This document shows, piece by piece, positions 1-51,568 of a stretch of DNA of 51,568 nt. How positions within the stretch are numbered: position 1 is the first letter of the stretch; the number at the start of each line of letters is the position of its first letter. The notes below the pieces were generated by a model. It was not told the DNA's origin. It saw only the letters and a program-made list of their open reading frames with translations, and did not search any database. The stretch is taken from the NCBI GenBank assembly GCA_947632025.1, contig CANRNN010000013.1, positions 1 to 51,568 on the forward strand, given 5' to 3'. The DNA comes from an uncultured Clostridia bacterium (GTDB lineage: Bacteria > Bacillota > Clostridia > Oscillospirales > Ruminococcaceae). The position numbers and the translations under genes were made by a program.

Positions 1-205
1 CGTTTGACGACGACGGCAGCTTCCTCGGATACAACCGCATTTTCACGAATGACGGAGAGTTCAACGGACTTGTTCTTGCTGCCGACGGTACAAAGACTAA
101 GATCGCGAAGTCCAAAAATGGTGACAACCAGTCACACTACGACCTCAAAACCGCCTATGAGGCTCTCCAGACCGCTTACGATGCGCTGACGTCGCCGACG
201 ACAAC
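1..205 (+). repeat. Left copy of terminal inverted repeat
   Basis: This stretch matches the reverse complement of 49764-49968 almost base for base. I count about four differences, one Ala/Thr codon change and a short cluster near 150-155. The identity stops abruptly after GACAAC in both copies. Because the left copy starts at the window edge, the full repeat may be longer. It codes, in frame 3, for the 3' part of the same surface protein found at the right edge. Confidence 0.9.
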
Positions 206-629
206 CCGATTGCGCACAATTGAAAACCCCGTGTTTTCACACGGGGGTCTTGTTTTATTCTTCCGTTTCGGGCTCGTCCCAATTGTGCCATACGTTCTGA
301 ACGTCGTCGTTGTCGTCCATTGTTTCCAGCATCAAGCCCATTTTCTTTATCTGCTCCTCATCTGTGAGCGTAGTGTAAGTACTCGGCACCTGCTCCGCCT
401 GTGCCGATATTACCGAATAGCCGCGCTTTTCAAGCTCCGACGCGACTTTTCCGACATCATTCGGGTCACAAGTGATCTCAACCGCTCCGTCCTCAAAACT
501 GAAGTCCTCCGCGCCGCTCTCCAGAATATCCTCCATTGCCTTTTCTTCGTCAATATCGCCGTCCTCGTTATTAAGAACGACTACACCTTTCAGCGTAAAC
601 ATAAAGCTCACGCAGCCTGTCGTTCCTAG
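3..629 (+). pseudogene. 3'-broken fragment of a surface-protein gene
   Basis: Frame 3 is open from the window edge. Its first about 67 codons match the end of the right-edge protein (segments such as FDDDGSFLGYNRIFTNDGEF and YEALQTAYDALTSPTTT). After base 205 the similarity ends and the frame continues over the yebC terminator and antisense through most of yebC, stopping at 627-629. Codons past about 68 are therefore not credible protein. The copy lost its natural stop. It could be a rearrangement scar, a misassembly, or a contig edge placed in a repeated gene. The 5' part lies outside the window. Confidence 0.6.
222..246 (-). terminator. Intrinsic terminator of the yebC operon
   Basis: An 8-bp stem (CCCCGTGT with ACACGGGG, tetraloop) lies nine bases after the yebC stop. 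On the minus strand it is followed by TTTTCAATT, a short U-run. Confidence 0.7.
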
Positions 630-1001
630 ATTTCCGCCAAACTTGTCAAAATAATGGCGAATTTCGCCCGCGGTGCGATTCCTGTTATCCGTAAGGCACT
701 CTACTATTACTGCCACTCCGCCCGGACCGTAGCCCTCATAAACGCAGTTTTCGTAATCGTTCTTTTCACTTCCTCCCGCTGCTTTTTTAAGCAGACGGTC
801 GATGTTGTCGTTGGGAATGTTGTTGGCTTTCGCTTTCTGAACGAGCGTTGCAAGACGCGAATTGTTGTTCGGATCCGCCGAACCGGTTTCCTTGATACAC
901 ACGAGTATCTCGCGGCTTATTTTTGTGAAAACCTTTGCTCTGGCGCCGTCCTTTTCGCCTTTCTTGCGCTTGATGGTACTCCATTTGGAATGTCCTGACA
1001 T
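255..1001 (-). CDS. yebC: YebC/PmpR family regulator
   Basis: The 248-aa protein has the family's length and its hallmark N-terminus MSGHSKWSTIKRKK, followed by the expected helical domain and the two mixed domains (GGNLGTTGCVSFMF near residue 125). YebC proteins are DNA-binding regulators in some species, and recent work ties them to relief of ribosome stalling at proline runs; which applies here cannot be read from the sequence. The ATG follows AAAGGAG at a normal distance. It is the last gene of the rplU-to-yebC minus-strand run and is closed by a hairpin terminator. The acidic C-terminal tail is normal for the family. Confidence 0.95.
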   Translation of the reverse strand: MSGHSKWSTIKRKKGEKDGARAKVFTKISREILVCIKETGSADPNNNSRLATLVQKAKANNIPNDNIDRLLKKAAGGSEKNDYENCVYEGYGPGGVAVIVECLTDNRNRTAGEIRHYFDKFGGNLGTTGCVSFMFTLKGVVVLNNEDGDIDEEKAMEDILESGAEDFSFEDGAVEITCDPNDVGKVASELEKRGYSVISAQAEQVPSTYTTLTDEEQIKKMGLMLETMDDNDDVQNVWHNWDEPETEE

Positions 1002-1052
1002 AACTTTTCTCCTTTGTATAATTTATTACACTTGTAATCTTCGTTGAACTTT

Positions 1053-1928
1053 CTATGTTCTCGGAATATTGCTCAACGGCTTTGTAAAACCCTCGCCCAT
1101 GACCTCGCCTGCAGTTGTGACTATTACGAACGAATTCGGGTCGATTTCATGAATTGATCTTATGACGCGGGAATAAGCGCTCCTGTGGACTGCCGTAGCG
1201 ATAACGCGGACTTTCTCGTGGCGGTAAGCGCCCTCTCCGTTAAGGAAAGTGACTCCGCGCTTTGTTCGGATAAGCTCCTCTGCGATTTTTTCGGAATTCT
1301 TCGAGAAAATGAGAATAAACCTGCTTTCCTGCGAGCCGTAAACTATCGTGTCAATTATTTTTGACTGAACGAAAATCGCGACAGCAGCGTACAAAACCAC
1401 GTTAACATCCCGATAAACAAGTAATCCGAGCGCGACCACGACAATATCCAGAAATGCCTGTATCCCGCCAAGCTTCAGATCCGGAAAAAAACGGCGTATC
1501 ACCTTCGTAAGGATATCCGTGCCTCCCGAAGTTCCATCACAGCGGTAGGTAAGCCCCATTCCGACTCCCATAAACGCCCCGCCGAACAGTGCCGCCGTTA
1601 TTGCCTCACCGAAACCTGCCTTGTAGACAGGGATATACAGTTCCGCAAGGTCTGTGAACACCGTTATAAGCGCTACAGACACGAGAGTTTTTATCATCGT
1701 TTGCTTATTCAGCAGTATAAATCCCACAACGATAAGCGGGATATTGAGCGCCAGAATAAGCGTTCCTATGCCTATCGGCAGAAACTCCGCCAAAATTATG
1801 GCGATCCCCGTAACACCTCCCGGCGCTATATTGTTCGGAGATATGAAACAATGAACTCCGAGCGAGTAGACCACGCTCCCGACAAAAATCACAAAATATT
1901 CCGCAACCGTTCTCAGCGGCTTGTTCAT
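1053..1928 (-). CDS. yitT: YitT family membrane protein
   Basis: The 291-aa protein has about five membrane segments in its first 190 residues (YFVIFVGSVVYSLGVHCFIS opens the first), with the PNNIAPGGVTGIAI loop typical of YitT/DUF161. A soluble C-terminal DUF2179 domain follows (about residues 215-285, containing RGVTFLNGEGAY and a late ITTAGEV-like strand). The family is widespread in Firmicutes; its transport function is undefined. A GAGGTG Shine-Dalgarno precedes the ATG. It lies 12 bases after mrnC and is probably co-transcribed with it and yebC. Confidence 0.9.
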   Translation of the reverse strand: MNKPLRTVAEYFVIFVGSVVYSLGVHCFISPNNIAPGGVTGIAIILAEFLPIGIGTLILALNIPLIVVGFILLNKQTMIKTLVSVALITVFTDLAELYIPVYKAGFGEAITAALFGGAFMGVGMGLTYRCDGTSGGTDILTKVIRRFFPDLKLGGIQAFLDIVVVALGLLVYRDVNVVLYAAVAIFVQSKIIDTIVYGSQESRFILIFSKNSEKIAEELIRTKRGVTFLNGEGAYRHEKVRVIATAVHRSAYSRVIRSIHEIDPNSFVIVTTAGEVMGEGFTKPLSNIPRT

Positions 1929-1940
1929 AGGTACACCTCT

Positions 1941-2345
1941 TTACTCGTCTGCGGGAAGTGCCTCACAGATGATTTCAAACAGCTCCTCGGCGCGAGTCCC
2001 CTGCCCCGAAAGCTTTAAGTACCCGAAAAGCGCTTCCAAAGCGGTAGCGCGGCGGTATTCAGAGGGTTTCGCGCTCTTCGGGACGGAAATTCCTCCCGCG
2101 TTGCGCCCACGCCTCAATATGTCATTTTCACGTTCCGTGAGAAGCGGCTCTATCACTGAAACTGCCTCGCACTGAAAGCTTGCCCTCACCATTGCGACAG
2201 CAAGCTCGTGAAGTTTGCCCGCATTAGTCCGATGGCGTGTCACTATGCGGTTCCTGACAAGCAGCTCCCACACGCAGTCGCCGTAAAACGCGAGGATATT
2301 CGGACTTAACGCGAATGTATCACTTTCACTTAAAATCTCAAGCAT
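1941..2345 (-). CDS. mrnC: Mini-ribonuclease III
   Basis: This 134-aa protein is a stand-alone RNase III catalytic domain without the double-stranded-RNA-binding domain, as in Mini-III. It shows the AFYGDCVWELLVR signature, KLHELAVAMVRA, the RRGRNA motif and EYRRATALEALFGYL. In Bacillus the enzyme matures 23S rRNA ends. With the ATG at 2345 the catalytic Asp falls at residue 23, the position known from B. subtilis Mini-III, so I prefer this start to the TTG one codon upstream. A GGGG-type ribosome site precedes it. The gene begins four bases after the upstream stop, implying coupled translation. Confidence 0.92.
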   Translation of the reverse strand: MLEILSESDTFALSPNILAFYGDCVWELLVRNRIVTRHRTNAGKLHELAVAMVRASFQCEAVSVIEPLLTERENDILRRGRNAGGISVPKSAKPSEYRRATALEALFGYLKLSGQGTRAEELFEIICEALPADE

Positions 2346-2348
2346 CAA

Positions 2349-3041
2349 TTACCCCAGAATGTAATAAACGTAGCTGTATTCCTCGCTGTGAAGCTCGAAC
2401 ATATAATTTTCCTTGTTGACCTCGCCGATACCTGCCATTTCATCGCCGTCCTCTGTGCCTTCAAGTTTTTTGATAAGCTCGTTCATCGGTTTGTATATTC
2501 CGTTCACCCAATCGGATTTAGGTGCGATATAAAAATCCGATATTCTGAAACCTTCTTCCTTCGCGGCTCTGAGAACGCTGTCAAGCGGCACGGGTCTGCC
2601 GAATCTGCGCTCAACATATCCCTTTGTGTCCGGCGACGGGTCGATAAGCCAACAAAGTGTGCGGTAAACCGCCATTCCGCCTTTTTTGAGAACGCTGTGA
2701 AGCATTTCCAACCGTCTTGCAACACCGTCGGGTTCTGACCCGCCGTTGTACCAGATGAAATCCCAGCCGCCATCTGTCGGAGTAAGCTCATACGGTCCGA
2801 CAAGGCGCGAATCAAGACCAGCCTCTTCTGCCGCTTTCGCTCTGAAATCTTCGTGGAAAGTCGCCAACAGCCGCGCTCCCGTTTCGTTGGCGATATACTT
2901 TGGTGTGAAAAGGTCGTCGCCGAGGAACAGCGCTTTTTTGGGGAGAATTTCACCGCACATTTTCATTACCGTGCGCACTGTGTCCTCACTGCCCGCGCTG
3001 GAGCGCTCCATCTGCATAAGCAAGCTGTTCAAAAAGCTCAT
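2349..3041 (-). CDS. Divergent SAM-methyltransferase-like protein
   Basis: The 230-aa protein has a Rossmann-like pattern. KKALFLGDDLF (about residues 34-44) occupies the glycine-rich SAM loop position but reads GDD rather than GxGxG. A DFIWYNGGS strand sits at the motif IV position, then LHSVLKKGGMAVYRTL, which is typical of the strand-5 region of class I methyltransferases (late GGxL/GGxA motif). The C-terminal third (NKENYMFELHSEEYSYVYYIL) is unusual. I cannot name a substrate. It sits between obg and mrnC with short gaps, so a link to ribosome or rRNA maturation is possible but only inferred. GGGGGT precedes the ATG. Confidence 0.55.
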   Translation of the reverse strand: MSFLNSLLMQMERSSAGSEDTVRTVMKMCGEILPKKALFLGDDLFTPKYIANETGARLLATFHEDFRAKAAEEAGLDSRLVGPYELTPTDGGWDFIWYNGGSEPDGVARRLEMLHSVLKKGGMAVYRTLCWLIDPSPDTKGYVERRFGRPVPLDSVLRAAKEEGFRISDFYIAPKSDWVNGIYKPMNELIKKLEGTEDGDEMAGIGEVNKENYMFELHSEEYSYVYYILG

Positions 3042-3103
3042 AATTATACCCCCGATTTTTTCTGTATATCCCGCTCGGTTGTAATTTAATTACTTTCTAT
3101 AAT

Positions 3104-4378
3104 TTAACGAACATAATTGAACTCGAAATCGAAAATCGACACCAAATCGTCCTCTTGTATTCCCTGCCGTTCAAGCTCGTCGATTATTCCGCTTTTCCGC
3201 AGAACGCGCTGAAAATACTGAAGGCTTTCATAATCCTCCATATTGACGACTGACAAAATCGGCGCGAGCCACTCTGCGTCCACGATATACACGCCGTCGA
3301 CTTTCTCGACCGTAAAGGAATGTTTCTGCTCGTCAAGCTCCTCCAATTCCCGAAAAGTAAGCGGCTCTGCCTCGTATCTTTTTACGGGAGGCAACTCGTC
3401 AAGCTTCGCGCAGACCGCGTCCATAAGCACGTCCGTGCCTTTGGTCGTAGCTGCCGAAATTCTGAAAAACGGCAAGCCCTTTTCCTTAATAAAGCTCTCA
3501 AATGCCGATATCTGCTCTTCTGTTGCCATATCGCACTTATTAGCGGCTACTATCTGAGGTCTTTGGGCGAGTTCCTCAGAGAAATTCGCCAACTCGCGGT
3601 TTATTTTTTCAAAATCGTCGGCAGGATCACGCCCCTCTATTCCGGAAACGTCCACAACGTGTACGATAAGCCGGCATCGCTCAACGTGACGAAGAAAATC
3701 GTGACCCAAACCCACACCTTCACTAGCGCCCTCGATAAGCCCCGGAATATCCGCGACGACGAACGATTTTTCGCCGCGCTTGACTACTCCCAGCACGGGA
3801 GTAAGCGTCGTGAAATGGTAGTTTGCGATCTTCGGCTTCGCAGCGGAGATCACGCTTATGAGCGTCGATTTTCCGACATTCGGGAAACCGACCAGACCCA
3901 CGTCCGCAAGCAGCTTAAGTTCGAGCGTCACGTCGAATTTTTCTCCCGGCATTCCTGGTTTCGCGAATCTCGGTATCTGCCGTGTCGGTGTTGCGAAATG
4001 GACATTGCCCCAGCCGCCTTTGCCGCCGTGAGCGACAACGACAGGCTCGTCATCCGAAACGTCCGCGAGAATCCTTCCCGTATGAGAATCTTTAACTATT
4101 GTACCCCTTGGAACGCGGATTATTGTAGGTTCCATTGACTTTCCCGAACAACGGTTCGCGCCGCCTGGTTCGCCGTCGTGGGCAATATATTTCTTCTTGT
4201 AGCGGAAGTCAATAAGTGTCGACAGACTGTCGTCCGCGGCAAACACTATATCCGAGCCTTTACCGCCGTCGCCGCCGTCGGGTCCGCCCGCGTTCACATA
4301 TTTTTCCCTGTGGAACGAAACAGCACCATTACCGCCGTTTCCTGCTTTTATGGAAATTTCGACTTTATCGACAAACAT
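3104..4378 (-). CDS. obg: Obg GTPase
   Basis: The 424-aa protein has all three parts of Obg. The glycine-rich Obg fold is at 1-158 (GNGGNGAVSFHREKYVNAGG start). The G domain carries G1 GFPNVGKST at 164-172, G3 DIPGL at 210-214 and G4 NKCD at 280-283. A C-terminal OCT domain runs from about 345 and is characteristic of Firmicutes and other Gram-positives. Obg binds the 50S subunit and is needed for its late assembly, and it also responds to (p)ppGpp; a relA gene lies elsewhere in the window. The ATG follows GGGAG. The position downstream of rplU-prp-rpmA is the classical one. Confidence 0.97.
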   Translation of the reverse strand: MFVDKVEISIKAGNGGNGAVSFHREKYVNAGGPDGGDGGKGSDIVFAADDSLSTLIDFRYKKKYIAHDGEPGGANRCSGKSMEPTIIRVPRGTIVKDSHTGRILADVSDDEPVVVAHGGKGGWGNVHFATPTRQIPRFAKPGMPGEKFDVTLELKLLADVGLVGFPNVGKSTLISVISAAKPKIANYHFTTLTPVLGVVKRGEKSFVVADIPGLIEGASEGVGLGHDFLRHVERCRLIVHVVDVSGIEGRDPADDFEKINRELANFSEELAQRPQIVAANKCDMATEEQISAFESFIKEKGLPFFRISAATTKGTDVLMDAVCAKLDELPPVKRYEAEPLTFRELEELDEQKHSFTVEKVDGVYIVDAEWLAPILSVVNMEDYESLQYFQRVLRKSGIIDELERQGIQEDDLVSIFDFEFNYVR

Positions 4379-4395
4379 ATTCTCCCGCCTTTCTC

Positions 4396-4434
4396 AAAAA
4401 ATACGCAAATAAGCCGGACGACGATCCGGCTTAC
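4396..4434 (-). terminator. Hairpin with U-run between rpmA and obg
   Basis: TAAGCCGGA (4411-4419) pairs with TCCGGCTTA (4426-4434), nine pairs with a 6-base loop. Read on the minus strand, it is followed by TTTGCGTATTTTTT. It lies inside the operon, 20 bases after the rpmA stop, so it probably acts as a partial terminator lowering obg and downstream expression relative to the ribosomal proteins. Confidence 0.65.
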
Positions 4435-4453
4435 AAGCTCCAAAAAATCCGAA

Positions 4454-4735
4454 TTACTCAGCAGTATAAACAGAAACCTGCTTTCTGTCCCTGCCTACGC
4501 GCTCGAACTTCACCTTACCGTCAACGAGAGCAAAAAGGGTATCGTCAGAACCCTTGCCTACGTTTACGCCGGGGTGAATATGGGTGCCGCGCTGTCTTAC
4601 GAGAATATTTCCTGCAAGTACGGGCTGACCATCGGCACGTTTAACGCCGAGTCTTTTAGATTCGGAATCACGTCCGTTCTTGGTAGAACCCATTCCCTTT
4701 TTATGCGCGAAATATTGCAAACCGATCTTGATCAT
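4454..4735 (-). CDS. rpmA: 50S ribosomal protein L27
   Basis: The 93-aa protein begins MIKIGLQYF followed by [15 protein letters not shown]. The first nine residues are the Firmicutes-specific leader that Prp removes, exposing the conserved AHKKG start that reaches the peptidyl-transferase centre. The remaining sequence ([26 protein letters not shown]) is standard L27. A GAGGAGGT ribosome site precedes the ATG. The processing protease is encoded immediately upstream in the same operon. Confidence 0.98.
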
Positions 4736-4749
4736 AATATTTTACCTCC

Positions 4750-5082
4750 TCAAATAATCGTCAGCTTAATGTTGATGTAATCCGCGGAAAGTGCTTCGAG
4801 ATGCTCATAAAACGCCGACATCAGCTTAAGAGCGGAATCGTTCGCTTCATCAAGCGTCAGCGTTATGCGGTTTTCCTCGACTGTAACTTCGGCTTTCGCA
4901 CCGAAATTCTCGGTTATAGCGTTGCAGACGAGCATTGTACAGGAACTCACCGCCGCGCAGACGATATCGTTTCCTTCCCGCTCGTTGAAAGCCGTTCCGT
5001 AACCTGCGTGACCGCTTATTTCAAAGCCTGAAAACGACTTTACGCCGCCAAACTCTCCTATACGGAATACGCAATTAAGCAT
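4750..5082 (-). CDS. prp: Ribosomal-processing cysteine protease Prp
   Basis: The 110-aa protein matches the YsxB/Prp family. The catalytic His is in SGHAGYG (H25) and the catalytic Cys in DIVCAAVSS (C42), separated by the expected short loop. Prp cleaves the N-terminal leader from L27, and possibly phage proteins, in bacteria whose L27 carries the leader, as it does here. The start overlaps the rplU stop as TAATG and rpmA follows 14 bases later, the invariant rplU-prp-rpmA order. The three are surely co-translated from the rplU promoter. Confidence 0.95.
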   Translation of the reverse strand: MLNCVFRIGEFGGVKSFSGFEISGHAGYGTAFNEREGNDIVCAAVSSCTMLVCNAITENFGAKAEVTVEENRITLTLDEANDSALKLMSAFYEHLEALSADYINIKLTII

Positions 5083-5387
5083 TACGCGTTGATAGCCTCT
5101 ATTCTTACTTGGCTATACGGCTGTCTGTGTCCCATTTTTCTCTTTACATGCTTCTTGGGCTTATAGGTAAACACCGTGATTTTCTTTCCCTTGCCGTTCT
5201 TAAGCAAGGTAGCCTTGACAGAAGCGCCATTTACATATGGAGTGCCGACGGTCACGCCGTCGTCCTTGCCCACCATAATCACCTTGTCGAAGGTAACTTC
5301 TCCCTCGGCGTCAAGCTTTTCGATGAAGAGAACGTCGCCCTCTTTGACCTGATACTGCTTTCCGCCTGTTTCGATTACTGCGTACAT
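5082..5387 (-). CDS. rplU: 50S ribosomal protein L21
   Basis: The 101-aa protein starts [18 protein letters not shown], the L21 signature, and ends with the basic [19 protein letters not shown] segment that contacts 23S rRNA. AGAGGG sits at a normal spacing upstream of the ATG. It is the first gene of the minus-strand operon and follows a strong promoter and a foldable leader of about 70 bases. The last base of the stop codon is shared with the prp start. Confidence 0.98.
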
Positions 5388-5460
5388 AAATATCCCTCTT
5401 TTGATTTAAGTCTCGCTGTGTCAAGGCGCGTTTTCGCTTAAAGCCCTACACAAGCGGCTT
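5388..5460 (-). promoter_or_regulatory. Structured rplU leader (L21-leader-like)
   Basis: Between the promoter and rplU, CGCTGTGT (5414-5421) can pair with ACAC-A-AGCG (5448-5456), an 8-bp stem with one bulge. An inner stem joins AAGGC near 5423 with GCCCT near 5443, and a GCG/CGC mini-hairpin sits at the tip. Firmicutes rplU operons are known to carry an autoregulatory L21 leader. Position and fold fit, but I could not compare with a covariance model. Confidence 0.55.
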
Positions 5461-5464
5461 TATT

Positions 5465-5493
5465 ATTATACCACACATTACAGTATTTGTCAA
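5465..5493 (-). promoter_or_regulatory. Sigma-A promoter of rplU operon
   Basis: On the minus strand there is a consensus TTGACA (5488-5493), a 17-base spacer and consensus TATAAT (5465-5470), with a predicted start near 5458. Confidence 0.88.
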
Positions 5494-5673
5494 GAGGTTT
5501 TTCCCGATTTTTGAAAAATTTTTCTTTTGGTTATTTTTGTGTGATCCGGCAAATTTTTCCGAAAAAGAGGGCTTTATTTCCCACTATAACGCTTTCAATT
5601 GTTAAAATTGTTCAATATGACGAAAGTCGTTTTGTGTATATTGTCGAAATTGTAATAAATCACAAAATTTTTC

Positions 5674-5702
5674 TTGACAAATTCTCACGTTTGTGGTATA
5701 AT
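5674..5702 (+). promoter_or_regulatory. Sigma-A promoter of candidate small RNA
   Basis: TTGACA at 5674-5679, a 17-base spacer and TATAAT at 5697-5702. Both boxes are consensus. It is divergent from the rplU promoter about 180 bases away. Confidence 0.85.
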
Positions 5703-5708
5703 AAAATT

Positions 5709-5821
5709 AAACAAAAAACGAGGGATATTCTCCGTTATCGTTTGTTTGTTTAGTTGTCTCCTTTCTTTTGTTCTACACATAATATAATTTTATTTTGAGC
5801 CTTTCGGGGCTCACTTTTTTT
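5709..5821 (+). ncRNA. Candidate small RNA, unidentified
   Basis: A consensus promoter is followed about 110 bases later by an intrinsic terminator, with no ORF and no ribosome site between. The 5' part can form a long hairpin: the A-rich arm at about 5709-5722 (AAACAAAAAACGA) pairs, with a bulge, with TCGTTTGTTTGTTT at about 5738-5751, and an inner GAG/CTC extends it. A pyrimidine-rich single-stranded stretch follows. I do not recognise an Rfam class. It could also be a leader whose read-through feeds the small gene at 5937. Confidence 0.55.
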
Positions 5822-5835
5822 GACTTTTTCAGTCT
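5796..5835 (+). terminator. Tandem terminators after candidate small RNA
   Basis: TGAGCC (5796-5801) pairs with GGCTCA (5808-5813) and a seven-T run follows. Immediately after, GACT/AGTC (5822-5834) forms a second small hairpin followed by TTTTTT. Confidence 0.75.
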
Positions 5836-5869
5836 TTTTTGCAATTTCGATGAAAATTTCAAAATACTA

Positions 5870-5898
5870 TGGAAAATTATTTCGAGATGTGTTATAAT
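5870..5898 (+). promoter_or_regulatory. Extended -10 promoter of the small basic gene
   Basis: TGTTATAAT (5890-5898) is a perfect extended -10. The -35 position (TGGAAA, 5870-5875) is a weak match, as is usual for extended -10 promoters. Confidence 0.65.
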
Positions 5899-5936
5899 AG
5901 GTATATGTACTTTACATTTTTTAAGAGGTGACAGCT

Positions 5937-6131
5937 ATGGCAAAAAAGAAAAAAAGCAGCACGGGTATTCCGGGACTTTCGTTCAGTTGGAAGAGAGCTT
6001 TGGGAATCACTGCCGCAAAGCAGAAATTCGCGAGGAAAACGGGAATACCTACTACTAAGGCGGGACTTGAACGTAAAATAGGCAGAGCCGTACTCGACCT
6101 GCTCGACCCGAACGACGACAAGAAAAAATAA
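5937..6131 (+). CDS. Small basic protein of unknown function
   Basis: The 64-aa protein starts MAKKKKSSTGIPG and is very basic. Its core, FSWKRALGITAAKQKFARKTGIPTT followed by AGLERKIGRAV, resembles a family of short hypothetical proteins I recall from Actinobacteria and Firmicutes (SWKRA-G-AK-RK-GIP pattern); none has a known role that I can cite. The ATG at 5937 is preferred over an upstream GTG because AAGAGG lies eight bases before it. It has its own extended -10 promoter and is followed by yfmF after 16 bases. The charge suggests nucleic-acid binding, which is inference only. Confidence 0.7.
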   Translation: MAKKKKSSTGIPGLSFSWKRALGITAAKQKFARKTGIPTTKAGLERKIGRAVLDLLDPNDDKKK

Positions 6132-6147
6132 TAAAGGACTGATAATC

Positions 6148-7416
6148 ATTTTTCAGCGTAAGAAAATAGGAAACGGGATCTTTTTCAGCAAGATAACCGA
6201 CGAGCGCTTCCTTGAAAACCTTGTCGGAATAAATTTCTACCTCAACGGCGAGGACGGCACGGATAACGGCTGTTACGCGGCAGCGGCAGGCGTTCTGGCA
6301 GAATGTTGTGAGAAATATCCGACAAATCTGGAACTTTGCAAGCGCCGTGAGGAACTTTACGGCGCGGGGCTTTTCTGCGCTCCTGGAAGCATAATGTGGG
6401 ACAACAGGCTGATTTCACTCAAAGCGGGAACTATAGGGAACGGTTTCGCACTCGACAATGAAAATCTCGAAGAGGAGATTTGTGAACTTATACGGGAATG
6501 TCTGCTGCGCCCCAAAATCGTCGGAGAGGGATTCGACGGAAAAGCCCTGTCGCTTGTTAAGGCGGAGTTAATCGACGCTATCGACGGTCTTGTCAACAAC
6601 AAATCCGCGTGGGCTGCGGTAAAATGCCGCGAAGCCGCATTCACGGGCGAGGCTATGTCGAAATCATCAGTGGGTACTCACGAGGAAGTAGAGCGCGTTA
6701 CTCCCGAATCGGCATACAACGCATACAAAAAATTCCTCTCAGAATCCCAGATCGAGATAATAGCGGCGGGACAAAGCGATTTTTCGGTTTCCGAAAAAAT
6801 ACTGACAGAGATGTTCTCCGAAATAAAAAGGAGTGACAAGCCTACCGAACTAATGTCAGCTCCGTCAAGGCTCAAACCCGAACCGCTTATCGTAAGGGAC
6901 AAGCTTCCTATGGAGCAGGCGATCGTCAGAATGGTCTACAAATCACCCGATTACGAGGACAGATTCGCGCTGGGTGCGTTGAATGTCATTTTCGGAATGA
7001 TGACTACTTCACGGCTTTTTATGAACGTTCGGGAAAAACAGTCGCTGTGCTATTACTGCGCAAGCAGCTCGCTCAAAACTAAACGGACGCTTACCGTTTA
7101 TTCGGGGGTAGAACCCGCAAATATTGAACGGGTGCGCTGCGCTATCGAACACGAGCTTGACAATATCCGCGAAAACGGCGTTACAGACGAGGAAATAAAC
7201 GCTATGCTGCTGGAATACGAAAGTCAGAACGCACAGATATACGACAGTCCCGCGGCGCTTATGGCAAATTATCAAGGGCAGCTGACGGACAAGGAACGCT
7301 TCCTTACGCCGGAGGATTTTCTGGAAAAGCTGTCAGAAGTGACCTCCGACAGAATACGCGAAATGGCACGCCACCTCACGCTGGACACTGTTTACACGCT
7401 TTCGGGGGAGGATTGA
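6148..7416 (+). CDS. yfmF: YfmF-like M16-family protein (non-AUG start)
   Basis: From the proposed start the protein has about 422 residues, the usual YfmF length. It is an M16-peptidase-fold protein lacking the HxxEH zinc motif, the inactive partner of YfmH, which follows after one base. In EF-P-modifying Firmicutes this pair is annotated as EF-P 5-aminopentanol modification-associated. The frame has no ATG, GTG or TTG until ATG 6394, which would cut about 82 conserved-looking residues (GNGIFFSKITDERF, GIPG-like start region). AAAGGA at 6133-6138 is followed by ATC (6145) and ATT (6148), so an AUU/AUC start is most likely. Confidence 0.8.
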   Translation: MFQRKKIGNGIFFSKITDERFLENLVGINFYLNGEDGTDNGCYAAAAGVLAECCEKYPTNLELCKRREELYGAGLFCAPGSIMWDNRLISLKAGTIGNGFALDNENLEEEICELIRECLLRPKIVGEGFDGKALSLVKAELIDAIDGLVNNKSAWAAVKCREAAFTGEAMSKSSVGTHEEVERVTPESAYNAYKKFLSESQIEIIAAGQSDFSVSEKILTEMFSEIKRSDKPTELMSAPSRLKPEPLIVRDKLPMEQAIVRMVYKSPDYEDRFALGALNVIFGMMTTSRLFMNVREKQSLCYYCASSSLKTKRTLTVYSGVEPANIERVRCAIEHELDNIRENGVTDEEINAMLLEYESQNAQIYDSPAALMANYQGQLTDKERFLTPEDFLEKLSEVTSDRIREMARHLTLDTVYTLSGED

Positions 7417-7417
7417 A

Positions 7418-8680
7418 ATGGAAAAGATCCACAACAAAATTATGGATATAGACTGCCTTACTTTTCGTTCTCCGAGCGGAGTGAGAGTTTTTATGGTGCC
7501 GATGGAAAAATACAGCTCCGCAGCGGCTTATTATTCTGTTAGATTCGGCTCCCGTGATAATTGTTTTTCCGTAAACGGCGGAGAGTTTGCTAAGATCCCT
7601 GACGGTACGGCTCACTATCTCGAACACAAACTGTTTGAGAGTGAAGAAAAAGACGCGTTCGCCCTTTTCGCCGAAACGGGCGGCAGCGCAAATGCGGGAA
7701 CGAGCTTCGATTATACGCAGTATTATTTTACCTGCGGCGAGAATTTCCGTGAAAATCTTGATATCCTGCTCGGATTCGTGCAGGAGCCGTATTTCACTCC
7801 GGAAAACGTCGAAAAAGAGCGCGGTATTATAACTCAGGAAATAACTATGTACCGCGACAATCCCTCGTGGAGAGTCTTTGGAAACCTTCTCGCGGGGATA
7901 TACAAAGAAAATCCCGTGAGGCTCGATATTGCGGGAACTGCAGAGAGCATTGCCAAGATAAACGAAAATACTCTTTATGACTGCTACAATGCTTTCTATA
8001 ATCCGGCGAACAGCTTCCTTTGCGTGGCAGGAAACTTTGAACCGAACGACGTTTATGAGCTTTGCTGCGAAAAACTGAAAGACCGTGACATTCTGAATGT
8101 GGCTACAGCGCCTTTTGACGAGCCGAAAGAGGTTTTGACTCACCGTATGGAGGACCATATGCTCGTGGCAAAACCGATTTTCGAGATAGGATTCAAAATG
8201 CCCGAAAATCCGTTAAAAACACAGGCGGAAAGCTATGTTATCTACAATATTCTTATGGATATTATGTTCGGGGTAACTTCGGAATTTTTTAGCTCCAACC
8301 GCGAAAAGGGTCTTATCAACGGAGGTTTTTCGGCAAGTGTATTCAACGGACGCGGTTTTTTCGTTCCTATTGCCAGAGGAGAAAGCTCCGACCCCGACAC
8401 TGTTCTGGAAGAGATGCAGGAGCATATCCGGAGGTTCAAGAAAGAGCCTCCGTCAAAGGAGGATTTCAAGCGGATAAAACGTTCGCTCTACGGCGATATG
8501 GTAAGAGATTACAGCAGCGCGGACAGCGTTGCTTCTATCCTCACCGACGCGGCGCTTGACGGGGAACCGCCTTTTTCCGTAATAGAATCGGCAGCAGCAG
8601 CGGATTATGACACACTTATCAAAGCACTGGATATGCTTGATGAGGAAAACGCTTGTGTTTCCGTGATAAAAGAAAAATAA
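7418..8680 (+). CDS. yfmH: YfmH-like M16 zinc metallopeptidase
   Basis: The 420-aa protein is the catalytic-type member of the YfmF/YfmH pair. HYLEH at residues 66-70 is the inverted zinc motif HxxEH. The distal Glu lies in the segment after NPSWRVFGN and the family motif GGSANAGTSFDYTQYYF follows at about 88-104. A second M16 domain fills the C-terminal half. It starts one base after the yfmF stop. The two presumably form a heterodimer, as other M16 pairs do; the substrate is unknown. Confidence 0.9.
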   Translation: MEKIHNKIMDIDCLTFRSPSGVRVFMVPMEKYSSAAAYYSVRFGSRDNCFSVNGGEFAKIPDGTAHYLEHKLFESEEKDAFALFAETGGSANAGTSFDYTQYYFTCGENFRENLDILLGFVQEPYFTPENVEKERGIITQEITMYRDNPSWRVFGNLLAGIYKENPVRLDIAGTAESIAKINENTLYDCYNAFYNPANSFLCVAGNFEPNDVYELCCEKLKDRDILNVATAPFDEPKEVLTHRMEDHMLVAKPIFEIGFKMPENPLKTQAESYVIYNILMDIMFGVTSEFFSSNREKGLINGGFSASVFNGRGFFVPIARGESSDPDTVLEEMQEHIRRFKKEPPSKEDFKRIKRSLYGDMVRDYSSADSVASILTDAALDGEPPFSVIESAAAADYDTLIKALDMLDEENACVSVIKEK

Positions 8681-8707
8681 CCGTAAATTTTTAAGAAAGG
8701 AACAACA

Positions 8708-9799
8708 ATGACAACACATATGACCGCAGAGTTCCCGAATTTATTTTCGGGAACGGTTATCAATTACTTTCGGGGCTTCAATCTCTTCAGCCTCTCTTTT
8801 TACATTTACTGGTACGGGGTGCTTATAGCCGTCGGAATAGTACTTGCGTACATCTACGCTAATTTCCGCGCTGAGAAAACATTCGGAATCTCCCGCGACA
8901 GAATGTTTGACGTGGTTTTTGCGTGTGTTATCGGAGGTTTTTTGTGCGGGAGGATATACTACTGCGTCTTCAGAACGCTTGATCCGGACTCGCCGACAAA
9001 ATATAATTTCATAACGACCTTCACGACAATACGCGACGGCGGTATCGCTATATACGGCGGAATAATCGGCGCGGTACTTACGGGACTTATTTTCTGCAAG
9101 CTACGCAAGGTGAATTTCAGGGCGATGGCGGATCTGGCGTCACTGGGCTTCCTTATAGGGCAGACCATAGGACGCTGGGGCAATTTTATAAATCAGGAAG
9201 CCTACGGCGCGGAATGTGACAAAGACTGGCTTTTCGCTATGACAGGAAACCGCATTGCCGAGGAAATGGGCAGCGGCGTTTATGTCCACCCGTGCTTTTT
9301 ATACGAAAGCGCATGGTGTCTGGTCGGATTTATCCTGCTGCATTTCTACTCAAAAAAGCTGCACACCTACGACGGAGAAGTAGCGCTGCTATATGTTGCG
9401 TGGTACGGTCTGGGAAGAATGTTTATCGAGGGACTGAGGACGGATTCCCTTTACTGGGGGAAATTCAGGGTGTCACAGGTCCTTGCTTTTGCATCGTGCA
9501 TTGCAGCGACGGTTTTGTTCGTCATCTTCAAGATCCTCGCAAAGAAAAAGAATTGGGTTCTTTATGTGAACACCGAGGAAAGCAAGGCTCTTATCGCAGC
9601 GGACAACGAAAAATCAAACTCCAAAAAGCAAAAAAAGGAAAAGCAAGCTAAAAGCATCTTAGCGGAAGAGCTTGACGATACAGCGGAAAACGAGGAAAAT
9701 ATCCCCGAAGAGATCACGAAAGATGATAATGCCGCGGATAATGAAAATTCAACGGAAAATTCCGATGAAAAAGACGAAAACAACAACGAAGGAGAATGA
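8708..9799 (+). CDS. lgt: Prolipoprotein diacylglyceryl transferase
   Basis: The protein is 363 aa, longer than the usual 260-300. The membrane enzyme transfers diacylglycerol from phosphatidylglycerol to the lipobox Cys of prolipoproteins. It shows YWYGVLIAVGI near the start, the RDGGIAIYGGIIGA loop and the Lgt signature GQTIGRWGNFINQEAYG, then VHPCFLYES and YGLGRMFIEGLRTD with the catalytic Arg region. After the last membrane helix an about 85-residue Lys-rich then Asp/Glu/Asn-rich tail is appended, which Lgt normally lacks. GAAAGGA precedes the ATG. folD follows after three bases. Confidence 0.95.
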   Translation: MTTHMTAEFPNLFSGTVINYFRGFNLFSLSFYIYWYGVLIAVGIVLAYIYANFRAEKTFGISRDRMFDVVFACVIGGFLCGRIYYCVFRTLDPDSPTKYNFITTFTTIRDGGIAIYGGIIGAVLTGLIFCKLRKVNFRAMADLASLGFLIGQTIGRWGNFINQEAYGAECDKDWLFAMTGNRIAEEMGSGVYVHPCFLYESAWCLVGFILLHFYSKKLHTYDGEVALLYVAWYGLGRMFIEGLRTDSLYWGKFRVSQVLAFASCIAATVLFVIFKILAKKKNWVLYVNTEESKALIAADNEKSNSKKQKKEKQAKSILAEELDDTAENEENIPEEITKDDNAADNENSTENSDEKDENNNEGE

Positions 9800-9802
9800 A
9801 TT

Positions 9803-10648
9803 ATGTCAGCAAAAATAATTGACGGAAAAGCGATTTCGGCAAACGTGAAAGAACAGGTAAAAGCCGAGGTGGAGCGCGATAAGCTCGACATTGGGCTGGC
9901 GGTGGTGATAGTCGGCGACGACCCTGCAAGCCGTGTTTATGTCAACAACAAGAAAAAAGCGTGTGAATTCTGCGGGATAAAAAGCTATGAATATGCCCTG
10001 CCTGCGGAAACCTCCGAGGAGCAGCTTCTGGAGCTTGTGGACACTCTCAACGCCGACAAGAAAGTCAACGGTATCCTTGTGCAGCTGCCGCTTCCCGATC
10101 ATATCAACGAGAAAAAAATAATCGAGAGAATTTCCCGTGACAAGGACGTCGACGCTTTTCACGAGAGCAATGTAGGACGCATAATGATAGGAAATTTCGC
10201 GTTTCTGCCCTGCACGCCTGCGGGCTGTATGGAGCTTATACATTCGACGGGAATTGATGTTTCGGGAAAGAACTGTGTGGTTATCGGACGCTCGAATATT
10301 GTCGGAAAGCCGATGGCAATGCTGCTGCTCCACGAAAACGGAACGGTAACTATTTGCCACAGTAAGACGAAAAATCTCGCCGAGGTCTGCGCTGCTGCGG
10401 ATATTCTCGTAGCAGCGGTGGGACGTGCGAATTTCGTTACAGCGGATATGGTCAAAGAGGGTGCTGTGGTCATAGACGTGGGAATTAACCGCCTTGAAAA
10501 CGGAAAACTGTGTGGCGATGTGAAATTCGATGAAGTAAGCGAAAAGGCAGGCTATATCACTCCCGTGCCGGGAGGTGTGGGACCGATGACTATTGCGATG
10601 CTTATGCGCAATACCGTGACCGCTTGGCGTATTCAAAATGAAAAATAA
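9803..10648 (+). CDS. folD: Methylene-THF dehydrogenase/cyclohydrolase FolD
   Basis: The 281-aa bifunctional enzyme interconverts methylene-, methenyl- and formyl-tetrahydrofolate. It has the [10 protein letters not shown] active-site segment with the catalytic Tyr/Lys, [12 protein letters not shown], the GxSxxVGKP nucleotide loop ([11 protein letters not shown]) and the closing [15 protein letters not shown] motif. AAGGAG lies before the ATG. A 57-aa membrane-protein gene starts inside its last codons. The usual length and all motifs are intact. Confidence 0.97.
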
Positions 10649-10811
10649 CAGGACGTTTTTAAGCTCGGCGATAATACTGACTCTGGCGCTTGTGCTGATA
10701 TGTTTTTTTATGCCCGAATGGGGCGTGGCACAGATCCTTATCGTTATACTTGTGGCAATACTCGCGGCGGCGCAATGGGTGCTATATTTTTGGATAAAAC
10801 GTTCAAAATAA
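10638..10811 (+). CDS. Small two-helix membrane protein
   Basis: The ATG at 10638 overlaps the folD end by 11 bases in another frame and opens a 57-aa ORF ending TAA at 10809-10811. The product is a short basic start (MKNNRTFL), a hydrophobic stretch of about 18 residues ending CFFMPEW, then a second of about 24 ([19 protein letters not shown]), and a basic end WIKRSK. This is a textbook hairpin membrane protein with positive-inside ends. The overlap suggests translational coupling to folD. No family recognised. Confidence 0.6.
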
Positions 10812-10837
10812 AAATACACGCGGGAAATCCCCGCGTG
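10806..10837 (-). terminator. Terminator of the mazF gene
   Basis: CACGCGGG (10817-10824) pairs with CCCGCGTG (10830-10837). On the minus strand it is followed by TATTTTTATTTT. On the plus strand the following bases are not T-rich, so it mainly serves mazF. Confidence 0.7.
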
Positions 10838-10843
10838 CAGTGT

Positions 10844-11185
10844 TCATAATCCAAGACTTACTTGAAGTGCGCCGTTTACCATAGCCATGGAGCTGCTGTC
10901 AAGTTCACCCATTCTCTCTTTTAACCGCCGCTTGTCCAATGTACGAACCTGTTCGAGCAGCACCACCGAATCCTTTGCCAATCCGCATGACTGCGCCGAA
11001 ACAGGTATATGTGTCGGAAGCTGCGATTTCTCCTTTTTGCTTGTTATCGCTGCTGCTATCACAGTCGGAGAGTGTTTGTTGCCTACGTCGTTCTGCACGA
11101 TAAGCACGGGTCTTATCCCGCCCTGCTCCGACCCGACGACGGGACTGAGATCAGCATAGTAGATTTCACCGCGTTTTACAGGCAT
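10844..11185 (-). CDS. ndoA: MazF/EndoA-type endoribonuclease toxin
   Basis: The 113-aa protein begins VKRGEIYYADLSPVVGSEQGGIRPVLIVQND, the PemK/MazF fold with the conserved Arg in GIRPV. It continues with TVIAAAITS, containing the Ser/Thr active-site pair region, and ends with the expected LGEL-type helix (KERMGELDSSSM). Such enzymes cut mRNA at short sequences. Firmicutes EndoA genes usually follow an antitoxin gene or alr; here nothing encoding an antitoxin lies upstream, only 94 bases before the divergent dgt gene. It may be an orphan with a distant antitoxin. Confidence 0.92.
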   Translation of the reverse strand: MPVKRGEIYYADLSPVVGSEQGGIRPVLIVQNDVGNKHSPTVIAAAITSKKEKSQLPTHIPVSAQSCGLAKDSVVLLEQVRTLDKRRLKERMGELDSSSMAMVNGALQVSLGL

Positions 11186-11279
11186 ATTATCACGTTCCTT
11201 TCTTAAATATCAGCGCTTTTCCGCGCAAAAATATTATTGACCCCCTTTTTTCCATTATTCATTTTTACGGAGATTTTTT

Positions 11280-12695
11280 ATGAACTGGAATACTCTTTTA
11301 TCGGACAGGCGTGAACGCGCTGCCGCTCCCACAAATTCAAATGACGTCAGAAACGAATTCCGCAAGGATTATCACAGAATAATCGGCAGCGCTTCTTTCA
11401 GGAGACTTCAGGATAAGGCTCAGGTATATCCGCTTACACGCGGCGACTTTGTCCGAACAAGGCTTACGCACTCGCTGGAGGTAAGCTCGTTTGCGGGGTC
11501 ACTTGCGGATACGATTTTCCGCCGTCTTACTGCGGAAAATATCGGGGGCGTTTCTGATACCGTTCGGGAAAACTGCCGTGATATCCTCGAATGTGCGGGG
11601 CTTGTTCATGATATTGGAAATCCTCCATTCGGTCATTTCGGAGAATTCGCTATACGACAATGGTTCAAGGAAAATTTTTCAAGGCTAAGTTTTTCGGGAG
11701 TTACTCTCGACAAACTTCTCAGCGAACAAATGAAGGCGGATTTTCTGAATTTTGAAGGAAACGCTCAGGCGCTGCGGGTACTTACAAGACTGCACTGTCT
11801 TATGGACAACAAAACAGGAATGAATCTTACTTTCGCTCTTCTGAACACAATAGTGAAATATCCCGTAAGCTCCCTTGAGATCGACAAGGAAAGCGGAGAT
11901 ATACGCACCAAAAAAATGGGTTTCTTTATGTCGGAGCATGAGCTGTTCAACGATATCGTCCAAACAACGGGAGCCGTGGGATATCGCTATCCGCTGACAT
12001 TTATTCTCGAAAGCGCCGACGATATTGCCTATAAAACAGCCGATATCGAGGACGCGGTAATTAAAGGACTTGTATCATATGATATTCTGATAAGGGAACT
12101 GCAAAGCGAAAAATATCTTTTGCAATGTAAGGACTACAACGAGCGCGAGGCGCTTATTCAGGCGTATAAGGAGCTGATAAAGTCACACAATTCCGCCGAA
12201 ACGCTAGGTATGGAAAATCCTGACAGCTCTGCCGTTTCACGGTGGATAATAAAGCTTCAGAACAAAATGCTGTACGCAGCAGCGGACGCTTTCTGCGAGA
12301 ATTATGACAGCATAATGGAAGGTTCGTTCAAAGAAGAACTTCTTTCGGCAAGCCGCGTGAGAGTGCTTTCAGACGCGCTTTCCGATATTGCTTACCGATA
12401 CGCGTTCCGCTCTGAGATGATAGTAAAGAACGAGATATCGGAAAGTGCTGTGATGAACGGTCTGCTTGAGAAAATAGTTTGGGCTGCGCTTAGGTTTGAT
12501 ACTGAGGAACAGCAGATCATCGACCGCGACCTTACAGAAATCCTTTCGGACAACTATCGTGAGATCTGCCGTAAAAGCTGCCGTGGAAAATCCACTGCCG
12601 AACAGGCGTATCACCGGCTGCAATTCGCGACTGACTGTATTGCCGGCATGACGGACAGCTACGCGGTTGATTTCTTTCACACACTCAACGGGTGA
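11280..12695 (+). CDS. dgt: dGTPase-like HD-domain dNTP triphosphohydrolase
   Basis: The 471-aa protein belongs to the dGTPase family. RRLQDKAQVYPLTRGDFVRTRLTHS (H64) is followed by GLVHDIGNPPFGHFGE, with metal-binding H110-D111, and ESADDIAYKTADIEDA carries the distal Asp. Family enzymes cleave dNTPs to nucleoside plus triphosphate and influence dNTP pools and phage resistance. Length is normal. ACGGAG precedes the ATG. The response regulator gene starts three bases after its stop, so the two are probably co-transcribed. Confidence 0.92.
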   Translation: MNWNTLLSDRRERAAAPTNSNDVRNEFRKDYHRIIGSASFRRLQDKAQVYPLTRGDFVRTRLTHSLEVSSFAGSLADTIFRRLTAENIGGVSDTVRENCRDILECAGLVHDIGNPPFGHFGEFAIRQWFKENFSRLSFSGVTLDKLLSEQMKADFLNFEGNAQALRVLTRLHCLMDNKTGMNLTFALLNTIVKYPVSSLEIDKESGDIRTKKMGFFMSEHELFNDIVQTTGAVGYRYPLTFILESADDIAYKTADIEDAVIKGLVSYDILIRELQSEKYLLQCKDYNEREALIQAYKELIKSHNSAETLGMENPDSSAVSRWIIKLQNKMLYAAADAFCENYDSIMEGSFKEELLSASRVRVLSDALSDIAYRYAFRSEMIVKNEISESAVMNGLLEKIVWAALRFDTEEQQIIDRDLTEILSDNYREICRKSCRGKSTAEQAYHRLQFATDCIAGMTDSYAVDFFHTLNG

Positions 12696-12698
12696 ACT

Positions 12699-13370
12699 AT
12701 GGATTACAAAATTTTTATCGCCGAGGACGATGACGTAATTGCAAACGCTGTCATAAAGCGGCTTTCAGAATGGAATTTCATTGTAAAACGAGCAGAAAAC
12801 TATCGTGATGTATTGTCGGAGTTTGAAGATTTTTCGCCGCATATTACACTGCTTGATATCTCGCTGCCGTTCAGAAGCGGATATTTCTGGTGCGGTGAGA
12901 TCCGCAAAGTAAGCAAATGTCCCGTGATATTTATATCGTCCGCTTCGGATAATATGAATGTCATCACCGCGATAGATATGGGTGCTGATGATTTTGTCGC
13001 GAAGCCGTTCGACGTGAATGTTCTTATAGCAAAGATACGAGCCCTGCTGCGCAGGAGCTACGACTTTGCCGAGGGTGCCGTGATAATCGAGCATAACGGC
13101 GCTTTGCTCAATATCGCGGACGCGACGCTTACTGCGTTCGGAGAGCGGGTAGAGCTTACAAAAAACGAATTCCGTGTACTACAGACACTTCTCGAAAACA
13201 AGGGGAAAATCGTCACCCGCGAGGAACTTATGAACCGCCTTTGGGAAACAGAGGACTTTATCGACGAGAACGCACTTTATGTGAATATCGCACGGCTTCG
13301 CCGAAAGCTCGACGCAGCGGGTCTTGAGGGATTTATTACCACAAAGGTGGGGAGAGGGTATATAGTGTAG
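12699..13370 (+). CDS. OmpR-family response regulator, BceR-like
   Basis: The 223-aa protein has a receiver domain (acidic pocket E9-D10-D11, phospho-acceptor D53 in LLDISLP, K102 in AKPFD) and a winged-helix DNA-binding domain from about 130 (TKNEFRVLQTLLENKGKIVTREELMNRLW, GRGYIV). The stretch SGYFWCGEIRKVSKCPVIFISSASDNMN is typical of BceR/bacitracin-module regulators, which act with a BceS-type intramembrane kinase and a BceAB transporter. None of these is next to it. The next gene is a convergent flavoprotein. It follows dgt by three bases. Confidence 0.9.
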   Translation: MDYKIFIAEDDDVIANAVIKRLSEWNFIVKRAENYRDVLSEFEDFSPHITLLDISLPFRSGYFWCGEIRKVSKCPVIFISSASDNMNVITAIDMGADDFVAKPFDVNVLIAKIRALLRRSYDFAEGAVIIEHNGALLNIADATLTAFGERVELTKNEFRVLQTLLENKGKIVTREELMNRLWETEDFIDENALYVNIARLRRKLDAAGLEGFITTKVGRGYIV

Positions 13371-13414
13371 AGCGCGGATTCCGAAAACCGTGGCAGTTAC
13401 TGAATATTGTACAG

Positions 13415-14434
13415 TTAGCTTTTCATTTCCTTAAACGTATCGGCGAGCCTTGCTGTAAAATTCCATTGACGCTGCATATAAGCGTGAAGGGGTTTAACGC
13501 TTTCCTCATAAAAACGCGCCGCAGTATCGGGATCGTCGAAATGCTCGGCGACTGCTTTTGCCGCGCTGAAACCGCTCTCTATTGCGGCGGAAATTCCCTC
13601 GCCCATAGGATTCAGAAATCCCGCGGATTCCCCCGCAAACAAGATCCTGCCGACAGAGCAGTCGATCGGACAGCCCGAAAGAATTTTCGGCATTATCCAT
13701 CTGTCGGTTTTAAGCTCCCGAACGATTTTCAAGTCGTGGTTTTCCGTCATAAATTTCACGAACCGCTCGTAATACAGGGCGGTTTTTTCGCCGTTTATGA
13801 CCGAAACTCCAAGCACCAGTTGATTGTCTTTCACGTTGAACCACGCATCATACTCGGATAATTCGGGCTGAAGATATGCGTAAAAGTAATGATAGTCCAA
13901 ATCGGCTGTCCCCTCGTTGAATGTCTGATATGTCGTAACTACGGACGGTCGAATTTTCAGCAGCTTTCGTTTGAGCGCGCAGACAGCCCCCTCGCAGTCA
14001 ATAACGAATTTTGCCTGCTCGGCGTGCTCCTTAAACTTAACCTCAACAGCACCATTTTTCTCCTCAACGGAAATTACGGACGTTCCGTCGCGCAGTTCCG
14101 CGCCCGACTGCTCTGCTTTGTGGGCAAGCCATTCGTCAAAGGAACTTCTCTGTATGTTAAGTCCCTCCTGCTCGAAACGATATTCCCTGCCCTTATCATC
14201 GGTCAAAATCATTCCGCGGCTTTCGCTCGGAGCGCAAGTAACGTTTTCGGGAACATCTTTGCCGAAGTGAGTTTTGACAAGTTCAAGCGTCTTTTTTATA
14301 AGCTGTCCCGAACAGGATTTATAGCGCGGGAGTTTGAATTTCTCAACCAAAAGCGTCCTATATCCGCTCTCGACAAGCGTTTTCGCGGCGGTACAGCCTG
14401 CGGGTCCTGCGCCTATCACTATCACGTCGTACAT
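13415..14434 (-). CDS. Geranylgeranyl-reductase-family FAD oxidoreductase
   Basis: With the ATG at 14434 the protein has 339 aa. The FAD-binding GAGPAG lies at 8-13, then KFKLPRYKSCSGQL with the cysteine near 40 seen in GGR/FixC-like enzymes, and a late FAD motif GRILFAGESAGFLNPMGEGI. Family members reduce isoprenoid double bonds or oxidise small molecules; the substrate here is unknown. GGAGGT abuts an in-frame ATG at 14440 with no room, but is seven bases from ATG 14434, which decides the start. It is a single minus-strand gene, convergent with the regulator. Confidence 0.85.
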   Translation of the reverse strand: MYDVIVIGAGPAGCTAAKTLVESGYRTLLVEKFKLPRYKSCSGQLIKKTLELVKTHFGKDVPENVTCAPSESRGMILTDDKGREYRFEQEGLNIQRSSFDEWLAHKAEQSGAELRDGTSVISVEEKNGAVEVKFKEHAEQAKFVIDCEGAVCALKRKLLKIRPSVVTTYQTFNEGTADLDYHYFYAYLQPELSEYDAWFNVKDNQLVLGVSVINGEKTALYYERFVKFMTENHDLKIVRELKTDRWIMPKILSGCPIDCSVGRILFAGESAGFLNPMGEGISAAIESGFSAAKAVAEHFDDPDTAARFYEESVKPLHAYMQRQWNFTARLADTFKEMKS

Positions 14435-14460
14435 TTTCATACCTCCGAATTTTATTTCAC

Positions 14461-14487
14461 AAAAAGAGGAGCCGTAAAGCTCCTCTT
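14461..14487 (-). terminator. Terminator after the rnf operon
   Basis: AAGAGGAGC (14464-14472) pairs with GCTCCTCTT (14479-14487), nine pairs and a 6-base loop. Read on the minus strand a run of five T follows. The plus strand is also T-rich after the stem, so it may work both ways. Confidence 0.75.
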
Positions 14488-14515
14488 GATTTTTTAATTT
14501 GCGGTTTTAGGAAAA

Positions 14516-15316
14516 TCAGCCCGCTTTGCGGTTTTCAATACACTTTCTGGGACAAGCCGCAGCACACGCGCCGCAATTGGTACATTTGGTGTAATCAATA
14601 GTCGCGTGGTTATCGGTAACAGTAATAGCGCCTACAGGGCACTTCTTCTCACAGAGCTTGCACCCGATACAAGAATTTTTGCACACATCCTTAGCGAGCT
14701 TTCCGGGGTCTTTCGACGAGCAGCGAACGTCCACATGCTGCTTTTCCGGTCTGATAACGATAAGGTGATTAGGACACGCAGCCACGCATTTTCCGCACGC
14801 CATACACTTATCGGGATTTACTACAGCAACGCCGTTGACAATGCAAATAGCGTCATTGTCGCAAACCGCCGCACAGTCACCAAGACCGTCACAGCCCGTT
14901 CTGCATACGCCTTTTCCGTTATAAAAACGTTCTGTAGCGGCACAGGACTGAGTGCTGATAAAGTTGTATCGTTCCTCTGTAGCTTCCTTACAGCCGTTAC
15001 AGCGGACATAAGCGACCTCGCGCTCCGTTTCCAAAGCCTCCTGACCGAGGATCTCCGCTATCTTTTTAGCGGCAGCAGCACCTCCGGGCTTGCACTTGTT
15101 TGTCGGAGCTTCACCCGCAGCCACCGCTTTTGCATAGCCTGCGCAGCCGGAATATCCACAAGCTCCGCAGTTAGCGTTCGGAAGAGCATCTGTGATCTTT
15201 GATACTGTTTCGTCGACCTCGACTGCAAAGAATTTCGTTCCAAGAACGAGAAGTCCGCCTGCTGCCGCGCCTATCACTGCGAATATAATTACCGGAAGAA
15301 TGTAAGTTTCAAACAT
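14516..15316 (-). CDS. rnfB: Rnf complex subunit RnfB (ferredoxin-type)
   Basis: From ATG 15316 the protein has 266 aa. A single N-terminal membrane helix is followed by the four-Cys Fe-S cluster domain (NCGACGYSGCAGY), a middle Cys-rich region (YVRCNGCKEA), and at least two classical 4Fe-4S ferredoxin motifs (CMACGKCVAACP; CIGCKLCEKKCP; CTNCGACAAACP). RnfB is the electron entry from ferredoxin. The open frame extends 26 codons upstream, but GGAGGT sits eight bases before ATG 15316, two bases after the rnfA stop, which fixes this start. Confidence 0.96.
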   Translation of the reverse strand: MFETYILPVIIFAVIGAAAGGLLVLGTKFFAVEVDETVSKITDALPNANCGACGYSGCAGYAKAVAAGEAPTNKCKPGGAAAAKKIAEILGQEALETEREVAYVRCNGCKEATEERYNFISTQSCAATERFYNGKGVCRTGCDGLGDCAAVCDNDAICIVNGVAVVNPDKCMACGKCVAACPNHLIVIRPEKQHVDVRCSSKDPGKLAKDVCKNSCIGCKLCEKKCPVGAITVTDNHATIDYTKCTNCGACAAACPRKCIENRKAG

Positions 15317-15317
15317 A

Positions 15318-15926
15318 TCATACACCTCCGAATAATCCGTCAACAAGTCCGCCGAATCCGACGAACGACAGTGACACAATTGATGCCGCAACAAGTGTTA
15401 TAGGCATACCCTCAAACGTTTTCGGAACGCGGCATTTTTCGAGCCGTCCGCGTACTCCCGAAAAAATCAGCATTGCAATAAGGAATCCAAGACCTGCGCC
15501 TATCGAGTTCACAAGGCTTTCACCGAAGTTGTAACCCTCGTCAATGTTGAGGAGAGTAACGCCGAGTACCGCGCAGTTAGTTGTGATAAGCGGAAGATAT
15601 ACGCCAAGCGCCTTATAGAGCGACGGAACATATTTTCTCAGGATCATCTCAACAAGCTGAACGAACAGCGCGATAATCAAAATGAACAGTATAGTGTTCA
15701 AGTATTCCAGTCCCATAGGAACCAAGAAGAAGTAATAAAGCGGATATGTAGCCGCGGTCGCAAGCGCCATTACCGCGGTTACGGCAACTCCCATTCCGAG
15801 CGAGCCGCTTGTCGTTTTTGAAACACCCAAAAACGGACAAATTCCAAGGAATTTCGAGAGAACGAAGTTGTCCGTTAAAATTCCCGTGAGGAGAATTATC
15901 ATCATGCTTTTTGCAATATCTCCCAT
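15318..15926 (-). CDS. rnfA: Rnf complex membrane subunit RnfA
   Basis: The 202-aa integral membrane protein has about six helices. FVLSKFLGICPFLGVSK near residue 22 and LPLITTNCAVLGV in the middle contain the two conserved cysteines that in Rnf/Nqr coordinate the intramembrane iron-sulfur site between RnfA and RnfE. The start ATG shares its A with the rnfE stop (TAATG), so translation is coupled. Its stop is two bases before the rnfB start. Confidence 0.97.
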   Translation of the reverse strand: MGDIAKSMMIILLTGILTDNFVLSKFLGICPFLGVSKTTSGSLGMGVAVTAVMALATAATYPLYYFFLVPMGLEYLNTILFILIIALFVQLVEMILRKYVPSLYKALGVYLPLITTNCAVLGVTLLNIDEGYNFGESLVNSIGAGLGFLIAMLIFSGVRGRLEKCRVPKTFEGMPITLVAASIVSLSFVGFGGLVDGLFGGV

Positions 15927-16645
15927 TATTTATTCTCCTCCTTTTTATCAGCTTCTGCGGCTTTTTCGGAAATCTTTTCAGCAGCAGCCGTTTCTCCTGC
16001 CGCACTCGGACAACCTTCTCTGTTGGGGCAAGCCGCGCAGCCGGTTGCTTTCGGGGGCTGGCGGTTAGCTATCTTATTCACGAGAGCGATAAGGCAGCCC
16101 AGTACGAAAAATCCGCCCGCAGGAAGAATAAACAGCGTCATAGGCTCCATAAAGTTCGGGCAGACCTGAATTCCGAACCAAGTTCCCGAACCGAAAATTT
16201 CACGGATAGAACCCATACACAGCAGTGCAAGAGTAAATCCGATACCCATTCCTGCACCATCGAGAGCAGCCGCAGCGGGATTATTCTTGGAGGCGAACAT
16301 CTCCGCGCGTCCGAGAATTATACAGTTTACCGTGATAAGCGGCAGATATATTCCGAGCGCATCGTAGATAGCAGGGAGAAATGCCTGAAGTATCAACTGG
16401 ATAAGCGTAACAAATCCCGCAATGATAACTATGTATGACGGCAGGCGCACCGCCTTAGGAATTACCTTTTTGAGGAGTGAAATTACCACATTCGAGCAAA
16501 TAAGTACGAACGTTGCCGCCGCGCCCATTCCGATAGCGTTGGAAGCCATTGTGGTAATTGCAAGGGTCGGACACATTCCGAGTAGCGTTACAAGCGTCGG
16601 ATTTTCCTTGATAAGACCCTTGGTGAATTCTTTCATATAACTCAC
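15926..16645 (-). CDS. rnfE: Rnf complex membrane subunit RnfE
   Basis: The protein is 239 aa. It is a paralogue of RnfA with six helices and the matching cysteine motifs (LVTLLGMCPTLA near 18; LPLITVNCIILG near 110). The start is GTG 16645: GGAGG lies nine bases before it, while the next ATG would be about 18 bases away, and GTGA overlaps the rnfG stop by four bases. After the last helix there is a soluble tail of about 45 residues with CAACPNREGC, followed by an Ala/Glu/Lys-rich end. The clustered cysteines are not needed for the core fold and could hold a metal. Confidence 0.95.
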   Translation of the reverse strand: MSYMKEFTKGLIKENPTLVTLLGMCPTLAITTMASNAIGMGAAATFVLICSNVVISLLKKVIPKAVRLPSYIVIIAGFVTLIQLILQAFLPAIYDALGIYLPLITVNCIILGRAEMFASKNNPAAAALDGAGMGIGFTLALLCMGSIREIFGSGTWFGIQVCPNFMEPMTLFILPAGGFFVLGCLIALVNKIANRQPPKATGCAACPNREGCPSAAGETAAAEKISEKAAEADKKEENK

Positions 16646-17235
16646 AGTGCCTCACCTCCGTTCGTTGTCCATAAATCGTAAGCCTTAAGTGCAGTATTAA
16701 CGGCAAGCGCAACGCCTCTTGACGAGTAAGTCGCGGAAGTAACGCCGTTTACCTCGTTTTCGGCAGGAGCCGACTGATTCTTGACTATAGTTACCTCGCC
16801 GGATTTTCCTTTGAACATATCAAGGAAAGCGGGGTCATTGGTTTTAGTACCAAGTCCGGGAGTTTCTTCGCCTACGGAAACGACAGCCACGCCCGCTACT
16901 TTCTTCTCCTTAACTCCTACCATTATATCGTAGCCTTTTTTGTAACCCTTGACTACGGATTCAAACGCTATAGAGCCATCGGATTTCTTAAAGACCTTGG
17001 TGACATTCTGAAGATCCGCGATTCCGGAACCGGAAAAAAGCTCCTCCCACTCGCTTGTGGGTATCACGGAAAAATCATCCTTAGCGCCGCCGTAAATCGT
17101 AGTCAGAGCCGCTGCCTGTTTATCCGTGACAACATTTGAGGTGTCAACGTAGGTTGCGTTGTAGACCACAATTACAAGGCAGGAAATTATCGCGGCGATA
17201 AGCGCGAGGACTATTATCGGTTTTGCTTTTGCCAT
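16642..17235 (-). CDS. rnfG: Rnf complex flavoprotein subunit RnfG
   Basis: The 197-aa protein has one N-terminal membrane anchor (PIIVLALIAAIISCLVIVVY) and an extracytoplasmic FMN-binding domain. GVTSATYSSRGV near residue 165 corresponds to the S/T-G/S-A-T-x-T/S flavinylation motif in which the Thr carries covalent FMN. An ApbE-type flavin transferase would be needed and is not encoded in the window. The start lies one base after the rnfD stop; its end overlaps rnfE. Confidence 0.95.
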   Translation of the reverse strand: MAKAKPIIVLALIAAIISCLVIVVYNATYVDTSNVVTDKQAAALTTIYGGAKDDFSVIPTSEWEELFSGSGIADLQNVTKVFKKSDGSIAFESVVKGYKKGYDIMVGVKEKKVAGVAVVSVGEETPGLGTKTNDPAFLDMFKGKSGEVTIVKNQSAPAENEVNGVTSATYSSRGVALAVNTALKAYDLWTTNGGEAL

Positions 17236-17236
17236 A

Positions 17237-18196
17237 TTATTTGCCCTCCTTTGTCTTTGCGGGCTTTACAGCGCCCAGAGCCTTGGGAGCAGTGAATCTG
17301 TCGATAAGCGGAGTAAGGCAGTTCATTACGAGTATAGAGAACGAAACGCCCTCAGGCATTGTCGCAAACTGCCGTATAGCAAACGTTATAAGTCCGCAGC
17401 CTATTCCGAAAATAAGCTTACCCTTTGTGCTTAGAGGGGTCGTCGAATAGTCGGTCGCCATAAACAGCGCACCCAGAACCAGACCGCCCGACATAAGCTG
17501 ATAGAGCATAAAGTTCACGTCAAATCCGCCCTTGAAGAGCGAAAGCAGCGCGACTGTTCCGATAAAGCATACGGGCGTTACGGGGTGAACAACTCCGGTA
17601 AATATCAGGAACAATCCACCGATAAGCAGCGCAAGAATACAGGTTTCGCCCAAGCAGCCCGCGCGGTTTCCGAGGAACATATCCAAAAGGCTCGGAAGTT
17701 CCTCCGCCGAAGCAGCCAAGGGAGTTGCCGAAACCGTCGCGTCGACGCCCTCTTTCCACGAAAACGGCGCTGTCCACTTTGTCATTGACGCTGTAAACGA
17801 CAGCATAAGCGCTATTCTCGCGGTAATGGCAGGATTAGCGAAATTCTGTCCTATTCCGCCGAAAAGACATTTTACTATCACAATTGCTATAAAGCAGCCA
17901 ATGATCGCCATATATATCGGCAAATCAACAGGCAGATTGAACGCCAGCAACATTCCCGTTACGATAGCAGAAAGGTCGGACGTTGTGTTCTCGCGCTTTG
18001 TGATTTTATTGAACAAAAACTCAAACAGCACGCAAGCCGCACAGCAAATAACCGTAAGTACGACCGCCTTCACGCCGAAGATCCATGTTGACGCGATAAG
18101 CGACGGGAACAGCGCAATGATGACCGTAAGCATTATGCGCTGTGTCGACCATGCGCTTCTTATATGAGGAGAAGCCTCAACAAACAATTTACTCAT
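17237..18196 (-). CDS. rnfD: Rnf complex membrane subunit RnfD
   Basis: The 319-aa membrane protein opens with SPHIRSAWSTQRIMLTVIIALFP, typical of RnfD/NqrB. The VSATPLAA segment (about residue 150) holds the Thr that binds FMN covalently in this family. VNFMLYQLMSGGLVLGALFMATDYSTTP and the C-terminal FSILVMNCLTPLIDRFT helix are also characteristic. It sits between rnfC (ten-base gap) and rnfG. RnfD is part of the membrane ion path that couples ferredoxin oxidation to H+ or Na+ export. Confidence 0.96.
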   Translation of the reverse strand: MSKLFVEASPHIRSAWSTQRIMLTVIIALFPSLIASTWIFGVKAVVLTVICCAACVLFEFLFNKITKRENTTSDLSAIVTGMLLAFNLPVDLPIYMAIIGCFIAIVIVKCLFGGIGQNFANPAITARIALMLSFTASMTKWTAPFSWKEGVDATVSATPLAASAEELPSLLDMFLGNRAGCLGETCILALLIGGLFLIFTGVVHPVTPVCFIGTVALLSLFKGGFDVNFMLYQLMSGGLVLGALFMATDYSTTPLSTKGKLIFGIGCGLITFAIRQFATMPEGVSFSILVMNCLTPLIDRFTAPKALGAVKPAKTKEGK

Positions 18197-18206
18197 CAGC
18201 GTTTCC

Positions 18207-19520
18207 TCACTTTCCCTGTTGTTTCATTTTCGTCTGGCGCAGAAAATCCTTCGCAAGCTGATTCTTCTCTGCCAAAGGACGTTTCGCGGGACAAACGAAG
18301 CTGCACGCTCCACAATTCATACAGAGGTTGACCTTCAGTTCGTCCAGAGCCGCGGCATCGCGAGCGTCATAAGCGCTTTCAAGCTCCGTCGGGCGGAGAT
18401 TTACTGCGCAGGCTCTTACACATCTTCCACAGCGTATGCAGGCGGTGGTTTTTCTTTCGACCGTATCGCCGAACAGCAAAACGGCGTTGTTTGTTTTTCC
18501 GAGCGGGGTATCGGGATCAAACGCGCACGCACCCATCATCGGTCCGCCGAGAACAATTCTGTCGGGCTGACGGCGAACGTCCGCAAATCCTACGATATTA
18601 TGGAGCAAAGTTCCTACCGGAACGAAGAAATTCGCGGGAGAATTGACAATATCTCCGTCGATCGTAATTCTTCTCTGAACGAGCGGAACGCCCGTTTTCA
18701 CATAACTGTAGATAAATCCTGCCGTTGAAACATTCATTACCATACAGCCGACGTCGGACGGGAGTTTCCCCTCGCCGACTATTCTTCCCGTCAATGTATG
18801 TACGAGAACCTTTTCAGCGCCCTGAGGGTATGCTGACGGAAGTTTTTGCACCTTTATATTCGGGTATCTCACACAAAGTTTGGTAAGCTTATCAATAGCC
18901 TTCGGCTTGTCGGCTTCGATACCGATTATTGCGTGAGGTATTTCAAGCTTCGTCATTACCAGATCAATTCCCGCAAGAACGTTGTCGGAATTTTCAATAA
19001 GCTCGCGATAGTCGCTCGTGATATACGGTTCGCACTCCGCGCCGTTCAGGAGCAGGTAATCAATAGTGACCTTGCTTCTGTCATAAGCGAGCTTGACATG
19101 CGTAGGAAAGCCCGCACCGCCAAGACCCACAGCGCCGCTTTCGCGGACAGCCTTGATAAAATCCTCACGGGTGTCAATTTTCGGAGGTTTTATGCCCTCA
19201 TACATATCGTTTTTGTTGTCGTTGGTGATGACGACAGTTTTGACGTATCTTCCGCCGACATTCATAACGTCCTTTATCTCCTTTACCACGCCGCTTACGG
19301 ACGCGTGGACGGGAGTGGACATAAACGCCTCGGTATCGCCTATTTTCTGTCCGATCTTCACCTTATCCCCTACCTGAACGCAGGGCTCGCAGGGCGCTCC
19401 GATATGCTGGAGCATACTCACCGCGACCTCCTCAGGAGCGGGGATCTTTCTGGTCGACAGTTCCGCGGAACCGCTGAAATGCGGCAGATGCACGGAATGC
19501 AGTTTGCCCAAAATAATCAT
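18207..19520 (-). CDS. rnfC: Rnf complex NADH-side subunit RnfC
   Basis: The 437-aa protein has the N-terminal barrel (VHLPHFSGSAELS), an NADH/FMN-binding region (GLGGAGFPTHVKL), the LLLNGAECEPYITSDYREL segment, and two 4Fe-4S motifs at the end (CIRCGRCVRACAV, CMNCGACSFVCP). It passes electrons to NAD. The operon order CDGEAB is the clostridial one. The start is uncertain: GGAAAGGA directly abuts ATG 19520, while an in-frame TTG at 19511 is nine bases away and would give MGKLHSVHLP. The gene follows a 122-base gap with competing hairpins. Confidence 0.95.
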   Translation of the reverse strand: MIILGKLHSVHLPHFSGSAELSTRKIPAPEEVAVSMLQHIGAPCEPCVQVGDKVKIGQKIGDTEAFMSTPVHASVSGVVKEIKDVMNVGGRYVKTVVITNDNKNDMYEGIKPPKIDTREDFIKAVRESGAVGLGGAGFPTHVKLAYDRSKVTIDYLLLNGAECEPYITSDYRELIENSDNVLAGIDLVMTKLEIPHAIIGIEADKPKAIDKLTKLCVRYPNIKVQKLPSAYPQGAEKVLVHTLTGRIVGEGKLPSDVGCMVMNVSTAGFIYSYVKTGVPLVQRRITIDGDIVNSPANFFVPVGTLLHNIVGFADVRRQPDRIVLGGPMMGACAFDPDTPLGKTNNAVLLFGDTVERKTTACIRCGRCVRACAVNLRPTELESAYDARDAAALDELKVNLCMNCGACSFVCPAKRPLAEKNQLAKDFLRQTKMKQQGK

Positions 19521-19553
19521 TCCTTTCCATATTTCCTTGACGGCAAATACCTC

Positions 19554-19599
19554 GGTTTACAGCCTAAACCGCCTTCCCATTCGATAATGAAAAGGCGGT
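19554..19599 (-). promoter_or_regulatory. Two overlapping hairpins upstream of rnfC
   Basis: ACCGCCTT (19568-19575) can pair with AAGGCGGT (19592-19599). GGTTTA (19554-19559) can pair with TAAACC (19565-19570). The two share bases 19568-19570 and exclude each other. Neither is followed by a clear U-run on the minus strand, so this could be a weak end for the upstream ATPase gene or a regulatory leader for rnfC. I see no convincing promoter in the gap. Confidence 0.4.
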
Positions 19600-19642
19600 C
19601 GGTATATTACCGCAATAATTCCACTGTAATAAATTTCCGAAA

Positions 19643-22600
19643 TCAGAACATTTCGATATTGCCTATATCATCTTTTTTCTCAGGGGAGAGCGACTCGGTC
19701 GCTGGACGACGGGGCTTAACGCCCTCAGGAGGCGGGTATCTGGGTGTCATAGCAGGCTTACCCTGAGCAGCGGCAGGCTTTGCCTCAACTTTCGGTTCTT
19801 CCTTCGGGGTTTCGGCGGGAGTTTCGGGGAAAGCAGGCTCACTCTGCTGAGAGTGGTCGACGTTTCTCACGTTGTCCTCATACCATTTTGCCGCCATCAT
19901 CGGGCTTAAAATAATATCAAGCACCTCATGAGGACCTTCCGTCACGTTTTCGGGGATAACGTTTCCGCCGTTGGGGTCGGGCTCGCATATATCAAAGCTG
20001 ACCTGTCTGCGGAACTTTATCCTGCAATACAAAAACTCAGGCGGGATATGCTCTATCTGAGCTATTTCCTCAAGCCATAGGAACGGCGTCATACCGCCGA
20101 TGCTGATGTCGTCGATAAGCCACCCCGCTGCCTGATCCGCGTCGTTATGGCAAAGGTACAGCGCGAAGCGGAATTTCTGCTCCTTCTCGCCGTTCATAAG
20201 TCCTATGGTAAAATTCTTGACGATAAAGCTGTTAAGGACGCTCTTTTCGTATCCGCAGCACGGGCAGACGCCGCCATATCCGAAGAGCTTCGCGTTTACG
20301 TCGCGTGCAAAATAATTCCTGTAAACTTTAGGCTGACGCTTTTCAAATATAGAAATTCTTCTGATTTCATTTGTGAGGTAGTCGAATTCCTTTTTGGAAA
20401 TCGTCGGAACGGGCTTGTAGTAATACGGCAGCTGATCAAGCAGCATAATGTTCGGTTCTTCCGTTCCCGAATAAAGACCGCGCAGAAGATTCTTGTTTAC
20501 TCCCGTAAGGATAAATTCCACGAATCCCGCATACTGCGGCTTGGTCATATTGTCGCGGAGAATGACGAGTTTCACGCTCTTGGACATATCTTCCGGAGAG
20601 ATAGGGGCGGACATATCCACTATTTTCATCAATTTCTCGTCAGCGGAAAGCAGCGCTATCTTGTCAAGACCGAGGTCACAGACGTAAATTTTCGCCAAAG
20701 CCGCCTCAACAGTATCAGCGTTTCTGCATTCCGGCAAAACCGACAGGATATCCTGCGTATCGAAAGAGAATCTTCCCTGACTGTGCGGGAAATCGAACAC
20801 TCGGTTGTTTATGAGCCCGCTCTCGATAATTGCGTAAACATCTCCTACGATGTCGAGCAGCTCGGCATTTGAGATATTAGGCGGTATCATAAACTGCTTT
20901 CCGTAAACGGAGAAGCGGTAGCGCTTATTGATATCCAGTGCGAGAGTTACCTCTCCGCCTTGACTCTTTATCTCTTTCAGGAACTGAATGGTATCCTTAC
21001 CGTTGGTAAAGGAGTTTACCATCAGCGTTACGACCTGATTGAATATCTGGTGATTCTCGAAGCGCATTTCGTGTGCCGCGAGTGTATCGTATGCCTTTTT
21101 GAGGTTACTGATATTTATTTTGGATATCTCAAACTGAATGGAAGCCGTTCCGGAAGTAATGACAAACTGGAAATACTTCATTGAGATGCGGTAATTTTCA
21201 CCGAACATCTCGTCGATAACAGAGAACGCGTCTGCAAGAGCGTTTTCGTCGGCTACCGAGCCGTTTACGATACATTCGTTAAGCTTCAGCGATATAATGC
21301 TCTTGAAGTATGCGGAAAGCTCATAGTCCTTTATCTTCTTTCCATACGATTCCATATTGAACCGCAAGCCTTCAAGGAAGAACGAATAAAGGAACTCCTC
21401 GCCGCCCTCGTCCGTACCGGGCTCCTGCCAATTGTACTTTGCGACGAGGACGTGGTTGTCGTCCTTGCCGTACCAGTCGTTCATCTGGTCAATATCTTCG
21501 TAGAGCGCTTTTGCCGCTGCGCCGTCCTCATGCTCCTCCTTTGTTACGGAACGCTCGGTGAAAAAACCGTGGCTGCGAAGCTCTCTGAACGCTATCGGGT
21601 TTTCGATCTGCGGGAACTGTACCGAAACGCTGTTTCCGAACTTCTCACGCAGACCTTTCGCGATATTGCTTGTATTTACATAATTGTAAAAGAACTCAAA
21701 AACAAACTGTCTGGGTCTTAACATATAAAGCTCAGGCTTATCCTGACGAGGCATAAGCTCCAGCACGAACATCTTGCGGTAATCGTCGGCTACAGCCATA
21801 ATGCCCTGCTCTATCTTCGCGGAGCATTCCTCTAAGGAATCGTACTTTATTCCAGAACGGTTATTTGTTATATACTTATTCGGAACGGATACGAAGAACG
21901 CCGACAGCTGCTCGTCGACAAACTCCTTGGAATTTGCGCGGACAAAGCCCGTGAGCTCGAATGTCGAAAAGTAATTGTAGTTGGACATCAGCACCTTTGC
22001 CGCGTCGCGCTTCGTCCCCGAAATAGCGTAAGGAATAAGGTAAGTGAAGCCGTCGTGTTCGGCAGTTATAAAGTCCGCGACGGATTTTCCGTTCTCTGAA
22101 AAGCGGACTTTCATAATATCATGTTCGTCTTTGCGGTACTGTTGTATTTTGTAGACGACCTCGCGGTTTCCGAAATTTAACACAGCGAGGTTGATCGTGC
22201 GTTCCATACACTCGGTGTCGTCGTTTGCTGTGAGGTTCTTTTTACGAACAAACGCGAAGCACAGATCCACCATATTGATATAAACGCCCTTTTTCGAGGT
22301 GAGCGTAATGAGGTTTTCGTGGAGTGCGGACTGTTCGTTTTCGGGGAGTGCGAATACTATTTCCGTATGCGGGAAATGCTCATCTGTAAGCTGAAGCTCG
22401 CGCACCTTCAACGTTCCGTCGTCATTTACGACACGCAGCGAATAATTGTTCGAGCGCATCTTGAACCAGTCAACGTTTGCGAAAACGCTCTTCGCGCCCA
22501 GACCGAAACGTCCCTCACGTCTTTTATCCCCGTCGTTTCTTCCGACGGAAAGATAATAGAACACCTGTTCCAGACGGAATCCTGTTTCGTTATAAGTGAG

Positions 22601-22921
22601 TTTTACCTGTCCCTCGTCGAGGAACTCTATCATTACCTTAATGTCGGGAGTTTCATAATCGCAGCCGAACACGTTCTGCAAAAGCTCGCGGATAATGGAC
22701 TCACGGGGATAATCCTTCGCGATACCCGCCATATTTACCGCGCCTCTGCTCGCGTAGATGTTATTGAAATAGTCCTTGAACGGCGCGCTGTCGATCTCTC
22801 CCGAATCGAGCCTGCGCTGAATATCCTCGACGACGTTTTTCATTCCCTCTTTGTCGCCGGCGGTATTTCGTTCAAAAAAGTCGCCCAGCAGCTTTTCTAC
22901 CGTTTCATAGCTTCCAGCCAT
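19643..22921 (-). CDS. Hsp90/MutL-type (GHKL) ATPase with C-terminal Cys cluster
   Basis: The 1092-aa protein is of an unrecognised family. Residues about 70-150 form a Bergerat ATP site: N-box RELLQN (E79, N83) and lid GRFGLGAK (137-144). Motif II reads NETGF at 111-115, with Asn where Hsp90/MutL have the adenine-contacting Asp. A long middle region of about 700 residues has no motif I know. CPCCG at 886-890 and a CH pair at 924-925 may form a zinc site. From about 1025 the tail is Pro/Glu/Lys-rich and probably disordered. It lies 76 bases after the helicase-like gene and is surely in one unit with it. A CCGTGC/GCACGG hairpin sits in that gap. Codon style matches its neighbours, so recent transfer is not evident. 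Confidence 0.75.
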   Translation of the reverse strand: MAGSYETVEKLLGDFFERNTAGDKEGMKNVVEDIQRRLDSGEIDSAPFKDYFNNIYASRGAVNMAGIAKDYPRESIIRELLQNVFGCDYETPDIKVMIEFLDEGQVKLTYNETGFRLEQVFYYLSVGRNDGDKRREGRFGLGAKSVFANVDWFKMRSNNYSLRVVNDDGTLKVRELQLTDEHFPHTEIVFALPENEQSALHENLITLTSKKGVYINMVDLCFAFVRKKNLTANDDTECMERTINLAVLNFGNREVVYKIQQYRKDEHDIMKVRFSENGKSVADFITAEHDGFTYLIPYAISGTKRDAAKVLMSNYNYFSTFELTGFVRANSKEFVDEQLSAFFVSVPNKYITNNRSGIKYDSLEECSAKIEQGIMAVADDYRKMFVLELMPRQDKPELYMLRPRQFVFEFFYNYVNTSNIAKGLREKFGNSVSVQFPQIENPIAFRELRSHGFFTERSVTKEEHEDGAAAKALYEDIDQMNDWYGKDDNHVLVAKYNWQEPGTDEGGEEFLYSFFLEGLRFNMESYGKKIKDYELSAYFKSIISLKLNECIVNGSVADENALADAFSVIDEMFGENYRISMKYFQFVITSGTASIQFEISKINISNLKKAYDTLAAHEMRFENHQIFNQVVTLMVNSFTNGKDTIQFLKEIKSQGGEVTLALDINKRYRFSVYGKQFMIPPNISNAELLDIVGDVYAIIESGLINNRVFDFPHSQGRFSFDTQDILSVLPECRNADTVEAALAKIYVCDLGLDKIALLSADEKLMKIVDMSAPISPEDMSKSVKLVILRDNMTKPQYAGFVEFILTGVNKNLLRGLYSGTEEPNIMLLDQLPYYYKPVPTISKKEFDYLTNEIRRISIFEKRQPKVYRNYFARDVNAKLFGYGGVCPCCGYEKSVLNSFIVKNFTIGLMNGEKEQKFRFALYLCHNDADQAAGWLIDDISIGGMTPFLWLEEIAQIEHIPPEFLYCRIKFRRQVSFDICEPDPNGGNVIPENVTEGPHEVLDIILSPMMAAKWYEDNVRNVDHSQQSEPAFPETPAETPKEEPKVEAKPAAAQGKPAMTPRYPPPEGVKPRRPATESLSPEKKDDIGNIEMF

Positions 22922-22997
22922 TACTCTGCCCCATTTCTCCGTGCTTGTATGACCTTACGCGCCGCACGGTTGACGCGTTTTTGGTTTTGAGATCCAA

Positions 22998-24950
22998 TTA
23001 AAAACCGTCATTATAAATTTTTATATAATCCTTGAAAGAGCGGTCGGAATCCTGTTCCTTGGCTCTGTATTTCCATATTCCGTAAAGAGCGGGATATTGC
23101 AGGCAGTCGTTCAGACCGCTTATCTCCTGCTTTATTTTCAGGTGGAAATTGCCGACGTTCTTGTGAAGCTCGTCGATCTCTTGCTTCGCGCTGTTAAGTC
23201 CGGGGATCATTTCCGAAGCGAATGGCTCGTTTGAGAACGAGTCGCTTGCGAAAGATGCAGCCATTTCGTCCCTGCGCGGAGCTTTTTCAAGCTTTCCGTC
23301 ATTTGTCACGCAAAGTCCGCCGAGAGAGTTTACAGCGTTATTTATATCGGATTCCGAAGCTCCGTCCGAAAGTCCGAAGAGCTTATATATTTTCTTCAGC
23401 TGTTCCTCCGCAAACTCCGAAAGCTCCTTGCCCGAACCGATTTTTTCCGATCCGGCGACAGGATACTCGCACTTTACTTTCTTGATAAGGTCAAGGCAGT
23501 TATCTACCTGCTTTGCGAAGTCGCGGATATATTTGAGGTCGGCGACAAGTTCGTTCAGGCACTGACCCTTTTCTTTCACATCGAGCAAGATATTTCTGGC
23601 GGGCAGCGCTCCGCAGAAGCCCGCATCAAGCTGCGAATAGAGTGCCTTATTGAGCATACAAGAATCGAAAACTCCGTTCTTATCACGGAATATCACGAAT
23701 TTTCTCTGAGCTTCTCTCGCCGTGCCGTGTCGGGTCATTCTTCTTTCGAGAAGAACGGGCGAAAGCGGAAGCTCGTAATTGACTATGCAGGTAATATCCT
23801 CAAAACCCTCGCCTACGGTTCCGAGGTCGTCGAAGCCTATAAGCACCTTCGGGTGGACTTCGCTTGTTTCCACTGCAAGGTTTCCGGTTATATCCTCGTC
23901 CTTGAAAAGACCGCCGCGTGCGTAATGAAGCTCCGGTCCGTAAAGGCAACCGAGCGCCTTGTGCAGATATTCGGAGGTGTTCTTATCGCAGCAGTATATC
24001 ATAAGTCTGCCCGAAGAATCCGCCAGAACGTCGTCGCAAAGTTTAAGCAGAGCGTCCAGCTTCTTGTCGAACGTTCTCAGATCCTCAACATCTGAGCGGG
24101 TAAAATAGCTTTTTGAGTAGATTTTCTTTTCCTTTTCAAACTTATCGCAGTCGAACTGCTCGAAAACGTTGCCGCCGAATTTATAGGTAGGAAGTCCCGT
24201 GCGCAGATCTACACGGCGGCGCAGTCCTGTTAAAGCGTCCTCCGCGAACTCGTAATCAACAAAAACAACATCTCTCGTGAATCCGTCGGTGTAGAGCGGC
24301 GGATTGAAGTAGCGCATTACCGGATTTGACTCTGAAAGTTTGGAAGCTTCCTCATTAAACTCGATCTCATCGGCTTTTGCGGAAAGGTCGCCGCTGTCCA
24401 ACACAGACTTTACGAGGGACGCCAGTGCTTTCTTATCGTCCTCGGTTTTCGCGGGGAACGGTGAGTTTATTAGCAGTCTTTCGCTGTTCCAGATTATAGC
24501 ATTTTCGTATTTTGAGTATTCAGGAACACCTGTATTCTGTTCCTCGTCGATTATTATTAGATTCCACAGAAATCTCTTGGAAATTTTCTTTTTTAGAATA
24601 TTCTCTCCGACGAGAGCGTCTTTGGAGATGATGTAAAGACTTGCGCCGAACTCGCTGAAAAACAGCAAAGAATTCGACCCACCGGAGATAGTTTTGAAAT
24701 CCGCGCCTATTGTCGTCACCATTACCTTATACCAGCTGTACATTTCGGCGGACTCGGTTATGATAAGTATATTCGGATTTTCCTGCTCCGCGAGTACGTC
24801 ATAGACACACAGTCCCGCTTTGGTATATTTCTCCGAGCCGAACTCGCTGCAATTAACGGCAAACCCGAACCTGCGAAGTTTTTCGGGCGCGGAAAGATTC
24901 GCGGCGGAAAGATTCAATCCCACCAGCGGCATATACTTCAAGTTACTCAA
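22998..24950 (-). CDS. RapA/SNF2-like helicase-fold protein, degenerate Walker A
   Basis: The 650-aa protein aligns by eye with RapA/SNF2 enzymes. EFGSEKYTKAGL at 36-47 corresponds to E-G-LGKT-EAGL but reads GSEKYT, losing the second Gly and the Thr while keeping Lys. Motif Ia is NILIITES (60-67), motif II DEEQ (135-138), motif III LLINSP. Lobe 2 has GTVGEGFED (377-385) and LERRMTRHGTAR (401-412), the motif VI arginines. The last about 170 residues are helical and unknown. The start is TTG 24950: GGAGGT lies seven bases before it. It has its own promoter and is followed by the GHKL ATPase, a likely partner. Confidence 0.75.
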   Translation of the reverse strand: MSNLKYMPLVGLNLSAANLSAPEKLRRFGFAVNCSEFGSEKYTKAGLCVYDVLAEQENPNILIITESAEMYSWYKVMVTTIGADFKTISGGSNSLLFFSEFGASLYIISKDALVGENILKKKISKRFLWNLIIIDEEQNTGVPEYSKYENAIIWNSERLLINSPFPAKTEDDKKALASLVKSVLDSGDLSAKADEIEFNEEASKLSESNPVMRYFNPPLYTDGFTRDVVFVDYEFAEDALTGLRRRVDLRTGLPTYKFGGNVFEQFDCDKFEKEKKIYSKSYFTRSDVEDLRTFDKKLDALLKLCDDVLADSSGRLMIYCCDKNTSEYLHKALGCLYGPELHYARGGLFKDEDITGNLAVETSEVHPKVLIGFDDLGTVGEGFEDITCIVNYELPLSPVLLERRMTRHGTAREAQRKFVIFRDKNGVFDSCMLNKALYSQLDAGFCGALPARNILLDVKEKGQCLNELVADLKYIRDFAKQVDNCLDLIKKVKCEYPVAGSEKIGSGKELSEFAEEQLKKIYKLFGLSDGASESDINNAVNSLGGLCVTNDGKLEKAPRRDEMAASFASDSFSNEPFASEMIPGLNSAKQEIDELHKNVGNFHLKIKQEISGLNDCLQYPALYGIWKYRAKEQDSDRSFKDYIKIYNDGF

Positions 24951-25067
24951 TTATCGCACCTCCGAACATATTTCAAGCAAACAGGCAGACAAAAATTCCG
25001 CGCCGAAACATTCATTTTCCGACGCATTTATGAATCTTGTCCAAACATACAAATACCCTGTAACTTA

Positions 25068-25096
25068 ATTATACACCAAATATTTAATTATTACAA
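25068..25096 (-). promoter_or_regulatory. Promoter of the helicase/ATPase pair
   Basis: On the minus strand TTGTAA (25091-25096), a 17-base spacer and TATAAT (25068-25073) occur about 120 bases before the TTG start. Confidence 0.65.
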
Positions 25097-25147
25097 GTCC
25101 AACAAACCATATAGATATAGAGAAATATCGAGGTAGTTTTTTGTATA

Positions 25148-25271
25148 TTTTGCACAAAAGTAATCGTTATCAGCATTTTTTAACTTAAAAAAATGTATAA
25201 TTAAACTAACAGTATAGATTATTTATTAAGTTTGAATAGGATTTAAGTAGGATTTAGAATTTTGCACAAAA
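25148..25271. repeat. Two copies of TTTTGCACAAAA
   Basis: Identical 12-mers lie at 25148-25159 and 25260-25271, 112 bases apart, each nearly self-complementary. They sit between the two divergent promoters and could be operator sites. This is inference from position only. Confidence 0.4.
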
Positions 25272-25327
25272 ACCATACTGAAATTTCGTAAATAATTCAC
25301 AAGAGTTTAGAATAACAAAAATTCCCA

Positions 25328-25356
25328 TTGCAAAATTAGAAAAAATGTTGTACAAT
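25328..25356 (+). promoter_or_regulatory. Promoter of the HD-domain gene
   Basis: TTGCAA (25328-25333), a 17-base spacer and TACAAT (25351-25356), about 30 bases before the gene. Confidence 0.65.
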
Positions 25357-25384
25357 ATAGTTAATGAATATAGAGGAGATTTTT

Positions 25385-25927
25385 ATGCTAAAAGCTATCC
25401 TTTCCAAAAAAGAGCTTTCCGAGCAGAGTGAATTTTTCGGATATGTGCGGGATCTGCTTCAGGACGAAGCGGTTTCACGGCTGAAAGATTTCCGTCACCA
25501 TATTGGAACGACACGTTTTCAGCACTCACTTAACGTTTCATATTACAACTTCCTGCTATGCAAAAAGCTGAAACTCGACGCCCGTGCCGCCGCAAGAGCG
25601 GGACTTTTGCACGACCTGTTCTTTTACGACAGACGCAAGCATATAAACGTCGAATCTTCTCATGCTGCTGAACATTCCAAAGAGGCATTGAAAAACGCCT
25701 CGGAACGGTTTGACCTTTCGGAGCTTGAACAGGACATGATCGTCAACCATATGTGGCCCGCGACAAAGGCGCGTCCAAAATTCAAGGAAACCTACGCCAT
25801 TACACTGGTGGACAAGTTCTGTGCGACTGCGGAATTTTCGAAAATGGTTTACAACTACGCTATTTCAAAAACACAGATGGTCGCCTGCCTTGCAGCGGTC
25901 ATTTGTCTGAGATTGACGCTTAAATGA
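25385..25927 (+). CDS. HD-domain phosphohydrolase-like protein
   Basis: From ATG 25385 the protein has 180 aa. The HD core is visible: FRHHIGTTRFQHSLNVSYYN supplies the first His, GLLHDLFFYD the HD doublet, and a later His in VNHMWP plus the Asp of VDKFC complete a metal site. This is the arrangement of YedJ/YqeK-like small HD hydrolases, which act on nucleotides or phosphates; the substrate is unknown. AGGAG is six bases before ATG 25385, so the upstream ATG 25364 is not used. It has its own promoter and a strong terminator, making it monocistronic, and is divergent from the helicase/ATPase unit. Confidence 0.8.
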   Translation: MLKAILSKKELSEQSEFFGYVRDLLQDEAVSRLKDFRHHIGTTRFQHSLNVSYYNFLLCKKLKLDARAAARAGLLHDLFFYDRRKHINVESSHAAEHSKEALKNASERFDLSELEQDMIVNHMWPATKARPKFKETYAITLVDKFCATAEFSKMVYNYAISKTQMVACLAAVICLRLTLK

Positions 25928-25932
25928 CCGAT

Positions 25933-25958
25933 ATCCCCCGAATTCGGGGGATTTTTTT
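25933..25958 (+). terminator. Terminator of the HD-domain gene
   Basis: Perfect palindrome ATCCCCCGAATTCGGGGGAT (25933-25952) followed by a run of T. Confidence 0.9.
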
Positions 25959-26000
25959 GTTGCTTCGCTGAAAAATCCTTCCTTTTTGCGGATAAAATAC

Positions 26001-26029
26001 TTGAAATAAATTATATTTTATGGTATAAT
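26001..26029 (+). promoter_or_regulatory. Promoter of fabV
   Basis: TTGAAA (26001-26006), a 17-base spacer and TATAAT (26024-26029). Confidence 0.8.
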
Positions 26030-26058
26030 AAATGCAGTATTTTTGTGGAGGTAAAATT

Positions 26059-27201
26059 ATGGTAGTTCAACCCAAGGTACGCGGATTCATTTGTACGACT
26101 GCCCACCCTGTCGGCTGCGAGGCGGCTGTTAAAAAACAAATAGACTATGTTAAGTCCAAAGGGAAAATTCCCGGCGCGAAAAAGGTCCTTGTAATCGGCT
26201 CGTCGGCGGGGTACGGTCTGGCTTCGAGAATTTCGGCGGCGTTCGGCTGCGGCGCGGCAACGCTTGGAGTTATGTTCGACAAAGAGGGCGGCGGAAATAA
26301 AACAGGCACGGCAGGCTGGTACAACACAAAAGCTTTTGAGAAATTCGCCAAAGCAGAGGGACTTTACGCGAAATCCGTAAACGGCGACGCTTATTCCGAC
26401 GAGTGCAAAAAGGAAGTTATTGACATTATAAAAGCCGATTTGGGCAAAGTTGACATGGTGGTGTATTCTCTTGCTGCTCCGAGGAGAACGGTGGGAGATG
26501 TTGTGTATAAAAGCGTTCTGAAAACCACGGGCGCACCTTATACGAACAAGACCATTGACCTTAGAAACAACGCCATTTCGGAAATTACGATTGAACCCGC
26601 GACCGAGGAGGAGATCGAAGCTACCGTCAAGGTTATGGGCGGCGAGGACTGGGAAGCGTGGATAGACGCACTGAAAGCCGCCGACGCTATTGAAGACAAC
26701 GCTGTGACTGTCGCGTACAACTACATCGGTCCGAAGATAACTCACCCGATGTATTTCGAGGGGTCTATCGGGCGCGCGAAAGCTCATCTTTTCGATACTT
26801 CCAAAAGACTAAATGAAAAGGGAGTTCGGGCTTACGTTTCCGTAAACAAGGCTCTGGTTACGCAGTCGTCGTCGGCTATCCCGATAGTGCCGCTGTACAT
26901 TGCCATTCTCTACAAAATTATGAAAGAAGCGGGAAATCACGAGGGCTGTATAGAGCAGATGTACCGACTGTTTTCCGAATTCGGGAATAACAAACTTAAT
27001 CTTGACGCGGACGGAATGATCCGCATGGACGACTATGAAATGCTTCCCGATATTCAGGAAAAAGTCACCGAGGTGTGGAACAATATCTCGCAGGAGAATT
27101 TCAAGGACTGCACGGATATTGACGGCTACTGGAAAGATTTTTACGAGATGTTCGGGTTCGGCATTGACGGCGTGGATTATGACGCTGATGTTGAGGTATA
27201 A
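26059..27201 (+). CDS. fabV: FabV/TER-type trans-2-enoyl reductase
   Basis: The 380-aa protein from ATG 26059 is preceded by GGAGGT. GSSAGYGLASR (48-58) is the NAD-binding loop, YSLAAP (136-141) a family motif, and Y232-x8-K241 in MYFEGSIGRAK is the catalytic pair with eight-residue spacing that defines FabV/TER. It reduces trans-2-enoyl thioesters with NADH. FabV-type proteins act on acyl-ACP in fatty acid synthesis, TER-type on crotonyl-CoA in butyrate formation; the sequence alone does not settle which. It appears to be a single-gene unit. Confidence 0.96.
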   Translation: MVVQPKVRGFICTTAHPVGCEAAVKKQIDYVKSKGKIPGAKKVLVIGSSAGYGLASRISAAFGCGAATLGVMFDKEGGGNKTGTAGWYNTKAFEKFAKAEGLYAKSVNGDAYSDECKKEVIDIIKADLGKVDMVVYSLAAPRRTVGDVVYKSVLKTTGAPYTNKTIDLRNNAISEITIEPATEEEIEATVKVMGGEDWEAWIDALKAADAIEDNAVTVAYNYIGPKITHPMYFEGSIGRAKAHLFDTSKRLNEKGVRAYVSVNKALVTQSSSAIPIVPLYIAILYKIMKEAGNHEGCIEQMYRLFSEFGNNKLNLDADGMIRMDDYEMLPDIQEKVTEVWNNISQENFKDCTDIDGYWKDFYEMFGFGIDGVDYDADVEV

Positions 27202-27255
27202 ATAAAAAACTCGCTCGAAGGTATTGTCTGATATAAAAGTACTATGGCGTTTCTG

Positions 27256-27284
27256 TTGACAATGCGTCGGCGTTATGCTATAAT
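27256..27284 (+). promoter_or_regulatory. Consensus promoter of the AT-rich orphan gene
   Basis: TTGACA (27256-27261), 17 bases, TATAAT (27279-27284). Confidence 0.85.
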
Positions 27285-27352
27285 AATTACTAAGATAATT
27301 CGGAATTTATTGAGAATCCCTGTTATGCTGTTGCATAAGGAGTATAAACAAG

Positions 27353-27751
27353 ATGTCTAAATATGGCATAAAAGCGGCAATTGCATATGGAGAAACCTTA
27401 AAAGAATTTAGCGATATATCTGAAGCTGAGAATTATTTTATTTCATACAAAGATAATTTACTGAATATACTGAACACTATCTGTACACAAAAATCCATAT
27501 TTTCCCCTGATTATACAATTGAAAGCCTAAAAAAATTAGAAAAATGGTATTTTGATTTATACGAGAAAGAATCATTTGATAAAGTAGGATTAACTCAAAC
27601 AGAGTTTGAAAGCATTATGTCCATATATTGGGGTGCGGTCATTGTTAAAAATAACGAAGACGCTAAATGGGTGGTTGAAGAGTATGCCTTTTCGCAAAAG
27701 AAGTATGAGTTCTTAGTGAGTAAAAGGTTTATTTTCTATTTCAATAGTTAA
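27353..27751 (+). CDS. Uncharacterised AT-rich orphan protein
   Basis: The 132-aa protein has no motif I can name. It is soluble, mixed helical, with SPDYTIESLKKLEKWYFDLYE in the middle and FESIMSIYWGAVIVKNNEDAKWVVEEYA later, a layout like small immunity or accessory proteins. Codons are clearly A/T-richer than in fabV or mreB (many AAA, ATA, TTA), a sign of transfer. AAGGAG precedes the ATG and a consensus promoter lies 70 bases upstream. The end RFIFYFNS may be a truncation point. A fragment resembling another immunity-type protein follows. Confidence 0.6.
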   Translation: MSKYGIKAAIAYGETLKEFSDISEAENYFISYKDNLLNILNTICTQKSIFSPDYTIESLKKLEKWYFDLYEKESFDKVGLTQTEFESIMSIYWGAVIVKNNEDAKWVVEEYAFSQKKYEFLVSKRFIFYFNS

Positions 27752-27861
27752 TAGATTTCATAACCTGTATAACAAGCAAGGCAACAAACGAAGAAATCTG
27801 TTATTTAGAGAATACAATAGGTTTTTCGCAAGATAACTTCCGGTTTATCTTAGTAACATAA
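27748..27861 (+). pseudogene. Possible SUKH/SMI1-KNR4-like remnant
   Basis: A 37-codon open stretch, lacking a start codon, ends at TAA 27859-27861. It contains KATNEEICYLENTIGFSQDN then FRFIL, which resembles the usual opening of SMI1/KNR4 domains (A-T-EEEI-LE--LG--LP-dyr-fL). SUKH proteins often act as toxin-immunity proteins. The match is short and by eye; it may be chance. Confidence 0.3.
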
Positions 27862-27904
27862 TAAAAAACAATGCCCCGACGCAGTCGCAGACCGCTTCGG
27901 GGCA
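27862..27904 (-). terminator. Terminator of the parA-comFB-mreB unit
   Basis: TGCCCCGA (27872-27879) pairs with TCGGGGCA (27897-27904). On the minus strand it is followed by TTGTTTTTTATT. Confidence 0.75.
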
Positions 27905-27950
27905 AAGCTTCCGTATGAGTATCTGACTAATAATAGGCGAGTTTTTTTCC

Positions 27951-28967
27951 TTACTTGAATCCGTAAAGCTGCACCTGCTCGAAACCGTCAAGCAGCGACT
28001 CCGACATTGAGAACGCCATCTCAACGCCACGCGCTACACACTCGATAGGCTTGTCCGCGATAAAGCACGGCGCACCTACCCTGTCACTAACAAGCTCCGC
28101 CAGACCGCCGAGCATTGCTCCTCCACCCGTGAGCAGGATACCGTTGCCGAGAATATCTCCAACAAGCTCCGGAGGCGTAGATTCCAGCACGAGCTTCACT
28201 TGTTCCACTATTTCCATAGCGTTATCGTGAAGTGCTTCGTACATATCAATATCCGAAATTTCAAGCTTTTCGGGCAGACCTTTCAGCAAGTGCCGTCCGC
28301 TTACCGTCATTTTCTTCTGTCCTGTCGGATTGAATACGTTAGCGATCTCCATTTTAGCTTTCTCGGCTGTTTTTTCACCTATGAGTATTTTATACTTCTG
28401 TGTGATATGGCGGATTATTGCAGCGTCGAATTTATTTCCTGCCATTTTGACGGAACGCGACTGAACAATTCCGTTAAAGGAAACTATCGCAACATCAGAG
28501 GTACCTCCCCCGATATCCACGACCATTGTGCCGTTGGGCTTGGAAATATCTATACCCGCACCGATAAGCGCCGCTATCGGCTCCTCGATAAGGTAGACCT
28601 TCCTTGCGCCGGCGGAAAGTGCCGCTTCGACGACGGCTCTTCTTTCAACGTCCGTTACGGAGCTTGGTACGCACAGCACCACGCGTGGTTTCACCATAAA
28701 TCCGCCGTTTACAATGTTTATAAACTCCTTTATCATCGCCTGAGTCATATCGTTGTCGGAGATAACTCCGTCTTTCAGCGGACGTACCGCGACGATATAT
28801 TCGGGAGTTCTGCCTATCATTTTGTAAGCCTCAGTCCCAACGGCGACGACGGCTTTCTTCTTCCTGTCATAAGCTACGACGCTCGGTTCATTGAGGACTA
28901 TCCCCTTTCCCGAAACTGTGATTATGATGTTTGCCGTTCCTAAATCAATTCCGATATCCAGTGACAT
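27951..28967 (-). CDS. mreB: MreB-family actin-like protein
   Basis: The 338-aa protein has the actin-fold signatures DIGIDLGTANIIITVSGKGIVLNEPSVVA (phosphate 1), VVDIGGGTSDVAIVS (phosphate 2) and GNGILLTGGGAMLGGL (adenosine). Members polymerise under the membrane and guide peptidoglycan synthesis in rod growth. Length is normal for MreB/Mbl. mreC and mreD are absent nearby, which points to an Mbl/MreBH-type extra copy. It lies 30 bases after comFB and two genes after parA, and ends the unit. Confidence 0.95.
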   Translation of the reverse strand: MSLDIGIDLGTANIIITVSGKGIVLNEPSVVAYDRKKKAVVAVGTEAYKMIGRTPEYIVAVRPLKDGVISDNDMTQAMIKEFINIVNGGFMVKPRVVLCVPSSVTDVERRAVVEAALSAGARKVYLIEEPIAALIGAGIDISKPNGTMVVDIGGGTSDVAIVSFNGIVQSRSVKMAGNKFDAAIIRHITQKYKILIGEKTAEKAKMEIANVFNPTGQKKMTVSGRHLLKGLPEKLEISDIDMYEALHDNAMEIVEQVKLVLESTPPELVGDILGNGILLTGGGAMLGGLAELVSDRVGAPCFIADKPIECVARGVEMAFSMSESLLDGFEQVQLYGFK

Positions 28968-28997
28968 TTTTTTACTCCTATAGTTTGAATTTGTGTT

Positions 28998-29504
28998 TTA
29001 ACGCTCCTCGTCATCGTCGTGAAAACAGCGTTTTTTTGAGCATATAAGCTCCCTTATCATTTCCGAAAGGACCACCTTCCGCATAGGCTCTACTCTGTCG
29101 CGAAGCTCCACTGAATTTCGCGGAGTTCCCGCGTATTTCGACACCCTTGCAAACCGTGCAGGGACTTTTTCAGCGATGATCCTCGAAAAGACCCCTACAC
29201 ACTTATCACAACTGCACGCGTTGAATCTGTCAAGTATTTCGGGAGCTTCTTTCGCTATTGCAAGCTCCGTTATATTCACGACTACGGTATCTCCAGTATC
29301 CGAAAATACATCTCCGAAATCGCGCTTCATTATTTTTGAAAGCGGTTCACGTTTTCTCAGCTGCTGCGGAATGCGGCTTTTTCCTGCCATTATGACCTGA
29401 TTCGACTTGGAATCTTCTTCGCGCATAAGCCTCATTACCTGCGGAGTTCTGCACCCTGAACGCGGCATTTTATCGTCCGCGATGTGAGATTTGGCTTTTT
29501 TCAT
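28998..29504 (-). CDS. ComFB-like protein
   Basis: The 168-aa protein has a basic, low-complexity N-terminal half with many Arg/Lys. The middle NITELAIAKEAPEILDRFNACSC-x2-C is the core of the late-competence ComFB domain, with the paired cysteines (residues about 98-103) that may bind zinc. ComFB-type proteins have been tied to cyclic dinucleotide signalling in cyanobacteria; in Bacillus the gene is dispensable. The start overlaps the parA stop as ATGA, so expression is coupled. A Cys also sits in the C-terminal tail. Confidence 0.75.
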   Translation of the reverse strand: MKKAKSHIADDKMPRSGCRTPQVMRLMREEDSKSNQVIMAGKSRIPQQLRKREPLSKIMKRDFGDVFSDTGDTVVVNITELAIAKEAPEILDRFNACSCDKCVGVFSRIIAEKVPARFARVSKYAGTPRNSVELRDRVEPMRKVVLSEMIRELICSKKRCFHDDDEER

Positions 29505-30319
29505 TTCCCGTCACCGCTTGATTTCTGCTTTTTTTGAATCTTTTCCGGCTTTGATTCTTTTGCGGGCGGCGAAATAAGCTCTTTGATAAAAGACTTATAC
29601 TCCTTTGCGGCACGGCAATTAGGCGCATAGGTTATAATGGATTCGCCGTGAGCGGGCGCTTCCGCTATGGATACCGACGCACTTATCTTCGTTTTGAAGA
29701 TCGTAGTATCCAGTTGGTCGGCTATCATCTGTGCCAATTCCTCGACCTCTTTTGTGAGGGTAAGGCGCGGATTATACTTGTTCAGCAAAATTCCACGAAC
29801 GGTCAGCTGCTTGTTGTAATAACGCTTAACGGCAAAAATCGTTTGTCTTAGCTGCGCTATTCCCTGAAGTGAAAGTACCTCACACAGCATCGGTATTATA
29901 AGCTCGTCCGACGCTGTATAAGCGTTTATCGTCAGCACCGACAGGGCGGGCGGCGTGTCGAGGATAATATAATCGTAATCTTTCTTGACGTAGCCTATTT
30001 GCTCGCGGAGGACGTACTCACGCCCGACTCCCGTCATCTCAAGTTCCAGACCCGAAAGCAATATATTCGACGGTACGACATCACATATATCACCATGGAT
30101 TATGGCGTCGCCGATGTCACAGTTGCCTTTCATAACGTCGTAGATGGTGAAATTATCCTCAACTTCGACTCCGAGGCTGAAACTAAGATTTCCCTGCGGG
30201 TCGAGATCTATAGCGAGGACTTTTTTTCCGAGTTCGGCAAGACCGCCGCACAGACCCGTACAGGTCGTCGTCTTTCCCACTCCGCCTTTTTGATTGGTTA
30301 CAGCAATTATCTTTGTCAA
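29501..30319 (-). CDS. ParA/Soj-family ATPase
   Basis: The 272-aa protein has the deviant Walker A KGGVGKTT at 11-18, the A' motif DLDPQGN, and DYDYIILDTPPAL as Walker B. These ATPases pattern chromosomes, plasmids or protein clusters on the nucleoid or membrane. There is no parB next to it; the following gene is comFB. The start is TTG: GGAGG lies eight bases upstream and no ATG is near. The C-terminal about 25 residues are Lys/Pro-rich. As ParA without ParB, an orphan/cargo-positioning type is plausible, perhaps linked to the coupled comFB and mreB. Confidence 0.9.
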   Translation of the reverse strand: MTKIIAVTNQKGGVGKTTTCTGLCGGLAELGKKVLAIDLDPQGNLSFSLGVEVEDNFTIYDVMKGNCDIGDAIIHGDICDVVPSNILLSGLELEMTGVGREYVLREQIGYVKKDYDYIILDTPPALSVLTINAYTASDELIIPMLCEVLSLQGIAQLRQTIFAVKRYYNKQLTVRGILLNKYNPRLTLTKEVEELAQMIADQLDTTIFKTKISASVSIAEAPAHGESIITYAPNCRAAKEYKSFIKELISPPAKESKPEKIQKKQKSSGDGK

Positions 30320-30334
30320 TGAAATTCCTCCATT

Positions 30335-30388
30335 AAAAAAACGAATTAAGGACGCACAGGGGAGTACACCAGTACGCCCTGCGCGTCC
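30335..30388 (-). terminator. Terminator after the GGDEF gene
   Basis: GGACGC-a-CAGGG (30350-30361) pairs with CCCTG-c-GCGTCC (30377-30388), with GTAC/GTAC inside the loop. On the minus strand it is followed by TTAATTCGTTTTTTT. Confidence 0.75.
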
Positions 30389-30405
30389 ACTTCGCTGACT
30401 GTTTT

Positions 30406-32400
30406 TTAGAATTCGGGATCATTGTACTCGCCCGAAGTGCTGTCTTCGGGTACATAAACGTGATAGTTGGTCTTACCGTTTTTCTTTACATAGTACATCG
30501 CCGTATCAGCGAACGCGATAAGCTGGTTGCCGTCTTCGGTATGCTGCGGGCAATAGGAGATACCTATTGAAGCGCGGACGTTTATCAGCATTCCGTCTGT
30601 TGTGGTATATCCGACGTAAAGCTCGTCGATTATATCCATCGCTATCTGTTCGAGATTTGCTATATCCTGCAGATTTGTATAGCACAGCACGAATTCATCT
30701 CCGCCAAAACGTCCTGCCATTCCGCCGCGGTCGTCTACCTTCTTGCGGATAGTATCGGCAACGTATTTAATGACCTCGTCACCGACGGCGTGACCGTAAC
30801 GGTCGTTTATGAACTTGAAGTCATCGACATCTATGAACATTGTCGCGACCTTATTCGGACCTCTGCGGTCAAGAACCTGAGAGAGCTGTTTAATGAACGT
30901 GCTTCTGTTAAGGAGCTGCGAAAGGAAGTCATAGCTTGCGCGCTCGGAAAGCTGCACTTCAAGCTTCTTCTCATTATCAATATCAATAAGGACGCCGATA
31001 ACACGCAGCGGGTCGCCCAGACGATCGGAGATGCAAGTTGCCTTACAGTTTACCCAAACCGTAGCGCCACTCTTGGTTTTGAGCTGATACTCCGAGCTGA
31101 AGCTGCCTTGATTTTTAAGGAGCGTATTTATGTCGCGTCTATATTTTTCAGCGTATTCGGGTGTCATAAGAGAATCGAGGAACCGACCATTTGAAAGGGT
31201 CGCGGTCTTGATATCGAGGTCGAATTTTGCCAAGGCGTTATCAGAAACGTACATTCTCTCTTTATGGAAATCCCACTCGAAAAGCATATTATCGGACAGC
31301 ACTGCAATCGTGCGGTAGCGCTCCCCGTTCATATAGACCTCATCGAGGAACTCGTTGAAAGAATTTTTGATAACACCAAGCTCGCTCTTATCGTGACGGG
31401 TATCGAATCTCATATTGATAACGCCTTCGTCCACGTCTATCGCGGACATTTCCGCTATCATCTTATTCATATTATTGGTGAACTTTCCGATTATCGTGAA
31501 AGTTATAAGCATACACAGCACGCATATTACTGCCACTACAGCCCAGATTATGATATTTGTGGTTTCGGCAAAATCGGTCATAGCCGAGGTATCGACCGCG
31601 CCTACCCATCTCCAGTTGTTTATGTCGGGGATAATGCCGTATACGACGGTATACTTTCCTGCCGTATCGGTTTTCATTGTGGTATTATCGTTAGTGCCTA
31701 TATTCTCGGAGTTAAAATATGTGTTTCTTACATTTCTGAACGGATTTCCGCCCTGTCCCGCTTTGGAAACCGAGCCCACGCCGTCAATATTTACGGCGTT
31801 TCCGTCGGCATCGAGGAGCGCCATGTGACCCTTGCCGTTAAGATATGTTCCCGAAAGAGCCCTGCCTATTCCGGTATTCTTGCCAACGCCGATAACAAAC
31901 ACGACGTAGCCGAGGTTCTTGTTATCCTCGGAAATGACATGAGAAACGTAGAACCCGTCCTCCTGATAGCTTTCCCAATTCAGCAAACACGATACGGGAG
32001 TAAATCCTCCCTCGCCAAGATGCTCAAACGTACCTGTCTGTTTTCCGGCAACAGAGGTGAGAACAGCGCCGTTACTGTCGACGATAAGCACATCAATGTA
32101 ATCATCACTTGAATTCTTATACGACGCGATAGTATTCTGAGCCGCGTTATTATTGGACTTTGCGTTGTCGATGACTTCTCCGTCCTTTGCGAGAGCCGCC
32201 GCGCTGTCCACATAGCTTGAAAACAGTCCGTCGAGCGAACCCGATTTCGTAAGAGAAACAGTTTCAAGCTCATTCTGGCTTACAGACTTGCTGAAATTGA
32301 TGGTCACAAACGTACCCACAAGACCCAACAGCAATGTAGGCACTATGACAAACGCAAGCAATACGCCTATCAAGCCGAATTTTAGTGTCGATTTTCTCAT
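30406..32400 (-). CDS. Membrane diguanylate cyclase (Cache-PAS-GGDEF)
   Basis: The 664-aa protein starts with a membrane helix (about 8-32), an extracellular sensor region of about 240 residues with Cache-like spacing (HVISEDNKNLGYVVFVIGV), and a second helix (IIWAVVAVICVLCMLITFTI). A linker and a PAS domain with PAC segment follow (YQLKTKSGATVWVNCKATCI), then a C-terminal GGDEF domain. RFGGDEF is intact with GGDEF at 566-570, so cyclic-di-GMP synthesis is expected. No RxxD inhibitory site is evident just before it. No EAL domain. GGGAG precedes the ATG. The upstream PilZ gene is a likely receptor. Confidence 0.93.
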   Translation of the reverse strand: MRKSTLKFGLIGVLLAFVIVPTLLLGLVGTFVTINFSKSVSQNELETVSLTKSGSLDGLFSSYVDSAAALAKDGEVIDNAKSNNNAAQNTIASYKNSSDDYIDVLIVDSNGAVLTSVAGKQTGTFEHLGEGGFTPVSCLLNWESYQEDGFYVSHVISEDNKNLGYVVFVIGVGKNTGIGRALSGTYLNGKGHMALLDADGNAVNIDGVGSVSKAGQGGNPFRNVRNTYFNSENIGTNDNTTMKTDTAGKYTVVYGIIPDINNWRWVGAVDTSAMTDFAETTNIIIWAVVAVICVLCMLITFTIIGKFTNNMNKMIAEMSAIDVDEGVINMRFDTRHDKSELGVIKNSFNEFLDEVYMNGERYRTIAVLSDNMLFEWDFHKERMYVSDNALAKFDLDIKTATLSNGRFLDSLMTPEYAEKYRRDINTLLKNQGSFSSEYQLKTKSGATVWVNCKATCISDRLGDPLRVIGVLIDIDNEKKLEVQLSERASYDFLSQLLNRSTFIKQLSQVLDRRGPNKVATMFIDVDDFKFINDRYGHAVGDEVIKYVADTIRKKVDDRGGMAGRFGGDEFVLCYTNLQDIANLEQIAMDIIDELYVGYTTTDGMLINVRASIGISYCPQHTEDGNQLIAFADTAMYYVKKNGKTNYHVYVPEDSTSGEYNDPEF

Positions 32401-32450
32401 TATTTCTCCCCCTGAATAAGAAAATGTATATTAGTGGCGCAGGCACTGCG

Positions 32451-33155
32451 TCAGAAATTCCCTGTGCCGTTTACCGAAGCTTCCTCCTGTGCGGCTTTCC
32501 TTTGGCGGATCTCGGACTGCACCTTATAGATATATCTTCCGATATAATCTTCCTGTGCCGCCGTAAGCCCCTCAAACTCGCACCCGTAGCCCAATATTGA
32601 TCCGTCCGGATCGCGCTGTACTCTCAGTACTCTTGCAGCCGCGTTAAGCGGATAATCCGAGAAAAGATCCACTTCAATGCACACCAGATCGTCGGGAATA
32701 AGCTCCTCCTCAACGACCAGAAAGACCCCGCCCACGTTAATATCAAGGATATTTATCTCACGCGGTTCGTCAAAGCGTATAGTCTTTTCATCGCGCACAT
32801 AGAACAACATCCTGCCCTTTTCGCTGATTTTGAGCTTAAAATATCTCCTGCGTTCTTCGAGAACCTGTGTATCGTTATTACGCATAATGCGGATATTCAT
32901 TTGTGTATCCATGGAAACGGAAACAGCGCCGTTATACTTTATCCTGTCGCCGCTTTTTGTGGTCGCGACTACGAACACAAGAGTATTGCGGTCGAATTCG
33001 GGCAAATCTCTGCCCTTTATCATTATTATGCTGTCCTCATCAGACGAGATATTTGTCGGAACGACAAAATTTTTCTCAACAGAAAGAATGATATGTTCCT
33101 TATCATCGAGGACATCAAGTTTTATGACTTTGCTGCCAAAAAGCATGGGCATCAT
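32451..33155 (-). CDS. PilZ-domain cyclic-di-GMP receptor-like protein
   Basis: The 234-aa protein has an N-terminal YcgR-N-like domain (1-95) and a PilZ domain (about 100-215). The first binding motif, normally RxxxR, reads R103-RYF-K107. The second, normally D/NxSxxG, reads D138-INVG-G143. Both thus carry a conservative change (Arg to Lys, Ser to Asn), so binding strength needs testing. It is upstream of the diguanylate cyclase by 50 bases with one promoter for both, forming a synthesis-and-response module. In relatives such receptors act on motility or exopolysaccharide. Confidence 0.85.
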   Translation of the reverse strand: MMPMLFGSKVIKLDVLDDKEHIILSVEKNFVVPTNISSDEDSIIMIKGRDLPEFDRNTLVFVVATTKSGDRIKYNGAVSVSMDTQMNIRIMRNNDTQVLEERRRYFKLKISEKGRMLFYVRDEKTIRFDEPREINILDINVGGVFLVVEEELIPDDLVCIEVDLFSDYPLNAAARVLRVQRDPDGSILGYGCEFEGLTAAQEDYIGRYIYKVQSEIRQRKAAQEEASVNGTGNF

Positions 33156-33192
33156 ACCTTTACCTGAATTTATTGCAGAATAATCCTTTATT

Positions 33193-33221
33193 ATTATACA
33201 ACATTATTCAAAATAAATCAA
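33193..33221 (-). promoter_or_regulatory. Promoter of the PilZ-GGDEF unit
   Basis: On the minus strand TTGATT (33216-33221), a 17-base spacer and TATAAT (33193-33198). Confidence 0.75.
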
Positions 33222-33277
33222 GTATTATTATAAATTTTCTAAAAAAATTACAGAAATTTTTTTATTTTTTGGTTAAC

Positions 33278-34120
33278 TTAACGAAAAAGCCGCTCGATAT
33301 CGTAAGGGAGTTTGCTTTCGGCGGACACCTTTTCGCCTGTGAGCATATCGGAAAAACTTACCTTACCGCAATGGAGCGCTTGCCTATCAAGCTCCGAACA
33401 GTCGCCGCCGTACATCTCGTCACCTATCAGCGGAAAACCTATATATGCCATATGGACACGAATCTGGTGTGTTCTCCCTGTTTTGAGAGTAATTTCCAGA
33501 AGTGTTCTGCCGTTCTTCACGAGAATGGGTCTGTACAGTGTTTCGGCGAATTTTCCGTCGGGGCGGACTTCTCTTTTAATTATGGAATCCGAGATACGTC
33601 CTATCGGCTCACAGATACTTCCGGATTCGGTGATCTCCCCGTTTACTGCAGCGAAATATGTCTTTACGAGCTTTATCCCGAATGCCGCGGGCTTGTTTTT
33701 TGCGCAGACGCAAAGCCCGCTTGTTCCGAGGTCAAGTCGGTTGAGCGGTCTGAACATAAGCTGCGGATAAAGCGCCGCGAACAGGTTTGCAAGTGTGTCG
33801 TTATAATGGTGGAGCGACGGGTGAGTCGGCATCTTCGGCGGCTTGTCGAAGATCACATAGTCCTCATTCTCAAAAATCACAGGGGCGTGAAGCGTATGAT
33901 TCGGCAGGATATCGGATTTTTCCACATCGTCGAAAACCGCCTTCAGGATATCTCCCGTATACACCCTGTCCACGGTGCGCAGTATTTCCCCGCCCCGCGT
34001 AAGCCCTCCCGAAACTTTAAGCGCGTTTATCGCCCTGCGAGAAAATCCGTGAGAACGCAGGAAATCGAGCGCTGTCATTCCGTTCTCGGAAGAAGAAACA
34101 GTGAACAGAAGAGTTCTCAT
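33278..34120 (-). CDS. RluA-family pseudouridine synthase
   Basis: The 280-aa protein has an S4-like N-terminal part (SRRAINALKVSGGLTRGGEIL) and a catalytic domain with RLDLGTSGL around the catalytic D130. The usual HRLD reads NRLD. KTGRTHQIRVHMAYIGFPLIGDEMYG near the end is standard. It converts uridine to pseudouridine in rRNA or tRNA; the exact site is not predictable. The ATG overlaps the upstream DHHW gene stop (ATGA), so it is expressed with the acylation genes although unrelated in function. Confidence 0.92.
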   Translation of the reverse strand: MRTLLFTVSSSENGMTALDFLRSHGFSRRAINALKVSGGLTRGGEILRTVDRVYTGDILKAVFDDVEKSDILPNHTLHAPVIFENEDYVIFDKPPKMPTHPSLHHYNDTLANLFAALYPQLMFRPLNRLDLGTSGLCVCAKNKPAAFGIKLVKTYFAAVNGEITESGSICEPIGRISDSIIKREVRPDGKFAETLYRPILVKNGRTLLEITLKTGRTHQIRVHMAYIGFPLIGDEMYGGDCSELDRQALHCGKVSFSDMLTGEKVSAESKLPYDIERLFR

Positions 34121-35331
34121 TTCGTGAGATTGAGCTTTCCGATATTCCGATAATCCTCCGCGAAGGTTATTGCGTTATACATTACGAGCGCCTGACTGTA
34201 ATCATCAAGGTTGACAAGCCTTCCGAGGTCCGTCTGTATATAGCGCATATCGACCATTGTTATATGGCTGTAGTGATTCGCGAGGAACGGAACGAGCGAA
34301 TGCGCATAGCTATCCTTTATCACGAGAATGGACTTTCCGTTGTCGATGTTTGTCTTTATATCCACAAGCGGCGCGTTGCTTCCCGTGAACGAGGAATATT
34401 TATCCTTTGTGTCAAGGAATTCACGAACATAGAGCGAATCATATGTTTTTATCTCCGTGCCTGTATTGACGGTCATTGTCACCTCAGGCTCGCCGTTTGC
34501 AAGATGATAATACTCCATCGTGTCGGCGGGAACGCTGTCGTCGAGGTTCTTAGAGTAAAGAGTTCCTCGGAAATCGTTGGAAGCGGTTTCGATATTGAAG
34601 GAGCCCATACCGTAAGCGCTGTATCCGAGCGATTTTGCAGCCGCGCTGTATGCGTAGAAAGCTCCCAGACTTGTCCAGTGGTGGTCGGTACGGTAGCAGA
34701 TATATTCGTCTTTATGCGCCGAGAGATAACTCAAACAGTCGATGGTCGTCACGCCGTTAAGTTGTTTATAAACGTCGTCAATAAACGCCTTTTCGCTCAA
34801 CAGACCCGCATAGGACGGGATCTTGTTTCCGTAGAACTCCTGAGCGGTCGGCGCTATCATAACATAAGTCTTGATATTTGGGTGACGCTCGGCAAATTTA
34901 TTTATAGCGGCAGCGGCTTTTTCCATACCCTCGCTGTCGTAATCCTTGAACGACTGCACCATCTGATCCCCGACGGTGTAAACGCCGTTTATCTCCTGCT
35001 TCCCCGAAAGTGTCTGCAAGCGGTTGCAGAGTTTTACCCACTCGGTTCTGCCAACGATATGGTCGCAGAGATACTTCTCAAAATCATCGCGGAAAGCCTC
35101 ACCCTCGCGGTTGTTTATATATTTCCATTTTACCGCGTCAAGGTAATCCTTTGGCGTTTTTGCAGCCTCCCACTTAACGGAATTTATCGGAGTAGGCAGC
35201 GACTGTAAGGAGCGGTTTTCGACCTCGCTTTTATCCTGTTTGGGCAAAATTATCGAAACCACCGGCAAAACGACAAGCATTGCCGAGAAAAGAGCTATCA
35301 TCAACTTGTTCGGAGTCATTTTGAATTTCAT
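34117..35331 (-). CDS. DHHW-family (AlgJ-like) exported protein
   Basis: The 404-aa protein has an N-terminal membrane anchor (residues about 9-28) and an extracellular domain with RTDHHWTSLGAFYAY, the DHHW motif of the AlgJ/AlgX-type SGNH-like family. IKTYVMIAPTAQEFYGNKIP supplies the expected early block and SILVIKDSYAHSLVPFLANHY the late Ser/Asp block. Such proteins complete transfer of acetyl groups exported by MBOAT partners to extracellular polysaccharide. The MBOAT gene lies directly upstream (12-base gap) and GGAGGG precedes the ATG. Confidence 0.88.
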   Translation of the reverse strand: MKFKMTPNKLMIALFSAMLVVLPVVSIILPKQDKSEVENRSLQSLPTPINSVKWEAAKTPKDYLDAVKWKYINNREGEAFRDDFEKYLCDHIVGRTEWVKLCNRLQTLSGKQEINGVYTVGDQMVQSFKDYDSEGMEKAAAAINKFAERHPNIKTYVMIAPTAQEFYGNKIPSYAGLLSEKAFIDDVYKQLNGVTTIDCLSYLSAHKDEYICYRTDHHWTSLGAFYAYSAAAKSLGYSAYGMGSFNIETASNDFRGTLYSKNLDDSVPADTMEYYHLANGEPEVTMTVNTGTEIKTYDSLYVREFLDTKDKYSSFTGSNAPLVDIKTNIDNGKSILVIKDSYAHSLVPFLANHYSHITMVDMRYIQTDLGRLVNLDDYSQALVMYNAITFAEDYRNIGKLNLTK

Positions 35332-35343
35332 ATGTTACCCTCC

Positions 35344-36774
35344 TTAGAAGTTAAAGTACAAAAACGGGTGGTAGGTGGAAGTCGTAACAAACGCTATGGA
35401 CGCTGTCATAACGCACATCTGCGCTATCGGATAACCGTACTGCACCCACTGCGGAGCTTTGTCGCGTATTTTTCCCACAATTATCTTCAAAGCGTCGGTA
35501 CAGCCGAAAATCGCTATTGCGAAGATAATTCCGTAGTTTACGAAATAATTTAGCGAAACGCTGTCCGCGAAAACTCCGTTTGCGCCGAACATCGCCCCGA
35601 TATAGCCGAACACCTGCCCGAAAACGTCGCCGAAATGATAAGTTTTCGCACTTACCACATCAAACATTACCCAGCCAAACACCACCAGAACGAATGTATA
35701 AAACCAACTGAAAAACGCGGGTATTTTCTCCAGCCATTTTCCGAGAAACAGCTTTTCGAGTACTATCAGGATACCAAAATATGCGCCCCAGAGCATAAAA
35801 TTCCACGCCGCTCCATGCCATACACCCGTTATCGTCCAGACGATAAGAAGATTTATTACCGTGCGGGCTTTTCCCTTTCGGCTTCCTCCAAGCGGGAAAT
35901 AAACATAGCTCTTGAACCATTCCCCAAGCGTCATATGCCAGCGCCGCCAGAATTCCGAAATGCTTTTTGACATATACGGATAGTTGAAGTTTTCGGGAAA
36001 ATTAAATCCCATCATCTTGCCCAAGCCTATCGCCATATCGGAATATCCCGAAAAGTCAAAGTATATCTGGAACGTAAACGCGAGTATGCCGAGCCACGCC
36101 GTCGCCGCCGAAAGGCTTGACAGCTCCATAACCTTGATCTCCGACCATAGAATACCGATATTATCTGCGATGAGAACTTTTTTGCCAAGACCTGTGATAA
36201 GCCGAGAAATTCCCCCTGCTACCATATCTTCTGTGATAACGCGGTCGTCTATCTCGTTTTGAACGTCCTCGTAGCGGACGATAGGACCTGCGACTATCTG
36301 CGGGAAAAGCGTTACGAACGCCATAAAGCTTGCAGCGTTTTTCTGAACCTTTATCTTCCGCCTGTAGAGGTCTACCGTATAGCTCATTGACTGGAACGTG
36401 AAAAAGCTTATACCTATCGGAAGCGGCAGATTCGGATTCGGAATACTCCACCCGAACCAAGTGTTAAATGAATTTATAAGGAATCCCGAATACTTGAAAA
36501 CTCCGAGCAGACCGAGATTCATCACAAGCGAAACGATAAGACATATTTTACGCACGACAGGCTTGTCGTCGAATTTGTCGATAATTCTTCCTGCCGTATA
36601 GTCAATAGCGGTCGATGCTATCATTGCGAGAACGTAGATGGGCTCTCCCCACGCGTAGAATAGCAGACCGCTTATCAGGATTATTACATTTTTCAGTTTC
36701 TTCGGGGAGATATAGTAGAGTATCATCGTTATCGTCAGAAACACTAACAGAAATGTCAAGCTGGAAAATACCAT
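35344..36774 (-). CDS. MBOAT O-acyltransferase (AlgI/DltB-like)
   Basis: From ATG 36774 the protein has 476 aa with about ten membrane helices. SISEFWRRWHMTLGEWFKSYVYFPLGGSRKG and the downstream TGVWHGAAWNFMLWG carry the conserved AlgI histidines. It brings acyl groups across the membrane for modification of a glycan, with the DHHW protein as extracellular partner. The frame is open a further seven codons to a TTG, but AAAGGGG sits about ten bases before ATG 36774, deciding the start. Confidence 0.93.
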   Translation of the reverse strand: MVFSSLTFLLVFLTITMILYYISPKKLKNVIILISGLLFYAWGEPIYVLAMIASTAIDYTAGRIIDKFDDKPVVRKICLIVSLVMNLGLLGVFKYSGFLINSFNTWFGWSIPNPNLPLPIGISFFTFQSMSYTVDLYRRKIKVQKNAASFMAFVTLFPQIVAGPIVRYEDVQNEIDDRVITEDMVAGGISRLITGLGKKVLIADNIGILWSEIKVMELSSLSAATAWLGILAFTFQIYFDFSGYSDMAIGLGKMMGFNFPENFNYPYMSKSISEFWRRWHMTLGEWFKSYVYFPLGGSRKGKARTVINLLIVWTITGVWHGAAWNFMLWGAYFGILIVLEKLFLGKWLEKIPAFFSWFYTFVLVVFGWVMFDVVSAKTYHFGDVFGQVFGYIGAMFGANGVFADSVSLNYFVNYGIIFAIAIFGCTDALKIIVGKIRDKAPQWVQYGYPIAQMCVMTASIAFVTTSTYHPFLYFNF

Positions 36775-36915
36775 AAAATTAAACCCCTTTATCAAAATTC
36801 AAGAGAACAAATATGCGATTCACGGCGCACAGTAAACGATATAACTATGCGCAGGCAAATCCTCTTTTTTTAACCAAACCTATATTTTGCCGAAAAACCA
36901 AATGCTTCATTCACG

Positions 36916-37500
36916 CTATTTACCTTGTACGCACTTCAAGAACTCCTCGCGGGTGTACATAATATTCAATACTTCAAGGAACATATTCGCGGAAAGCCGT
37001 TCGGGAAGCCCCAGAGCCTTTTGCAGAGCCTTTCTCCGCTCAGAGGAATTTTCCATGCCGACAAGCCCGTATTCCATCAGATCTGCCTTTGTTATCGGCT
37101 CTTTCACGGAATTTTCCGTATGCTCCGCGAAAACGCCCGCTTTTTTAAATGCTTCAAGTATAAGCTCGTCGCTTATCCCCTCTACCCCCAGAAGTCCTTG
37201 TTTTGAGGGCTTTCTCTTTCGTTTTTCCTTGCCCGTAATATCGGGGACATAGACATTTACGACCTCACCGCCGCGAGCTATCTCCCTTATTTTTGAACGT
37301 ATCTGAAAGCCCGCGCTGTCGCTGTCGGTCAGTATCACAATGCCTGTTTTTTTCGCCAGCGACGCTATAAGCTCCGCTTTCTCCGCATCATTATATATCG
37401 AAAAACCGTCCACGGGAATTATCGGCGCGTCTATGAGATTTGCCAGTTTTATCTTATCGTAGCGCCCCTCGACTATCACGGCTTGCTTTATTTTTATCAT
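36916..37500 (-). CDS. rnmV: Ribonuclease M5 (TOPRIM)
   Basis: The 194-aa protein has a TOPRIM domain at 1-95: E11 in VIVEGRYDK and the D59-S-D61 pair in VILTDSDSAGFQIR bind metal. The C-terminal half has the M5-type block PITKADLMEYGLVG then NSSERRKALQKALGLPE. The enzyme matures the 5S rRNA 5' end. It follows holA after seven bases. In many Firmicutes rnmV sits beside ksgA instead, so this location is different. A KEKRKRKP-type basic loop lies between the domains. Confidence 0.88.
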   Translation of the reverse strand: MIKIKQAVIVEGRYDKIKLANLIDAPIIPVDGFSIYNDAEKAELIASLAKKTGIVILTDSDSAGFQIRSKIREIARGGEVVNVYVPDITGKEKRKRKPSKQGLLGVEGISDELILEAFKKAGVFAEHTENSVKEPITKADLMEYGLVGMENSSERRKALQKALGLPERLSANMFLEVLNIMYTREEFLKCVQGK

Positions 37501-37507
37501 AGGATCA

Positions 37508-38560
37508 TTATTTTTTAGGAAGCGCCGAGATCTCAGCCACAGCGCGTTCTATCATAAGTCTTTGGCTTATTTTCGAGGAATTTACGAGCCTGTTTACATC
37601 ATACAAGATCGCCAGACAATTGCCCAGATACTCCTTAGAGAGATTTTTGGCGCTTCGGTAAGCGTTTTCCACCACAAACGCGCGGTTTTTGGCATACTTG
37701 AACGCCTCGATGGTTTCCGACGCTGTTTTTTTCATAAGAAGTCCGAGTTTTGCCCGATAAAGGTCGATAAAATGCCCCGAAAGAACGGAAAGGACAACGC
37801 CGGCATCGGTATTCTGCGTGAACAGAATATCGAGTATGCGCATGGCGTTGCCTGTTCTTCCGGCGAAAAGCTCCTTTGAAAGGTTATAGATATTCGTTTC
37901 TAACCGCTTGGGAACAAGGGCTTCGATATCATCTATAGTAATTTCTTTGTTCGTGCTTTGACTTTTGAACGCACAAAGCTTCTCTATTTCGATCTGAAGC
38001 AGAGTAAGTCCGCCGCCGCATTCCGACGCGAGATAACAGGCGTTCTGGTATGAAATTTCAAAACCCGCACCCGCAAATTTCTTAATAGTCATATCCGCAA
38101 GCTTCAGCTGCGGAAGCCGCGACAGCTCGCATGATACGCCCGCTTTTTCCAGAGCGTCGAAAAACTTCTTCGGCTTTTCTTTCAAGCCCTTAAGTGTGAA
38201 TTCGGGATCTCTCTGCGCCGCTATCAGCACGGTCGTTTCGGGAATATTCTTCAGAAGTTCAAAATACTTTTTTGTTTCGGAAATATCCAGTCCCGCAGGG
38301 TCAGGATCCTGTATAAGCACACACTTATACTCCGAAAAAAAGGGCAGATTGTCCGTGATATCCGACAATTCGTCCGCTTTGGGGAGTTTGTCAAACTTTG
38401 TGAAATTCATATCCCTCGCAGATTCGGGAACAGCAGCCGAAATTATCTTGTCGACATAGGTTTTCACAAGAAAATCCTCGTCGCCGTAAAGCAAGTATAC
38501 TCTTTCAAGCTTTCCCGACGCTATTCCGGCTTTGAGTTGAGCTTCGTTGATTTTTCCCAT
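37508..38560 (-). CDS. holA: DNA polymerase III delta subunit
   Basis: The 350-aa clamp-loader subunit has RVYLLYGDEDFLVKTYVDKI near the start, LLIAAQRDPEF-like strands, and the helical collar domain at the end (ISQRLMIERAVAEI). HolA opens the sliding clamp and lacks a working Walker A, as here. ATG 38560 is two bases after the HIT stop; a TTG two codons upstream lies inside the HIT stop region. The holA-HIT linkage suggests coupled translation. Confidence 0.92.
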   Translation of the reverse strand: MGKINEAQLKAGIASGKLERVYLLYGDEDFLVKTYVDKIISAAVPESARDMNFTKFDKLPKADELSDITDNLPFFSEYKCVLIQDPDPAGLDISETKKYFELLKNIPETTVLIAAQRDPEFTLKGLKEKPKKFFDALEKAGVSCELSRLPQLKLADMTIKKFAGAGFEISYQNACYLASECGGGLTLLQIEIEKLCAFKSQSTNKEITIDDIEALVPKRLETNIYNLSKELFAGRTGNAMRILDILFTQNTDAGVVLSVLSGHFIDLYRAKLGLLMKKTASETIEAFKYAKNRAFVVENAYRSAKNLSKEYLGNCLAILYDVNRLVNSSKISQRLMIERAVAEISALPKK

Positions 38561-38562
38561 TA

Positions 38563-38999
<437 letters not shown>

Positions 39000-39011
39000 C
39001 AGTAAACGCAA

Positions 39012-41642
39012 TTACCCAATATGCTTTTTAACTATCTCGACAGCCGCTGAAAGCGCGTCGGGGAGCTTTGCCGCGTCGGGAACGCCCGCCATAGCCTGAT
39101 CGGGCTTGCCGCCGCCCTTTCCGCCTGCGACAACCGCTATTTCACGCACAAGCGTTCCGGCGTTCGCGCCTTTTGCCACCGCGCTCTTGGAGCATTTGCA
39201 GAGAATATTTGACTTGCCGTCCGAAGTCCCCGCCAAAACCGCCACAAAGCACTCAAACCTGTCCGCAAGGCTGTCGCCGACCTTGCGCAAGCCGTCCGCG
39301 CCCGTGCCGTCAATCTGCGCCGTGATTATCTTCACGCCGTTTATTTCGGGAACGTTCTCGCCGAGAGTGCCGAGTTTTTCATTCGCGGCAGCCTGCTCCA
39401 TGCTCTCTATCTTCTTATCCTTTTCGCGAAGTTCGGTCATAACGCTCTCCGCGCGGCGTACAAGGTCGTCCGCATTCTGCGCTTTGAGAACCGAGCAGGT
39501 CTTGTTTAACGTATTCTCATAATCATACAGCATTGACATAACGCCCATGCCCGTGATAGCCTGAATTCTTCTCACGCCGCTTGCAACGGACGTTTCCAGA
39601 ACGATCTTGAACAGCCCCGCCTGCGCTGAGTTTTTAAGGTGCGTACCGCCGCAGAATTCCGTCGAATAATCGCCAACGGACACTACTCTTACCACATCGC
39701 CGTATTTCTCGCCGAACAGAGCCATTGCGCCCTTTTTGCGGGCTTCCTCAATCGGCAGAACCTCCGTTACGACGGGCGCTGCCGCCATTATAACATTGTT
39801 GACATATTGCTCAACTTTGAGAATTTCCTCATCGGTAAGCGCGCTGAAATGCGAAAAGTCGAATCTGCACTGCGTGGGAGATACAAGCGAGCCGCACTGG
39901 TGAACGTGTTCTCCGAGAACGTGCCGCAAAGCCGCCTGGAGAATATGACAGCAGGTGTGGTTGCGCTCGGTCGCCATACGAAGTTCCTCGTCTACCTTAG
40001 CGGTAACACTGTCCCCCGTTGAAAATTCTCCCGACTTCACCTCGCAGGTGCTGATAAACTGTCCGCCGCCGAGCTTTTTGGTGTCAAGGACTTCAAGAAC
40101 AGAATCACCCTTTGTGATAACGCCCCTGTCGCCGACCTGACCGCCCATTTCTGCGTAAAACGGCGTTTTTTCGATAACAACGCCGACTTTGTCGCCCGCT
40201 TTGCAGGAATTGACAACCTCCCCGTCCTTTACGACAGCGAGAATTTTCGTGTCCGAAACAAGCGTGTCATACCCGACAAACTCCGTCGAAAACGCGTCAA
40301 GCGCGGAATTCTTCGCGTTATCCCAGCCGCCGCCGAGGGATTTATTCGCTCTTGCGGTGTCCTTTTGTACTTTCATACACTCCGCAAAGCCGTCCTCGTC
40401 CGCAGAAAGTCCTTTTTCCGCGAGAATTTCCTTTGTAAGGTCAATCGGGAAGCCGTAGGTATCGTGGAGCTTGAAAATATCCTCTCCCGAAAGCACGGTT
40501 TTGCCCTCTTTTTGGAGCTTTTCAATCATATCGGAGAGAATTTCCGTGCCCTTGTCGACGGTCTTTGCAAAACTCTCTTCTTCCTGCTGAATTACCTTTT
40601 TAATATAAGCGCGTTTTTCGGCTAGTTCCGGATAAGCGGAAACATTCTCGTCAATTACGGTATCGCACACCTCGTACAAAAACGGCTTGTTGTAGCCGAG
40701 CAGTCTGCCGTGACGAGCCGCGCGGCGCAAGAGTCTGCGCATTACATACCCGCGCCCCTCGTTCGACGGGAGAATGCCGTCGCCCGCCATAAACGTCGTA
40801 GAACGGATATGGTCGGTGATAACACGTATTGAAACGTCCTTCTTATCGTCCTCGTGATATTTCACACCCACAATCGAGCATATCTTTTCAAGGATATTTC
40901 TCACGGTGTCCACTTCAAACAGGTTGTCCACGTCCTGCATAACGCACGCAAGGCGTTCAAGACCCATTCCCGTGTCTATATTTTTAGTTTTCAGCTGAGT
41001 ATAGTTGCCGTTGCCGTCGTTGTCAAACTGCGTGAAAACGTTGTTCCAAATCTCAATAATACGGTCGTTTTCCTCAGCCTGCTCGAAACTCTCCAGCGGA
41101 CCGTACTTTTCACCCCTGTCAAAGTGAATTTCCGAGCAAGGACCGCAAGGACCGCTTCCATGCTCCCAGAAATTGTCAGTTTTACCGAGCTTTATAATCC
41201 TGTCGCGCGGAACGCCTATCTCGTTTGCCCAGATGTCGCCCGCTTCGTCGTCCTCCTCGTAAATAGTCACCCACAATCTTTCGGGCGGTATCTCAAGTGT
41301 TTTTGTGAGATACTCCCACGCCCACGCTATTGCTTCGTGCTTGAAATAATCCCCAAACGAGAAATTTCCGAGCATCTCGAAATATGTTCCGTGACGTGCG
41401 GTCTTGCCAACGTTCTCAATATCCGGCGTTCTTATGCACTTCTGGCAGGTTGTAACACGGTGGCAGGGGGGTTCTTCTATTCCCTGAAAATACTTTTTCA
41501 GCGGCGTCATACCCGCGTTTATCAGCAGTATCGAGTTATCCCCCTGCGGTACCAGCGGAAAGCTCGCCATTCGCAGATGTCCTTTTGATTCAAAAAATTT
41601 CAGATAGCTTTCTCTCAGCTCGTTAAGTCCCATATACTTCAT
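39012..41642 (-). CDS. alaS: Alanyl-tRNA synthetase
   Basis: From ATG 41642 the protein has 876 aa, the family length. The aminoacylation domain starts LNELRESYLKFFESKGHLRM and shows GHGSGPCGPCSEI-like ATP/alanine motifs (EHGSGPCGPCSEIHFD). The editing domain has ERNHTCCHILQAALRHVLG and the metal-binding FCGGTHLKNSAQAG. The DHHA1 domain closes with GGGKPDQAMAGVPDAAKL. The open frame runs a further 33 codons upstream over the promoter region; AAAGGACGG before ATG 41642 supports this start. The short leader has no room for a T-box. Confidence 0.97.
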   Translation of the reverse strand: MKYMGLNELRESYLKFFESKGHLRMASFPLVPQGDNSILLINAGMTPLKKYFQGIEEPPCHRVTTCQKCIRTPDIENVGKTARHGTYFEMLGNFSFGDYFKHEAIAWAWEYLTKTLEIPPERLWVTIYEEDDEAGDIWANEIGVPRDRIIKLGKTDNFWEHGSGPCGPCSEIHFDRGEKYGPLESFEQAEENDRIIEIWNNVFTQFDNDGNGNYTQLKTKNIDTGMGLERLACVMQDVDNLFEVDTVRNILEKICSIVGVKYHEDDKKDVSIRVITDHIRSTTFMAGDGILPSNEGRGYVMRRLLRRAARHGRLLGYNKPFLYEVCDTVIDENVSAYPELAEKRAYIKKVIQQEEESFAKTVDKGTEILSDMIEKLQKEGKTVLSGEDIFKLHDTYGFPIDLTKEILAEKGLSADEDGFAECMKVQKDTARANKSLGGGWDNAKNSALDAFSTEFVGYDTLVSDTKILAVVKDGEVVNSCKAGDKVGVVIEKTPFYAEMGGQVGDRGVITKGDSVLEVLDTKKLGGGQFISTCEVKSGEFSTGDSVTAKVDEELRMATERNHTCCHILQAALRHVLGEHVHQCGSLVSPTQCRFDFSHFSALTDEEILKVEQYVNNVIMAAAPVVTEVLPIEEARKKGAMALFGEKYGDVVRVVSVGDYSTEFCGGTHLKNSAQAGLFKIVLETSVASGVRRIQAITGMGVMSMLYDYENTLNKTCSVLKAQNADDLVRRAESVMTELREKDKKIESMEQAAANEKLGTLGENVPEINGVKIITAQIDGTGADGLRKVGDSLADRFECFVAVLAGTSDGKSNILCKCSKSAVAKGANAGTLVREIAVVAGGKGGGKPDQAMAGVPDAAKLPDALSAAVEIVKKHIG

Positions 41643-41712
41643 AATTTTTCCGTCCTTTGATTTACAGAAATTTCCACGTTGATTCAACTTAAAAACAACG
41701 CATACACATAAT

Positions 41713-41741
41713 ATTATATAAAAAATTTCACCGATTGTCAA
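41713..41741 (-). promoter_or_regulatory. Promoter of alaS
   Basis: On the minus strand TTGACA (41736-41741), a 17-base spacer and TATAAT (41713-41718). Start near 41706, giving an about 60-base leader. Confidence 0.88.
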
Positions 41742-41791
41742 GGGGGTTTTGGCAGTTTACAGTTAAAAGTGAACAATAAGAAGCGGTTCTG

Positions 41792-41809
41792 CTTCTTACT
41801 TCTTACCTC
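41792..41809 (-). repeat. Heptamer repeat cluster B
   Basis: Units CTTCTTA, CTTCTTA, CCTC on the plus strand, i.e. the complement of cluster A, sit just after the DUF4870 terminator. An AAGAAGC/GCTTCTT hairpin (41777-41796) overlaps it. Confidence 0.45.
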
Positions 41810-41837
41810 AAAAAAAAACTGCCGCATAAAGCGGCAG
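41810..41837 (-). terminator. Terminator of the DUF4870-type gene
   Basis: CTGCCGC (41819-41825) pairs with GCGGCAG (41831-41837). On the minus strand it is followed by a run of nine T. Confidence 0.88.
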
Positions 41838-41855
41838 CCTTGCTGTTGTGTGAAA

Positions 41856-42170
41856 TTACTTGATGATCCTAATTTTTCCGATAAGGGGAAGTTCCTTCAT
41901 CTCACCCTGACAAGCGTTCACTATGCCCATTATCATAAGAACCAGCCAGAAAATGTCGACCGCCCAAAAAAGCAGACCGATAATCCAGCCGATAATGGGG
42001 ATAAGGGTGATTATACCCGCAACAATGTTTACTGCGATCTCTGCGATGAACAGAACCAATCCCTGATTTGCATGGAATTTTGAAAACTCAGTCTTTCCCG
42101 CAAGCAGCGGAACCAAAAACAGAATTCCGATATACGCCAGAACACCGAATACCTTTTCGTCGTTTTCCAT
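41856..42170 (-). CDS. DUF4870-type small membrane protein
   Basis: The 104-aa protein has three hydrophobic segments: VFGVLAYIGILFLVPLLA, a long central stretch from LVLFIAEIAVNIVAGIITLI, and IGLLFWAVDIFWLVLMIMGI. FSKFHANQGLVLFI is the signature of the DUF4870/Tic20-like family of unknown function. GGAGGG precedes the ATG. It has its own promoter and terminator, so it is monocistronic. Confidence 0.85.
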   Translation of the reverse strand: MENDEKVFGVLAYIGILFLVPLLAGKTEFSKFHANQGLVLFIAEIAVNIVAGIITLIPIIGWIIGLLFWAVDIFWLVLMIMGIVNACQGEMKELPLIGKIRIIK

Positions 42171-42226
42171 TGAAAAACCCTCCGATTACAAAATTATATA
42201 TCTGCGGTGTGCTGCCGCATAATATT

Positions 42227-42255
42227 ACTATACCAAATTTTGCTCAAAAAGTCAA
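42227..42255 (-). promoter_or_regulatory. Promoter of the DUF4870-type gene
   Basis: On the minus strand TTGACT (42250-42255), a 17-base spacer and TATAGT (42227-42232). Confidence 0.7.
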
Positions 42256-42345
42256 GAACAATTCACAACATTTTTATGAATTTGAACTTTTTTTGTAACT
42301 TTTCACAAATTTTGGCTTCAAAACTAAATGGTATAGTAAAATTTA

Positions 42346-42972
42346 CTAAATTCCACGAAAATAGGGATTGTTCTTTTTTTCGGCTGATAGGGTCGTCGGT
42401 TCGCCGTGACCGCAAAGAAGCGTGTAATCACCCTCGATCTTTGCGATACGGGAAACGGATTCCTGCATACTTCTCGAACTGCCGGAATAACCGTCGGTGC
42501 GTCCGACGCTCCCGCAGAAAACCACATCTCCCGTAAAAATAACGCCCCATTTTTCACAAAAAAGCAGACAACTGCCCGCCGTATGCCCCGAACAGGTCAT
42601 TACAGAAAATTCTGTGCCGCAGACCGAAAACTTATCTCCGTCCGAAAACAGGTGATCGGGAGTTATCGGTCTGAATTCTGTTCCCTGCATAAACCATGCC
42701 CAGCTTTTGTCTGAACTTGAATACATTTCCGAATCGAGGTCGGGAGCGTAGATAGGCGCTCCGGTGCGCTCCTTAAGAGCAGCCGCACCTGCAAAATGAT
42801 CGTAATGCCCGTGAGTGATGATTATTCCGCCGAGCGCAAGTCCCTCGTTTTCAAGCAGAGCCATTACCTCCTCGGAGGAAGCGGGGTCTATAACTATTGC
42901 CTTTTCCCCTGCGGGAATAACGTAACAGTTGGAAGCCAATGCTCCCAAAGGAAGGCAGGCGATCTTCTCCAT
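42346..42972 (-). CDS. MBL-fold hydrolase, glyoxalase-II-like
   Basis: The 208-aa protein has the metallo-beta-lactamase metal motif HGHYDH at 54-59, a further His in SGHTAGSC, GDVVFCGSVGRTD with the bridging Asp, and LLCGHGEPTTL with the last His. This is the YcbL/GloB-like arrangement of small thioester hydrolases; the substrate cannot be assigned. GAGGAG precedes the ATG. It follows relA after 54 bases containing heptamer repeats and is probably the last gene of the purB-recJ-relA cluster. Confidence 0.9.
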   Translation of the reverse strand: MEKIACLPLGALASNCYVIPAGEKAIVIDPASSEEVMALLENEGLALGGIIITHGHYDHFAGAAALKERTGAPIYAPDLDSEMYSSSDKSWAWFMQGTEFRPITPDHLFSDGDKFSVCGTEFSVMTCSGHTAGSCLLFCEKWGVIFTGDVVFCGSVGRTDGYSGSSRSMQESVSRIAKIEGDYTLLCGHGEPTTLSAEKKNNPYFRGI

Positions 42973-42993
42973 AAATATTCTCCTCTTCTATAT

Positions 42994-43023
42994 AACCTCT
43001 TACTTCTAACCTCTAACCTCTAA
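42994..43023 (-). repeat. Heptamer repeat cluster C
   Basis: On the plus strand four 7-base units (CCTCTTA, CTTCTAA, CCTCTAA twice) fill most of the gap between relA and the MBL gene. They are inverted with respect to cluster A. Confidence 0.6.
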
Positions 43024-43026
43024 AAA

Positions 43027-45198
43027 TCACGCCTTGCCTGTTCTTTCTGCGGAAACAACACCGGGGATCTTCTTCAAGCGCAGCATAACGTTTGCCAGCT
43101 GCTCGACTCCCGCTATTTCGATAGTGATAAGGAAGTTGACGTTGCCGTTTTTCAAACGGTGCATATTCATTTCGTGGAGCGGTATCCTGTTTGCCGCTAT
43201 GACCGCCGTTATGTCCGCGATGACAGACGATTTCTGCTCGGCGACGATATCTATTGTCGCACGGTAGGTCGAATCGTCCACTCCTGCCCAGCTTGCCTTT
43301 ATCCAACGGTCACTGTTTTCGCTGTCCATATTGTTGATGACGTTGACACAGTCCTGCTTGTGTATCGAAACACCAAAGCCCCGCGTCACGAATCCGATTA
43401 TCGGATCTCCCGGAAGAGGATTGCAGCACTGTGCGAATTTTATCATACAATTATCCACGCCTTCAATAATTATTCCCTTTTGACGGGAACGGCGGTTGGT
43501 TTCCTCGATATTTTCCTCAGCGGTAGGAACGACAGCGTTCTGCTCACGCTGAACACGCAGCTGTTCTTCCTTTATTCGCTGAATGACCTTGGACATTGAA
43601 ACTCCGCCGTAACCTATTGCGGCGTAAAAGTCGTCTATTGAATCAAGATGCGCTCTTTCGGCAGCCTGAGAAATAACCTCCTCACTTAAAGGGATACCGT
43701 TTCTTCTGAATTCCCGCTCTAACTCCTCACGTCCGCAGACGATATTTTCCTCGCGGCGTTCTTTCTTGAACCACGAGCGTATCTTGCCTTTGGCTTCGGT
43801 AGTTTTTGCGATTTCCAGCCAATTCCTGTTCGGTCCGTAATTCGGCGAACCGCTTGTGAATATCTCGACGATATCACCCGTTTTCACCTGATAATCGAAC
43901 GGGACCATTCTGCCGCCAACCTTTGCGCCGGTCATTTTATTTCCGACCTCGGTGTGAATAGCATAGGCAAAGTCGATAACGTTCGCTCCCAAAGGCAGGG
44001 TGAACACGTCGCCTTTAGGTGAGAACACGAAAACTTCGTCCTGAGCAAGGTCGTTTTTTATTGCGTCGGCTATTTGCTCAACATCGTCGGCTTCCTGCTG
44101 ACGCTCAAGCAGTTCGCGTATCCAGTCGAAGCGCTTTTCTCCTGCTACCGAACCTTTAAGCCCCGCCTTGTACTTCCAGTGTGCAGCAATTCCGTACTGC
44201 GCGGTATTATGCATTTCGACAGTTCTTATCTGCACCTCAAAAGGGGTTCCCTCTTTTCCAATAACGGTCGTATGGAGCGACTGATAGCGGTTGGGCTTAG
44301 GCGTTGCGATATAATCCTTGAATCGGTACGGTATCGGGCTGAACAGGTCGTGTATAACTCCGAGAACATTATAACATTCAATTACCGACTGAACGATTAT
44401 TCTCACGGCATAAATATCGTAAATTTCGTCAAAAGGCTTGTTCTTGACATACATTTTTTTGTATATCGAGAAGATAGACTTTACCCGTCCGCTTATTATG
44501 GGCTCCGGCTTTATATCCGTTATTCTGGAGCGGATCTTTTCGATAATGCTGTCTATAAAGCTGTCACGCTCGACCTTATGGATATCGAGCAGCCTTTCTA
44601 TCTCGCGGCAGCCGTAAGGGTCGAGATAGTGTATTGCGATAGATTCCATTTCCTCTTTAACGTCGCTCATACCTAGCCTATGCGCTATCGGAGCGTAGAA
44701 ATTCATGGTTTCAAGCGAGGTCTTGCGCTGTTTTTCGGGAGGACGAGCGTAAAGTGTTCTCATATTGTGAAGTCTGTCCGCGAGTTTTATGATTATGACG
44801 CGAATATCCTTCGACATTGCCATAAGTATCTTACGGATATTCTCAGCTTGCTGTTCCTCTTTCGTATTCAAAGGAACCTGACCTATTTTTGTGACTCCGT
44901 CTACCATAAGAGCAACGTCCTCACCGAATTTTTTTCGGATTTCGTCGAGAGTAACGTCGGTATCTTCCACGACATCGTGCATAAGCGCAGCGCAGATAGT
45001 ATCGGTATCCATACAATAATCCAGCAAAATGGAAGCTACCGACAGCGGGTGGGTGATGTACTTTTCTCCCGAAGAGCGCATTTGTCCCTCGTGAGCCGCG
45101 TCCGCAAGGTCATAAGCCCGCATTATTTTATCAATGTCATAAGTTTTATCCCCCGACTTGATCTTTTCCATAAGAGTGTCTATTGTTATGGTATCCAT
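43027..45198 (-). CDS. relA: Bifunctional (p)ppGpp synthetase/hydrolase
   Basis: The 723-aa Rel protein has an intact HD hydrolase domain (HPLSVASILLDYCMDTDTIC, then ALMHDVVEDTD), a synthetase domain (IYAVRIIVQSVIECYNVLGVIH and the GYQSLHT-type KPNRYQSLHTTV), a TGS domain near 390-450 (VFVFSPKGDVFTLPLGAN) and a C-terminal ACT domain. Both activities are expected, as in the single Rel of Firmicutes. GGAG precedes the ATG. It follows recJ after 23 bases. Obg, a (p)ppGpp-responsive GTPase, is also in the window. Confidence 0.97.
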   Translation of the reverse strand: MDTITIDTLMEKIKSGDKTYDIDKIMRAYDLADAAHEGQMRSSGEKYITHPLSVASILLDYCMDTDTICAALMHDVVEDTDVTLDEIRKKFGEDVALMVDGVTKIGQVPLNTKEEQQAENIRKILMAMSKDIRVIIIKLADRLHNMRTLYARPPEKQRKTSLETMNFYAPIAHRLGMSDVKEEMESIAIHYLDPYGCREIERLLDIHKVERDSFIDSIIEKIRSRITDIKPEPIISGRVKSIFSIYKKMYVKNKPFDEIYDIYAVRIIVQSVIECYNVLGVIHDLFSPIPYRFKDYIATPKPNRYQSLHTTVIGKEGTPFEVQIRTVEMHNTAQYGIAAHWKYKAGLKGSVAGEKRFDWIRELLERQQEADDVEQIADAIKNDLAQDEVFVFSPKGDVFTLPLGANVIDFAYAIHTEVGNKMTGAKVGGRMVPFDYQVKTGDIVEIFTSGSPNYGPNRNWLEIAKTTEAKGKIRSWFKKERREENIVCGREELEREFRRNGIPLSEEVISQAAERAHLDSIDDFYAAIGYGGVSMSKVIQRIKEEQLRVQREQNAVVPTAEENIEETNRRSRQKGIIIEGVDNCMIKFAQCCNPLPGDPIIGFVTRGFGVSIHKQDCVNVINNMDSENSDRWIKASWAGVDDSTYRATIDIVAEQKSSVIADITAVIAANRIPLHEMNMHRLKNGNVNFLITIEIAGVEQLANVMLRLKKIPGVVSAERTGKA

Positions 45199-45221
45199 TT
45201 ACATCACTCCGTTCGTTGAAT

Positions 45222-47273
45222 TTACGCTAAAAGCTCCGCGCAGAGTACGGCAAGCAATCCTTCCGAGAAGAGGTCGCGTTTTCCTGTGAATTTCAGCACT
45301 CTCGGAACGCCGTCGGGTGTAAGCTCCGCCATACCCGCCTCGGCAAACGCGTCTATTGCCAGGCGCAGCCGGCAATAGTTTACGGAAAGATCGTACATTG
45401 CGATCTCCTCTACGGTTTTTCCGTCGGTATTTTTCTTTATAATATCGTAAATCGTCATAAGTTCTTCACGAGTGTGCGGGACGACCGCCGAAGCGAATTT
45501 TTTGTCGCACCCCTCTCCGCGGCACACTCCCTCGTAAATTCTCTGTGCTTTTAGAAATTTTTCTTCGGGAAAATGTGCGGGACGGAAATCTTCTATTTTT
45601 AACTGAACGCTCTCCGTACCGCCGATACGGTCAATATCCGCTTTTGCGATAATATCGACGGTGCTGTTCACGCGGGGATAGAATTTATCGAAAGATGTAC
45701 CGAAATCGACGCAGTCGAGCTGTCTGCCGTTTTGTTCTATCCTGAATCTTACAAATCTGCCGTCGCTGAGAGGACGCTTTTGTTTGATAACGCAGTTTCT
45801 GAGCAGAAACAGCGGACGCTTGTTATGTTCCCCGAACGGTTCAAGCATTGCAAGACTGCTGACATTTTCAATGGAAAGCTCACCGATATCCACTTCACGG
45901 TCTACAAAAATCTTGTCGGCGGGCATTTCCTTGTAATTATTAAGAGTATATTCCTTCACCATACGCTTGAAATCATCTACCTTATCGGCAGGGAGAGAAA
46001 ATCCTCCCGCCGAAGGGTGTCCGCCGAATTTCGTCAAAACGGCAGAACAGCCCGTAAGCATAGCGTGAATTGAAAAACCGTCGACGCTTCTCGCCGAACC
46101 TCTTGCCTCCCCGTTCTCAACGGAAATAACCAAAACGGGCTTGCCGTATCTTCTTACAAACTCCATGCAAACAAGTCCGATAACGCCGTGGTGCCAGCCC
46201 TCTCCCGAAAGAACGATGACCCGCTCCTTCAGAACAGACGGGTCGGCTTCTATCAGCTTTTTCGCGTCGGAAAGAATTTTGTCCTGTATCTCGCGGCGGC
46301 AGCTGTTGAATCCCGCAAGCTCCTCGGCAAGCGCCCCTGCTCGTGTGATGTCGCTTTCAAGTAAAAGCTCGATCGCTTTTTTTGGGGTCGACACTCTGCC
46401 GACAGAATTTATGCTTGGCGCAATATAGAAAGCGATATCCGACGATTTAAGCGATGAGGGATTTTTATTAACGGCTTTGATAAGAGCCGTCAATCCGACG
46501 CTGCTGTTTTTGCCTTTGTTTATTATTTCAAGACCTCGTTTGACTATAAAACGGTTTTCGCCCTTTAGAGGCATTACATCTGCTATTGTCGCTATACAGG
46601 CAAGATCTGCGTATTTCTCGAAAATGCCGCGCATGGCATTCTCGCCGTGAAGCTCCCGCTCGACAGCCATGACGAGCTTCAGGACAACCCCTGCGCCGCA
46701 CAGCTCCTTAAACGGTGATATATCATCATCTCTGTGCGGGTCGACCACCGCGGCGCAGTCGGGCAGAGTTTCCCCTTGTCGGTGATGGTCGGTCACGACA
46801 AGCGTTATTCCTTTATCTTTAAGGAATTTTGCCTCTTCTATCGCGGAAATACCGTTATCGACAGTTATGACAAGTTCCGTATTGCGGGAGGCTATCTGTT
46901 CAAGCGCTCCGATATTCATACCGTAACCCTCGGCACGTTCGGGGATATAATACTCTGTATCCTCAAGTCCGCAAACCGTTTTCAGATAATGGAACATTAT
47001 CGCAGCCGCGCTTATGCCGTCACAGTCGTAATCACCGAAAACGCATATCTTCTTTTTAGTTTTTACAGCATCGGTCACGATCTCTGCCGCCGTCTGCATA
47101 TCGCTGATAAGGTACGGTTCGGAAAAGCTTTTCGACGAGAAAAACTCCTCAGCCGCGTCCAAAGTCACGATCCCGCGGCTTATGAGAATACTTCCGAGAA
47201 AGCCGCCGTATTTCTTTACTATCTCCGAATCGGGGTCGGAAGGCGGATTCGCGACTATCCATTGTTTCAACAT
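45222..47273 (-). CDS. recJ: Single-strand DNA exonuclease RecJ
   Basis: The 683-aa protein has the DHH phosphoesterase motifs: VFGDYDCDGISAAAIM, VITVDNGISA, LVVTDHHRQG with DHH, and the DHHA1 motif GGHPSAGGFSL, followed by the OB-fold domain (RVNSTVDIIAKADIDRIGG). It degrades single-stranded DNA 5' to 3' in recombination and mismatch repair. The C-terminal about 100 residues (EGVCRGEGCDKKFASAVVP onward) form an extra winged-helix-like region common in Firmicutes RecJ. It starts 16 bases after purB. Confidence 0.95.
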   Translation of the reverse strand: MLKQWIVANPPSDPDSEIVKKYGGFLGSILISRGIVTLDAAEEFFSSKSFSEPYLISDMQTAAEIVTDAVKTKKKICVFGDYDCDGISAAAIMFHYLKTVCGLEDTEYYIPERAEGYGMNIGALEQIASRNTELVITVDNGISAIEEAKFLKDKGITLVVTDHHRQGETLPDCAAVVDPHRDDDISPFKELCGAGVVLKLVMAVERELHGENAMRGIFEKYADLACIATIADVMPLKGENRFIVKRGLEIINKGKNSSVGLTALIKAVNKNPSSLKSSDIAFYIAPSINSVGRVSTPKKAIELLLESDITRAGALAEELAGFNSCRREIQDKILSDAKKLIEADPSVLKERVIVLSGEGWHHGVIGLVCMEFVRRYGKPVLVISVENGEARGSARSVDGFSIHAMLTGCSAVLTKFGGHPSAGGFSLPADKVDDFKRMVKEYTLNNYKEMPADKIFVDREVDIGELSIENVSSLAMLEPFGEHNKRPLFLLRNCVIKQKRPLSDGRFVRFRIEQNGRQLDCVDFGTSFDKFYPRVNSTVDIIAKADIDRIGGTESVQLKIEDFRPAHFPEEKFLKAQRIYEGVCRGEGCDKKFASAVVPHTREELMTIYDIIKKNTDGKTVEEIAMYDLSVNYCRLRLAIDAFAEAGMAELTPDGVPRVLKFTGKRDLFSEGLLAVLCAELLA

Positions 47274-47289
47274 ATTTCAGGTCCTTGCT

Positions 47290-48726
47290 TTAAACCGAGA
47301 GTTCAGCCTTTTCACCGAGAAGCTCTTTGTTTTCGTCGAGTATGGGATCAATAAACTCTGCCAAAAATTCCTCGGTCTGTTCGGGAGCGCGTCCGACATA
47401 ATTTTCGGGCACGAGAAGTTTTTCGATCTCTTCCTTTGAGATACCGAACACGGGGTCGGAGGCTATTCTGTCAACGAGGTCGTTATCGCCGCCCTCCTTG
47501 ACTTTCTTTGCGGCAGCGTGAGAATGGGTCCTGAGCAGCTCGTGAAGCTCCTGACGGTTGCCGCCAAGCTCGACCGCTCTCATCATTATGTTTTCCGTAG
47601 CCATAAACGGCAGCTTGTTCATAAGGCGGCGGCGTATCATTTCGGGATAGACCTGTATCCCGTCGGTAATATTCATCATTATATTGAGTATTGCGTCTAC
47701 AGCCAAAAATCCCTCGGCTACTGAAACGCGCTTGTTGGCGCTGTCGTCAAGGGTCCTCTCAAACCACTGAGTTCCGGCTGTGAAAGCGGGATTGAGCGAA
47801 TCTATCATCACATATCTCGCGAGGGAAGTTATTCTCTCACTGCGCATAGGATTGCGCTTGTATGGCATTGCCGACGAGCCTATCTGATTTTTCTCAAACG
47901 GCTCTTCAAGCTCCTCGAAATTCTGGAGCAAGCGAAGGTCGTTGGAAAACTTTGAACACGTCTGCGCTATTCCCGAAAGTGTTGAAAGCACCTGACTGTC
48001 GACCTTTCTGGAATAGGTCTGACCGCTTACGGGAACGCACGCCGAGAAGCCCATTTCCTCGGCGATCATCTTTTCAAGCTGCTTTATTTTAGCTGTATCT
48101 CCGTGGAAAAGCTCGACAAAAGAAGCCTGTGTACCCGTAGTACCCTTCTGTCCAAGGAGCTTCAGGTTACTTATCCTATAGCAGACTTCCTCGTAATCCA
48201 TAAGCAATTCGTTAAGCCAGAGTGTGGCGCGCTTGCCTACGGTCGTGGGTTGTGCGGGCTGAAGATGAGTATACGCAAGACAGGGCATATCCTTGTATTT
48301 TTTTGCGAATTTCGCAAGGTTTGCCATAACGTTCACGAGTTTTTTCTCGACGACAAGCAGAGCGTCACGCATAACTATTATATCCGTGTTATCGCCGACG
48401 TAGCAGGACGTAGCTCCAAGATGGATTATTTTCGCGGCATTGGGACACTGGAGCCCGTAAGCGTAAACATGGCTCATAACATCGTGGCGGACTTCCTTTT
48501 CACGCTTTTCTGCGTCCTCGTAGTTAATATCGGTGACGTGCGCTTCAAGCTCCTTTACCTGTTCTTCGGTAACGGGCAGACCAAGTTTCATTTCTCCTCT
48601 TGCGAGGGCGACCCAGAGTCTTCTCCATGTAGTAAATTTTTTCTCAGCTGAGAAAATGTACTGCATTTCACGGCTTGCGTAGCGTGTGCAAAACGGGCTT
48701 TCGTATGAATTGTAATCTTTTGACAT
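47290..48726 (-). CDS. purB: Adenylosuccinate lyase
   Basis: The 478-aa protein has the fumarase/aspartase signature SSAMPYKRNPMRSE, TSCYVGDNTD with the catalytic His region (IIHLGATS), and the THLQPAQPTTVGKR block. It cleaves adenylosuccinate and SAICAR in purine synthesis. AAGGAG precedes the ATG. It is the first gene of the purB-recJ-relA run and has a promoter about 55 bases upstream. No other pur gene is nearby. Confidence 0.97.
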   Translation of the reverse strand: MSKDYNSYESPFCTRYASREMQYIFSAEKKFTTWRRLWVALARGEMKLGLPVTEEQVKELEAHVTDINYEDAEKREKEVRHDVMSHVYAYGLQCPNAAKIIHLGATSCYVGDNTDIIVMRDALLVVEKKLVNVMANLAKFAKKYKDMPCLAYTHLQPAQPTTVGKRATLWLNELLMDYEEVCYRISNLKLLGQKGTTGTQASFVELFHGDTAKIKQLEKMIAEEMGFSACVPVSGQTYSRKVDSQVLSTLSGIAQTCSKFSNDLRLLQNFEELEEPFEKNQIGSSAMPYKRNPMRSERITSLARYVMIDSLNPAFTAGTQWFERTLDDSANKRVSVAEGFLAVDAILNIMMNITDGIQVYPEMIRRRLMNKLPFMATENIMMRAVELGGNRQELHELLRTHSHAAAKKVKEGGDNDLVDRIASDPVFGISKEEIEKLLVPENYVGRAPEQTEEFLAEFIDPILDENKELLGEKAELSV

Positions 48727-48778
48727 AAAAAATCTCCTTAATATAACTTTTTAACGATTAAACAAATATCCACTTTAC

Positions 48779-48807
48779 ATTTTAACACAATTTTCCGAAA
48801 TATACAA
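48779..48807 (-). promoter_or_regulatory. Promoter of the purB unit
   Basis: On the minus strand TTGTAT (48802-48807), a 17-base spacer and TAAAAT (48779-48784). I saw no clear PurR box. Confidence 0.6.
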
Positions 48808-48898
48808 TACCCATTCCCGCCAAAGTATGAGTTTATGTTGAATTTTTCATTGAGTTTCAGCACTTTCCACAAATCTCCGCATCTATTTTTAAGCAATT

Positions 48899-48926
48899 TT
48901 CACAAAGCAAAAAAGTGTTCTAAAAT
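48899..48926 (+). promoter_or_regulatory. Possible promoter of the amidase gene
   Basis: TTCACA (48899-48904), a 16-base spacer and TAAAAT (48921-48926). A weak match; a sporulation sigma-factor site is also conceivable for a CwlD-like gene. Confidence 0.4.
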
Positions 48927-48976
48927 TCTGTACAAGTTCATAAATTAGGACAAAGTTAAATTTTCGGAGGTAAATT

Positions 48977-49696
48977 ATGAAAGCGACAAAAAAATCATTG
49001 AAGCTTACCCTTGCTATGGTAGGAGGATTTTTGCTTCTGGCGCTATGCGCGAGAGTTACCGAAAGGGCGCTGCCGACCTCGGCGGACGTATCCGAAAAGC
49101 CGATAATCGTTCTTGACGCGGGACACGGCGGCTTGGATTCGGGAGCAGTGGGCGTCACGGGAGTTCTCGAAAAGAACATAAATCTCTCGATAGTTTTAAC
49201 TTTGAGAGATATGCTTGAAATGTCGGGATTTCAGGTAGTCCTCACCCGCGACAAGGATATATCAATCTACGACCCCGGAATTACGGGTATCCGCAATCAA
49301 AAACTCAACGATATGGACAACAGGCTTGAAATAATACAGAGCTATCCGGACAGCGTTTTTTTGTGCATACATCAGAACAACTACACCGACCCGCGCTACT
49401 TCGGAGGGCAGATGTTCTACAATAACAACAACCCCGACAACTTGACACTTGCGAGGATAATGCAAAACAAATTCGCCGAGCTCCAGCCCGGAAATGACCG
49501 CGAGATAAAGCTATCCGGAAATGAGCTTTTTCTGCTAAAATCCAACCCGAATCCGTCGCTTATGATAGAATGCGGATTTCTATCGAATCCCGACGAAGAA
49601 GCAAAGCTGTCGACATGGGAGTATCAGCAGAAAGTTGCATTTACGATCTACGGCGGGCTTATGGAATACTTCGACACGAAAAATCAGTCTGTGTAA
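48977..49696 (+). CDS. cwlD: N-acetylmuramoyl-L-alanine amidase, CwlD-like
   Basis: The 239-aa protein has an N-terminal membrane anchor (about 9-26) and an Amidase_3 domain: IIVLDAGHGGLDSGA (H50), GVLEKNIN (E65), FLCIHQNNY (third ligand) and SLMIECGFLSNPDE with the catalytic Glu. It cuts the amide between muramic acid and the stem peptide. Length and layout resemble CwlD, which prepares spore-cortex muramic lactam, but a vegetative amidase is possible. GGAGGT precedes the ATG. A terminator follows, then the inverted surface-gene copy. Confidence 0.9.
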   Translation: MKATKKSLKLTLAMVGGFLLLALCARVTERALPTSADVSEKPIIVLDAGHGGLDSGAVGVTGVLEKNINLSIVLTLRDMLEMSGFQVVLTRDKDISIYDPGITGIRNQKLNDMDNRLEIIQSYPDSVFLCIHQNNYTDPRYFGGQMFYNNNNPDNLTLARIMQNKFAELQPGNDREIKLSGNELFLLKSNPNPSLMIECGFLSNPDEEAKLSTWEYQQKVAFTIYGGLMEYFDTKNQSV

Positions 49697-51568
49697 ATAG
49701 ATTTTTGCGGGGGAATCGCTGTGCCGGCGGTTTCCCCGTTTTTGATCTGGGACGTCCCCCTTCGTTGTCGTCGGCGACGTCAGCGCATCGTAAGCGGTCT
49801 GGAGAGCCTCATAGGCTTTCTTGAGGTCGTAGTGTGACTGGTTGTCACCATTTTTGGACTTCGCGATCTTAGTCTTTGTACCGTCGGCAGTAAGAACAAG
49901 TCCGTTGAACTCTCCGTCATTCGTGAAAATGCGGTTGTATCCGAGGAAGCTGCCGTCGTCGTCAAACGGACGGTCGTTCTCCAGAATATCTCCGTCAGAT
50001 GTATAAACATCATTTACCGTTATCAGTCTGTGAGCCGCAGCGTCAATCGCATCTTTAAGAGCGTCAAGTGTGCCGTTCTTGTTTTCGTCAACCATCTTTG
50101 CAGACATTGAGATCAGATCATAAACCTCACTGTAGCTGATGTTGAATGCCTTAAGTTCCTTATTAAGCTGATCATAAGCGTCTTTCAGCTTATTGTAAAC
50201 GGCATTGTCAACAAGGTTTTCAGTATCGTAAGGATAAGTTTTCTTGTTCGCACTGTAGAGTTTATCCGCGTTAGCAGCCTTTACCCAATTCTTTGCGTTC
50301 TCAATAGCGTCAACAAGGTTCTTGTGAGAAACCGCGAACAAAGCGCAGTCGCCCGTATCCTCAAAGAGCTTTTCAGCGTCGGTTATGAGCGCAACAACGT
50401 CCTTTTTGGTCTTTGTGCCTGTGGAAGCGTCGTACATATCCTCCAGAGCGTACTTATAATAGCTGTAGATCAAAGCCCACTCGGTTGTTGTTCCGCTTGC
50501 CTTGCCCTCGGCAACTACGCCGTTGTTGTCAATGGTATGAATGTTAGCTTTCGCACTCGTACCGATCTCAATTGCCTCATAATCACGCGCACTCTTCTCT
50601 TTAGCTCCTTCAGTCTTGTAAGACTTATAGAGTTCGTTAGCCAGTGCGAGTTGAACGCCGGTATTAACCGCGTCACTTTTGTTGGATGGAATGTATTTAG
50701 TACTTCCGTCATCATCCTGACCGCTGTTCTTATCATCATAAAGTCTGTCAGAACCACCAAACTGGAAGTTGGCTGTTTTCATATCAACAGCAGTGCCGCC
50801 GCTTGTATCTAGTTTTCCGCTCAATGCCTTAATCCCGTCATCTCCGTCAATCACGTTGTTATAGAAATTTGTTGCAAGCATATCAGCATCAACATCGTAA
50901 GCATCGTCAGCAAACGGCTCAACCAATTCTGCAAGGTTGTAATAGATACCCTTAGAACGCTTGATGTAGCCTACATCGCTCAAGCTCTCTATGCCAAAGT
51001 CGGACTCATTACCGTCCACAGCAGTGTGAATCTCACCGCTGTCTGCAACTGCAGTATCAAAAGCAGAGGTAGAATTATATACATAGAAAGTTTCCCCATC
51101 GCTTGTTAAAGCCTTGCCAGTCTTTTTGTTTACCGCGATATAATAATCTTCGGTCGCTTTAACATTTAGAGAAGCTTCAACCAGTTTATCAACCTTTACG
51201 CTCCAAGTGTCGTTAGGCTTGTTGGTAACGGTGGTCTTAAGCTCGAACCAGTTGTCATACTCCCCATCTCCTTTTCCGTCTGTATAATTAGCCTCGGAAG
51301 TAATTCCAAGAGTATGGTCTGTATCACTGTCGGAATTAGTTTTAGCCTTTAACTCCTTGCTATCAGCAGTCACAACAACACCATAAATCTCATCGCCAAG
51401 TTTGTTCGCTGCTGCACTGTTGTAATCATGAACGAGTTGACTCTGGTATTTCTTAAAGAGCGAGGTAAATTTGCTCTCGCCGCCGGAAATGGTATCCTTC
51501 TCAAAGCCGTTGAGAATTGCCGCTGCCAGTTTGCAGTCAGTGTAAGCGTCATAAACAGCCTCATTTGA
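49580..51568 (-). CDS. Partial surface protein, cut at a dockerin-like start
   Basis: The frame is open from the right edge (no start in window) to a stop at 49580, 662 codons. The credible part ends near 49750. It is rich in Asp, Lys, Ala and Tyr with helical pairs such as YNKLKDAYDQLNKELKAF and YEALQTAYDALTSP, as in exported cell-surface or cellulosome-associated proteins. It then reads PTTTKGDVP: KGDV is how many type I dockerins begin, but the about 60 further residues are missing. The last about 57 codons run antisense through the amidase terminator and gene and are not credible. The natural 3' end is lost by rearrangement or misassembly. An extracellular role is inference. Confidence 0.6.
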   Translation of the reverse strand, partial: SNEAVYDAYTDCKLAAAILNGFEKDTISGGESKFTSLFKKYQSQLVHDYNSAAANKLGDEIYGVVVTADSKELKAKTNSDSDTDHTLGITSEANYTDGKGDGEYDNWFELKTTVTNKPNDTWSVKVDKLVEASLNVKATEDYYIAVNKKTGKALTSDGETFYVYNSTSAFDTAVADSGEIHTAVDGNESDFGIESLSDVGYIKRSKGIYYNLAELVEPFADDAYDVDADMLATNFYNNVIDGDDGIKALSGKLDTSGGTAVDMKTANFQFGGSDRLYDDKNSGQDDDGSTKYIPSNKSDAVNTGVQLALANELYKSYKTEGAKEKSARDYEAIEIGTSAKANIHTIDNNGVVAEGKASGTTTEWALIYSYYKYALEDMYDASTGTKTKKDVVALITDAEKLFEDTGDCALFAVSHKNLVDAIENAKNWVKAANADKLYSANKKTYPYDTENLVDNAVYNKLKDAYDQLNKELKAFNISYSEVYDLISMSAKMVDENKNGTLDALKDAIDAAAHRLITVNDVYTSDGDILENDRPFDDDGSFLGYNRIFTNDGEFNGLVLTADGTKTKIAKSKNGDNQSHYDLKKAYEALQTAYDALTSPTTTKGDVPDQKRGNRRHSDSPAKIYLHRLIFRVEVFHKPAVDRKCNFLLILPCRQLCFFVGIR
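49708..49743 (+). terminator. Terminator of the amidase gene
   Basis: CGGGG(G)AA (49708-49715) pairs with TTCCCCG (49732-49738) and five T follow. Confidence 0.75.
49764..49968 (-). repeat. Right copy of terminal inverted repeat
   Basis: Reverse complement of 1-205 with about four differences. It ends at the same GTTGTC/GACAAC boundary as the left copy. The bases beyond (towards 49740) differ from those beyond 205. Confidence 0.9.

Follow-up and report, generated by a model that had tools for sequence, protein, structure and literature searches.

Two genes lie next to each other on the minus strand of the window, the 51,568-nucleotide stretch of DNA from an uncultured Clostridia bacterium that was analysed here: HEL, which encodes a protein of SWI2/SNF2 fold, and, 76 bases further on, GHKL, which encodes a large protein of the sacsin/Hsp90 type. 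The pair is confirmed as real, and its recognizable parts are the following.

22998..24950, minus strand: HEL, a 650-aa SWI2/SNF2-fold (RapA-like) protein with a TTG start, probably a pseudo-helicase
24816..24857, minus strand: degenerate motif I of HEL (residues 32-45, NCSEFGSEKYTKAG), with the Walker Lys present and GxGK[ST] gone
24534..24557, minus strand: motif II of HEL, IIIDEEQN (residues 132-139)
23727..23747, minus strand: motif VI remnant of HEL, ERRMTRH (residues 402-408)
25068..25096, minus strand: promoter-like site 5' of HEL, a consensus match only
19643..22921, minus strand: GHKL, a 1092-aa sacsin/Hsp90-type GHKL ATPase with an S5-like region, ending in a Cys cluster and a variable Pro/Glu/Ala-rich tail
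22673..22687, minus strand: N-box of GHKL (residues 79-83, E79..Q82 N83)
22481..22519, minus strand: G2 box of GHKL (residues 135-147, REGRFGLGAKSVF)
21857..21859, minus strand: Arg355 of GHKL, candidate basic finger of the S5 domain, a role assigned by analogy with the accessible part of PMC2292703
20024..20266, minus strand: Cys cluster of GHKL (C886, C889, C924, C966), a probable zinc site with presumed metal binding

The surroundings of the pair in the window are of a housekeeping kind. An rnf cluster, of which rnfC and rnfD pass NCBIfam cut-offs, lies downstream of GHKL, and upstream of HEL a divergent gene for an HD protein is followed by fabV and mreB; further out are alaS, relA/spoT, recJ, purB, holA, a GGDEF gene and a dGTPase gene, and the window also holds obgE, folD, lgt, yfmH and a yebC-type gene. 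Among the window genes that were scanned, no defence cluster came to light. The claim of a preliminary description of this DNA, that a GHKL ATPase gene and a RapA/SNF2-fold gene form a two-gene unit, is borne out, and the unit is conserved: the genes adjoin in all 52 loci holding both, with 56-171 bases between them (one split-frame case apart) and, in all eight loci of a second genus, g28, with a gap of 0-1 base or a 1-base overlap. The rnf and HD genes were rejected as members of the unit, since rnfC follows GHKL in 16 of 35 loci and the HD gene precedes HEL in 19 of 35 (some loci end at a contig edge in both counts), and neither is found beside the g28 copies. Two copies in the window's own genus (g1) that lack rnf (L075 and L077) both have a rhamnulokinase close by, with agmatine-pathway genes near one and an ECF sigma factor near the other. 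In six of the eight g28 loci, and in a third genus, g238, the pair stands upstream of and codirectional with mraZ-rsmH-ftsL-pbp-murE-mraY (ftsL being called from position and size only), and at locus L101 mraZ/rsmH adjoin it; this dcw link is missing in two g28 loci and in all g1 loci seen. No methylase or nuclease gene was found among the immediate neighbours, where named, of the pair in the window, L101, L075 and L077. The pair, and not its genomic position, is the conserved feature.

The predicted structure of HEL is a high-confidence SNF2 fold, with the two RecA-like lobes of SNF2 type by which SWI2/SNF2 is recognized as a fold. Its profile drew 55 matches among PDB sequences, those listed being DEAD-box helicases and RapA in the C lobe; a comparison with Pfam returned noise only, and no curated Pfam or NCBIfam cut-off was reached. 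Weak PADLOC matches were obtained to HmaA, DrmD and DrmA (E 4.8e-6 to 0.0037). PADLOC also returned a weak match to TmtA, a name that appeared in none of the papers listed by a literature search. The motifs have fared differently from the fold. With the intact motifs of two distant relatives as reference, GxGK[ST] was found in none of 46 aligned HEL proteins (37 from g1, 8 from g28, 1 from g238), at the motif I position or elsewhere, and the combination of Walker A, DExx box and motif VI that marks an active SWI2/SNF2 enzyme is not found in HEL. All 37 g1 proteins keep the Walker lysine and read DE (33) or DD (4) at motif II, so that g1 HEL may still bind nucleotide. In g28 the lysine is retained in six of eight proteins and lost in two, and motif II is neither DE nor DD in any of the eight, with the GHKL partner still there. 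HEL is probably a pseudo-helicase, its fold retained and its ATPase motifs lost. Both genes show dN/dS well below 1, that is, purifying selection, and the rate of evolution is higher in HEL than in GHKL (mean distances of 0.34 and 0.23).

For GHKL no Pfam domain was found, its profile had 0 matches among PDB sequences, and its score against the NCBIfam sacsin N-terminal domain NF047352, 22.4 bits, falls below the curated 50. Structure comparisons (VIA-align on Foldseek top chains, the lists being filled by SNF2 and GHKL domains, so that matches to other folds may have been missed) place sacsin and Hsp90 among the best matches, with TopoVI-B, GyrB and MutL equally good; those to TopoVI-B, MutL and Hsp90 cover roughly residues 57-385 of a weak model (pLDDT 64.7, pTM 0.42). 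Both fold assignments of the preliminary description, SNF2 for HEL and GHKL for its partner, were correct, and its remark that neither protein was recognized as a named family agrees with the unreached Pfam and NCBIfam cut-offs and the weak PADLOC matches. The GHKL motifs are well kept: the N-box E..QN in 40 of the 40 rows reaching that site (two rows are truncated), and the G2 box, the S5 arginine and the CxxC in 42 of 42, C966 being absent in 4 of 31 g1 rows and 1 of 8 g28 rows. The G1 box reads YNExGF, where the two distant relatives have YPDRGF and YDDPGF. An Asp at this box is usual in GHKL proteins and has a functional role, and it is missing from the window protein. Given this departure from the norm, it is likely rather than certain that GHKL binds ATP. 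The arrangement of MORC proteins, a GHKL domain followed by an S5 domain that carries a basic residue, is recognizable here from the N-box, the G2 box and Arg355, with G1 as the atypical element.

HEL occurs in 35 of the 37 g1 genomes, and the two genomes with no match have assemblies that are 69% and 77% complete. At the level of the order GHKL was found in 10 of 295 genomes (two g1 and eight g28, no g28 genome being among the same-family misses), and both genes are present in all eight g28 genomes sampled from the order. The family yielded GHKL in 11 of 297 genomes, ten of them over the whole or almost the whole length (five g1, four g28, one g238) and the eleventh, in genome G565, distant and partial; the phylum yielded it in 1 of 398, the window's own. 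Of the 20 matches in an order-wide HEL search, 10 were short hits to the C lobe of other helicases, and these were left out of the carrier count. Plasmids gave no match for the window GHKL, nor did viral contigs with A4, L104, L102, A6 or A8 as query. The window GHKL did match MT835670.1 in a phage collection; a phage origin was rejected for this record, a mislabelled bacterial contig, 11 ORFs of which match ORFs next to the pair in the single-contig genome G144, in the same order and at 97.9-100% identity.

Within g1 the pair is vertically inherited. Distances for HEL, GHKL, rnfC and rnfD were compared across the 13 g1 loci that contain all four: the matrices correlate at r 0.95-0.98, a level reached by 0 of 999 permutations. 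In a tree of one gene, AlaS (21 rows, comprising 20 genomes and the window; G565, with no full AlaS match, was omitted), all eight sampled carriers fall within one 10-row clade (100/99), and none of the 11 rows outside it carries the pair. Strictly, the carriers do not make up a clade of their own, because G331 (g150) and G067 (g26) lie inside it without the pair. The distribution needs 3 changes on this tree, vs 6.7 on average after shuffling (as few in 1 of 500 shuffles), and 0% of 200 bootstrap trees need a single change. These 3 changes could be one gain and two losses, and one gain, vertical descent and then losses is the simplest reading, among other possible ones.

Two distant pairs carry an intact helicase. 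In G565 (L102) an intact SNF2/DEAH helicase ORF overlaps a 1174-aa sacsin-GHKL ORF that passes Pfam SACS (35 bits vs a cut-off of 32.8); this type of pair is present in one of four genomes of its genus. On the Lysinibacillus capsici plasmid pFN9B (NZ_CP106864.1; L104) an SNF2 gene is separated by 5 bases from a 1081-aa GHKL gene, the pair being preceded by PD-(D/E)XK and UvrD genes and followed by an AbrB-like gene, an integrase and an Eco57I-type methylase. The helicase motifs read VLDEVGTGKT and DECH in L102, and VFDEVGTGKS and DEAH in L104. The two are 30% identical to each other in the helicase and 26% in GHKL, and the window proteins are 16% (helicase) and 17-19% (GHKL) identical to them. 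The HEL profile reaches E 1.2e-16 against both together and 4.4e-15 against L104 alone, vs 5.3e-9 for an unrelated SNF2 control, and a P-x-R-N element 3' of the helicase core is present in 45 of 48 proteins, both distant ones included, and absent from that control. For GHKL the values are 9.7e-7 (L102) and 8.8e-6 (L104), vs 4.6e-4 for an unrelated sacsin-type protein, and the similarity is significant only over about 90 columns of the ATPase domain; the case for a common origin of the whole pair therefore comes mostly from the Cys pattern and the order of the genes. It is likely that the window pair and the intact pairs share descent. Queried with the L102 GHKL, plasmids returned one match, L104, and with the L104 GHKL that protein itself only; phages returned nothing for either. 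Further intact pairs were sought at class level (1 of 291 genomes, the window's own) and in a second search (6 of 336 at E 0.01). The six include the window's own genome, G103 (g28) and a 142-aa frame (G1161); two giant sacsin-type frames with no adjoining helicase by eye, and one match whose 6.3-kb contig shows no helicase frame by eye, were rejected as pairs.

Defence had been suggested earlier as a role of the window copy, along with nucleic-acid remodelling. The pair would then be a fixed anti-phage or anti-plasmid system, held in place by constant phage pressure, in which the pseudo-SNF2 protein acts as DNA sensor and GHKL as switch. The nuclease, integrase and methylase genes adjoining the plasmid relative, the weak matches to HmaA, DrmD and TmtA, and the helicase-GHKL pairs that restriction systems contain, as the accessible part of PMC2292703 has it, are all consistent with this reading. 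However, neither a patchy distribution nor a mobile context was found: the pair is near-invariant in its genus and vertically inherited, its carriers fall in one clade, its neighbours are housekeeping genes with no nuclease or methylase adjoining, and no copy was found in plasmids or viral contigs. A defence role of the window copy is unsupported for these reasons, and we regard this explanation as unlikely, if a serious one. The link to defence proposed earlier survives only at a distance, in the intact-helicase relatives with their patchy or plasmid setting. That description had also allowed for invariant core genes with a known role; the pair is near-core in its clade, and no known role came with it.

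A different function is suggested by the mraZ-led division and cell-wall cluster directly downstream of the pair in most g28 loci and in g238, and by the place of sacsin and Hsp90 among the best GHKL fold matches: the pair could be a chaperone for envelope or cell-division proteins, with the SNF2 fold serving as adaptor and DNA not involved. The equally good matches to TopoVI-B, GyrB and MutL, the loci in both genera where the dcw link is missing, and an SNF2 fold under selection, which points to DNA or polymerase, make this improbable. Also doubtful, and slightly more so, is that HEL still works as an SNF2-type translocase by means of an unusual P-loop. The high-confidence fold, the lysine and DE/DD kept throughout g1 and the motif VI remnant speak for activity, but GxGK[ST] is missing from all the aligned proteins in three genera, and g28 proteins with the same partner have lost motif II and in two cases the lysine; the earlier description of HEL as an SNF2-type translocase is accordingly unsupported. 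That two unrelated genes stand side by side by chance in one genus has little to commend it beyond the fact that no function is known for the pair, and is barely credible given that they occur together in three genera with differing neighbourhoods, and in two distant relatives.

There is reason to think, instead, that HEL-GHKL is a domesticated helicase-GHKL module, gained ancestrally, stripped of its helicase motifs and kept as a vertically inherited near-core function, a reading to which we give a probability of about 0.5. Counting against it are the limited GHKL similarity to the intact pairs, the Walker lysine and the DE or DD of motif II retained in g1, the atypical G1 box, the faster evolution of HEL and the two non-carriers inside the AlaS clade. 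The ancestor of one clade of the family may have acquired an SNF2 helicase with a sacsin-type GHKL partner, a pair of the kind that other bacteria carry patchily or on a plasmid; the helicase would then have shed its ATPase motifs and kept its fold, as the pair turned into a vertically inherited near-core function. The pair looks, in short, like a module for DNA handling or defence that was once mobile and is now a permanent part of a clade of gut bacteria. ATP-closed N-terminal dimer clamps are known for MutL, Hsp90 and topoisomerase VI-B. By analogy GHKL would be the remaining motor, an ATP-gated dimer clamp, and HEL its non-translocating DNA- or polymerase-binding partner: ATP binding by GHKL may shut the N-terminal clamp, pseudo-SNF2 HEL may hold GHKL on DNA or on a DNA-bound protein complex with no translocation, and hydrolysis, with Arg355 as the S5-domain finger, may reset the complex. 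RNA polymerase would be a natural candidate target for a RapA-like fold. A bolder version, in which a captured mobile helicase-GHKL conflict module has become a core chromosomal machine of a gut Clostridia clade whose clamp acts via the pseudo-SNF2 scaffold in a nucleoid, transcription or cell-cycle role that no known system covers, is offered tentatively.

If true, this version would be a bacterial counterpart of the origin proposed for eukaryotic MORC proteins, with the helicase kept as a dead partner. Stages of domestication may even be visible, from intact patchy or plasmid pairs, through a pair with degraded P-loop fixed in a clade, to the further decayed helicase of g28. The pair may help to show how modules of this kind move from conflict into housekeeping, and a confirmed core role would make it a testable case of bacterial domestication and of a pseudo-SNF2 protein under purifying selection partnering a GHKL clamp.

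Among known systems, RapA (HepA) shares only 14% identity with HEL. RapA is an active ATPase and is not known to have a GHKL partner. Compared with sacsin and Hsp90, the window GHKL has an SNF2-fold gene partner and a C-terminal Cys cluster; no DnaJ or HEPN domain was seen in it, as no Pfam domain was found there. HmaA, DrmD and DrmA resemble HEL in the SNF2/SF2 C lobe, as the weak PADLOC matches indicate, but HEL has no Walker A. Restriction-modification, Hma and DISARM systems require a helicase with Walker A and motif II, a combination not found in HEL, where GxGK[ST] is lacking throughout. Judged by the composition given for Hma in the accessible parts of PMC8565338 and PMC12839542, the window pair lacks an adjoining methylase or DUF499-type ATPase partner. 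No description of the HEL-GHKL pair was found in the mainly open-access literature searched, including the accessible parts of PMC3710099, PMC2292703, PMC8565338 and PMC12839542. A close likeness is to the MORC/paraMORC systems, in which a GHKL+S5 ATPase gene stands beside an SFII helicase gene, one class of which is SWI2/SNF2; DNA looping with SFII helicases in restriction systems has been proposed for them, and eukaryotic MORC proteins have been proposed to stem from the prokaryotic GHKL ATPases that work with SFII helicases in such systems (Iyer et al. 2008, PMC2292703). The GHKL motifs are kept in the window protein as in MORC/paraMORC. However, the MORC-specific motif GhXhhpXXRhl was found by regular expression in 0 of 8 GHKL proteins, no methylase or nuclease adjoins, the helicase is degenerate, and the pair is vertically inherited in g1, whereas MORC/paraMORC systems are described as laterally mobile in the accessible text of that paper. 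With L102 and L104 the window pair shares gene order, an SNF2 helicase, the N-box, the G2 box, the C-terminal CxxC and P-x-R-N; they differ from it in their intact helicase motifs and their patchy or plasmid-borne occurrence. Helicase-GHKL modules are already known; what is new here is one that has become near-core, is passed on vertically and has a probable pseudo-helicase as a member.

In six of the eight loci of genus g28 and in that of g238, the helicase-fold gene and the sacsin/Hsp90-type (GHKL) ATPase gene lie upstream of, and codirectional with, mraZ and the division and cell-wall cluster (loci L068-L073 and L101). In locus L054, fabV (5720-6865) is on the opposite strand relative to the other loci that hold it. 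The sole phage-collection match of the window's ATPase is a record named 'Bacteriophage sp.' and marked UNVERIFIED, and its phage identity is rejected because 11 of its ORFs correspond in order to those around the pair in the one-contig genome G144, at 97.9-100% identity; the record is bacterial chromosomal DNA.

The features concerned are as follows.
MT835670.1, 1-22331: the mislabelled record (L100)
Window 19643-19870 (-): Pro/Glu/Ala-rich tail, C-terminal ~75 residues of the ATPase
Window 11280-12695: dGTPase, passes TIGR01353
L102 3910-10243: ORF of an intact SNF2/DEAH helicase, which overlaps a sacsin-GHKL ORF of 1174 aa
L104 1-10075 (NZ_CP106864.1, 30307-42196): consecutive genes for a PD-(D/E)XK protein, a UvrD-type helicase, an intact SNF2 protein and a sacsin-GHKL protein

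The tail varies greatly in length among relatives, and seven A2 rows lack it, stopping near residue 1020. In L044 (10001-13342) and L012 the ATPase frame is broken into three tblastn pieces and the helicase frame is open; either an assembly error or a decaying copy would account for the split. In L053 (10001-10711) and L008 (3519-4229) the ATPase frame ends after 237 codons, and the tblastn match extends further, as far as residue 247, close to where the contig stops.

Against the 'anti-phage dGTPase' model the window's dGTPase scores 192.6 bits, under the model cut-off of 400. Among distant relatives with intact helicase motifs, L102 comes from a metagenome-assembled genome of the window's own family, the one genome among four of its genus that carries the SNF2/DEAH and sacsin-GHKL combination. 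L104 is on the Lysinibacillus capsici plasmid pFN9B, where genes for an integrase and an Eco57I methylase lie beyond the gene row, and is a candidate defence locus; its UvrD-type helicase is GajB-like (2.5e-38).
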